Virus record (IMG/VR): IMGVR_UViG_3300035670_000930
Span: 1 to 30,825 of that record
Direction: 5' to 3' (one strand)
Origin: a virus
Length of the DNA: 30,825 nucleotides
A program made the position numbers and the translations under genes. Shown here piece by piece: positions 1 through 30,825 of the stretch. The notes below the pieces were generated by a model, which was not told where the DNA came from, searched no databases, and saw only the letters and a program-made list of their open reading frames with translations. The stretch's first letter is position 1. Every line of letters begins with the position of its first letter.

Positions 1-50
1 ACTTGAGTTTCATGCCTGAGCTTCCGGCGTTTGGCGAAGGAGAATTGTAA
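1..50 (+). CDS. 3' end of an unidentified upstream gene (partial)
   Basis: The third frame is open from the window edge to a TAA at 48-50 and encodes a 15-residue C-terminus (ends ...FGEGEL). Its stop shares a base with the start of the next gene (TAATG), the same junction style seen through this phage, and it contains the GAAGGAG ribosome-binding site of that gene. Too little remains to assign a function. Confidence 0.55.
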   Translation, partial: LSFMPELPAFGEGEL

Positions 51-793
51 TGGCTGAAAATAGTCGAATCGAATGGACCGACCACACATTCAATCCCTGG
101 GTCGGGTGCGCAAAGGTCAGCCCGGCCTGTGATCATTGCTATGCGGAGTCGTGGGCCAGACGCGCCGGTCAACTGGGCCTCTGGCAGGGCGAGCGCCGCC
201 GTACCAGCGCGGCCAACTGGCAGAAGCCACTGAAATGGGAACGCGACTATATACCGGGCGCGCGGGTGTTCTGCGCCAGCCTTGCCGATGTATTCGACAA
301 TCAGGTTCCGGCGGAATGGCGCGATGATTTGTGGTCGATGATCCGTGCCACACCCAATCTCGACTGGCAGTTGCTGACCAAGCGCCCGCAGAACATCGCC
401 AAAATGCTGCCGCCCGACTGGGGCGATGGCTACCCCAACGTATGGCTTGGTACGACGGTCGAGAACCAGACCGAAGCCCACCGGCGCATTCCGCATCTGC
501 TGGCGGTTCCGGCAACGGTGCGGTTCCTGTCCTGCGAGCCGCTGCTTGATCCGTTGGATTTGACCCGCATGTTTCATTCGCCGCTGGCGTTTGCGCAGTC
601 CATGCATTGGGTGATCTGCGGTGGCGAGTCCGGCTCTGGCTGGCGCCCCATGAACCTCGAATGGGCGCGGTCGCTGCGTGACCAGTGCAAGGATGCTGGC
701 GTTCCGTTTTTCATGAAACAGATGGGCGGATTGCGCAAGCCTTTCCCGCCCATACCCGATGACTTGATGGTAAGGGAATTCCCGAATGCCTAA
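50..793 (+). CDS. DUF5131 / phage Gp37-Gp68 family protein
   Basis: This 247-residue protein opens with the hallmark of the phage Gp37/Gp68 (DUF5131) family: an IEWTDHTFNPWVGC segment followed by a Cys cluster (C20-x6-C27-x2-C30, then YAE). The spacing recalls the three-Cys iron-sulfur site of radical-SAM enzymes, but I know of no established reaction for the family, so an Fe-S enzyme role is inference. Further family-type features are a TKRP block near residue 110, LSCEPLL near 160 and ICGGESG near 190. Length is normal for the family. GAAGGAG precedes the ATG, and the start overlaps the preceding stop. The next gene starts 8 bases before its stop, so the two are probably co-translated. Confidence 0.85.
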   Translation: MAENSRIEWTDHTFNPWVGCAKVSPACDHCYAESWARRAGQLGLWQGERRRTSAANWQKPLKWERDYIPGARVFCASLADVFDNQVPAEWRDDLWSMIRATPNLDWQLLTKRPQNIAKMLPPDWGDGYPNVWLGTTVENQTEAHRRIPHLLAVPATVRFLSCEPLLDPLDLTRMFHSPLAFAQSMHWVICGGESGSGWRPMNLEWARSLRDQCKDAGVPFFMKQMGGLRKPFPPIPDDLMVREFPNA

Positions 794-1103
794 GCACACC
801 AGAACCATCACCGTTTCATGGCCCGAAGCTGTAGCACTCATCCGAAAAGCGCTCAGCGTTCCCGACCATGCGGAAATCAACATTGACGGCCTTGACATGC
901 CGAACCTGATTTTCGCTTGGGACGAGCCGGAGCCAAAGACCGAACCGGCATTGCCATCGCAAACGCTATGGCCTCAACGGGAAAGTGACTATATGCCGAA
1001 ATTCGACACCAGATGCCGCGTTTGCAGGATTAACATCGGCGCTGGTCCCATGGGGTACGTCTGCACCCGCGATGATTGCCCGACCAGGGCAAGGGTGAGG
1101 TGA
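786..1103 (+). CDS. small protein with a C-terminal Cys-pair (zinc-finger-like) segment
   Basis: A 105-residue protein I do not recognise. The N-terminal half (residues 1-50) is mixed charged and hydrophobic and may be a small alpha/beta domain. A Pro/Glu-rich stretch (about 47-58) links to a C-terminal segment with four cysteines, C77-x2-C80-x12-C93-x4-C98, which could hold one zinc ion; the short basic tail after it would suit nucleic-acid contact. It overlaps the DUF5131 gene by 8 bases. Between its stop and the next gene (about 1110-1138) two short GC-rich stems can form that exclude each other. Function unknown. Confidence 0.65.
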   Translation: MPKHTRTITVSWPEAVALIRKALSVPDHAEINIDGLDMPNLIFAWDEPEPKTEPALPSQTLWPQRESDYMPKFDTRCRVCRINIGAGPMGYVCTRDDCPTRARVR

Positions 1104-1164
1104 TTGAATGACCGCCCCTGCAAACGGCGGTGCGGGGATAACAGGGAAAAAGTGAGGTATTACA

Positions 1165-2331
1165 ATGGCTAAAAAAGATACTGGTGCGGTCGAGAAGCGT
1201 TCGCGGGCGGTTGTGAAGAAAGGGGAAAATCACGATTTCCCCGCACTTGGGACCGAAAATTCCGCATTGAAGCCAAAGGCGAAAACCAAAGCCGCCGCCG
1301 AGGCAAGGGCCAAGGCCAAGGCCAAGGCCGCAACCGATGAACCCGCCAAGGAAGTGCTGCACCCAGATCAGAAAGAGGTCGGGAACGAAAACGCCAAGCC
1401 GGGAGGGGTTTCCCTTGTTGCGCTCGATAAACACATTGAAGGACGGCGTATAAACATCGAAGGCGCATGGCTCACAGCCACCGGGCGCGCTCGGTTGGTG
1501 CCGGGAAAATACGAAGAGGATATGGAGTGCGAGGCCGTGAACGAAAGCAGCGAAGCAGGATGGTATCCTGCGCGCTGGTGGCATGATGTGGCGGTTCAAC
1601 CCGCCAAGGAAGCGCCGGTCGAACCAAGGCCGGAACTACAGCTTCCAGAAGGGTTTTCCATTGCACGGGCGCGCGCCGCTCTTCACGCCCCCACCGCAGC
1701 CGAGCGGGCAGCGGCTTTGGAACTGGCGTTTCATTGGTGGGCAACCCCGCAGGGAATCTCCGCGTGGTATGGCCAGTACATTCGTGTCAAAGATGGCTAT
1801 CCTCTTGATCGCGAGTTCGCCACACAATTGCGCGCGTGGATTTCCATCGCCTCCCCGCGAACAGCCGTCGAACCGGAGCCGGTCAAGGATGATGCTGCCA
1901 CCGACCCCGGCCCGGAAGGATGGCTTCCCCCCGACTTTCGGGTCGATGCCGCCGAAAAGGCGTTGACCGGCGAATTGCAGCCGAACGGGCTTCCTTGGCT
2001 CGTAGTTGCTTTCGGCTTCAAAGACACGCCACAAGGCATGGCTTTTTGGCTGAAAGAGAGTGAGCGCGCCAAGCGCGGCAACACACCCTCCTATGACGGC
2101 CAGAACCTGCTTGGGCACTGGATCAGGAGGGCGAAGGCAAAGTCTGCCCCGCCCGTTGGCCTTGATGCCCACGGCGTTGACCTGGAAGCGCCGGAACCGG
2201 CGAAGGCAAGCAGGCCGTGGTGGCTTGTCTATGTCCAAGCAGCTGCCTTTGTTGCCGGATGGATTCTTGGCTCTTGGCTGTTTTTGGAAATTTGGCAGTT
2301 GGTTCGCAACTGGAAAGGCGGTGACGCATGA
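1165..2331 (+). CDS. tail-anchored protein with a duplicated ~65-residue domain
   Basis: A 388-residue protein with no family I can name. Residues 1-60 are Lys/Ala-rich and low complexity. Residues 80-145 form a compact Trp-rich segment (GWYPARWW). Two related units follow, at about 161-228 and 255-325. Each opens with P-x-x-F, has an Ala/Leu helix, and carries a TPQG(I/M) motif (193-197 and 288-292) followed by a Trp and a basic Gly turn. This looks like an internal duplication. Residues 351-378 form one hydrophobic segment near the end, with basic residues after it, as in tail-anchored membrane proteins. GTGAGG precedes the ATG. Its stop overlaps the next start (ATGA). Confidence 0.75.
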   Translation: MAKKDTGAVEKRSRAVVKKGENHDFPALGTENSALKPKAKTKAAAEARAKAKAKAATDEPAKEVLHPDQKEVGNENAKPGGVSLVALDKHIEGRRINIEGAWLTATGRARLVPGKYEEDMECEAVNESSEAGWYPARWWHDVAVQPAKEAPVEPRPELQLPEGFSIARARAALHAPTAAERAAALELAFHWWATPQGISAWYGQYIRVKDGYPLDREFATQLRAWISIASPRTAVEPEPVKDDAATDPGPEGWLPPDFRVDAAEKALTGELQPNGLPWLVVAFGFKDTPQGMAFWLKESERAKRGNTPSYDGQNLLGHWIRRAKAKSAPPVGLDAHGVDLEAPEPAKASRPWWLVYVQAAAFVAGWILGSWLFLEIWQLVRNWKGGDA

Positions 2332-2663
2332 AGCCGTTCAGTGAGATTGCAAAATATGCCGCGTTTCACCCGATGTACGGCAAGCCCGATCCCGCCGAAG
2401 GAGGGTGTTTTCTATTGGGAAAACTACACATCATAGCGTCGTGGGGAGGGGGCTGGGATCATGTGTCCGTGTCCCTTCACGACCGGTGCCCGACATGGGA
2501 TGAAATGGAGCGCGTCAAGCGCGCGTTTTTCCTGGACGGCGAAACCGCCATGCAACTGCACGTACCGGTGAAGGATCATATCAACGTGCACCCCTACTGC
2601 CTCCATTTGTGGAGGCCGCATGAGGGCAGCATCCCCCTGCCACCGAAATGGATGGTTGCCTGA
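2328..2663 (+). CDS. DUF7694-like phage protein
   Basis: A 111-residue protein whose pattern (SWGGGWDHVSVS, then CPTWDEMERVKRAFF, then HPYCLHLWRP) matches small phage proteins I know as DUF7694. They are common in phages and prophages of Proteobacteria and have no known function. The domain fills the whole protein. The start overlaps the previous stop by four bases (ATGA), with GGCGGTGA as a modest ribosome-binding site, so translation is probably coupled to the membrane protein before it. The name rests on remembered motif similarity, not on a search. Confidence 0.75.
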   Translation: MKPFSEIAKYAAFHPMYGKPDPAEGGCFLLGKLHIIASWGGGWDHVSVSLHDRCPTWDEMERVKRAFFLDGETAMQLHVPVKDHINVHPYCLHLWRPHEGSIPLPPKWMVA

Positions 2664-2685
2664 CCAACAGAAAGGAAGGTGACGC

Positions 2686-2967
2686 ATGAACAGTTTGGGT
2701 GAAGCGCTTCCGGCGCGTATGAAGGAAACCTCCATGTCGCCATTGGCTCTAAAAGTACTGGTTGAATGCTGCGTCAGTGGAAAGCCTGGGACAAACATGA
2801 TGTTTGAGCAATGGAATAGCGATCCTGCCCGAGAGATACGGCAGCAATTTTACCGGGACGGCATAACCAACAGCGACGACACCGCTACGGATCGCGGTCT
2901 TGCTTGGTTGGAGATCATATGCTCAACGCCAATGCCCGTGCAGAAATGGGTTGCGGCTAACGGCTGA
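2686..2967 (+). CDS. hypothetical phage protein with a C-terminal RGLAWLE...PVQKWV motif
   Basis: A 93-residue protein preceded by a good GGAAGGTGA site. Its second half reads like the end of a small winged-helix-type domain (..TDRGLAWLEIICSTPMPVQKWV), a pattern I recall in several short phage proteins next to DUF7694 genes, without known function. It contains no obvious catalytic residues or membrane segments. It is the last gene of the plus-strand group that starts at 50. A hairpin begins 8 bases after its stop (2975-3006) and could end transcription in both directions. Confidence 0.6.
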   Translation: MNSLGEALPARMKETSMSPLALKVLVECCVSGKPGTNMMFEQWNSDPAREIRQQFYRDGITNSDDTATDRGLAWLEIICSTPMPVQKWVAANG

Positions 2968-2974
2968 CCACCCC

Positions 2975-3006
2975 AACAAAAAGCCCCGCCAATCACTCGG
3001 TGGGGC
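2975..3006 (-). terminator. rho-independent terminator, copy 1 of a repeated element
   Basis: Read on the minus strand, an 8-bp GC stem (one mismatch) around an 8-base loop is followed by CTTTTTGTT. The stop codon of the minus-strand gene at 2993 lies in the loop. On the plus strand the stem pairs fully with a G-U and is followed by CGTTTTC, so it may also stop the genes coming from the left. It matches 31 of 32 bases of the terminator at 3791-3822. Confidence 0.75.
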
Positions 3007-3169
3007 CGTTTTCGGACTTTGCCGCAGATCGCCGCATTCGCTTGATGCAGGCATCCTTCAACCGCTTGGTGAGGTTTCGCAAAACAGTCGCGGACGCATC
3101 ACGCGCCGCGCGAGCCTGGTCAAGTTCGATCTTTTCGCTTTCGCGAAGGTGATGTTCCCATTCGGCCAT
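2993..3169 (-). CDS. small helical protein, possibly made from a leaderless transcript
   Basis: A 58-residue protein, Glu/Arg/Lys-rich and very likely a single long helix or coiled coil (residues 1-45), with no recognisable family. An in-frame TTG-free extension to 3208 exists, but a good promoter (3176-3204) puts the transcript start at or next to the ATG at 3169, so I prefer that start and a leaderless message. The terminator hairpin overlaps the last codons. The gene has its own promoter and terminator and faces away from its neighbours, the build of a phage moron (an autonomous cargo gene). Function unknown. Confidence 0.5.
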   Translation of the reverse strand: MAEWEHHLRESEKIELDQARAARDASATVLRNLTKRLKDACIKRMRRSAAKSENGPTE

Positions 3170-3175
3170 GCACGA

Positions 3176-3204
3176 CTTGTACCAGCAAAGATTTATGCCG
3201 TCAA
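3176..3204 (-). promoter_or_regulatory. sigma70-type promoter for the 2993-3169 gene
   Basis: On the minus strand there is TTGACG (3204-3199), a 17-base spacer and TACAAG (3181-3176). The expected start point is at about 3169, exactly the A of the ATG. It lies back to back with the plus-strand promoter at 3216. Confidence 0.5.
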
Positions 3205-3215
3205 CCAAAAAAGGG

Positions 3216-3244
3216 TTGACAATTGCAAAAAGTTCGATTACGTT
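3216..3244 (+). promoter_or_regulatory. candidate promoter for the 3281 and 3545 genes
   Basis: A perfect TTGACA (3216-3221) is followed by a 17-base spacer and a weak TACGTT (3239-3244). The sequence around the -35 box (TTGACAATTGCAA) is close to a dyad and could be an operator for both divergent promoters. The next gene starts about 30 bases downstream with a strong ribosome-binding site. Confidence 0.4.
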
Positions 3245-3280
3245 CTTTTTCAGGAAATGAGCGATAAAGGAAGGTGAGAG

Positions 3281-3532
3281 ATGAACAATCTGAAAGATTT
3301 ACCGAACTCGGATGTTGCCCAAAAAATATTGAACGGGAGAGCATCGGCGTATCAGTCGATGACGGGTAAGGATTTTGCCGATGCGCTCAAAAAAGGACGC
3401 AGATGGTTTGCCCGCGTCGGGGGCGTGAATCTTGCCGACAAAAACACCCCTCGCGGCTTTTCAACGCGCGCGGAAGCCATTGAATACGCCAAAAAGTGCA
3501 AGGCGGAGACAGCCCGCATTTATCTCGAATAG
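3281..3532 (+). CDS. hypothetical small basic protein
   Basis: An 83-residue protein, Lys/Arg-rich, with no family I recognise. The middle (about 28-50, KDFADALKKGRRWFARVGG) and the C-terminal helix (RAEAIEYAKKCKAETARIYLE) suggest a small alpha/beta fold, but no motif is diagnostic. GGAAGGTGAGAG precedes the ATG. It is first of two genes behind the candidate promoter at 3216-3244; the second starts 12 bases after its stop. Confidence 0.6.
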   Translation: MNNLKDLPNSDVAQKILNGRASAYQSMTGKDFADALKKGRRWFARVGGVNLADKNTPRGFSTRAEAIEYAKKCKAETARIYLE

Positions 3533-3544
3533 AAGGAACGAACG

Positions 3545-3754
3545 ATGGAAAAGGCAATTGACTACCTTGTTTCGCGATTTGCTGTGATTTGCCTCACGTT
3601 CATTGGGATCGGCATTTTGAGTTACCTGACCGGTAGGCCGTGGGACACCGCTGCAATCATCTACATTATCATATGGTGCGGGTTGTTTCACGGTCGCATC
3701 ATCGAAGAATACATGCGGCGCGGACGCAATCGGAGTCACGGATCACAGTCTTGA
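3545..3754 (+). CDS. small membrane protein, two predicted transmembrane segments
   Basis: A 69-residue protein with hydrophobic segments at about residues 8-27 and 33-50, a short loop (TGRPWDT) between them and a very basic tail (YMRRGRNRSHG), which would place the C-terminus in the cytoplasm. No family recognised. Size and topology fit a holin-like, superinfection-exclusion or other accessory membrane protein, but nothing here decides among them. It follows the 3281 gene in the same short transcription unit, away from the lysis genes. Confidence 0.6.
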   Translation: MEKAIDYLVSRFAVICLTFIGIGILSYLTGRPWDTAAIIYIIIWCGLFHGRIIEEYMRRGRNRSHGSQS

Positions 3755-3790
3755 ATCTATTCTGACAGACGTCAATTCTAACATTTGAAG

Positions 3791-3822
3791 AACAAAAAGC
3801 CCCGCCAATCACTCGGCGGGGC
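3791..3822 (-). terminator. rho-independent terminator at the end of the late operon, copy 2
   Basis: A perfect 8-bp GC stem (3799-3806 with 3815-3822) with an 8-base loop is followed on the minus strand by CTTTTTGTT. It lies 67 bases beyond the stop of the last minus-strand gene (3889) and is the natural end of the late transcript. It is 31/32 identical to 2975-3006, so one was probably copied from the other. Confidence 0.85.
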
Positions 3823-3888
3823 AAGTTGGACAAACAGGGAAAGCTCGAACGGCGGCGAGCCGTCCACCGGGAAACCGTCCCGGCGCGG

Positions 3889-4092
3889 TTATCGCCACAT
3901 GGCGATTTCCTGGAGCCGGTCGAGACGCCTGCGATCCGGTTCAATCCAGTGGTTCACGCGGTCAACCAGCCATTTCGGCCCTGCCCATTCCGGCAGCTTT
4001 GTCCCGGTGCCGCGCATGACCAGCAACACGACTCCAAGGTCCGCGCCAATGGCTATCGCGACAACCAGAACGTAAGTGAGCATCTCAACCAT
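3889..4092 (-). CDS. small single-pass membrane protein
   Basis: A 67-residue protein with one hydrophobic segment at about residues 5-26, then a Trp/Arg-rich cytoplasmic-type tail (PKWLVDRVNHWIEPDRRRLDRL). I chose the ATG at 4092 because GGAG lies 5 bases before it inside the end of the upstream gene; an in-frame TTG at 4113 is less likely. It overlaps the preceding 129-residue gene by 8 bases and is the last gene before the terminator at 3791-3822. Function unknown; placement at the end of the late operon suggests a role in lysis or host-cell modification. Confidence 0.65.
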   Translation of the reverse strand: MVEMLTYVLVVAIAIGADLGVVLLVMRGTGTKLPEWAGPKWLVDRVNHWIEPDRRRLDRLQEIAMWR

Positions 4093-4474
4093 ATGCGCTC
4101 CTGCGGCCTGCAAGCGCGGCTAGAAACATCATCTGCCCGTAGGCAATCATGGTGACGTAGTTGTAGTAATTCATCGCCAGCCCTGCCCCGCGCTCGCTTG
4201 GAAGGATGCCAAGCCAAGCCGCCAAAGCAAGGTTCGCCATGACGCCGGACAGGACGCCAAGCACCACGCCAGTCAGGCGGATCGAGAACCAGACGAACGA
4301 GAAGATCGCGACCATGTAGATGGTCATGGCCACGGGAAAGTTGCCGCTGAATATGGCAACGCCGCCCGCCTGCAACACCAGCACCATGGCGGCGGCCATG
4401 TCGCGGTAATCACCCTTGCGGGCGACGTGAATGCAGGTCAGCACGAGGGCCGACCAAAAGGCGATGACGAACAT
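4085..4474 (-). CDS. multi-pass membrane protein
   Basis: A 129-residue, very hydrophobic protein with about four predicted membrane segments (residues ~2-18, 27-45, 48-88 as two, and 105-122) and few charges. No family recognised. Its start shares one base with the stop of the preceding gene (TAATG) and it overlaps the next gene by 8 bases, so it belongs to the late operon tail. Candidate functions are holin, holin antagonist or superinfection exclusion; the sequence does not separate them. Confidence 0.65.
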   Translation of the reverse strand: MFVIAFWSALVLTCIHVARKGDYRDMAAAMVLVLQAGGVAIFSGNFPVAMTIYMVAIFSFVWFSIRLTGVVLGVLSGVMANLALAAWLGILPSERGAGLAMNYYNYVTMIAYGQMMFLAALAGRRSAYG

Positions 4475-4734
4475 TACTTGCCGCCCGGATCAGCCTTTGT
4501 GATCGCAAATTCGGCCATGGCGTCATGCGCTTCCTTCATTGCCGACGCCGCCTGCCCAAGCGAGAAATGAACGTTGCCCATGGCCTCCGAAACATCGGCG
4601 GTCTTGTACGGCGAAAGCGTAGATTGCGCAGCGTGGTCAATGGCAGCACGGGAAAGCGCAACGGCAGCATCGATTGCCTTGGCGATGCGCCTTTCGGTCA
4701 CGGTGAGCAATTCCCGGATATCAGCTTCGGCCAT
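4474..4734 (-). CDS. hypothetical helical protein of the late operon tail
   Basis: An 86-residue, Ala-rich, almost wholly helical protein (helices about 3-40 and 48-76) with no Cys, no membrane segment and no motif I recognise. Its regular amphipathic pattern suggests oligomerisation. It starts 2 bases after the stop of the 4737-4991 gene and runs into the 129-residue membrane protein (TAATG), so the three are co-expressed. Confidence 0.6.
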   Translation of the reverse strand: MAEADIRELLTVTERRIAKAIDAAVALSRAAIDHAAQSTLSPYKTADVSEAMGNVHFSLGQAASAMKEAHDAMAEFAITKADPGGK

Positions 4735-4736
4735 TG

Positions 4737-4991
4737 TCAGTCTCCTATGGTGAAGGGTTCGGTTCGCATTTCCGGCAAGTGCCGGATAATGCCATAGCCA
4801 AGGTCAATGCCTGGCGATGAACGAAGGTAGCACTTGCCTGAAAGCGGGACAGGTTCGGTGTATGCCCACGGTGCGCCAAAGAATGCTGTGCGCGGCGGCG
4901 CGTTGTCGAACGCTTCCGACTGTGTGCTGTAGAGCAGGAACTCGCCCGTGGGTAGTGTCTCAGTTTGAAAAAGACGGTGATTGAAATGCAT
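4737..4991 (-). CDS. hypothetical protein; probably the 3' part of a late gene cut by an insertion
   Basis: Read from its first ATG this is an 84-residue protein of unknown family (core TGEFLLYSTQSEAF, ending HLPEMRTEPFTIGD). I suspect residues 1 to about 14 are not native. The late operon resumes at 6453 with a well-signalled start (ATGA overlap, GGGAGG site) for a protein beginning MIDWRK that is cut off after seven codons at the edge of a transposase remnant. Joining that start to the TGEFLLYS segment here would restore one gene and the unbroken overlap pattern of the operon. Whether the shortened form is expressed is unclear; no good ribosome-binding site precedes 4991. Confidence 0.5.
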   Translation of the reverse strand: MHFNHRLFQTETLPTGEFLLYSTQSEAFDNAPPRTAFFGAPWAYTEPVPLSGKCYLRSSPGIDLGYGIIRHLPEMRTEPFTIGD

Positions 4992-5028
4992 ATCACTGCC
5001 ACATTCAACGCCCTATATGCAGCACTAG

Positions 5029-5066
5029 TGCGAACTGCGACAACCATTCGTTTGCGGTTCGTAAAC
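5029..5066. promoter_or_regulatory. inverted repeats over the -35 box of the toxin-antitoxin promoter
   Basis: Twelve bases at 5029-5040 pair, counting G-T wobbles, with 5052-5063. A second, overlapping dyad GTTTnCGnnnCGnAAAC occupies 5050-5066, directly over the -35 box. Both are placed as an operator for an autoregulated toxin-antitoxin operon would be. The protein that binds, if any, is unknown. Confidence 0.4.
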
Positions 5067-5081
5067 CTGTATGCATATAAT
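5052..5081 (+). promoter_or_regulatory. promoter of the toxin-antitoxin operon
   Basis: TTGCGG (5052-5057), an 18-base spacer and a perfect TATAAT (5076-5081) predict a start near 5088 and a leader of about 50 bases to the ATG at 5137. A GACTC (GANTC-type) site lies at 5084-5088, at the start point. Confidence 0.6.
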
Positions 5082-5136
5082 CCGACTCTATCCACTGAGG
5101 GAGCTTTCCCACTGGAAGTGTCGGGGAAGGTGGAAA

Positions 5137-5349
5137 ATGGCCAAAGGTCCAAAGGGCGAGAAACGGCCTGCCGACTTGATCGGAATGTCGGTGATGGTCG
5201 CAAAGATCGCGACAGGCGAAATCCAGGACAATCAGAAATCCGGCAGGGTCCGCTCTGGCAAAGCCGGAGCGAAAGCGCGCGCGCAGAAACTCACCAGCAC
5301 CGAACGGAGCGAGATTGCGCGCAAGGCAGCGAATTCGAGATGGGAGTGA
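5137..5349 (+). CDS. small basic protein, first gene of the Panacea operon (candidate DNA-binding partner)
   Basis: A 70-residue basic protein: MAKGPKGEKRPAD opening, a short hydrophobic turn (VMVAKIATGE), a Gly/Ala/Lys-rich middle and a C-terminal helix ERSEIARKAANSRW. The last motif recurs in many small bacterial proteins often annotated as regulators or histone-like; I cannot assign a precise family. I chose the ATG at 5137, which has a GGGGAAGG site, over upstream in-frame codons. Its stop shares a base with the Panacea start (TGATG). Position and charge suggest it binds the dyads in the promoter or takes part in neutralisation, as an extra component of the system; this is inference. Confidence 0.65.
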   Translation: MAKGPKGEKRPADLIGMSVMVAKIATGEIQDNQKSGRVRSGKAGAKARAQKLTSTERSEIARKAANSRWE

Positions 5350-5834
5350 TGGCAACAAGCGCAGCAGCAGTAGCAAATCAATTCCTTCGCTTAGCGAAGG
5401 AAGATGGTATGTTTATTGACCAAATGAAGCTTCAGAAGCTTTTGTTCTACGCACAGGCGTGGATGCTTGGTATAATGGGAACTGAACTGTACCCGGATGA
5501 CATTCACGCATGGGAATGGGGTCCTGTCATCCCAAGTGTTTACTATCAAACGCGCAAATTTGGGCGGCAACCAATTACTGAAAATATCAAGGCGCTTGAC
5601 TCCAATGGGGTTTGGGTTTCGCAATATCCAGAAACTCCAGATGTTTTGACACATATTAAGAGGGTATGGGACATTCACAAATCACTTACTGGCATTCAGC
5701 TTTCGAATGCCACTCACGCGCCCGGCGAACCTTGGGATATTGTTAAAAATAGCTACGGTGGAGATTTGTCTACTAAGCCTAATATCCCAACGCCGCTGAT
5801 CGAATCTGTTTTTCGGGAAAAAGCGGCCTCTTAA
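5349..5834 (+). CDS. Panacea-domain (DUF4065, SocA/GepA-like) antitoxin
   Basis: A 161-residue protein that shows the DUF4065/Panacea pattern clearly: KLQKLLFYAQAWML (27-40), then ELYPDDIHAWEWGPVIPSVYYQ (46-67) and the helical C-terminal half. The family includes Caulobacter SocA and phage GepA, and the domain is known to act as a versatile antitoxin for unrelated toxins. The ATG at 5349 follows GGGAG and shares a base with the previous stop; an ATG at 5340 is an alternative. The toxin candidate starts 5 bases after the stop. Base composition is much more AT-rich than in the phage genes, a sign of transfer. Confidence 0.85.
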   Translation: MATSAAAVANQFLRLAKEDGMFIDQMKLQKLLFYAQAWMLGIMGTELYPDDIHAWEWGPVIPSVYYQTRKFGRQPITENIKALDSNGVWVSQYPETPDVLTHIKRVWDIHKSLTGIQLSNATHAPGEPWDIVKNSYGGDLSTKPNIPTPLIESVFREKAAS

Positions 5835-5839
5835 ACAAT

Positions 5840-6187
5840 ATGGTTTCGATCAAACCGCCTTCCAATCCATCCCCAATACCTGACAAGTACACGGAAAAGG
5901 AGCCAGTAGACCAGACCGGGCCCAAAGCGCCCGGGCGTGTTTTCCTTATTAATTTTGGATTTGTAAAATACGGCTCTACTGACAAAGCGCATGGGGCGGC
6001 AGTATTGCTCAGCTTGATATTACTGATTATTATTTTAATTGTGATTTGTATTGGCTTCAAAATTGGATTTTCACCATGGTTGGACCGAGTTTTTACTTGG
6101 CTAGGTAGCGCTTTTTTGTTTCTTGCCGGGGTCGCTGTAGGGAGGTCCCCTCCATCAAACGAAAATCAAAATGAAAAAAATGCTTGA
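5840..6187 (+). CDS. two-TM membrane protein, candidate toxin of the Panacea pair
   Basis: A 115-residue protein with a Pro-rich hydrophilic N-terminus (1-50), a long hydrophobic segment (about 52-74, Leu/Ile-rich), a second at about 84-101, and a short Asn/Lys tail. It follows the Panacea gene by 5 bases in the same operon and shares its low GC. Panacea antitoxins are known to pair with varied toxins, including small membrane proteins that damage membrane potential; this one has that size and topology. No enzymatic toxin motif is present. Toxicity is inferred from gene order and topology only. Confidence 0.65.
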   Translation: MVSIKPPSNPSPIPDKYTEKEPVDQTGPKAPGRVFLINFGFVKYGSTDKAHGAAVLLSLILLIIILIVICIGFKIGFSPWLDRVFTWLGSAFLFLAGVAVGRSPPSNENQNEKNA

Positions 6188-6218
6188 TATTACAGAATAG
6201 GCATCCTATCTATCGAGT

Positions 6219-6432
6219 ATGGCAAACGTACTCGACACCAAGACCCGTGCGCAAATCCTCTCCATGCTGGTTGAAGGCGCATCGATGCGTTCTGTCAGTC
6301 GCATAACTGGCGTTTCAATCAATACGGTTTCCAAGCTGCTGATTGACGCTGGCAATGCCTGCGCAGAGTACCATGACAACACGGTGCGCGACGTAGCAGC
6401 AAAGCGCGTCCAGTGCGATGAAATCTGGTCAT
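6219..6432 (+). pseudogene. IS1-family transposase, N-terminal remnant
   Basis: The first about 72 residues read as an IS1-type transposase: MANVLDTKTRAQILSMLVEG, a helix-turn-helix (SMRSVSRITGVSINTVSKLL) and VQCDEIWS, where the first catalytic Asp of the DDE domain lies (DEIW). After DEIWS the similarity stops. The frame stays open to 6686, but that part is antisense to two phage membrane-protein genes and is not transposase. The DDE domain is missing, so it cannot transpose. No convincing ribosome-binding site precedes the ATG. The break at about 6433 coincides with the restart of the phage late operon. Confidence 0.75.
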
Positions 6433-6453
6433 TATCTTTCGCCAGTCGATCAT
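6433..6453 (-). pseudogene. 5' stub of a late gene cut by the insertion
   Basis: An ATG at 6453 overlaps the stop of the 59-residue gene by four bases (ATGA) and has GGGAGG seven bases upstream. It opens a frame MIDWRKI whose continuation to a stop at 6319 is only the antisense of the transposase remnant. I read it as the true start of the gene whose remainder is at 4737 to about 4948. Confidence 0.5.
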
Positions 6454-6629
6454 TTCTTGCCTCCCGGCAGAAGCGACGACAGGTCAACTCCCCAAAGCAC
6501 GGCGGGCAGGCCAAGGATGTAGACAGGAAGCTCCTTGAAGGCGACGTGCACCACAACCAGCCCGACGAAAAGGGCTATGCCGATTGCGAACTTGACGCGC
6601 TCAAAGGTCCATCGGGATTCATCGCTCAT
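6450..6629 (-). CDS. small membrane protein of the lysis region
   Basis: A 59-residue protein: charged start (MSDESRWTFERVK), a hydrophobic segment at about 13-29, a short amphipathic turn, a second hydrophobic segment at 35-50 and a GGKK end. No family recognised. It overlaps the upstream 56-residue gene by 11 bases, and its stop overlaps the next (disrupted) start at 6453. The size suits a holin-associated protein, but there are several similar candidates beside it. Confidence 0.65.
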   Translation of the reverse strand: MSDESRWTFERVKFAIGIALFVGLVVVHVAFKELPVYILGLPAVLWGVDLSSLLPGGKK

Positions 6630-6789
6630 TGGCTCGCTCCCGCCGCCGCGTCAGAACCCGTGCAGCGAGATAGGCGGCTGCCATGATCACTGCCGCGCCA
6701 AGCCAGTAATTCAACTGCCCAGCGCTTACAGCCCGATTGCAGCCGTAGATGATCGCAAAAGAGCATGCGGCTATCAGCGTGTTGCTCAT
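6619..6789 (-). CDS. small membrane protein of the lysis region
   Basis: A 56-residue protein with hydrophobic segments at about 4-17 and 26-45 and a strongly basic C-terminus (TRRRERANER), as expected for a two-pass membrane protein with its C-terminus inside the cell. Its start shares one base with the stop of the 121-residue gene (TAATG). I place the start here because an upstream in-frame extension would run through most of that gene. No family recognised. Confidence 0.65.
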   Translation of the reverse strand: MSNTLIAACSFAIIYGCNRAVSAGQLNYWLGAAVIMAAAYLAARVLTRRRERANER

Positions 6790-7154
6790 TAACGCCCTCT
6801 TGTCGCAACGGTGAGAAAGAAGAACCCAACGATAACGCCTTGCAGCGTCCATAGTTCGACCGGGAGCGTGTCGGTACGGCCTTCCGTCCACGCCCCAAGC
6901 ACTTTGTCCCACACAATGAGTTTCCAATTGTAGATGATGAACGGCGCAGCCCATATCGCTTGGACGTACAGAACGATCCGATCCGCCGAACGCATTGCCT
7001 CAACACGTCCTTGAAGCTGTGCGATCTTGATATCCGCCTCAAGCTTTTCGGAATCCGTTTCGGCCTTGGCGCGGATTTCCTGCCATCGGTTGATTTGCTC
7101 ACCGATTGCTGAAATGCCGCCGCCTGCAAGCCACCTGAGGATGGTAGCGATCAT
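6789..7154 (-). CDS. holin-like membrane protein
   Basis: A 121-residue protein with a short hydrophobic N-terminus (1-17), a coiled-coil segment (about 20-57, EIRAKAETDSEKLEADIKIAQ), a hydrophobic stretch with aromatic residues (about 62-82) and a last hydrophobic segment (about 104-118). The layout (amphipathic or coiled N-half and two membrane segments at the end) recalls the holins encoded beside endolysins in alphaproteobacterial phages and gene-transfer agents. It overlaps the 67-residue gene by 4 bases. Holin is the best guess, but the 67-residue neighbour is an equal candidate. Confidence 0.6.
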   Translation of the reverse strand: MIATILRWLAGGGISAIGEQINRWQEIRAKAETDSEKLEADIKIAQLQGRVEAMRSADRIVLYVQAIWAAPFIIYNWKLIVWDKVLGAWTEGRTDTLPVELWTLQGVIVGFFFLTVATRGR

Positions 7155-7354
7155 GTTGCGCCGCCATCGCGCTTGGCGAACATGTACCAGATTTCTGTTG
7201 CTGCCCCGACAATGCTGCCAAGGGCAAGCGAAAGCAGTTGCAGCACGTCTTCATCAACGGCCAACTGTTCGCCGAAATTGGTATCGAGAAGGCCGAAGGC
7301 TACCAGCGCCCCGGCTCCATAGCGAAGGATGATGCGTGAGATAGGCGCAAGCAT
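7151..7354 (-). CDS. small holin candidate, two membrane segments
   Basis: A 67-residue protein with hydrophobic segments at about 8-24 and 37-56, an acidic loop between them (NFGEQLAVDED) and a short basic tail (AKRDGG). It starts 3 bases after the endolysin stop, with GGAAGGAAG as ribosome-binding site. This pattern (LLSLALGSIVGAATEIWYM) resembles small proteins annotated as putative phage holins (Pam3-gp28 type, from memory) next to lysis enzymes. Together with the 121-residue gene it probably provides the membrane part of lysis. Confidence 0.65.
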   Translation of the reverse strand: MLAPISRIILRYGAGALVAFGLLDTNFGEQLAVDEDVLQLLSLALGSIVGAATEIWYMFAKRDGGAT

Positions 7355-7357
7355 GGT

Positions 7358-8035
7358 TCACTTCCTTCCGAACAATGACAGAATGAACGCCAGCCACCCG
7401 GATTTGACCGCTGGCGCGGTTTCAGGAGCCGGAGCGGTGTCGGGCGCGGTTTCCGGCTTGTCGCGTTCCTTGGGCATTTGTGGGGATTTGCCGTATCCGG
7501 CCTCCACAAGCGCCGCTTCGAACTTGCGCGCGTACCCGGCGATAAGCTTGGCGCGGTCGGTCTTGTTGATGACCCGGCGCATTTGCTCATAGGTTTTGTA
7601 GTCCGCAAGTTTCTTGCCGGTGAAGGTGCCAAGGAAGGAACCTTCAACCAGAATGCGCGCTGCAATTCTGGTTTCTTTTGCCAATTCCGGATTGGACAAA
7701 AGGTCCACACCAAGCCGATTCGACCAGTCAGAATAGTTGCGCCGCCCGGTAATCTGCACCAGCCCGCGCCCCTTGAACCGCTTACCATCGCCCTTGTGAA
7801 TATTGCCCAAATCCTTGCGGCCTTCGTAATCCGCGCCGCTGGCGTATTCCTCGACGGCGCGCCAACGGTCGCTTTCATGATGCGCGGTGGCAAGGATATA
7901 GGCCGCGTGTTTCAACGGCAGAACAAAGCGCTCCAAATCGGACAACACACTATTAATCCGGTTGACCTGATCGGCAGAAAGCCGCTTTTCCGGAACCATG
8001 TTGCGCACAAGGTCAAAAACTGGCGTCCTGTTCAT
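7358..8035 (-). CDS. endolysin, GH19 chitinase-like
   Basis: A 225-residue lysozyme-like enzyme that would cut peptidoglycan at lysis. The glycoside hydrolase 19 signature is clear: AYILATAHHESDRW with the likely catalytic E54, a second acidic pair near E62/E63, and RFKGRGLVQITGRRNY (86-101). After the catalytic domain (to about 182) come a Lys/Pro/Thr linker (TAPDTAPAPETAPA) and a short hydrophobic end (SGWLAFILSLFGRK) that could bind the membrane. There is no N-terminal signal, so it should need a holin. I chose the ATG at 8035, which overlaps the upstream stop by 4 bases, over one at 8095. Confidence 0.85.
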   Translation of the reverse strand: MNRTPVFDLVRNMVPEKRLSADQVNRINSVLSDLERFVLPLKHAAYILATAHHESDRWRAVEEYASGADYEGRKDLGNIHKGDGKRFKGRGLVQITGRRNYSDWSNRLGVDLLSNPELAKETRIAARILVEGSFLGTFTGKKLADYKTYEQMRRVINKTDRAKLIAGYARKFEAALVEAGYGKSPQMPKERDKPETAPDTAPAPETAPAVKSGWLAFILSLFGRK

Positions 8036-8589
8036 GCGACCAACCCCCGAACCTTTTCCATAATGCGGGTGACCGTGATCGGGTCCGAGGCGCATGGGAT
8101 GTGCCCGCCCGGGACCTTGATGACCTTGTGCCGGTCCTTCATTTCCGGCCGCACAACGTACATGCCGCCTTTGCTTCCCTTCGGATCACGCCAGCGCGCG
8201 ATTGCAGGGAATCCGGATGAAGCCCAGAACTCATCGATCAGGGCAACGTTGTCCGGGATTTTCATCGGCGGATGCCCCGGCGCCAGCGCGGTTGCATCGA
8301 TCCCTGCGACATAGGCAACTGCAATGCCGCGATCCCGCAACCGGGTAGCAATCTGCTGGCAGCGCAGCGCGCCATAGCTGTGACCAATCAGGATCACGAC
8401 CGGCTTGTCGCCATAGGCTTTCTGCCGGGCGATGATGCCATCGCTTGCCTTTTGCCATTGCCGCTGCTGCCAGTGATTGGCGTCCCAGACCGGAGACAGT
8501 CTGTCAGCCATGGCATCCAGTGCCCTGGTTCCCCGGTCGAAAAACCGGCCGCCGAGACCGGCAAACAAATGCATTTCAATGCGAGCCAT
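8032..8589 (-). CDS. alpha/beta hydrolase (esterase/lipase-like), lysis cassette
   Basis: A 185-residue alpha/beta hydrolase with a nucleophile elbow GHSYG (69-73, S71) after a beta strand (KPVVILI), a plausible acid at D98 (GIDAT) or D119, and H163 in VPGGHIP. The fold is small. It lies between the tail fibre and the endolysin and overlaps the latter (ATGA). GAGG precedes the ATG at 8589. Position invites comparison with LysB esterases of mycobacteriophages, but the host is presumably Gram-negative, so the substrate could be a surface polymer ester, a lipid or an outer-membrane component. Substrate unknown. Confidence 0.7.
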   Translation of the reverse strand: MARIEMHLFAGLGGRFFDRGTRALDAMADRLSPVWDANHWQQRQWQKASDGIIARQKAYGDKPVVILIGHSYGALRCQQIATRLRDRGIAVAYVAGIDATALAPGHPPMKIPDNVALIDEFWASSGFPAIARWRDPKGSKGGMYVVRPEMKDRHKVIKVPGGHIPCASDPITVTRIMEKVRGLVA

Positions 8590-8597
8590 GACGGACC

Positions 8598-10319
8598 TCA
8601 CTTTGACGGACGGGAGCGGAGCATTTCGTAGAGGTACTTGGCCAGCCATTCGGCCAACGTGCCGAGAATGTGCCGTCCATCAAGCCATGGCGACACTGGC
8701 GTGGTAGCGTTTGGCGGCCACCGGAATGTCTTGTCTGGCCGATGGAATTCGATCTTGCGGCGCTCGCAGATTTCCGCTGCGATATCGCCATAAGCGTCAT
8801 TGTTGCCGGGCGGGTCGCTTGGCAGCGTCCATATGATGATCAGTTGCGTGAGATCGGTGTACTTGTCTTCAAATTCCTGAATGAACGTCTCGAAGCCGCC
8901 CCTGAAAGTCGTATCGATCCCCAGTCCAAAGTCTTCAGTCGTCCCTTCATCAACGCCGTTCACGTCAAGGGCATCGGCCCCGCCTGCAAAGGCAATGACG
9001 TAGCCGCCGGAAATGTCCGGCCAGGTCGTGATTGCCCGGCACATGGCAACCGAAGCGCTGTAGGCAGCATCGTCTATTTCATCGGGATCGGTGAGCGAGC
9101 GGTACGAAAACGCCGATCCGCCCTTGGCGACGTTGTACAGTTCGCTTGCCCCGACCAGCTTGCCAAAATGCCGGGGAGGGCCAAAAAAGCTGTTGCCGGA
9201 ATTGTCAACGGATTGGCTATCGCCACCCCATACAATCGGCTTGCCCGCGAACCGCGTCCACTCCACGGTTGGATACCAGTCCTTGCTTAGAGCATGCTGG
9301 TTTGCCGTTCGTCCTGTTTGCGCTCCGGCGCTTACCCGCGACAGGTATTGATAACCGGCGACCGAATCCGCGAACGACAACTGCACGTATGTAGTGGACG
9401 CAGGAACGGTTAGTTCAGCAGGAAAAGCCGATTGCACAAGGACCGATGAAGCGGCGTTGCCAGGCACGACCCACTGGAAATCAGACTTTTTCCAATGGAT
9501 GGTTGCCGCCCTGCCAAGGTACAGCGTTTCGCCCGCTGTAACCGGGATATGATGCGTAGTTTGCGCCGCGCCGGTTGCGGAAAAATTGTCGGTAGTCGAG
9601 CTAAGGCCGAAAGCGGTAATCAGCCTTGTCGGGTCAATCAGGTTGTTACCGTCCTGCACGGTCCCGGCAAGCAGTTCAGGGCGCAAGGTTTCGTCGGGGA
9701 TACGCTCGCTGTTGAGCGTGACAATCGCGCCGGTTTTTTCAGCCGTGTAGAATTCAAGGCGAAACCGGATTGCAGTGGCAGGAGCGCCGCCTAGCGGCCT
9801 GCCCGTGCCCGATGACACAACGGTCGTTCCCGCCGTGTCGGAATAGAACCCGTAACGCGCAATGCGCCGGTTCACGAATACGATATCGCCTTCCGCGATT
9901 ACCATCGGCCCGGTCGTGGTCTGCAAGGTCGCGCCGGACGTGGTGAGCACACCGGATGACAACCGCCATCCGTCAAGGTCGGTTGTCGAGTCGTACAGGT
10001 TCGCCGGGTTGTCGATGGCCGGGGTAGCGAGATTTAGTACGCTGTCCGCGCCTTTTTGAGCGACCAACTGCCAATAGGCGCTTGACGTTGTCGGAAGGGT
10101 TGGAGGCGTGTCACCAGTGGTCGCTTGCAGGGCAACCCAAGTGCTGTTTTGATGCGTGACCAGATCGCCTTGCGCATAGGCCGTCAAAACGTTGTACGCG
10201 CCGCGATGCCCGGCCATGGTGCCAGTCGGTCCGGTCGGTCCGGTTGCACCTGTAGGCCCGCGAGCGCCGCTAACAAGCGTGATTTCATTCGTCGCGCGAT
10301 TGAGAGTTACGCTTGGCAT
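8598..10319 (-). CDS. tail fibre/tailspike with collagen-like repeat and SGNH-hydrolase C-terminal domain
   Basis: A 573-residue late protein. Residues 1-17 are a short head, 18-33 a collagen-like run (GARGPTGATGPTG), 38-90 a carbohydrate-binding-like module (WVALQATTGDTPP), then a beta-rich middle to about 350. The end is an SGNH-type hydrolase: GGDSQS (365-370, nucleophile S368), the block II Gly near 400 and WLDGRH (D547, H550) near the C-terminus. Block III, usually GxND, reads GGAD (446-449), so the oxyanion Asn is replaced. The likely role is binding and de-esterifying (for example deacetylating) host surface polysaccharide. No intramolecular chaperone is seen. Confidence 0.75.
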   Translation of the reverse strand: MPSVTLNRATNEITLVSGARGPTGATGPTGPTGTMAGHRGAYNVLTAYAQGDLVTHQNSTWVALQATTGDTPPTLPTTSSAYWQLVAQKGADSVLNLATPAIDNPANLYDSTTDLDGWRLSSGVLTTSGATLQTTTGPMVIAEGDIVFVNRRIARYGFYSDTAGTTVVSSGTGRPLGGAPATAIRFRLEFYTAEKTGAIVTLNSERIPDETLRPELLAGTVQDGNNLIDPTRLITAFGLSSTTDNFSATGAAQTTHHIPVTAGETLYLGRAATIHWKKSDFQWVVPGNAASSVLVQSAFPAELTVPASTTYVQLSFADSVAGYQYLSRVSAGAQTGRTANQHALSKDWYPTVEWTRFAGKPIVWGGDSQSVDNSGNSFFGPPRHFGKLVGASELYNVAKGGSAFSYRSLTDPDEIDDAAYSASVAMCRAITTWPDISGGYVIAFAGGADALDVNGVDEGTTEDFGLGIDTTFRGGFETFIQEFEDKYTDLTQLIIIWTLPSDPPGNNDAYGDIAAEICERRKIEFHRPDKTFRWPPNATTPVSPWLDGRHILGTLAEWLAKYLYEMLRSRPSK

Positions 10320-10321
10320 GA

Positions 10322-10687
10322 TCAGCCCTTTTCCTGCACTTCAATGAACCCGTAAGCGAGCGCCTGCACAGTTCCGTCTGGTTGCGTTTCCCGCAGTTCA
10401 TAGGAAAGCCGCCCGCCTTCCTTGCCGGTGAAGGTCGATGCAGGAATCAGGAACGTAAATTCGCCCGCCGCCGCGTCCGTAATGGTCATCACATGGGTGA
10501 TTTCCGGAGCAGCGGTCAGGCCGTAATTCGGGGACGAGTCTTCATCGTCCTTGACCACAACGGTAAAGGTGTACCCGGTAATATCGACCGGGGTGCCGTC
10601 TGCTGTGTAAGTCCACGGCTCATAGACACCGACCGATGCCAAGCAGGAAAGTGGATGCCACACGCCGCGATTATCGCCGTAAGCCAT
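10322..10687 (-). CDS. hypothetical tail/baseplate-associated protein
   Basis: A 121-residue protein, beta-rich (VDITGYTFTVVVKDDED.., GEFTFLIPASTFTGKEGGRLSYELRETQPDG), resembling the small immunoglobulin-like or BppU-type modules that sit between tail fibre genes; this is a fold-level guess. The ATG at 10687 shares a base with the previous stop (TGATG) and follows AAGGGGG, so I prefer it to an in-frame ATG at 10714. It lies 2 bases before the SGNH tail fibre and probably joins that fibre to the tail. Confidence 0.65.
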   Translation of the reverse strand: MAYGDNRGVWHPLSCLASVGVYEPWTYTADGTPVDITGYTFTVVVKDDEDSSPNYGLTAAPEITHVMTITDAAAGEFTFLIPASTFTGKEGGRLSYELRETQPDGTVQALAYGFIEVQEKG

Positions 10688-11658
10688 CAGGCGGCCCCCT
10701 TGTGCTTCATCCAACCCTTGACGCGGAGATAGATTTCAGTGCCCATGGAAGCCGCGATGCCCATGCCTTCGTTTGCATGGGCAGAACCCGACCGCTGTTC
10801 GATCTTGTAGGAACCCGCTGTCAGCAGCGCTTCGCCGGTCAATTCGACCGTATGCGAGCCGCCCGTGATCGAGTCTGCCCAACCCGTCATGCCGTAGAAT
10901 TCAGCGCTGTCAGACGTGCGCAAAATGCGGGTTTTCGCCTGATCGCATTTGTAGACAATCGCGCTCCACTGAACCCAGCATGTTTTTGTGGTCGTGAACA
11001 CGTTCGATGCGAGCGAGACTATGCCGCCCGGATCATAGACTTCGGTGTTGATCGGGCGCGTTTCCCATGCGCCGGTCGTTACCGATCCGCCGTTCGTTCC
11101 AGAGGCAAACTGCGCTTCAAGAACGAAGTCGGGAACCCCGGATTGCGGCGCTTGGAGCGCGTCAATCGCTGCCTTCACGTTGGCAGGCGATGCGCCGGTA
11201 ATCGTCGTTCCTGCCCCGGCCTCCCAGTTTGCGGTCACCTGCCCGGTTTTCAAACCGGAAACGTCCGATTGCACGGTTGTCATGTCGGATTGCGCAGCCG
11301 CGCCAAGCGCCGTGCGCGCGTTCGCCGCCGTGGTTGATCCGGTCCCGCCGTTGGCAACCGCAAGCGTTCCGGATTCCCCGACATAAGGCGTCAGAACGTC
11401 ATAGGTCCAAACGGCAACGTCTGCCGAAGTGGTCAGAACGGCCTTGTAATTGTCCCCGCCTGCAACATAGATACGCGGGATGCGCCCGGCGCTATCAAGC
11501 ACAATCGGATGATCATGCGCTGTTGAAAGCGCGTTATCCTCATACGCCGTCGCGGGCGTTGTGGTGCCATCGTCATAGATGTACAACTTGCCGCCTGGAT
11601 ATGGCTTGCCGTTGGCATCAACGGGAGAAAGCCCCGGAGGGAAAAGGAGAGCAGCCAT
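10687..11658 (-). CDS. tail fibre/tailspike protein with head-binding-type N-terminus
   Basis: A 323-residue protein. The N-terminal about 90 residues (PVDANGKPYPGGKLYIYDDGTTTP...AYEDNALST..HPIVLDSAGRIPRIYVAGGDNYKAVLTTS) resemble the module that attaches tail proteins to the particle in P22-like and related phages. A Gly/Thr/Ala-rich stem with short heptad character (about 95-170) and a beta-sandwich-like C-terminus (about 180-323) follow. No enzymatic motif is seen. It is probably the adaptor that links the SGNH fibre to the virion. The terminal stop overlaps the next start by one base. Confidence 0.75.
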   Translation of the reverse strand: MAALLFPPGLSPVDANGKPYPGGKLYIYDDGTTTPATAYEDNALSTAHDHPIVLDSAGRIPRIYVAGGDNYKAVLTTSADVAVWTYDVLTPYVGESGTLAVANGGTGSTTAANARTALGAAAQSDMTTVQSDVSGLKTGQVTANWEAGAGTTITGASPANVKAAIDALQAPQSGVPDFVLEAQFASGTNGGSVTTGAWETRPINTEVYDPGGIVSLASNVFTTTKTCWVQWSAIVYKCDQAKTRILRTSDSAEFYGMTGWADSITGGSHTVELTGEALLTAGSYKIEQRSGSAHANEGMGIAASMGTEIYLRVKGWMKHKGAA

Positions 11659-11671
11659 TAACGGACCTCAA

Positions 11672-11842
11672 ATGGATTTGGAGCCTGAGGAGTGGGCAAG
11701 CGACCGCAAGCGCGAACCGTTTTGGGGTCCGTCTGCATTGCCCTTGTTTTTGGTATTGCTGGCGTCAGTCCCAATTCATTGGGCTGCAAAGACGCTTATC
11801 TTGCCCGGTATCGCGCTGCTTCTTGGCTGGTTATCGGGGTAA
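11672..11842 (+). CDS. possible small plus-strand membrane protein inside the late operon
   Basis: A 56-residue frame on the strand opposite to all its neighbours fills the only sizeable gap (137 bases) in the tail region and overlaps the end of the 11796-13385 gene by 47 bases. It has a charged start (MDLEPEEWASDRKREPFW) and two hydrophobic segments (about 21-36 and 40-54), a believable small membrane protein. No clear ribosome-binding site or promoter is seen. It could be a moron or chance. No family recognised. Confidence 0.35.
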   Translation: MDLEPEEWASDRKREPFWGPSALPLFLVLLASVPIHWAAKTLILPGIALLLGWLSG

Positions 11843-13385
11843 GCGGGGACAGATAGTTCGGGATCGCCCCGACCTGCGGGACAAATCCGCGCGCCGCGTT
11901 TGCCTGTACCGCTTGCGCTGCCCTGAGGGCAGCATTGTCAGCAATGCTGCCCGCTGTTCTGCCGATCATGCCGGGGACCGCTGCCATCAACGCGCCACCC
12001 AACGGACCTCCTACAGCGCTGCCAATGCCGCCGCCTGTCATAGCTCCGAGGCTTACTGAAACAACGCCTTTCGGGTCGAATTTGGCAAGGAACCGGGTCA
12101 ACCCGCTTGCAGTGTCGCCGCGCGCAATCTGCCGGATAAGCGCTTTTTCTTCTGCTGAGAAAGCGCGCATTTCCCGCTGGTTCTTGTACAGCTTGGCAAA
12201 CTCGCGGCGGATGGTGTTTGCTGCACCCGACTGAGTGTACTGCCCGGTGTTCACGTCTGCCAAATCCATGATTCGGGCGATGGTTTCCGCCTTGGACTTG
12301 CGCCGGTATGCATCGCGGGCTTCCCGAAGGAACTTGAATCCCTGCGGGTCGCCTGTAACCTGCCCCGGTTGAATGTTGTCGGCAAAATCGTCTACTGCAT
12401 CCTTGATGCGAGACAGTGTACGAATGTCGTCTTTGGCTGCACCCTTCATCGCGTTCCCGACCACTTGCCGGAACTCGTCAAACTCGCGAAGGGATACCGG
12501 CTTGCCATCAAGAAAGCGAACAAAGTCCTTGGCTACGCCAACTGTCTGCGGGCGAAGGCGGTCATTGAACTTGTCTGCTGCTGCTTTGACCTGCATCGCA
12601 AGTTGGCGCATGGCCTGCGGCCGGATTTGCGTCCCGGCCTGGTCCGCCTGAGCATATAGCCCTTTGGCCTGATTTGCGAGATCGTCAATGCTTGGCGCTG
12701 CTGTTCTGTTTGCCCGCCATTTGGCTATAGCGCGCCCGACCGCCTGTCCCGTGCCGCCAAGCGCACCGCCAATGACAGCGCCGGTAGGAGCCGCGTCCAA
12801 TGCACCTTGCACCCGCTGTCCCGGATTTGCTTCGCCAGCACCGACAAGAGCGCTATATGCCGCGCCGTCAATCGCACCGCCCGTCACAGCCGGAATAACG
12901 CCCTTGCCAAGCCTGCCCATCATGGTCAAGCCGGACTTCATAAGCCCGCCGCCCGATACGATGCCGCCCGCCGCTTCCTGCAAGGTTGACGATACGGGGT
13001 TTCGCTCTCGATACGCGGACTTGTCCTGATCAAACTTGCGCTGCAAATCCGTGTACGATTCCGACAATGAAGCGCGATCCTGTCCCATGATCTTGCGCTT
13101 TGCCATTTCGACCGGCGACAAGACGCCCGCGAAAAGCTCGTCATCAAACCCGAACAGCATGCCGCTTGCCACCGGGTTGTACTGCCCTCGATTGACCGGA
13201 TCGGGCTTGGAATCTTCAAAGCCCTGATCGATGCGCGCCTGATTGTTGACCGGATCGCCCCTGTCCTGAGACACCGGGGCAGCCATCTGCTTTTTCAGCG
13301 CGCGCGCAAGCATGGTTGCCGCCGCCGTGTCCCCGGCTCGGTCGGCATTTACCAACGCGCGCTTCATGGCTTCGATATCGGCCAT
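11796..13385 (-). CDS. internal virion / DNA ejection protein (gp16/gp20-type role)
   Basis: A 529-residue protein in the position of the P22 injection proteins. Several Gly/Ala-rich hydrophobic helices (about 130-215 and 440-500, GGAIGGALGGTG style) could insert in the membrane, set around a charged helical middle (about 225-420). The N-terminus (ADIEAMKRALVNADRAGDTAAATMLARALK) matches the short repeat-like opening common in such phage ejection proteins. It starts 2 bases after the stop of the 384-residue gene. I cannot say which P22 injection protein it equals; the role is inferred from order, size and composition. Confidence 0.65.
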   Translation of the reverse strand: MADIEAMKRALVNADRAGDTAAATMLARALKKQMAAPVSQDRGDPVNNQARIDQGFEDSKPDPVNRGQYNPVASGMLFGFDDELFAGVLSPVEMAKRKIMGQDRASLSESYTDLQRKFDQDKSAYRERNPVSSTLQEAAGGIVSGGGLMKSGLTMMGRLGKGVIPAVTGGAIDGAAYSALVGAGEANPGQRVQGALDAAPTGAVIGGALGGTGQAVGRAIAKWRANRTAAPSIDDLANQAKGLYAQADQAGTQIRPQAMRQLAMQVKAAADKFNDRLRPQTVGVAKDFVRFLDGKPVSLREFDEFRQVVGNAMKGAAKDDIRTLSRIKDAVDDFADNIQPGQVTGDPQGFKFLREARDAYRRKSKAETIARIMDLADVNTGQYTQSGAANTIRREFAKLYKNQREMRAFSAEEKALIRQIARGDTASGLTRFLAKFDPKGVVSVSLGAMTGGGIGSAVGGPLGGALMAAVPGMIGRTAGSIADNAALRAAQAVQANAARGFVPQVGAIPNYLSPLTPITSQEAARYRAR

Positions 13386-13387
13386 TG

Positions 13388-14542
13388 TCAGTTTCCGTAC
13401 TTGTCAATGAGCGCGTTGATCGCGGCGTCATCGTCTTCGGGGACAGGGCGCACGGTCTGCTGTGTGCCGTAGCCAAGCGTCTGGCGATCCTGAACGGGCA
13501 AGGTGGCATCAACCTGCCCACGGGTCATGCGGGACTTGGAGATGATTTCAGCCTTGGCGCGCGCCCGGCGAATAATGGCCTCGTAATCTGCAACCGCTTT
13601 CAGAAAGGCTTGTTTTGACGTTGCAGTGTCCATGCGGGTTACCGCTGCTGTTGCGGTCTGACCTTCCGCATTGGACAGCGCCCCCATGCCTCGCATTTGC
13701 TGAATCGCTGTCAGGAATGCCCCGCTCTTGACCTGATTCACGAGGTTGGCAAAATCATACGCCGGGGTGCCTGGAATGCGGGTTGCAATCGGCGCTTCCA
13801 TGCCGGTTCCGTAATCAATGCCCGGATGCGTCTTGACCTGCTCAATCAGCCCGAGGGCGTCATCGGCTGCATTTATGTCGCTTGGTGCAGACGCCTCACG
13901 TTCAGCCCTTGTCTTGCCCGCTTCTGCGCCCGCCGCCTTGTCATAGGAAGCATCGAAGTTGGCTTTTGGCTTGCGGTCAAGCACCTGATTGGTTCGGCTA
14001 TCGACCGTGACAATTTCGGTTCCAAGGTCAACTGTCTTGATTGGGTTGAGAGGGGAAAACCCTTGCAACGGGCGAACCGATCCGCGATTGCCAGCCTGCA
14101 AATAGACCGGATTGCCCTGCGCATCCTGCGCCTGAACCGGCGTTGTGAAGGTTTCTGCGCTGCCGTCCATTTCCGCTTGCAGTTTTTCTCGCGCAAGCTG
14201 CATCTGCTGCTGACGATACGCTTGCTCAGCGTCAAACTGGCGTTGCCGGAAGGCATCGTCCCCCGTCGCCTGCTGCTGCTGAAACGCGAACTGGTCGCGG
14301 CGAAAAGCCCGGTCCAGTTCGTTCTGATCACGCTGATATGGGACGCCTAGAGCGTTGACGCCTGCCCCGACTTCACCAAGCGCAACCAGACCGCCGCCAA
14401 GGCCGTTGTAATCGCCCTGCTTGGCGAGTTCGGCAAGCTCCTGCAATGCCGTGCGCTTGCGGCGCTGTTCAAACATATCGGCGATTGCTGAGCCGGTGCG
14501 AAGGCCCGCAAACAGGGAACCGGCGAAATCGGGATTGTTCAT
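13388..14542 (-). CDS. DNA ejection / internal virion protein
   Basis: A 384-residue protein with a Gly-rich N-terminus (1-70), a long Gln/Arg-rich helix (about 70-127, FRRDQFAFQQQQ..RQRQFDAEQAYRQQQMQ) and a helical second half after a beta-like segment (130-195). It lacks membrane segments and enzymatic motifs. Its place between two other candidate injection proteins and its coiled character fit a P22 gp20-like ejection role. Spacing is 11 bases to the gene before it and 2 to the one after. Confidence 0.65.
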   Translation of the reverse strand: MNNPDFAGSLFAGLRTGSAIADMFEQRRKRTALQELAELAKQGDYNGLGGGLVALGEVGAGVNALGVPYQRDQNELDRAFRRDQFAFQQQQATGDDAFRQRQFDAEQAYRQQQMQLAREKLQAEMDGSAETFTTPVQAQDAQGNPVYLQAGNRGSVRPLQGFSPLNPIKTVDLGTEIVTVDSRTNQVLDRKPKANFDASYDKAAGAEAGKTRAEREASAPSDINAADDALGLIEQVKTHPGIDYGTGMEAPIATRIPGTPAYDFANLVNQVKSGAFLTAIQQMRGMGALSNAEGQTATAAVTRMDTATSKQAFLKAVADYEAIIRRARAKAEIISKSRMTRGQVDATLPVQDRQTLGYGTQQTVRPVPEDDDAAINALIDKYGN

Positions 14543-14553
14543 GCATGTTCCCC

Positions 14554-15171
14554 TTAAAACTGCGCTGTGCTAGTCCACGGGTTGAACGAACGGGAACCGA
14601 ACAGATTCCCGCCATTGCCGAAGCTTGGCATGCCCTGCATGCCGCCCATGACCGTTCCCGCAATGCCAAGCACGTTGTTGAACGCCCCCGCGTTTGCCGC
14701 GTCCTTCGCAGCGCCGCGCTGCATCATCAAGTTGCCGGTTTGGATGGCATTGCCGCCAAGGCCCGCCGCGCCCGCCTGCCCGCCCCCTACAAGACCGCCA
14801 AGCCGATTCAGGTAATCGTCATACTCCTGATCGTACAGATTTTGCCCGGTAGCCTGCAAAGCCCGCATGGTCGCACCAGACTGTCCCATGCCCCTTGCCG
14901 CCGCGCTGCGATCCACGGCACTCATTCCGGCCCGCAGATTGGCATCGTAGACCGGCGAAGTCCTGAACTGGTCAAGCGCGGTCTGTTGCGCGCCTTCGCC
15001 AGCCAAGCCAAGCAAATCGCTCAGGCGGCGGCTTGCGCCTGTCCCGCCCGATACCATGCTTGTGTAGAACGGATCGGTGACCTCCCGCGCCCGTCCGAAT
15101 TCGTCGGTTGCGCGGCGAATGCCCCGGCGCTGGTTTTTCGTCGGGTCAAGCAGTGCGTCCAGAAAACCCAT
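14554..15171 (-). CDS. DNA ejection protein, gp7-like position
   Basis: A 205-residue, Gly/Ala/Gln-rich protein: MGFLDALLDPTKNQRRGIRRA start, a helical middle (GASRRLSDLLGLAGEGAQQTALDQF) and a Gly/Met-rich C-terminus. Size, composition and its place directly after the tail-plug genes match the first of the three P22 ejection proteins (gp7). The start at 15171 fits the operon (2 bases after the previous stop); the 17-residue upstream extension would overlap that gene. Confidence 0.65.
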   Translation of the reverse strand: MGFLDALLDPTKNQRRGIRRATDEFGRAREVTDPFYTSMVSGGTGASRRLSDLLGLAGEGAQQTALDQFRTSPVYDANLRAGMSAVDRSAAARGMGQSGATMRALQATGQNLYDQEYDDYLNRLGGLVGGGQAGAAGLGGNAIQTGNLMMQRGAAKDAANAGAFNNVLGIAGTVMGGMQGMPSFGNGGNLFGSRSFNPWTSTAQF

Positions 15172-15173
15172 GG

Positions 15174-15755
15174 TCAGGCCCTCAATTCTCGAAGGATGGC
15201 AAAGGAGCAGCCGCCTTCCCAAAGACGGGAGTTGGTTGCTGCTGCCGTAATGCGGATGGTGTGCCGCTCAGCCGCCAATCCGGTGAATTCAAACCGGTGG
15301 CAGATACGGACGTAGGAAGCATCGCGCCCCGCCGTGTACGCCAGATCAGCCGTTACGGAATCGTTCAGGTAAGCGCTGATCGTCGTGTCGGTTCCCGTTC
15401 CCGCCGCGCCGCTTGAAACCTGGAAACTGGTCTCCACAACCAGCGCTGAACCGGCTTCCAACTTGTCCACCGTGAAGGTCAGGACATCGGCCTCGGTGGC
15501 AATGTCGAGATAGCCTGTCCCGGCCGGAACGTAGATCGATGACTGCTCTTGCAGCACAATGCCGCGATTGCCGAAGGATACCGTTCCATCTTCTTCACCA
15601 AGCAATCCCGACACCTGCCCGGATAGCGTTGTCAGGCTGGCATCGAAAGCCGTCAGAGCGCGTTGCATGGCCGCAAGGAACTCGTGCCCTTCCTGCGATA
15701 CTACGCCCCCCCTGAGCCAAGCCATGTGATTTGGAACGGCAGGAATCTCCGTCAT
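15174..15755 (-). CDS. structural protein, beta-rich
   Basis: A 193-residue protein overlapping the gp10-like gene by 4 bases (ATGA). After a helical start (about 1-50) it is beta-rich (SIYVPAGTGYLDIATEADVLTFTVDKLEAGSALVVETSF...HTIRITAAATNSRLWEGG), suggesting a jelly-roll or carbohydrate-binding-like sandwich. I do not recognise the family. Its place between the tail plug and the ejection proteins suggests a tail-tip or minor virion protein, possibly in the role of the P22 needle, though it lacks a long coiled coil. Confidence 0.65.
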   Translation of the reverse strand: MTEIPAVPNHMAWLRGGVVSQEGHEFLAAMQRALTAFDASLTTLSGQVSGLLGEEDGTVSFGNRGIVLQEQSSIYVPAGTGYLDIATEADVLTFTVDKLEAGSALVVETSFQVSSGAAGTGTDTTISAYLNDSVTADLAYTAGRDASYVRICHRFEFTGLAAERHTIRITAAATNSRLWEGGCSFAILRELRA

Positions 15756-17158
15756 ATCCCGATCCGCTGAGCGTCAATATCGACCATGGCAATTGCCCGG
15801 ATCACGTCCGATGAAATGCGCAGATCGAACGTGCGCCCGTTGCGCCCGCAACTGCCCATGTTCCACACATCGACCGGCTTGGCGTACTGCCCTATCTTGC
15901 CAAGGCTGATGATCCGCTCGCCCTTGAACGTCCTTGCATCATCATCCGACCAGCGAACCAGAAGCTTTCCCGGTTCCGTTGCTGTCCCGTGCCCGGTTTC
16001 CATGTTGAGCGACAGCCGGTTGAACGAAAGCCCGTTCGGGAAGTCATGCGTGATCGAAAACCGCGCACCCCAGATTACCGGTTTGCCGTCCTCGGTGAAC
16101 GTGTCATAGACGCCCTTGTAAATCGCGCCTGTCTCGTTCGACCCGAAATAATGGCTGTTGAATGCAGGGGCGCAGAAAGCCCCTTTCCATGCCTTGTTTT
16201 CGTCGCCTGTAAAGCGGTTATGCCAGGCTCCCGTGACGTTGTTGTATTCGCGCGTCCAATTGGTTCCCTGCAGCGTGTAGAACCGGTTTTCACCCCGCAA
16301 ATGCGAGAACGCATATATTGCCGACTTGTCCGCTTCCGCTTCGATCAGCCTGGACACTTCCGGCGATGAAACCACGCGGTCTTGATAGCCGGAAATCGCC
16401 CTTACGGTATGATCCGAACACACCATGAAAATGGCGCTGTCCACATCGGCAATCGAGTGCGGCGAATTGCTCCCAAACCGCAGGACCGCGCCTTGTACCG
16501 GCACAAACGGGAAGTCCGCCGATCCGCTTACAGTCCACACTTCAACGGACGTGGTTCCGATAGCGTAAAGCGTCTTGCCAGACCCCCAACACGCTACCAG
16601 ATTATCCGGATCGGCCTCTGCGGTAGCAAATGCCAGCGCGTCAACCGAAGTCGAATTCAGGTCCGATGCAAACATTTTCGCATTGGCGTCCCAGAACACG
16701 AAATACCCGCCGCATTGGGTCACGCCTTGCGGCACAAGGATGACGTTTCCTTCGTCATCCTGCAAATTGATGATGGACAGCGCGCCGCCTGTCAGTTGCC
16801 ACGCCTTGCCATCAGCCACAATGGCCACCTGAGTGGCGTTTGCGTCGTTTCTGGCCAGATATACCGGCCCGGTCCCCGGAATCGCGCCAATGCGCGTCTT
16901 TGTGCCGTTCTCGGCAACATCGTAGAGCGAAAACCCATAGACCGCGTACAGCTTGGCGTCTTCTTCAAGCCATATCATGCCCCGGCAAGAGCCATCGACA
17001 TCGGTTCCTAGCCGGGACAGCGCCGCGCACGGCACCAGCGACCATTGCGATTTGTTTTCCTCTCCTACCCGTTCGACATAGGCGTTGAACAAGGCAGGCG
17101 ATCCCTGGATTTTGTATCGGCCCGGATTGGAACGGAGCGGGAAGGCTATCTGAACCAT
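15752..17158 (-). CDS. P22 gp10-like packaged DNA stabilization protein (tail hub)
   Basis: A 468-residue protein that begins like P22 gp10 (QIAFPLRSNPGRYKIQGSPALFNAYVE) and continues as a repeating beta structure (LYAVYGFSLYDV.., GTGPVYLARND, AVLRFGSNSPHSIADVDSAIFM, FKGERIISLGKIGQYAKPVDVWN). P22 gp10 is 472 residues, so length is right. It forms the hub below gp4 in the tail machine and closes the head after DNA packaging. It overlaps the gp4-like gene by 13 bases. Confidence 0.9.
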   Translation of the reverse strand: MVQIAFPLRSNPGRYKIQGSPALFNAYVERVGEENKSQWSLVPCAALSRLGTDVDGSCRGMIWLEEDAKLYAVYGFSLYDVAENGTKTRIGAIPGTGPVYLARNDANATQVAIVADGKAWQLTGGALSIINLQDDEGNVILVPQGVTQCGGYFVFWDANAKMFASDLNSTSVDALAFATAEADPDNLVACWGSGKTLYAIGTTSVEVWTVSGSADFPFVPVQGAVLRFGSNSPHSIADVDSAIFMVCSDHTVRAISGYQDRVVSSPEVSRLIEAEADKSAIYAFSHLRGENRFYTLQGTNWTREYNNVTGAWHNRFTGDENKAWKGAFCAPAFNSHYFGSNETGAIYKGVYDTFTEDGKPVIWGARFSITHDFPNGLSFNRLSLNMETGHGTATEPGKLLVRWSDDDARTFKGERIISLGKIGQYAKPVDVWNMGSCGRNGRTFDLRISSDVIRAIAMVDIDAQRIGI

Positions 17159-17556
17159 CGGCGTCGGCTGCTCGCCATATCCACAAGTCCGGGATCGGTT
17201 ACAGGGAAGCGAACGTTGCGTTGCATCTTTGTCCGTATGGACGTATCGGCCTCAGCAGCGGCAGCGCGCACCATTTGTGTAGTCTCAGCGCTTGCCCGCA
17301 ACGGCCCCACCAGTTCGGACGCCAGAAGCATGGCAACATCGGGGTAATATTCAGCCGGTACGCTATCGATTGACCAGCGAACGCTTCCTGTCCGGTGCAT
17401 GTCGGCAAAATCGATTGCGATGCGCGCATGCATGGATTCGTACTGTTCAAGCGCGAAAGCGTTTGTGTCCCCGTCCGGTTCTTCACCAAAACCGATGCGG
17501 TTGATGATTTGCAGCGCGCGCTTGACGATATCGCTTTTGGTATACGGACCGGCCAT
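17146..17556 (-). CDS. P22 gp4-like head completion / tail accessory factor
   Basis: A 136-residue protein, mostly helical, starting with a TKSDIVKRALQIINRIG helix; the layout and its place between coat and gp10-like genes match P22 gp4 (166 residues), which binds under the portal and starts tail assembly. P22 gp4 also has a muramidase activity; no clear catalytic signature is visible here. It follows a stem-loop after the coat gene and overlaps the gp10-like gene by 13 bases. Confidence 0.7.
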   Translation of the reverse strand: MAGPYTKSDIVKRALQIINRIGFGEEPDGDTNAFALEQYESMHARIAIDFADMHRTGSVRWSIDSVPAEYYPDVAMLLASELVGPLRASAETTQMVRAAAAEADTSIRTKMQRNVRFPVTDPGLVDMASSRRRWFR

Positions 17557-17581
17557 GGCGCACCCTCACAAATGGCAAGGA

Positions 17582-17597
17582 GCGGGCCGAAGCCCGC
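17582..17597 (-). terminator. stem-loop with UUCG tetraloop between coat and gp4-like genes
   Basis: On the minus strand GCGGGC-TTCG-GCCCGC forms a 6-bp GC stem closed by the very stable C(UUCG)G loop, 15 bases past the coat stop. The bases after it (TCCTTGCCATTT) contain no strong U-run, so it may stop only part of the transcripts or protect the 3' end of the coat message. Confidence 0.55.
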
Positions 17598-17612
17598 CCC
17601 TCATTGCAATCG

Positions 17613-18863
17613 TTACGCCGTGCCGCTCAGGCGAACCGCAAGGCGCGGATCGATGGCCTTCACGCCGTACAGGATATCGAAACGCCAGCCCTGCTTGTCG
17701 TTTGTGGCGTCGTAGTACGGCACAAGACGAAGGCTCAGGCCCTTGTAGCTTTCGCGCGCGCCGTTGTAGACCGCAGGCGGGATTGCCAAAGGAACGGAGC
17801 AGAATGCAAAGGCGTTCCGATGGAAAACCATGTTCTGCCGGTATCCCGTTGATCCGGTTCCAAGCACCGTGATTGCCGCGTTGTCCGCGGGCACGGCTGA
17901 GCAGGTCTGCTGCGATCCAGACGTGATAATCGGGGGCGTGATCGTCAACGTTGCCGGGCCGGTCGATGCGCCGGAATTGGCGTCCGCAACAACCGTGAAC
18001 TGCCGCAGGAACGGCAAGGTTGCCTTGGTAACCGGGTTGACCGCGTACACGCCCGCAATGGTGAACACGTCGCCAGCCTTGAGAATGCCGGTTGTCGAGT
18101 TCGTCCACCCGTCAGTGACGAGCGATTGCGTCCAAGTGTCCTTGACGGAATCGTAGGTCACATTCTGCGAACCGCCATTGACCAATGGGGTTCCGGTAGC
18201 AACGCCGACAGTATGCGTAGCGACGTTTTGCGCCATGTACGTATCAACGCCACCGAGCATGCCAAGATTCGCCATGCGATAGGCAGACTTGGCAGCATCG
18301 CTGATATACAGACCGGCCTGAGAGCCAAGCATACCCCAATGATCGGCGGGAGAAAGAACCGCACAGCGGCCTTCCTGCGGTACGGCCAATTCGTCAAGCC
18401 GTTCCGGCCCTTTGCCGAAGTCCGAAAACGAGTTGATTGTCTGGCCTGGAGTTCCTGCCCAGTTCGGCACGTACCTGTACAGACCCATCAGATCAACATC
18501 AACCTGATTGGCCAACTGAACCATTGCAGGCTTCAACACACGCTCACGAACGCCGGATTCATCGAGATCAAGCGTCATTTCCTTCGATGTGAAGGCAACA
18601 GCAACGTGCTTCTGCTTGTCGATGGTGATAGTAGTCGAACCTTCAACAACGTCCTGCTCTGCAAGAGTTGCGCCGTCAGTGACCGTAAAGTCAGCAGGGC
18701 GCATGATGGAAACGGTTGCGCCTTTTTTGAAGCCGTTGATGCTCTTGCTGAATTCGGCTTCGTAATCCACGTGAACCTTTTTGGGCATCACAATGGTGTT
18801 TTCGAGAATGCGAAGCGCTTCCTTGCAGAACACGCTTGCTTGTTTGGCTACAGAATTTGCCAT
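17613..18863 (-). CDS. major coat protein, P22 gp5-like
   Basis: A 416-residue protein (P22 coat is 430) in the coat position after the scaffold. The N-terminal segment (ANSVAKQASVFCKEALRILENTIVMPKKVHVDYEAEF) and VSIMRPADFTV..TIDKQKHVAVAFTSKEMTLDLD are as in P22-type coat proteins, and the middle (about 220-330) has the inserted beta-rich domain. It forms the capsid shell with the gp8-like scaffold. I chose the ATG at 18863 (AAGGA nine bases before it) over a TTG two codons upstream. Confidence 0.9.
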   Translation of the reverse strand: MANSVAKQASVFCKEALRILENTIVMPKKVHVDYEAEFSKSINGFKKGATVSIMRPADFTVTDGATLAEQDVVEGSTTITIDKQKHVAVAFTSKEMTLDLDESGVRERVLKPAMVQLANQVDVDLMGLYRYVPNWAGTPGQTINSFSDFGKGPERLDELAVPQEGRCAVLSPADHWGMLGSQAGLYISDAAKSAYRMANLGMLGGVDTYMAQNVATHTVGVATGTPLVNGGSQNVTYDSVKDTWTQSLVTDGWTNSTTGILKAGDVFTIAGVYAVNPVTKATLPFLRQFTVVADANSGASTGPATLTITPPIITSGSQQTCSAVPADNAAITVLGTGSTGYRQNMVFHRNAFAFCSVPLAIPPAVYNGARESYKGLSLRLVPYYDATNDKQGWRFDILYGVKAIDPRLAVRLSGTA

Positions 18864-18914
18864 GATCAAGATTCCTTTCTTGCGGGCGCGTTATCGCTGC
18901 CCTTGCAAGCCGCC

Positions 18915-19820
18915 CTACTTTCGCGCTTCCCGCGCATTTCGATAGGCGGCATATTCGTCCATTGACATTTCGTGCAGCGGTTTCCGGCCGGAACCATTCG
19001 ACCTGCCGTTGACCTGCTTTGCGGGTTCGGCCTTTTTCAGTTCGGGCTTTGGTTGCACTGCTGCCTTTTTCAGCGCCGATGCGCCGATGCTGGCCTCGTG
19101 AAGCAGCTTGATGAAGGCAGGGGAGATCATCCGGGCAAGCGTGGCGTCGTCAAATCCAACGCTTCTTGCATATTCGACCAACTGCCTGTCCGCTCCTGCA
19201 TCCCAATTCGGGATATTCGCACGGCCATAGTTTTCGGCGGCTTCGACACGCTTGGCAGTCTCCTGCTGCGCTCTTGCCGTCCGTTCCTGTACCTTCTGCG
19301 CCCGCTCACCGGACAAGGTTGCAATGCGGTCCTTGACCTGCTGGCGTTCGAATTGCCGCTGTTGCGCGGTGTAGAGGTCCTCTTGCGCCATCCTGGACCA
19401 GTCGAGACCGGCATATTGCCGTTCCAGTTCGGTAAGGTGCGCTAGTTCAGCTTCGATCTTGAGTTCGTCCGCGCTGCGCTGGCGTTCGACTTCGAAAGCC
19501 GCCTTGGCTTCCTCAATCTCACGGCGCTGCTGTGCTACCGCCGCCGTCTTCTGGCGATAGTCCCTGTCCTTCATCAACGCTGGCAGGATCGTTTCCGGGA
19601 CTTCGTATTCTGCGCCGTCATCGCCAACCCATTTGGCAACGGCAGGCTTGGCAGGCTGCTGGTCGGGTTCGCCTTCGCTGTCCGCTTCGACCGATTGCGC
19701 GCCTTCCGCTTCATCGGAACCGGGTTCCAGTTCTTCAACGTCGCCACCTTCCGCAAGATTGGTTTCCGTTGGTTTGGAAACTTCCGTTGGTTGAGGTGTA
19801 TTGTCGATAAGATCGCTCAC
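18915..19820 (-). CDS. scaffolding protein (P22 gp8-like role)
   Basis: A 301-residue protein with a very acidic, low-complexity N-terminus (about 1-60), a long charged helical/coiled-coil middle (about 85-200, QQRREIEEAKAAFEVERQR...) and a basic C-terminus (about 245-301) rich in Lys/Arg. P22 scaffold (303 residues) has the same length and also binds coat with a basic C-terminus. The start is GTG, with AGGAG eight bases upstream; the gene begins 11 bases after the portal stop. It should be needed transiently for procapsid assembly. Confidence 0.85.
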   Translation of the reverse strand: MSDLIDNTPQPTEVSKPTETNLAEGGDVEELEPGSDEAEGAQSVEADSEGEPDQQPAKPAVAKWVGDDGAEYEVPETILPALMKDRDYRQKTAAVAQQRREIEEAKAAFEVERQRSADELKIEAELAHLTELERQYAGLDWSRMAQEDLYTAQQRQFERQQVKDRIATLSGERAQKVQERTARAQQETAKRVEAAENYGRANIPNWDAGADRQLVEYARSVGFDDATLARMISPAFIKLLHEASIGASALKKAAVQPKPELKKAEPAKQVNGRSNGSGRKPLHEMSMDEYAAYRNAREARK

Positions 19821-19831
19821 CCTGTACGCTC

Positions 19832-21766
19832 CTATGGCTGATATGGATAGGAAGGCATCGCCGATGCCTTGGCGACTTCTGCGCTTACTTTCATGCGTTC
19901 GGTTTCAGCGCGGAACTTTTCGATTTGCAGTTTTGCCGCTTCAAGCGATTGATCGGCCTTGACGGCTTCAAGCTCCTGCTGAGCCTTTCGGCCTTCCTGC
20001 AAGGCCTGCATGACTTCGGGCGACAATTGCTGCTCTTGCCCGTTGCCAGGCAACATTGCCTTGGCTCGTTCGGCAATCTCTTGTGCGCCTTCCCAATCCT
20101 GAGACGATGCAATCTTGTCGATCATCATCGGGCCAACTTGCGGAACCGCCCGGACAAACTCAATCATGTTGTACGCGTTCTCCATCCGCTTGGTTGCGAA
20201 CGAAGGCCCGACCGTTACGGCAAGGTCGTATTGCCCCTTGGAAAGGTCATGAATGACCGGGTACGGCTCCTGCCCAGGCTTTTCGATCATCCTTGGCGCG
20301 CCAAGCGGGACTGATTCTTCTTTGCCATCCTCACCAAGGATGCGCGCCGCCGAACGCCCGCTATAGACGTGGGGAATCAGGTCAATGACCACGCGCCCGA
20401 CTTGCCGGATGGAACGCGATAGGTTGTCAATGAAATGGAACGTCGCTGTGTCGCCTTCGGCCTTGCGCGCCATGATAGCGCGTCCGCTGGTCTCGTTCGA
20501 CCGCGCTCCCAATGAGGCATCATAGATGCCAAGGATCGCCTTCATATCGTCGCTGGCGTTAAGCGCTTCCTGCAAGGCCCCCGCTGCCGGGCCGCTATCC
20601 AGTGGCTGCCGCTGAGGGGCTACAGGGCCATCAAACTCGATGTACGAATGCGAGACCGTGTTTGCGGTTTCCCACCGATTGCGATCCGATTCGAAGGCTC
20701 CTTTCGGGCCGATGAACGGAACCCTTGGCGCAAGCCCGACCAGTTCAACCGCCGCCGAACGCCAATAGTTGTAGATGCGCTGAGCGTCCATCGCGTCCCA
20801 GATCAGGGAACGAATATGGCGCTTGCCGTCTACGAAAAACTCGTCCCCATATACCGGGATGATCGGGATGAACTGCCCTGCCCAATCAAGTTCGCTCAGG
20901 ACTTCCATGCCGTTGATGACACGCTGCTTGACGCGATAGGCCTCAACAACGCGCTCCCGAAGCACCTGAATTGCGCCAATCTCCAGAAGCGCCGCGTATT
21001 CCGGATTGGAAAGGTATCTCTGATCTACAACAATAGGTTCCGTCCGCCCTTGGACAGCGACCTCGTAAATGGTTTTTTCGACCTTTTCGCGCGTCCACCA
21101 TTCGGCAACGCGGATTGCATTGTCCTGCTTCCATCCGGCGCAATTCGACCAGCCGGAATCCGTCCAATCGACCTTGGACTTGCCCTTGTACTTGCGTTCG
21201 TACTCAACCTTCGGAAGCTCCTTGGCGACAAAACAATCGTTCCAGTCGCTACCGTCCACGGATTCGGACATCGGATCGCCGTAGACCGTCATCGGGTCCA
21301 GAATGCGCCGGATTGCTATGTCGTCGTCAAAGCTGTTGTTTGATTCCGCGATATCAACGCGCACATATCCTGCAAAGCAGGTCACTGCATTCTCAATCGC
21401 AGTGTCGTAAGCGATATCAGCGTTGGATGACCGCTCGATGTGCCGGACAATACCGGCGATCACATTGGCAGTCTCGATATCCGCCTGGGAATCGACCGGG
21501 CTAACCGTGATTGACGGCTTGTTCTGCCGGGCGTCATTGACCACCTGTCGGATGAAGGCAGGCATCTTGTTGAGCGTGAGCGTCGGGCGCTGTTCATGCT
21601 CACGCTGCGCTTCCACATGATCCGGCCATTGCTTGCCAAGCCTGCCAAACCGAATGCTTTCGCGGCCATTGGCGCGGTTTTCCGACTCCGCTTCCTCAGC
21701 AAGCGCAAATTTCTTGCGCGCTTCCTCTAGCAGATCGCGCTCTTCACTGTTCGGGCCGTCCGTCAT
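19832..21766 (-). CDS. portal protein, P22 gp1-like
   Basis: A 644-residue portal protein (P22 gp1 is 725). Family features are the N-terminal FGRLGKQWPDHVEAQREHEQRPTLTLNKM..VRQVVNDARQNKPSITVSPVDS segment, AIRRILDPMTVYGDP, the GRSAARILGE and KRMENAYNMIEFVRAVPQ segments and a Gln/Glu/Lys-rich C-terminal helix (about 575-635) like a short barrel. It forms the ring through which DNA is packaged and ejected. Its start overlaps the 107-residue gene by 4 bases. Confidence 0.9.
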   Translation of the reverse strand: MTDGPNSEERDLLEEARKKFALAEEAESENRANGRESIRFGRLGKQWPDHVEAQREHEQRPTLTLNKMPAFIRQVVNDARQNKPSITVSPVDSQADIETANVIAGIVRHIERSSNADIAYDTAIENAVTCFAGYVRVDIAESNNSFDDDIAIRRILDPMTVYGDPMSESVDGSDWNDCFVAKELPKVEYERKYKGKSKVDWTDSGWSNCAGWKQDNAIRVAEWWTREKVEKTIYEVAVQGRTEPIVVDQRYLSNPEYAALLEIGAIQVLRERVVEAYRVKQRVINGMEVLSELDWAGQFIPIIPVYGDEFFVDGKRHIRSLIWDAMDAQRIYNYWRSAAVELVGLAPRVPFIGPKGAFESDRNRWETANTVSHSYIEFDGPVAPQRQPLDSGPAAGALQEALNASDDMKAILGIYDASLGARSNETSGRAIMARKAEGDTATFHFIDNLSRSIRQVGRVVIDLIPHVYSGRSAARILGEDGKEESVPLGAPRMIEKPGQEPYPVIHDLSKGQYDLAVTVGPSFATKRMENAYNMIEFVRAVPQVGPMMIDKIASSQDWEGAQEIAERAKAMLPGNGQEQQLSPEVMQALQEGRKAQQELEAVKADQSLEAAKLQIEKFRAETERMKVSAEVAKASAMPSYPYQP

Positions 21767-22086
21767 GCGCGCTCAGCCCATGACATTTCGACTGAAACAC
21801 GGTCGCCAGACAAATGAACGGTCCATTCAAGGCCGCGCGCGTCAACCAGTGTCGGCTTTTTCTGCAAAGCCTGCCAGTTGGCATCTACGATTGCTTTTGC
21901 CGCGCTTTCCACTTCCGGGACATCAAGGAGATATCCAACTGGCGTCCCCTTCAACGGCGGCAAGCCATGATCCTTGAACGCTTGCTGCGCTGCGTTGTAT
22001 GCGTTGAGAAACCTGGACGTTGCAGCATTCGGCAACGGAACTGTTTTGCTCTTTTTTTCGATTGAAGTACCGATACCGTGAGCCAT
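21763..22086 (-). CDS. hypothetical protein between terminase and portal
   Basis: A 107-residue protein without a family I know. Helical N-half (RFLNAYNAAQQAFKDHGLPPLKG) and a beta-type end (DARGLEWTVHLSGDRVSVEMSW). It starts 3 bases after the terminase stop and overlaps the portal start by 4 bases, so it is part of the packaging block. Location suggests a small packaging or portal accessory role, but nothing in the sequence proves it. Confidence 0.65.
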   Translation of the reverse strand: MAHGIGTSIEKKSKTVPLPNAATSRFLNAYNAAQQAFKDHGLPPLKGTPVGYLLDVPEVESAAKAIVDANWQALQKKPTLVDARGLEWTVHLSGDRVSVEMSWAERA

Positions 22087-22089
22087 TTG

Positions 22090-23379
22090 CTATCCCATCC
22101 ATCCGCCATGCCCGGCATAGCGCTCGCGAGTGCTGTCAGTGCGCGGCTTGCTTGGCTGTTCGTAGTCCACACACATCAAGCCGAATGCATCTGCCGCATG
22201 GCTTGACCAGTCGTGATTAGGTCCAAGGCCGATATTGCGGCGCTCGTCACGTTGTTCGTGATACCAGCCGAGAGCATCAAGTCCGCCCTCGCAGGCCGGG
22301 CCGTAAAACCAGATTGATGGAAACAACCGGCGAACCGCTTCAACGCGCTTCATCGCCGCGCCGCGTCCCTGGTTCTTGACCGTCCTGACCTGAAACCCGC
22401 CTGCCCTTACCTGATCTTCAAACCGCGTTGCCGTAATCGCGTCATGGTGCGCCCCGTCATGCGGAAGCACACACAGCGCTGATCCGTAACCGTTGTCCCG
22501 AAGCCAATTAAGGTGCGCGGCCAAAGGCTGCCCGACCGCCTCGTAATAGTTCAGCACCCGGATTTCACGGGATACGAACTGAGCAATCCAGATCGCCGTT
22601 GCGTCAGCAACGCCGATATCCCAATAAGCCCGGATTTGCATATTGGGATCGGCTGCCAGCGTTTGCGCAACCCGCCCTTCTTCCCTTGCCTTCGCAAGGT
22701 GACGGGCAAAGTATGCGCCGCTTAGCGCAGTTGCGTATTCGCCTTCCCAAATGTGCGCGTATTGGTCTGGCTCAGCGCGGAGACAGTCTTGCCGTTCCTG
22801 TTCAAGGACATCGGGAAACCACGGGTTATCCGACCAGTTGGCGCGAACGACAACCGACCCCGTTGGCGAGTTGCCGCTTCTGAACATCATATCGACCGGA
22901 TCGATTTTCCGGCGCGGATTCCATCCAAACCACAATTGCGATCCGGACTTGCGGATTGTCGGGCGAAGCAATGAAAGCGAACGCGATGATATCGACTGCG
23001 CTTCTTCACCCCATGCAATATCAATGCCTTCAAGCGACTTGATGCTTTCGGCGGTGTGATCCTGCAAGCCCTGAAACATGATCAGGCCGTCGCCCGGTGT
23101 TTCGATCACTTCCCGAAACACCTTGAAGCCGTCCGCTTCGCCTAGGCGATGCTCAATCAGCTTGTCCTCAATCAACCGCTTGGCTGATTCCTTGAGAGAC
23201 TTCTGAACCTCACGAAACGCCAGACCGCGCAATCCGCGCTGCATCAATGCGTGTTCAATGATATGCCCGGCAAAGAAATGCGACTTGCCTGATCCGCGAC
23301 CGCCCCATGCGCCTTTGTATCGGGCAGGCTCAAGCAAGGGCAGAAATACGCTAGCGGTCTCGATCTTGAGCGTTCGCAT
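22090..23379 (-). CDS. terminase large subunit (PBSX/T4-like ATPase-nuclease)
   Basis: A 429-residue packaging motor. Walker A GGRGSGKS at 26-33, Walker B-type IDIAWGEEA at 119-127 and a coupling motif FGWNP at 151-155 define the ATPase. In the nuclease half D254 (AYWDIG), D308 (LPHDGA) and D397 (HAADAFG) are good candidates for the metal-binding acids. It cuts concatemeric DNA and pumps it through the portal. The start overlaps the end of the small upstream gene by 29 bases, so the pair is translated together. Length is normal for the family. Confidence 0.9.
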   Translation of the reverse strand: MRTLKIETASVFLPLLEPARYKGAWGGRGSGKSHFFAGHIIEHALMQRGLRGLAFREVQKSLKESAKRLIEDKLIEHRLGEADGFKVFREVIETPGDGLIMFQGLQDHTAESIKSLEGIDIAWGEEAQSISSRSLSLLRPTIRKSGSQLWFGWNPRRKIDPVDMMFRSGNSPTGSVVVRANWSDNPWFPDVLEQERQDCLRAEPDQYAHIWEGEYATALSGAYFARHLAKAREEGRVAQTLAADPNMQIRAYWDIGVADATAIWIAQFVSREIRVLNYYEAVGQPLAAHLNWLRDNGYGSALCVLPHDGAHHDAITATRFEDQVRAGGFQVRTVKNQGRGAAMKRVEAVRRLFPSIWFYGPACEGGLDALGWYHEQRDERRNIGLGPNHDWSSHAADAFGLMCVDYEQPSKPRTDSTRERYAGHGGWMG

Positions 23380-23638
23380 TCACGATCACCCGTTCGATTC
23401 GAGATACCAAGGCAATCGGGTTGTCGTCTTCATCGCCGCCAATGATGCCTTGCGGCACCTTGCCGTCTATCCGGTTGGCTATTTCCTTGATTGCTTCGAG
23501 ATCGCCGCTTTCGGCCTTGATAACAAGCTGCTCTGCTACGTCGCGGAGCCTTGTTGATCCTGGACGCTTGCCCGCTTCATTGATGGCAATGCGAAGCATG
23601 GCGGCGAATGACTTTTCGCCTTTTGGACGCCCGGCCAT
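23351..23638 (-). CDS. terminase small subunit candidate (DUF5681-like)
   Basis: A 95-residue protein: basic start (MAGRPKGEKS), helices (SFAAMLRIAINEAGKRPG.. TRLRDVAEQLVIKAESGDLEAIKEIANRIDGKVPQG) and a variable tail. Such small proteins with a GRPKGEKS opening and IDGKVPQ near the end occur just upstream of large terminases, where they take the place of the DNA-recognition subunit. Direct evidence for DNA recognition is lacking. First gene of the late operon; an AGG lies 12 bases before its ATG. Confidence 0.65.
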   Translation of the reverse strand: MAGRPKGEKSFAAMLRIAINEAGKRPGSTRLRDVAEQLVIKAESGDLEAIKEIANRIDGKVPQGIIGGDEDDNPIALVSRIERVIVNANAQDRDR

Positions 23639-23900
23639 TAAATTGGCCTATCGGATTGATGACGTTGACGTTGAATGCGTGTTGCCATTGGCTGTTACCC
23701 CTTGATGGCTTTGGAAGTTGGCGGTGAGACAGGTGTGTCCGCGCATCCTGTCTTGATAGGGTGAGTGGACGGACTTGTCCCAATTGGATGCTTGTTGAGA
23801 TTGTTGCGGCCACGAGCCGCCATGTGAGGCGTCGGGATGGTGCGCCTCTTGCCCCGGTGGCGTAGCCAAACTCTGCGGGCATATCCCTTTATGGGATGGT

Positions 23901-23929
23901 TAAATAGGATGGACTTGCGTGAAAGTCAA
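23901..23929 (-). promoter_or_regulatory. promoter of the late operon
   Basis: On the minus strand TTGACT (23929-23924), a 17-base spacer and TATTTA (23906-23901) precede a predicted start near 23894. The 10-base-spaced dyad at 23883-23897 covers that start. The leader to the first gene is about 255 bases. Confidence 0.55.
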
Positions 23930-23985
23930 TTGGAGTAGGATGCAGCGCACAGTTTCGCGGAATCACACTTTTTATGATTTTCCTA

Positions 23986-24013
23986 TTGCAATCCCAAAAT
24001 TTGTGATTATATT
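23986..24013 (+). promoter_or_regulatory. promoter for the 24041 and 24253 genes
   Basis: TTGCAA (23986-23991), a 16-base spacer and TATATT (24008-24013) precede the gene at 24041. The 7-base inverted repeat AATCACA (23961-23967) / TGTGATT (24002-24008) brackets the -35 box and touches the -10 box, as an operator pair would. Confidence 0.5.
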
Positions 24014-24040
24014 GTAGATACCAACAGAGGAGACATTGAA

Positions 24041-24256
24041 ATGAAAAACATCGCAGTTCTTGAGGACAACACCCGCACGGCGGAAATCATCGGATATGCT
24101 GCCACGGCTGAACAGGCCGCCGATGTGTATATGACGTACCTTTCCGGCGGCATGGACCCGGAGGATTTTGCGACAATCAAGGCACCGGTGTTTGTGCGGC
24201 GCTGGCCCGGCGATACTGCCGCCGGCGATCAGTACGCTTGGGAGCCAATGTTTTGA
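24041..24256 (+). CDS. hypothetical small acidic protein
   Basis: A 71-residue protein of unknown family with a GAGGAG site before the ATG. It has a helix (TAEQAADVYMTYLSGG) and an aromatic C-terminus (FVRRWPGDTAAGDQYAWEPMF). First gene behind the promoter at 23986; the next gene starts on its last codons. Shared operon with a helix-turn-helix protein suggests a regulatory or early role, unproven. Confidence 0.6.
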   Translation: MKNIAVLEDNTRTAEIIGYAATAEQAADVYMTYLSGGMDPEDFATIKAPVFVRRWPGDTAAGDQYAWEPMF

Positions 24257-24453
24257 CCCCCGCCGACTTTGAAGCATGGCTCGCCGCAATGAAATCGGCG
24301 GGCCGTATCCGTTTTGCCATGGACGCCTGCGATCTGCTTGGTGTTCATCAGAACACGGTGACCACCTATCGACGCAAAGGAGCGCCGGTCAGCATCGCGC
24401 TGGCGTGTGCGGCGCTCTTGAAAGGACTGAAGCCTTACCAAGCTTCTCAATAG
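24253..24453 (+). CDS. helix-turn-helix transcriptional regulator
   Basis: A 66-residue protein consisting of one helix-turn-helix: ACDLLGVHQNTVTTYRRKGAPVSIALACAALLKGL (about residues 25-59) with the recognition helix at HQNTVTTYRRKG. The style is that of small phage regulators (Cro- or excisionase-like size); I cannot name the family. I chose the TTG at 24253 since GGGAG stands eight bases before it and it overlaps the upstream stop (TTGA); a TTG at 24238 is an alternative. It could bind the dyads in the divergent control region and switch early and late transcription. Confidence 0.7.
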   Translation: MTPADFEAWLAAMKSAGRIRFAMDACDLLGVHQNTVTTYRRKGAPVSIALACAALLKGLKPYQASQ

Positions 24454-24536
24454 AGGGTTCTATTTACTTAGCTCCGCTGTGGCGGAACCTGAAAAACAGC
24501 CTATGTGGCTTGGTGCATTTGCTACATAAGGCCGGA

Positions 24537-24558
24537 AACCCCCGCCGAAGCGGGGGTT
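24537..24558. terminator. strong GC hairpin upstream of the tRNA-like sequence
   Basis: A perfect 9-bp stem (24537-24545 with 24550-24558) closes on a 4-base loop, CGAA on the plus strand and UUCG on the minus strand. It lies 83 bases past the HTH gene. Short T-runs follow on both strands (TTC, TTTCC), so it is a probable bidirectional terminator or a processing boundary for the tRNA-like RNA. Confidence 0.6.
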
Positions 24559-24567
24559 CAGAATGTC

Positions 24568-24670
24568 GGAAGTGTGTCAGAGCGGTCTATTGAATCCGAC
24601 TCAAAATCGGATGAACCCAGTCCTAGCAAGACATCCTTGGGTTCCGATGGTTCGAATCCCGCCACTTCCG
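24568..24670 (+). tRNA. type II tRNA-like gene, anticodon CAA (Leu codon), irregular
   Basis: Cloverleaf parts in order: acceptor GGAAGTG (24568-24574) pairs fully with CACTTCC (24663-24669); TG linker; D-stem TCA/TGA with GG in the loop; anticodon stem TCCGA/TCGGA with loop CTCAAAA (anticodon CAA at 24602-24604); a variable arm of 34 bases with a 7-bp stem (24613-24619 with 24638-24644); T-loop TTCGAAT. Odd points: the T-stem GATGG/CCCGC has two mismatches, the variable arm is unusually long, total length is 103, the discriminator is G (Ser-like) in this register, and CCA is not encoded. It may be a divergent phage tRNA-Leu, a decayed tRNA or a tRNA mimic. Confidence 0.5.
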
Positions 24671-24778
24671 CACCCAGTCACCGCGTCACGAAGGATTTGC
24701 TGACCGGCACGTCCCTTCATGGCGTACTACCAACCCTCAACCCGCAAAACTGGCGGAGATAAGGAGTTAGCTGTAAGC

Positions 24779-24828
24779 CCCCGGTCGGTAATCGGACCTG
24801 TTTGGACAACTTCCGATTATCGCCGGGG
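24779..24828. repeat. long imperfect inverted repeat (hairpin)
   Basis: CCCCGGTCGGTAATCGGA (24779-24796) pairs with 24812-24828 over 17 positions with one bulge and one G-U, around a 15-base loop. It lies 73 bases beyond the stop of the NusG-like gene on the minus strand. No U-run follows on either strand, so it may be a factor-dependent terminator, an RNA processing site or part of a structured RNA. Confidence 0.6.
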
Positions 24829-24900
24829 CAAGCCCTTAGTCCTACCATTTGAAGAAAGGCTATGAGGCGATGAAAACTGTACCTGAGTATGGTGCAGAGT

Positions 24901-25506
24901 TCAAGCCGCTTCCAAGTCATCAACAGCAATCTCAACCTGTACCTGCCCGCCAAGCAGCGCAACCATGGCCTTCACGGTCTGGCGTCCTGTTGCTTCCGAT
25001 ATCGTCGCCACCTGTCCTTGCAGGACGCCTGAGACTACCTTGACGCGGGTTCCGGCTGGATAGGCGCTGGCAATCGCCTTGCGCGTCTTGCGGTTGAGGG
25101 AGGCGAGATATGCAGCGGCGCGGTCTATGTGGCCCTGGTTGATCGCCGCTTCCGAAAGCCTGAGATTGTCAATCTCGCGTTCCGGGATGATCAACGGGAC
25201 GTTGGACGCGGATCGAACGATGCCCTTCACGCCGTCCAGTTTCTCGACTGCCATGAAATCGGCAACGCCATGAACGAAGCCAAACCCGGCGATGATCGGA
25301 AAGGCTCGCCAGACCTGTTTTTTGGTTTTGCGGTCTACAATCATCTTGCGTTCAATTGGTATGTACCAGCCGATTCCGGCCTGTCTGGCAGCCGCTTCAA
25401 AGCGCGGTTCGATGCCTGGTTCGAACAGGACGCGCCGCCCTTCCCTGCGCATGACGGCGCGGGGCTTCATTGCTTCACGGGAGATTGATACCGCGTACCA
25501 GATCAT
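24901..25506 (-). CDS. NusG/RfaH-like transcription elongation factor (candidate antiterminator)
   Basis: A 201-residue NusG paralogue. The N-terminal NGN-type domain starts IWYAV (2-6), has GIGWYIPIERK (44-54) and FPIIAGFGFVHG (69-80), and a valine-rich VKGIVRSASNVPLIIPEREI stretch (93-112). After a helical linker (about 117-148) comes a KOW domain: AGTRVKVVSGVLQGQVATI (151-169). NusG binds RNA polymerase and links it to Rho or ribosomes; specialised paralogues (RfaH, LoaP) act as antiterminators on particular operons. Last gene of the early operon. A role in reading through the nearby hairpins or the 20-kb late operon is inference. Confidence 0.8.
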   Translation of the reverse strand: MIWYAVSISREAMKPRAVMRREGRRVLFEPGIEPRFEAAARQAGIGWYIPIERKMIVDRKTKKQVWRAFPIIAGFGFVHGVADFMAVEKLDGVKGIVRSASNVPLIIPEREIDNLRLSEAAINQGHIDRAAAYLASLNRKTRKAIASAYPAGTRVKVVSGVLQGQVATISEATGRQTVKAMVALLGGQVQVEIAVDDLEAA

Positions 25507-25512
25507 GACGGC

Positions 25513-25884
25513 CTATTCCGCTTTCGTGTCGCTGGACAACTCTCGTTTCAATCGGGCGACGGCCTCGTCATAAATTTCCTTCATTTCTGGTAGTTCAGAA
25601 ATTTTTGCGCCATACTCGACAACTGCAATAGTGTACACTGTTTGCCTGTTTGGCAAAAGCGCGGCAAGCACAAAACAAACTACCGTAAATGTAAATATCT
25701 TGGTAATATATCGAATGAATAATGCATTATATATTTGCGCCCCTTCAGCGTCTTGGCTCACTAAAAACTTAAAACTAACGGCAGTGACAATACAGACAAT
25801 TCCTACCATTCCAAAAACAAAAGCCGTCCCATTAAGAGACCCCGAAACGTCCGCCAGATACAAAAGCCATGAAAGCGTTGTCAT
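25513..25884 (-). CDS. AT-rich membrane protein, about three transmembrane segments
   Basis: A 123-residue protein with hydrophobic segments at about 19-41 and 60-78 (and a weaker one at 3-13), then a soluble helical C-terminus (AVVEYGAKISELPEMKEIYDEAVARLKRELSS). No family recognised. The coding sequence is clearly more AT-rich than its neighbours, as seen from the ATA/TTA-heavy codons at 25600-25800, which suggests recent acquisition. It overlaps the preceding gene (ATGA) and lies 6 bases before the NusG-like gene. Early expression and membrane location would suit superinfection exclusion, but that is a guess. Confidence 0.65.
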   Translation of the reverse strand: MTTLSWLLYLADVSGSLNGTAFVFGMVGIVCIVTAVSFKFLVSQDAEGAQIYNALFIRYITKIFTFTVVCFVLAALLPNRQTVYTIAVVEYGAKISELPEMKEIYDEAVARLKRELSSDTKAE

Positions 25885-26057
25885 TTTGCTTCTCCTGTTT
25901 CACTTGTTTTCTGGACGTTAAAGCCTGCGATTTCCCGCCTCAGCCGGTCATGAAACTCAAGGTACTTTCGCCGGTATTCGGATTCACGGGAAACCGTCCT
26001 TTGATGCGCATGCACCGTCACGCGAATGCGAAACAGTCGGGATAGCCATTTCAACAT
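25881..26057 (-). CDS. hypothetical small basic protein
   Basis: A 58-residue, Arg-rich protein (MLKWLSRLFRIRVTVHAHQRTVSRESEYRRKYLEF..) with an amphipathic N-terminus that could touch membrane or nucleic acid. I chose the ATG at 26057, which overlaps the methyltransferase gene by 7 bases, over an upstream start inside it. Its stop overlaps the next start by 4 bases. Function unknown. Confidence 0.55.
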   Translation of the reverse strand: MLKWLSRLFRIRVTVHAHQRTVSRESEYRRKYLEFHDRLRREIAGFNVQKTSETGEAK

Positions 26058-26680
26058 TGTGCATCTCCATCTTTTTCCAGGCGACGGCGACATGGCGGAA
26101 TCCAGACAAACTTGCTTTCAGGTTCGCCGTTGATCCACACAAGCCACGAATAGGCTGTTGCAGTTGAAGCCGCAGGATCGTGCCTTCCCTTGATCATCGG
26201 AACACGTTCGCTGAATTGCGCGATTATGGATGGCGGGTTTTTGGAAAATAGCCGTTCATATCGACTGACCCCCTCAAGAAAAGCGCTGCGCACTATCAAG
26301 GCAAAGCCGACTCGTGCCAGATCACTAGCGCGTTCTACAAATTGCTCAGCAAGTCGAAAGGGCGGGTTTGTTATTATCCAATCCATCGGCCCTTGCGGCT
26401 CGCTTCCTGGAAACAGAAAGTCACAAACAGCATCCTGCCCAGTCCATCCGTAATCGTGAATGTCGGTTGCATAAACGCTAGCAAAATACTCACGCAACGG
26501 CCTTGCCATATATCCGCGATTGCAGGCAGGCTCCCAACACGTTTGTTCATGTTCTACGTGACCAGCGAGAACCAAACGCAACAGCGCGCGGGTTGCCCAT
26601 GGCGGCGTCGGAAAGTCATCCAGGCTATCATGCGGCTCCAAGCGCCGCTGCATGACTGCCGTTGAGCGGTTTTGAGACAT
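26051..26680 (-). CDS. DNA adenine-N6 methyltransferase-like protein
   Basis: A 209-residue class I methyltransferase. DDFPTPPWATRALL (21-34) opens the domain, CWEPACNRGYM (48-58) is the AdoMet motif I, YATDIHD (70-76) supplies the acidic ribose-binding residue (D73), and WIITNPPF (101-108) holds the NPPF motif of N6-adenine enzymes. No target-recognition domain is obvious, and no restriction gene is adjacent, so it is an orphan enzyme. It is smaller than and different from CcrM. It lies 10 bases after the GcrA gene. Its recognition site is unknown; protection from host restriction or epigenetic regulation are both possible. Confidence 0.8.
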   Translation of the reverse strand: MSQNRSTAVMQRRLEPHDSLDDFPTPPWATRALLRLVLAGHVEHEQTCWEPACNRGYMARPLREYFASVYATDIHDYGWTGQDAVCDFLFPGSEPQGPMDWIITNPPFRLAEQFVERASDLARVGFALIVRSAFLEGVSRYERLFSKNPPSIIAQFSERVPMIKGRHDPAASTATAYSWLVWINGEPESKFVWIPPCRRRLEKDGDAQC

Positions 26681-26690
26681 TGCCCGCCTC

Positions 26691-27206
26691 CTATGCCGCC
26701 CGGCTTCGGGCTGGTTCGTATGCTTTTGCGCAGTGGAATTCGCAGTACGGGGCCTTGACCTCCTTGCCGTGCCTAAGGCGCACGGCCTTTGGACCGCCGC
26801 AATAGCGAAACTCGGAAGTGCGCGGATCGCCTAGCGGCCATTGGCAGCAGGAGAAATCGTTTTCATCCGCCGTTATCCCCGGCCCGATTGGTTCAACCGG
26901 CTTGCAAATGGCCACAGTTGGCCGTGCAATCGTTTTTGCGGCCTTTGGCGCATGGTGAGCCGCGATATCCTTCGGCGCGTTCCTGCGGGCTTCCTTGGCG
27001 GTTTTCTTTAAACGCGGGTCAACCAGCTTGCCGCCGAATCCGATCTTTCGCAGTTCCGTCCGCCTTCGCACCATCCCGATAACCGCGTTTCGGGTTCTGC
27101 CCTTGAGTTTGCAGGCAATCTGCGCTGCGCTTTGCTTGGCATTGAGACCGTCGCGTACAATGGCGATCTCGTCATCCGACCATGGAATAAGAACCTGGAA
27201 CGTCAT
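26691..27206 (-). CDS. GcrA-family transcriptional regulator
   Basis: A 171-residue GcrA homologue. The N-terminal helix-turn-helix (WSDDEIAIVRDGLNAKQSAAQ... TRNAVIGMVRRR, residues 9-49) is diagnostic. A basic, Ala/Lys-rich linker follows (60-105), and the C-terminal sigma-interacting-type domain carries CCQWPLGDPR (120-129), YCGGPKA (136-142) and APYCEFHCAKAY (152-163). Cellular GcrA (about 170-175 residues) binds sigma70-RNA polymerase and activates promoters with methylated GANTC in alphaproteobacteria. The start overlaps the RusA-like stop (ATGA). A phage copy may redirect host cell-cycle transcription or drive phage promoters; see the methyltransferase next to it. Confidence 0.85.
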   Translation of the reverse strand: MTFQVLIPWSDDEIAIVRDGLNAKQSAAQIACKLKGRTRNAVIGMVRRRTELRKIGFGGKLVDPRLKKTAKEARRNAPKDIAAHHAPKAAKTIARPTVAICKPVEPIGPGITADENDFSCCQWPLGDPRTSEFRYCGGPKAVRLRHGKEVKAPYCEFHCAKAYEPARSRAA

Positions 27207-27562
27207 TTGCTGACTCCTGCCAGTTCGAATTCGATTGCGCCGGGCTTGCACGGTTCGGCGTATTCGTAAACCGGCAGAAAGCGGCGGTCGTTGACGCCAA
27301 GGAAATCCGCGATGCCGTCAAGATGCGGCTTACAAAGATGCGCCATGTTTGCACGGTCGAACCGGCGGGACGGCGGGATGAACCGGACCTTGATCACGAT
27401 ATCCCCATGCTCTGGCAGACGAACGCCACGCCAACATTCGGCGGCTGTCCAATGCGCAGCCGTCCGGGCAGAAAGCGTTTTCCGCGCCCGTTTGCTCCAA
27501 TGAACGCGCGCGTTGGGAGACAAGTCACGGTTAGGCCACGGGAGGGAGATCGCACCAGCCAT
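27203..27562 (-). CDS. RusA-family Holliday junction resolvase-like protein
   Basis: A 119-residue RusA-like protein (SLPWPNRDLSPNARVHWSKRAR start, RRFDRANMAHLCKPHLDGIADFLGVNDRRF at 67-95). In RusA the catalytic motif is D-x-D-N; here it is D69-R-A-N, so the second Asp is Ala. K78, D82 and the last acid D92 are present. The ATG at 27562 shares a base with the upstream stop (TGATG); the extra 10 residues from 27592 are unlikely. RusA resolves DNA junctions and helps debranch replicating phage DNA before packaging. The D-to-A change makes activity uncertain. Confidence 0.75.
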   Translation of the reverse strand: MAGAISLPWPNRDLSPNARVHWSKRARKTLSARTAAHWTAAECWRGVRLPEHGDIVIKVRFIPPSRRFDRANMAHLCKPHLDGIADFLGVNDRRFLPVYEYAEPCKPGAIEFELAGVSK

Positions 27563-27945
27563 CAGAACCCCCTCGGCGGAACGTACAGGCAAAGCAGCCG
27601 GTTCGGTTCGGTATCGACAAAGGCTGGCGAAGCTGAACCAATGCAGACGTGAAAATATCCGTCCTGCCCGTCATAGCGGATGCGCGAATCGCCGTACGGA
27701 ACCGTGAACGTTTTCGCGACCGCAAGCTGATTGTTCATTTCCGGCGTAATGTTCAGCGTATAGCCTTGCGGGCCTTCCTGGACGGCAGACGCCGGAATCT
27801 GCGAACAGTCCTGATTGGAACAGCATTGCAGCGCGTACTGCCAGCCAAGCGGCGCTTCATGGCCGCGCGCTACCGACCACGCTGCCATGCCGATCAGAAC
27901 GGCAAAGCAGGAAGCGATGACGAGAAGTGTTGCAATGCGGATCAT
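27562..27945 (-). CDS. exported or membrane-anchored Cys-rich protein
   Basis: A 127-residue protein with an N-terminal hydrophobic segment (3-24) typical of a signal or anchor. The exported part has QCCSNQDCSQIP (C41, C42, C47) and single cysteines C101 and C119, with AVQEGPQGYTL, VPYGDSRIR and a C-terminal LCLYVPPRGF. I recall similar unnamed proteins in Rhizobiales genomes. The number and spacing of cysteines suggest disulfides in the periplasm. It is odd in an early replication operon; its start overlaps the tiny 27942 gene by 4 bases and its stop the RusA gene by 1. Function unknown. Confidence 0.7.
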   Translation of the reverse strand: MIRIATLLVIASCFAVLIGMAAWSVARGHEAPLGWQYALQCCSNQDCSQIPASAVQEGPQGYTLNITPEMNNQLAVAKTFTVPYGDSRIRYDGQDGYFHVCIGSASPAFVDTEPNRLLCLYVPPRGF

Positions 27946-28025
27946 GCTGCACCGCCTTGTTCGCCAGTGACGAACCCGTAAAACCTCAGGTCATGGCGGC
28001 GGCGCATATCGGCTTGCAGCGTCAT
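27942..28025 (-). CDS. tiny coupled gene, 27 residues
   Basis: A 27-residue basic frame (MTLQADMRRRHDLRFYGFVTGEQGGAA) that fills the space between the clamp gene and the Cys-rich gene. Its ATG shares a base with the clamp stop (TGATG) and its stop overlaps the next ATG by four bases. Both junctions are of the kind used in the whole operon, so translation is likely. The product may matter, or it may only serve coupling. Confidence 0.45.
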   Translation of the reverse strand: MTLQADMRRRHDLRFYGFVTGEQGGAA

Positions 28026-29107
28026 CACACCCTCATCGGCATGATGGTGATGGAAAGCGGGTGATTATCGGCAACCATCAGCGCCGGATCGCTTGGCCCG
28101 GAAACAAACATGGTGACCGTTTCGCAGCCGCGAAACGCGTTGAGGGACAAAAGAAGATATGCGGCTGAAAAACCGAACTCGGGCATCTTGCCCATGTTTG
28201 CGGACAGGATGACCGGAAGCGTTTCCTTCCAGTCGATCCGTTCAAACGTGTAAAATGTCCCGGAAAGAGAAGCTTCCCCGCTTCCGACCTTGAACTTGAC
28301 CGGCTTCGCACTTGCCCCCTGGTGCGCGTGGTAGATGCGGGTCAGTGCCAGCCGCCAGGTTGCGATGTCAATCGTGAACCACTGGTCTCCCGCCGCAGGC
28401 ACAACCCGCCTCCAGTTGGGATATGTGCCGTCGATCAGCCTGCTGCTCATCGTTATGCCCGGCCACTTGGCGCGCATGTACTTTTCGCCCGTGCCGATCT
28501 CGTCGGGCGAAACCTTGCGCGACAGCATGTAGTCGACGGCGAAACTTGGCACGATCCTGCCGTGCAGCGCCTCGACCGCAGGCATTCGCCAACTCGCCAG
28601 CATGCGGCCATCGGTGGCAACAGCGAGCGTGCCGTCACCGTCAGCCTCGAAGTAGACGCCGTTCAGATAGTACCGCGTGTGCTCGCTCGAAGCCGCAAAG
28701 CCGACGCCGCGCAATGCAGCGATCAGGTCGATGTTGTGGCACTTGCCCCAGTTTGGCACTTCCGCATTGTTGCCAAATACTGGATTGTCGCCAATTTGCG
28801 ACCCGAACCGGTAATTGCTGCCATTGAAGGTCACGTTGACGGCATCGCCGCCCGAGATGGTGATGGTTTCATCGCCCGGCACATACCGGATCAGGTTACG
28901 CAACTGGCGCGCGTTGATTGCGCCTTCAAACCCCGATTCCATCGCCGCGATATCAGCCACGACCTCGATATCCAAATTGGTTCCGCTGATCGTGTTGCCC
29001 CCAAATCGTACCTGTGACAGCGCCGGAATAATTGACCGCGACGGGACGACAGGAGCGACCACCGCAAGAGTTTGCATCAGATCGGATGCCTTGATTTCCG
29101 TTTTCAT
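28025..29107 (-). CDS. dnaN: DNA polymerase III beta sliding clamp homologue
   Basis: A 360-residue clamp. The bacterial beta-clamp pattern covers the whole length: start KTEIKASDLMQTLAVVAPVVPSRSIIPALSQVRFG, the centre YYLNGVYFEADGDGTLAVATDGRMLASWRMP, SSRLIDGTYPNWRRVVP, and the standard end ITIMPMRV. The clamp encircles DNA and tethers the polymerase, so a phage copy would load the host polymerase onto phage DNA. It is a little shorter than host DnaN (about 370) and quite divergent. Good GGAAGGA site before the ATG. Its start overlaps the 47-residue gene (ATGA). Confidence 0.85.
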   Translation of the reverse strand: MKTEIKASDLMQTLAVVAPVVPSRSIIPALSQVRFGGNTISGTNLDIEVVADIAAMESGFEGAINARQLRNLIRYVPGDETITISGGDAVNVTFNGSNYRFGSQIGDNPVFGNNAEVPNWGKCHNIDLIAALRGVGFAASSEHTRYYLNGVYFEADGDGTLAVATDGRMLASWRMPAVEALHGRIVPSFAVDYMLSRKVSPDEIGTGEKYMRAKWPGITMSSRLIDGTYPNWRRVVPAAGDQWFTIDIATWRLALTRIYHAHQGASAKPVKFKVGSGEASLSGTFYTFERIDWKETLPVILSANMGKMPEFGFSAAYLLLSLNAFRGCETVTMFVSGPSDPALMVADNHPLSITIMPMRV

Positions 29108-29247
29108 GACCGTGTTTCCTTCCGTTGAATTAGCAGGCTAAGTGCTTTCGGTTGCGAACGGTTGCCTCTGCCCATTCCAAAGCCATGCTGCGCCCGGACA
29201 CGAGCGACGAACTCGCCTTTGCTCTCGTCGGCATATCGCGGCATCAT
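29104..29247 (-). CDS. small basic protein, 47 residues, between DUF1376 and clamp genes
   Basis: A 47-residue basic frame (MMPRYADESKGEFVARVRAQ...) with GGAGG five bases before the ATG at 29247, which overlaps the previous stop; the next ATG at 29244 is an alternative. The stop overlaps the clamp start (ATGA). These coupled junctions and the ribosome-binding site make a real gene likely. No family recognised; the Gly/Arg run in the middle might bind nucleic acid. Confidence 0.55.
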   Translation of the reverse strand: MMPRYADESKGEFVARVRAQHGFGMGRGNRSQPKALSLLIQRKETRS

Positions 29248-29729
29248 GCCCTCCATTTTTTTTGCTTGAGAAGATCAGCCAATTGCTGCGATGCAGCAGG
29301 AAACGGAACGATTTCGCTACTGCCTTCAACTCTTGTAGAAGAGGTATTATCTTTATTCTGTATTCTGTATGTAGAAGCCCGACCGTTGAAATCATTGGGC
29401 TTTTCGCGGACTTTTAATCGACTTTTCATCGACTTTTCACCGACTTTTTCACGCGCAGCTATCTCCTCAGTTACCGTCTTGTTGGTCAAAAATCCGCGCT
29501 CAATGTCCAGTTTTCCGCGCTGCACAAGAGCGTCTACAGCCGCCTGAAACGAGGTCGGACGCATGCCGCAGCGCCGTGCCATGACGGGCACGTCCAAGCG
29601 TACAAAGCCCTCATTGTCGTACAGTTCGCACAGTACTGTCAGGTAGGCCGCAATCTCGTTCGGAGACAGGCCGGTTGTGCCCTTGAACCAGCGATCAATG
29701 TAGAACCGGAACCAGCGCTTTCTGCTCAT
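29244..29729 (-). CDS. DUF1376 (YdaU-like) phage replication-region protein
   Basis: A 161-residue protein with the DUF1376 pattern: RWFRFYIDRWFKGTTGLSPNEIAAYLTVLCELYDNEGFV (5-43), then a winged-helix-like RLDVPVMARRCGMRPTSFQAAVDALVQRGKL. The C-terminal part (about 90-161) is Lys/Ser-rich and probably flexible. DUF1376 proteins are found in phage replication modules, often upstream of helicase-loader functions, without a proved activity. The ATG at 29729 overlaps the upstream stop by 4 bases and replaces a longer frame. Confidence 0.75.
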   Translation of the reverse strand: MSRKRWFRFYIDRWFKGTTGLSPNEIAAYLTVLCELYDNEGFVRLDVPVMARRCGMRPTSFQAAVDALVQRGKLDIERGFLTNKTVTEEIAAREKVGEKSMKSRLKVREKPNDFNGRASTYRIQNKDNTSSTRVEGSSEIVPFPAASQQLADLLKQKKWRA

Positions 29730-30391
29730 GCCACCGCCTCCAAATCGAGACCGTTGGCCACCGCCCTTTGCAGCGCCGCCGATTGAATCGGCCAACTCTG
29801 ATCATCTATCGGATTGCCGGTTCGCACGGCCTCGCAGACGCGGACGAAACGCCCGCGCGCGTGCATCATGGTTGTGTGATCAAACCCGCCCAGGCGGCGT
29901 CCTATATCGGGATAGGAAAGCGCCGTTTCCTGCTTGGCGAGATATACGATATGACCGCGTATCAGGCTCGCAAAGGCGGTGCGACGGCGCACAAATGCTT
30001 CGCTGCAAGCGACCCCGTACAGGCCGCAGACATGGCGCACGATCTCTACAAAGCTGCGCCCGATTTTTGGCTTGGACGCCAGCGCAACCGGCAAATCGCC
30101 GTCCTGCCAGACCGGCGCTTGCACGGGTTCCACCTTGACTGATTCCGGGTCAAAGCACTCAACCCAGAACGGTTCGCTTTGGCCTTCAAAAACGATGCAA
30201 AGGCTCATCCCGTGGCGAAACTTGGCAAGTATGCGCGGGCGTTCCGGCTCCACTGCCACGGCCTTGCGGCACGGCCTTTTCGGCAATCGCGCGCGGACGA
30301 TGCGCCGGTAATTGGCAACCATCTCTTGAGCAGATGCATATTCACGGGCGGCGATCATCGGGTACGATTTCCTGAATTTCGGGTAAGGCAT
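29726..30391 (-). CDS. protein with DnaA domain IV-like helix-turn-helix (candidate replication initiator)
   Basis: A 221-residue protein. Residues 1-105 show no known domain. The C-terminal half (about 112-182) resembles DnaA domain IV: EIVRHVCGLYGV..., RGHIVYLAKQETALSYPDIGRRLGGFDHTTMMHA, with GGFDHTTMMHA (168-178) matching the GGRDHTTVLHA signature that contacts DnaA boxes. There is no AAA+ ATPase, so it would recognise DnaA boxes without acting as a full DnaA. AAGGAG precedes the ATG. It could start phage replication or compete with host DnaA. First gene of the early operon in the window. Confidence 0.75.
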   Translation of the reverse strand: MPYPKFRKSYPMIAAREYASAQEMVANYRRIVRARLPKRPCRKAVAVEPERPRILAKFRHGMSLCIVFEGQSEPFWVECFDPESVKVEPVQAPVWQDGDLPVALASKPKIGRSFVEIVRHVCGLYGVACSEAFVRRRTAFASLIRGHIVYLAKQETALSYPDIGRRLGGFDHTTMMHARGRFVRVCEAVRTGNPIDDQSWPIQSAALQRAVANGLDLEAVA

Positions 30392-30441
30392 GACTTTGCT
30401 CCTTCGCTACGTTGATCGCAGCAGAGAAGGAGGCTTTTGAC

Positions 30442-30612
30442 TTGCGAAACTGGACGACGATTGGAGACGCGCTTGCCAAGGTTCTCGACCGCCTTGACGC
30501 GCAGAAGATTGAGCGGGACCGGCCTAAAGTGGGTTGGACCGATCCCGCCGCCCCTTGCCGGATTTACCGCTTCCGCCGCAAAACGGACGCCCCGGCAAAC
30601 AGGAGAAAGTGA
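30442..30612 (+). CDS. hypothetical small basic protein
   Basis: A 56-residue plus-strand protein (LRNWTTIGDALAKVLDRL... IYRFRRKTDAPANRRK) from a TTG that has AAGGAGG eight bases upstream, so I prefer it to a longer frame from 30412. The frame is compatible with the neighbouring minus genes, which begin at 30391 and end at 30623, whereas the competing minus-strand frame over the same bases looks like noise. No family recognised. Confidence 0.5.
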   Translation: MRNWTTIGDALAKVLDRLDAQKIERDRPKVGWTDPAAPCRIYRFRRKTDAPANRRK

Positions 30613-30622
30613 CGCCGCCATC

Positions 30623-30825
30623 TCAAAACGACTCCCGCATTCGGGGGGTTATTTCGATTCCGCGCGAGAACAGTTCGGCTTGAATGTCCTCAATGCGGTT
30701 GCGGTTGAAATTTGCCCGGAACGTGTCGCCTCGCGAGACAGCCGCCTCTAGCGAGAGTTCATAGGCTCCGAGCCATTGGACAAGCCGGATTTCCGTAACG
30801 CCAGCGTATGGGCGGGAACTGGGGA
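30623..30825 (-). CDS. unidentified minus-strand gene, 3' end only (partial)
   Basis: A minus-strand frame enters from the right edge and stops at 30623, giving 66 residues (..EIRLVQWLGAYELSLEAAVSRGDTF... NRIEDIQAELFSRGIEITPRMRESF). The protein-like character (amphipathic helices, even codon use) and the lack of stops support it. The N-terminus is outside the window. No family can be given. Confidence 0.6.
   Translation of the reverse strand, partial: PSSRPYAGVTEIRLVQWLGAYELSLEAAVSRGDTFRANFNRNRIEDIQAELFSRGIEITPRMRESF

Follow-up and report, generated by a model that had tools for sequence, protein, structure and literature searches.

How does a block of AT-richer, plus-strand DNA come to lie inside the minus-strand late operon of a phage, and what did it bring along? 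The window analyzed here comprises all 30,825 nucleotides of one virus record (IMG/VR IMGVR_UViG_3300035670_000930). A reading made from the sequence alone had proposed that a frame of this operon is interrupted by foreign DNA, composed of a Panacea toxin-antitoxin (TA)-like pair and transposase DNA of IS1 type, and its description of the surroundings holds in all but one detail. The late operon is a chain of overlapping minus-strand genes: a 59-aa gene with two hydrophobic segments in the hydropathy profile (6450–6629) lies upstream of the insertion, ends at 6450 and shares an ATGA overlap with the next start codon, ATG 6453, which is preceded by GGGAGG and opens the frame MIDWRK; phage sequence then stops at about 6433/6434, leaving MIDWRK as the surviving 5′ end (6434–6453) of an interrupted gene. 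At 4949 a minus-strand phage frame restarts with TGEFLLYST and continues for about 70 residues (4737–4950, open to 4737), followed by the next genes of the chain (4474–4734 and 4085–4474). The block between, from 4951 to about 6433, has a G+C content of 48.2% vs 57.5% in the rest of the window. An 84-aa minus-strand frame (4737–4991) reads across the left junction; its first 14 codons (MHFNHRLFQTETLP) are encoded by the transposon left end, making it a fusion and not the start of a phage gene. Gene directions also confirm that the downstream late genes now sit behind an insert of opposite orientation. The “opposing promoter” that had been read into this arrangement fared less well: a consensus scan of 4700–6700 returned two promoter-like sites against a shuffle mean of 1.6 (sd 1.6), which is no excess, so that gene direction is what is left to argue for it.

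What, then, is the block? The earlier reading recognized its foreign parts correctly, but the unit is not a TA pair beside an IS1 remnant. The evidence argues strongly for a single cargo-carrying IS1-like transposon, a member of a divergent IS1 subgroup, that inserted into the late operon and has lost its right end. The window displays the left terminus, the gene order, the truncated transposase and the missing right end. The left terminal inverted repeat, GGTAGTGTCTCAGTTTGAAA (4951–4970, plus strand), is identical to those of two intact plasmid-borne elements, one from Hoeflea and one from Acidiphilium (L008 and L009, each with an 8-bp duplication). It is followed, all on the plus strand, by (i) the accessory gene conserved across the group, p92 (5137–5349), for a small basic protein of 70 aa with a net charge of +9, which may start earlier, at 5071; (ii) a gene for a 164-aa SocA/Panacea-domain antitoxin (5340–5834) that overlaps the end of the preceding gene; (iii) a gene for a 115-aa small membrane protein (5840–6187), which starts 5 bases past the Panacea gene and has a strong hydrophobic segment at residues 53–71; and (iv) a truncated IS1-like transposase gene (6219–6433) covering approximately the first 72 of 293 residues, with 88.9% identity to the Hoeflea transposase over these 72. 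Because the chromosomal element L013 has the same order, from left repeat through small accessory gene, Panacea gene and small membrane protein to transposase, the pair and the transposase are best regarded as one transposon.

Both junctions could be located by alignment with transposon relatives, at 4950/4951 and about 6433/6434. The sequence-only reading had placed the left edge less precisely: base 4951 is base 1 of the 20-bp terminal repeat. At the right edge, the plus-strand identity of the transposase DNA to four relatives falls from 77–82% over 215 bases to 22–32% over the next 60, and similarity stops at 6433. No target duplication is visible in the window, where the 8 bp at the left are not repeated in 6381–6900; with the right end of the element missing, the insertion can be traced from its left end alone, and a duplication cannot be shown.

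Do such elements move as a unit? Intact relatives do, cargo included: L064 and L065 are identical 3,316-bp copies at two sites of one chromosome, flanked by different 8-bp duplications (CGGAGCCG and CAATGCGC). Paired ends were found at 134 of 164 related loci, with an exact 8-bp target duplication at 108 of the 134; among the 131 non-duplicate elements, 105 have the exact 8-bp duplication, 26 have none and duplications of other lengths do not occur, a count somewhat inflated by a script that, given several possible end pairs, favored the one with a duplication. New loci, which are other places partly in genomes sampled before, added 27 paired elements, 21 of them with an 8-bp duplication. Most elements measure 2.2–4.3 kb, and a frame of at least 300 bases, picked mechanically, precedes the transposase in 126 of the 131. 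The existence of these intact relatives disfavors a composite of unrelated pieces. A plain, cargo-free IS was not seen within the clade; the shortest paired loci, L147 (1,651 bp) and L129 (1,323 bp), carry the accessory gene and an altered, partial version of it, respectively.

The accessory gene is present in nearly all of these elements. It is full-length in 129 of the 134 paired elements, partial in four (133 of 134 with any match, L107, L125 and L150 among the partial ones, with the L125 match on the opposite strand) and absent from one, L166. The elements themselves served to refine the profile, and the controls were the flanks, a strict recount and the new loci: 893,328 bp of flanks gave one partial match and zero full-length ones, while the new loci gave full-length genes in 27 of 29, which are all 27 of the paired elements. 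In 25 of these 29 the gene lies on the transposase strand, and in L282 and L284 a full-length copy runs opposite to it; the unpaired L291 has a partial match only, and L297, in which the contig begins 140 bases before the transposase, has none. A match is likewise lacking at 11 of the 30 unpaired loci, six of which (L035, L047, L049, L060, L074 and L096) have the transposase close to a contig edge; the other five are L123, L130, L140, L145 and L171. The protein matches no Pfam or NCBIfam family above cut-off. Its AlphaFold model consists of three helices (mean pLDDT 83.5, with a low pTM of 0.38), for which no solved structural relative was found.

A palindrome recurs at two places in these elements. 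Exact copies with a spacer of 5–8 number 32 near the left end and 27 ahead of the transposase, with none in 873,969 bp of flanks; the spacer is 6 (ATGCTT-N6-AAGCAT) at 101 of 121 sites. With spacer 6 and at most one mismatch, 53 of the 131 elements have it near the left end, 45 before the transposase and 35 at both, and the 27 new elements gave 11, 10 and 9 by the same criterion; the share with it at both places is thus roughly one-quarter to one-third. For copies ahead of the transposase with no more than one mismatch, the distance to it is 39–48 bp, and in part of the group the palindrome overlaps the transposase promoter. The window has a possible degenerate copy (6180–6198, plus strand), a weak one that lies 39 bp ahead of the start of the transposase and departs from ATGCTT-N7-AAGCAT at two positions. 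Across the group, the small basic protein may regulate the element, possibly via the palindrome at the left end and the transposase promoter, and exchangeable TA or defense cargo may reward the host for retaining the element.

How does the element compare with known systems? The ends of the group begin with GGT and target duplications are short, as in the IS1 family. For the transposase the profiles are divided: two intact relatives pass the Pfam DDE_Tnp_IS1 cut-off (E = 3e-07 and 1.1e-06) but score 67 and 59 against NCBIfam IS1, below the cut-off of 100, and the window's copy has only about 72 N-terminal residues. Plasmid records annotate the transposase as “IS1 family transposase” in three of four cases and as an HTH-domain protein in the fourth. 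IS1-type terminal inverted repeats with a short duplication are present in the relatives; the window keeps the left repeat only. Unlike IS1, which is itself shorter than 1 kb, the group has mostly 2.2–4.3-kb elements with a single transposase frame of approximately 290 residues, a near-constant accessory gene and cargo. The group shares its basic make-up, IS ends and a transposase plus passengers with functions of their own, with transporter IS (tIS), defined as IS derivatives with passenger genes (PMC9330008, PMC7986276), and L064/L065 carry passengers between their repeats that move along with them, the window copy being truncated; the near-universal non-transposase gene and the exchangeable, often defense-like cargo set the group apart from tIS, and the examples listed in literature searches include no IS1 element. 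In TA-bearing Tn3 transposons the TA cargo is described as integral to the transposon (PMC7157771), a likeness to our group, in which the transposase and ends differ and the cargo is wider than TA pairs; no resolvase is among the Pfam families listed (best 25 of 57 in one scan, 22 of 22 in the other).

The cargo of the window resembles PanAT, in which a Panacea antitoxin adjoins a membrane toxin (PMC8832971). The Panacea (DUF4065) domain is supported by a Pfam SocA_Panacea match above cut-off (E = 8e-15); the NCBIfam SocA match, at 1.3e-25, is yet below that family's cut-off. From its position and hydrophobic segment, the 115-aa protein is probably the toxin of a predicted pair, but, in contrast to PanAT, profile scans that included NCBIfam assign it to no named toxin family at the cut-offs used. 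Among four elements compared (L013, L100, L102 and L127, with L026 left out), a small protein with hydrophobic segments also follows the Panacea gene in L013, L100 and L127, and one without such a segment in L102. The element in the window does not carry RosmerTA (RmrT/RmrA), a phage-defense system with one phage-borne example (PMC10440598).

The history that we favor would run as follows. A low-copy cargo transposon would have entered a minus-strand late-operon frame, bringing its accessory gene, the pair of Panacea antitoxin and small membrane protein, and the transposase; a later deletion or one-ended event would have removed about three-quarters of the transposase together with the right repeat and part of the phage DNA, and the loss of the right part would have fixed the cargo in the phage, whose host, judged from the relatives of the transposon, is probably an alphaproteobacterium. 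Might the pair and the IS1 remnant have arrived separately, the IS inserting beside a phage-borne pair and then decaying? Panacea pairs are described as often lying near transposase genes (PMC8832971), but here the left repeat precedes the accessory gene instead of adjoining the transposase, as is usual in the group (126 of 131 have a frame of at least 300 bases ahead of the transposase), and L013 has the same Panacea and membrane-protein cargo; we consider separate arrival very improbable. An assembly chimera at 6433/6434, joining the end of a host contig to a phage contig, is somewhat less far-fetched and still unlikely: the window is a single public record and no second copy of the junction has been seen, but a chimera would normally call for a longer shared word than the few bases shared at this break inside the transposase, the left junction coincides exactly with the end of the transposon, and the chain of phage genes is consistent on either side. 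The phage may keep the pair as a superinfection-exclusion or defense module, as opposed to carrying a neutral recent hitchhiker. Both cargo frames are open despite the destroyed transposase, and RosmerTA, the commonest cargo of the group, defends against phages and is in one case phage-borne (PMC10440598); a recent insertion, however, would also leave the frames open, and retention for function is somewhat less likely than not. The nearest Panacea protein among the 134 elements is just 34.7% identical to that of the window, so no second phage with the block has been seen.

Did the transposon split one gene or separate two? The segment 4737–4950 may be the 3′ part of the gene that begins with MIDWRK, as the sequence-only reading held, or of another interrupted gene. 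A search of related phages for an intact gene containing both MIDWRK and TGEFLLYST, by way of the C-terminal fragment, a neighboring gene, the endolysin (one locus) and portal relatives, whole records, and post-endolysin regions, found none. No relative of the TGEFLLYST fragment turned up in a viral-contig scan, nor did 37 records retrieved through portal or endolysin relatives contain one (0 of 6 and 0 of 31); endolysin relatives occur in 10 of the 31, and relatives of the 67-aa gene at three loci, all without the fragment. These searches lacked a positive control for so short a query, which makes the absence weak evidence. A nucleotide search returned 28 phage records, the best 20 of which match 119–126 bases inside the phage's own endolysin gene and nothing in the insert. 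Since phage DNA of any length may have gone together with the right end, the two flanks need not have adjoined, and it is quite possible, if a little short of an even prospect, that they are the ends of two genes with at least one gene lost between them; the genes after the endolysin vary among the four record regions compared. On the other side, genes of the chain are short, so one short gene would suffice.

Much bacterial immunity is thought to spread via mobile elements, and to our knowledge small, single-transposase vehicles with well-defined ends have rarely been described. On sequence comparisons, these elements may represent undescribed, widespread and compact (about 2–5 kb) IS1-like cargo transposons in which a near-universal small DNA-binding protein would act in transposition or regulation at twin palindromes, with TA and defense cassettes swapped faster than the transposase diverges, serving as vehicles of immune genes in Alphaproteobacteria and onto phages; we regard this proposal as evenly balanced between right and wrong. 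The group combines precisely defined ends and an 8-bp duplication with a core gene outside the Pfam and NCBIfam families at their cut-offs and often defense-like cargo; it raises the question of what the near-universal small protein does, and offers a simple rule for finding new defense candidates: GGTAGTGNNTCAGTTTGAAA, accessory gene, transposase. Frequent cargo classes are RosmerTA-like, P63C, ATPase, NYN and Panacea, RmrA-like proteins being the commonest (27–28 of 130 scanned frames, chosen mechanically as the longest non-overlapping ones, some of which are not genes); their link to defense consists of profile matches to PADLOC families. Cargo class hardly follows the transposase tree (FastTree): 37 changes are needed vs 34–43 under shuffled labels, for 74 elements in the five named classes with 57 “other” left out. 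Close transposase pairs nevertheless share cargo more often than distant pairs.

The window spans one virus record (30,825 bases) and is a phage by its PHROGs profile matches: portal (E 7.6e-130), terminase large subunit, major head protein, head closure protein, endolysin, and DNA polymerase processivity factor. Positions 28025-29107 and 50-793 are the source of the matches to phrog_947, the processivity factor (E 1.1e-44), and phrog_2045, a PHROG of unknown function matched by a plus-strand protein (E 1.4e-94). A sequence-only reading had correctly described the late chain as passing, on the minus strand, from a 59-aa gene to an ATG at 6453 that opens MIDWRK; the chain breaks off at ~6433/6434, picks up at 4950 with TGEFLLYST, and then runs into 86- and 129-aa genes. 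Between the two pieces lies a foreign block of 1,483 bases, with a G+C content of 48.2% vs. 57.5% in the remaining window. What is this block? Its identity is a more interesting result than the splitting of a gene: the insert is a broken member of a mobile, low-copy group of cargo transposons in which one unnamed gene is conserved and the cargo, often defence-like, is exchangeable.

The nearest relative of the transposase piece (6219-6433) is an IS1-family transposase on a Hoeflea plasmid (L009), with 88.9% identity over 72 residues. At the DNA level, a further match was to the accessory-gene region in an Acidiphilium plasmid, ~1.5 kb from that plasmid's transposase and on the same strand. In four plasmid loci (Hoeflea, Acidiphilium, and two more), 20-bp inverted ends enclose passenger genes; three of the four elements have exact 8-bp duplications (AAGCCGAG, GATGATTG, and CGCTGGTG), and the fourth, from Methylocapsa, has none. 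The Acidiphilium and Hoeflea elements have left ends that match the window sequence at 4951, GGTAGTGTCTCAGTTTGAAA, base for base, so the insert begins exactly at a transposon end; at the other junction, DNA identity to the four relatives collapses from 77-82% up to 6433 to 22-32% beyond. The insert encodes the accessory protein (5137-5349), a Panacea antitoxin (5340-5834; Pfam match, E 8e-15), a membrane protein of 115 aa (5840-6187) whose hydrophobic segment spans 53-71, and the transposase, cut after ~72 residues (an intact relative has 293). The element lacks its right end and most of its transposase, and some phage DNA is gone as well, so it cannot move by its own transposase; no second copy of the 8 bp of the left flank occurs in 6381-6900, which fits a deletion of the right end. 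The L009 cargo is RosmerTA-like; the next nearest locus, L013 (87.5% in the transposase piece), carries Panacea and a membrane protein in the same architecture as the window, between ends with one and three mismatches and with no duplication.

Did the insertion split a single gene, as that reading also held? The insertion stands, and the single split gene is unproven, no relative of the TGEFLLYST part having been found. In the 84-aa frame the first 14 codons are the transposon end read outward, so MHFNHRLFQTETLP is not phage protein. Searches for TGEFLLYST found no relative in virus contigs, in six records of endolysin or portal relatives, or in 31 further portal relatives, though 10 of the 31 had an endolysin relative; with no positive control, these empty results are weak evidence. 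The four regions read carry different genes past the endolysin.

The group was delineated by searching genome and virus contigs with the four transposases; the best 80 loci from each search, plus the four plasmid loci, gave 164. Paired ends (at most four mismatches each, duplication-bearing pairs being preferred among several possible) were found in 134, of which 108 have an identical duplication. Removal of three duplicates left 131 elements of 1,323-5,556 bp (median 3,115), 105 with an 8-bp target duplication, 26 with none, and 0 with other lengths. Two loci on the Sphingopyxis sp. PET50 chromosome, L064 and L065, hold the same 3,316-bp element with zero differences at two sites, with different duplications (CGGAGCCG and CAATGCGC), so such an element has moved, recently and as a unit with its cargo; the base-for-base equality of L064:3319-6634 and L065:3319-6634 amounts to a natural recent transposition. 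Matches (E 1e-40 or better, partial ones counted) occur in 33 of 387 genomes of a class sample, mostly one per matching genome (range 1-4), and in 7 of 199 of a family sample, the centre genome included in both; the group is widespread but low in copy number. In the Acidiphilium plasmid (L008, 6339-7177), the intact element is directly adjoined at its right end by a RES/Xre-type toxin-antitoxin pair.

IS that carry cargo have been named transporter IS (PMC9330008, PMC7986276), Panacea pairs are known near transposases (PMC8832971), and for Tn3 transposons the literature treats toxin-antitoxin pairs as integral to the element (PMC7157771). Among the titles and abstract beginnings listed by full-text literature searches, none describes an IS1-type group that combines defence cargo with a small gene present in nearly all members; an earlier description, for instance in ISfinder or in subscription papers, is possible.

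Cargo frames were picked mechanically: the 130 longest, one per element, and 127 further frames. In 126/131 elements a picked frame of 300 bases or more lies ahead of the transposase, and in 45/131 one of 240 bases or more lies after it. Among the 25 of 57 Pfam families listed, the longest frames matched HTH_3 (36), Peptidase_M78 (ImmA/IrrE; 34), P63C (18), AAA/nSTAND models (7-8), SDH-type protease (6), DNA methylase (4), and Panacea (2); the further frames matched NYN (6), Panacea (4), PemK (2), and Abi_2 (2). PADLOC, among the 25 of 221 families listed, gave RmrA (27-28), the ImmA-domain antitoxin of RosmerTA defence (PMC10440598), and PD-Lambda-2_B (13); further frames added RmrT (up to 6) and HEC-09 (5). 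On the transposase tree, the 74 elements of the five named cargo classes require 37 changes, within the 34-43 (mean 39.0) of 60 shuffles; thus, at the tree's resolution, cargo class and transposase descent are nearly independent of each other. Close transposase pairs share cargo more: a common cargo cluster is seen in 11/25 pairs above 90% identity, vs. 28/141 at 80-90% and 159/1,332 at 70-80%.

The accessory gene lies between the left end and the transposase and encodes a protein with a typical start M(P/A)KGPxGxKRPADVIG and end KGGKARAxxLTPERRxEIAxKAAxxRW. A match of any kind is present in 133/134 paired elements; a stricter count (70% or more of the profile, on the transposase strand, before the transposase) retains 129, with partial matches in L107, L125, L129, and L150 and none in L166. 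The flanks (893,328 bases) hold one match, partial, and 19 of the 30 loci without paired ends have one, full-length in 18. The profile was refined on these same elements, so 35 further places from genome searches served as a check: after removal of six duplicates, 27 of 29 new loci have paired ends (21 with an 8-bp duplication), and all 27 carry a full-length gene, two on the opposite strand; of the unpaired loci, L291 has a partial match and L297, cut by the contig end, has none. The two with the gene on the opposite strand are L282 (2489-2815) and L284 (2886-3197), with the transposase strand taken as plus; in both, the inverted gene is still within the ends. The protein matches no Pfam or NCBIfam family above cut-off, has no sequence likeness to solved structures, and gave no convincing hit in a fold search (best E 7.7). 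Its AlphaFold model (51 rows; mean pLDDT 83.5, pTM 0.38) shows three helices, 14-26, 36-51, and 54-69; from these and a net charge of +9 we infer a possible DNA-binding role. Several larger cargo proteins, of L012, L018, L029, L051, L054, L100, and others, in the cluster containing P63C proteins, start with a KGGxARAxxLSPERRxEIAxKAA-like motif resembling the accessory protein's end, as if the two shared a short domain.

Part of the group also carries a palindrome, ATGCTT-N6-AAGCAT, in two places: ~65 bp in from the left end, and ~42 bp ahead of the start of the transposase. Exact copies with spacers of 5-8 number 32 and 27 in these regions of the 131 elements, with one elsewhere in the elements and 0 in 873,969 bases of flanks (one-mismatch copies: 8). 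With a spacer of 6 and at most one mismatch, sites occur at the left in 53/131, before the transposase in 45/131, and at both in 35/131; in most elements a good copy is missing from one of these positions or from both. The new elements give 11, 10, and 9 of 27, with two sites in 161,717 bases of flanks. All that the window has is ATGCTTGATATTACAGAAT at 6180, 39 bp ahead of the transposase. The pattern would be accounted for if the accessory protein bound a shared operator; because CCTAT often precedes the left copy (30 sites), that copy could alternatively be an RNA hairpin. A recurrent TTGACGCTAAGCATAAAAGTTCATATATT (L012 ~4960-5000 and many others) stops just a few bases short of the transposase ATG; it resembles a promoter from which a leaderless transposase mRNA would be made, and the palindrome overlaps it.

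Follow-up and report, generated by a model that had tools for sequence, protein, structure and literature searches.

Adjacent genes for a GcrA homologue and a probable GANTC methyltransferase in the early operon of an alphaproteobacterial phage: a candidate writer–reader module

The window analysed here, 30,825 bases long, is a single IMG/VR virus record, and its DNA is that of a phage of alphaproteobacteria. The early operon lies on the minus strand. It encodes, in order, a protein with a DnaA C-terminal HTH domain (29726..30391, the first called gene of the operon; PF08299, E = 2.3e-13), a DUF1376 primosomal-type protein (29244..29795), a DnaN-like sliding clamp (28025..29107; PF02767/PF00712, PHROG_947), a protein of 127 aa, a RusA-like Holliday-junction resolvase (27203..27592; PHROG_34, E = 1.3e-13), a GcrA of 171 aa (26691..27206), an orphan N6-adenine DNA methyltransferase of 209 aa with probable GANTC specificity (26051..26680; PHROG_799), two small ORFs and, at the operon end, a NusG-like transcription antiterminator (24901..25506; PF02357, PHROG_25909). 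The resolvase gene, directly upstream of the GcrA gene, overlaps it, its stop codon and the GcrA ATG sharing the letters ATGA. A spacer of 10 bases (26681..26690, minus strand) separates GcrA from the methyltransferase, and a perfect AGGAGG ribosome-binding site, overlapping the end of the GcrA stop codon, is found about 6 nt 5' of the methyltransferase ATG. RusA was the sole nuclease-family match among the neighbours (GcrA, RusA, the two small ORFs and the NusG-like protein). No restriction endonuclease was recognised beside the methyltransferase, which, with no cognate endonuclease adjoining it, does not classify as part of a restriction-modification system.

In alphaproteobacteria, CcrM methylates the adenine in GANTC and GcrA activates promoters carrying that mark. 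The window GcrA aligned with positions 3–151 of the 155-position PF07750 profile (E = 1.1e-17; score 65.3 bits, with 26.9 as the cut-off), and its residues 8–169 matched Caulobacter GcrA 7ye1 by sequence (E = 3.5e-12). It consists of a DNA-binding domain (DBD, about residues 8–50), a linker and a sigma-70 domain-2 interacting domain (SID, about residues 118–165). The AlphaFold model contains two confident domains (pLDDT of about 90 or more) joined by a low-confidence linker. In Foldseek comparisons, the DBD aligned with 5yiv (the Caulobacter DBD with methylated DNA) at a target-normalised TM of 0.87, and the SID with 5yix (the SID with sigma-70 domain 2) at 0.84. Both the PF07750 match over the whole domain and the DBD and SID folds place the protein in the GcrA family. 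Against the cellular GcrA equivalog NF050816 it scored 60.1 bits, where the cut-off is 280; judged from its sequence, it is a member of the family and not a cell-cycle orthologue. The recognition segment TRNAVIG and the SID core C..WP.GDP...CG...PYC..H are retained. Identity to other phage GcrAs is about 25–36%, with strong divergence in the linker and the SID, and there is a 9-residue insertion in the SID, so its function may have drifted. By analogy with the GcrA family, the N-terminal domain would bind methyl-GANTC and the C-terminal domain would contact sigma-70 domain 2.

The methyltransferase was retrieved with PHROG_799, annotated as DNA methyltransferase (E = 4.7e-54). Motif I (EPACNRGYM) precedes motif IV (TNPPF), which is the order of the amino-methyltransferase fold of N6-adenine DNA methyltransferases. 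No Pfam match to PF01555 (N6_N4_Mtase), the family of CcrM, was obtained, and the enzyme falls outside the CcrM family. The FPTPPWATRAL-type columns, NPPF and other columns are retained in 22 homologues. In the structural comparison, the predicted model (pLDDT 87) had as its nearest solved fold the N6-adenine DNA methyltransferase M.TaqI, which ranked first (E = 9e-7; TM 0.57 of the query); RNA methyltransferases rank close behind, so that the fold by itself leaves the substrate unfixed. The original prediction, made from the letters alone, of a full-length GcrA followed after 10 bases by a 209-residue NPPF-type methyltransferase unlike CcrM, both in the early operon, was therefore accurate, as the PF07750 and PHROG_799 matches and the lack of one to PF01555 attest.

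More can be said of the mark that the enzyme writes. Over 99% of its length it shares 63.6% identity with PhiLM21_p027 of Sinorhizobium phage phiLM21 and 64.6% with the methyltransferase of Rhizobium phage RHph_Y25. Homology to the phiLM21-type phage GANTC methyltransferases extends over the full length and includes motif I, NPPF and the flanking columns. GANTC methylation by PhiLM21_p027, an enzyme unrelated to CcrM, has been demonstrated experimentally, and its 33%-identical relative Phi2LM21_p21 is likewise GANTC-specific (PMC5537653). GANTC is the methylation site of three short prophage methyltransferases from Paracoccus aminophilus as well (PMC3925955). Because the window enzyme is 64% identical to a GANTC-specific enzyme, within a group whose 33% relatives share that specificity, it most probably methylates the adenine in GANTC, the mark of the host CcrM/GcrA circuit, and for a transfer drawn from sequence this one is strong. 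The phage would then most probably duplicate the host writer by means of an unrelated enzyme and the host reader by means of a homologue. The writer–reader idea put forward in the original prediction gains from this, at the expense of its suggestion that the phage brings a mark of its own: the nearest characterised relative (64%) methylates host GANTC, so that private mark and host mark merge into a host mark made by the phage. The GANTC specificity of that relative likewise argues against the enzyme targeting an unrelated site.

Recurrence of the pair was assessed from both genes. Starting from the methyltransferase, 80 IMG/VR relatives and four isolates (84 records) were fetched; PF07750 exceeded its cut-off in 12 of them, none of which was an isolate, and only in L031 did the GcrA and methyltransferase genes overlap (stop/start TGATG). 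Starting from GcrA, alignments used as queries recovered 71 and 80 phage loci; when viral contigs were scanned with only the window protein as query, nothing matched. The co-occurrence set comprised 50 whole records with a Caulobacter-type GcrA. Five of these records encoded a strong PHROG_799 methyltransferase, in every case directly beside GcrA, and these rates are descriptive since the DnaN control scan for an alphaproteobacterial phage background set returned no matches. In bacterial genomes, one of 80 methyltransferase loci had a full GcrA within 10 kb. This locus (L265, Pseudorhizobium tarimense) is a clear prophage, with genes for a CI-type repressor, CII, primase and terminase, and its GcrA adjoins the methyltransferase. 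Among the TerL relatives of the window, mostly short records, the pair was not found, and the closest of them had neither gene in that DNA.

The methyltransferase precedes GcrA in one of the five adjacent pairs (L216) and follows it in the other four (L212, L225, L237 and L259). The gap amounts to 172 bases in L212/L213; in L216, L225, L237 and L259 the genes either overlap or have a single base between them. Adjacency was seen with two distant methyltransferase subfamilies (NPPF and NPPW) and in both gene orders. Four enzymes are of the NPPW type, a distant subfamily related to those of PBC5 and DSS3P8, which have been aligned with GANTC methyltransferases (PMC5537653). The paired GcrAs, one close couple excepted, are mutually only 25–45% identical. 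As in the window, RusA is encoded directly 5' of GcrA in L212, L237 and L259; in RHph_Y25 it is directly 5' of the methyltransferase without an intervening GcrA, and an annotated RusA gene touches the methyltransferase gene in RHph_I3_18 and RHph_N3_2. A third set, mostly environmental contigs, carries both genes on one strand, 1.3–5 kb apart. In the isolated phages examined that have both genes, such as Atu_ph08, they are unlinked. Other phage GcrAs occur in genomes without a nearby GANTC-type methyltransferase, from which it follows that the reader does not need one. That the two genes are conserved together, as the original prediction required, is borne out by the tight adjacency seen in no fewer than seven other phages or prophages (L031, L265, L225, L237, L259, L212/L213 and L216) but not by phages at large, as most of those with GcrA or the methyltransferase carry just one of the two. 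The pair is uncommon and sporadic, and it has either come together repeatedly or been maintained over a long time at a single slot of the early operon.

Several loci depart from this layout. The GcrA-adjacent NPPW-type methyltransferases of L225 (10530–11051) and L237 (10534–11061) have the altered motifs NIPW and NTPW, and are possibly weakened or inactive. L151 (27–1102) and L168 (3200–5038) encode a small HTH ORF, a PHROG_799-type methyltransferase and then a short protein with the GcrA SID only, with an extra HNH-like ORF intervening in L168; this layout is possibly a split arrangement. In Nitratireductor aquimarinus (L264, 4220–5014), a GcrA-like DBD is fused to a different C-terminus that replaces the SID. 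This protein is encoded 1.6 kb upstream of the closest methyltransferase (66%). Six further candidate pairs (L056, L060, L065, L066, L077 and L078) were rejected, their weak HTH matches being generic DBD-like ORFs.

Coding GANTC is depleted in the window, which has 58 sites against 81 expected by synonymous shuffling, and none of 500 shuffles was as low. The depletion is general to every phage set compared, with or without either gene, and we therefore rejected it as evidence for the role of this methyltransferase. When intergenic and coding frequencies were compared for the 16 XYNY'X' palindromes, GANTC had the highest intergenic enrichment, at 2.65x in the window and 2.30x in six phages with the pair, against 1.17x in phages with the methyltransferase but no GcrA; the test is post hoc, relies on crude gene calls, and controls rise too (GTNAC, 1.6–1.9x). 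An identical tandem-GANTC block, AATCGATTCGACTCTT, occurs in L237 (6805–6901) and L259 (5063–5196). Two GANTC sites adjoin each other in it, and further sites lie close by. The early intergenic region that holds the block, some 3 kb ahead of GcrA, has otherwise diverged between the two phages. The tandem GANTCGANTC was counted 15 times in GcrA loci (2,320 kb) and never in other loci (1,046 kb), a post hoc count with most instances inside called ORFs that we take as a hint only. Clusters of at least three GANTC in 60 bp were not enriched relative to control palindromes. In the window, two GANTC sites (30630 and 30656) lie upstream of the early operon. A sigma-70 promoter scan performed at chance level and recognised no promoter near them, and the window GANTC sites displayed no clear promoter architecture by which a phage promoter target could be identified. 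The intergenic enrichment and the shared tandem block are hints of sequences that the pair may act on.

The components of the pair are known, and their combination in one operon appears to be new. Phage-encoded GcrAs have been published (PMC3556154, PMC6630229, PMC12429752, PMC11836647), as have phage GANTC methyltransferases (PMC5537653), and a paper on phage CtrA lists the two separately, each as an indication that phages take an interest in the host cell cycle (PMC9437464); no description of an adjacent pair was found within the searchable literature. PhiLM21_p027 shares with the window enzyme 64% full-length identity, the same motifs and the same location in the early/replication module, but a PF07750 search of the whole phiLM21 record finds no GcrA. 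phiCbK and its relatives encode a PF07750 protein with a DBD and a sigma-interacting domain (PMC3556154). Unlike the window phage, they are jumbo siphophages, and the neighbours of gcrA in CcrBL10 are annotated as hypothetical small ORFs, with no methyltransferase. Agrobacterium phage Atu_ph08 is an isolate with both a GcrA (gp5, 41.8 bits) and an NPPW-subfamily methyltransferase (gp67; PHROG_799, E = 4.7e-43), which are however encoded on opposite strands and separated by about 4.4 kb spanning the record start. Its gp5 has been published, and the accessible part of that report does not connect it with gp67 (PMC6630229). The phage pair probably shares its mark with the host CcrM/GcrA circuit, and the two readers are of one family, whereas the phage writer belongs to another methyltransferase family (no PF01555) and is encoded with the reader in one operon.

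We put at roughly 0.5 the probability that GcrA and the methyltransferase form a writer-plus-reader module for the host methyl-GANTC mark. Host GcrA is missing from some cell types. GcrA from Caulobacter, Brucella and Sinorhizobium prefers fully methylated to hemimethylated GANTC, and hemimethylated to unmethylated GANTC (PMC3667746). It acts via sigma domain 2, as a sigma-activator in one well-studied case (PMC7403470), and in Caulobacter CcrM is produced only late in the cell cycle (PMC7987155). Since the CcrM window is short, phage DNA fresh from replication would spend most of the cycle hemi- or unmethylated and would respond poorly to GcrA. For as long as infection lasts, the phage methyltransferase could re-methylate GANTC on phage (and host) DNA, and the phage GcrA would provide the sigma cofactor that raises open-complex formation at marked promoters. 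With both proteins made from one transcript, phage promoters would be methylated and GcrA-responsive outside the host CcrM window, and these promoters, together with S-phase host genes, might fire at any stage of the host cell cycle. A side benefit might be protection against restriction enzymes that cut GANTC. We propose more tentatively, at somewhat less than even odds, that the complete writer–reader operon and clustered GANTC early promoters make up a self-contained, horizontally assembled epigenetic switch, in which methylation made by the phage gates phage transcription independently of the host cell cycle. If so, a virus would carry both the writing and the reading half of an epigenetic regulatory circuit of its host, and a translationally coupled unit that recurs with non-orthologous methyltransferases would make the purpose of phage CcrM-mimics directly testable.

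Alternatively, the two genes may have independent early functions, the methyltransferase serving restriction escape or the timing of replication or packaging, and GcrA, in line with a proposal made for phiCbK, driving the host towards replication competence. That most relatives hold one gene only fits such a division, as do the solitary GcrA of phiCbK-like phages (PMC3556154), the solitary GANTC methyltransferases near replication genes in rhizobial phages (PMC5537653) and the RusA–methyltransferase pair of RHph_Y25. Tight adjacency repeated with two methyltransferase subfamilies and in both orders would, however, be unexpected of unrelated functions. The coding GANTC depletion (58 against 81) is what restriction pressure would give, but its generality across phage sets means that it does not point to this methyltransferase, and the neighbouring genes include no recognisable restriction endonuclease. 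On balance we regard independent functions as the main rival reading, less likely than the module.

It is improbable that the genes are neighbours by chance, in a mosaic slot between RusA and the antiterminator that gathers small genes without functional juxtaposition, even though the immediate neighbours of the methyltransferase vary widely among phages, early regions have a mosaic make-up, and neither gene was present in the examined DNA of the closest TerL relatives. With tens of genes per record, we estimate the chance of adjacency at about 3–7% for each of the five records, all five of which have it; four of the five pairs are independent, their GcrAs diverging by at least 55%, and overlapping or abutting stop and start codons have been kept while the GcrAs diverged to 25–45% identity. 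We give very little credence to the idea of a decoy, in which the phage GcrA would compete for sigma-70 or methyl-GANTC and shut down the host programme while the methyltransferase alters host methylation. The strongly diverged linker and SID of the window GcrA (25–36% identity, 9-residue insertion) and the SID-only and DBD-only GcrA-like ORFs near methyltransferases (L151, L168 and L264) are in keeping with it, but the window protein retains both domains and their folds, of which a decoy would need fewer, and the GcrA of the well-studied case activates sigma (PMC7403470).

Three further features were recorded. The stated host of PP438432.1 and OM868079.1, phages labelled Synechococcus, may deserve checking, as both contain a GcrA-like gene, which is unexpected for cyanobacterial hosts. 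At the left end of the window (50–793, plus strand), a phage Gp37/Gp68-type radical-SAM-like protein is encoded, with a remote likeness, below the cut-off, to "radical SAM mobile pair protein A". A tRNA-like sequence at 24568–24670 (plus strand), apparently of the Leu(CAA) type and long in its variable arm, scored 38.2 bits with the Rfam tRNA model (gathering threshold 29) and was not reported by ARAGORN; its T stem has two mispairs, and three of the noncoding GANTC sites of the window fall within it. It is possibly a decayed tRNA or the remnant of an attachment site.
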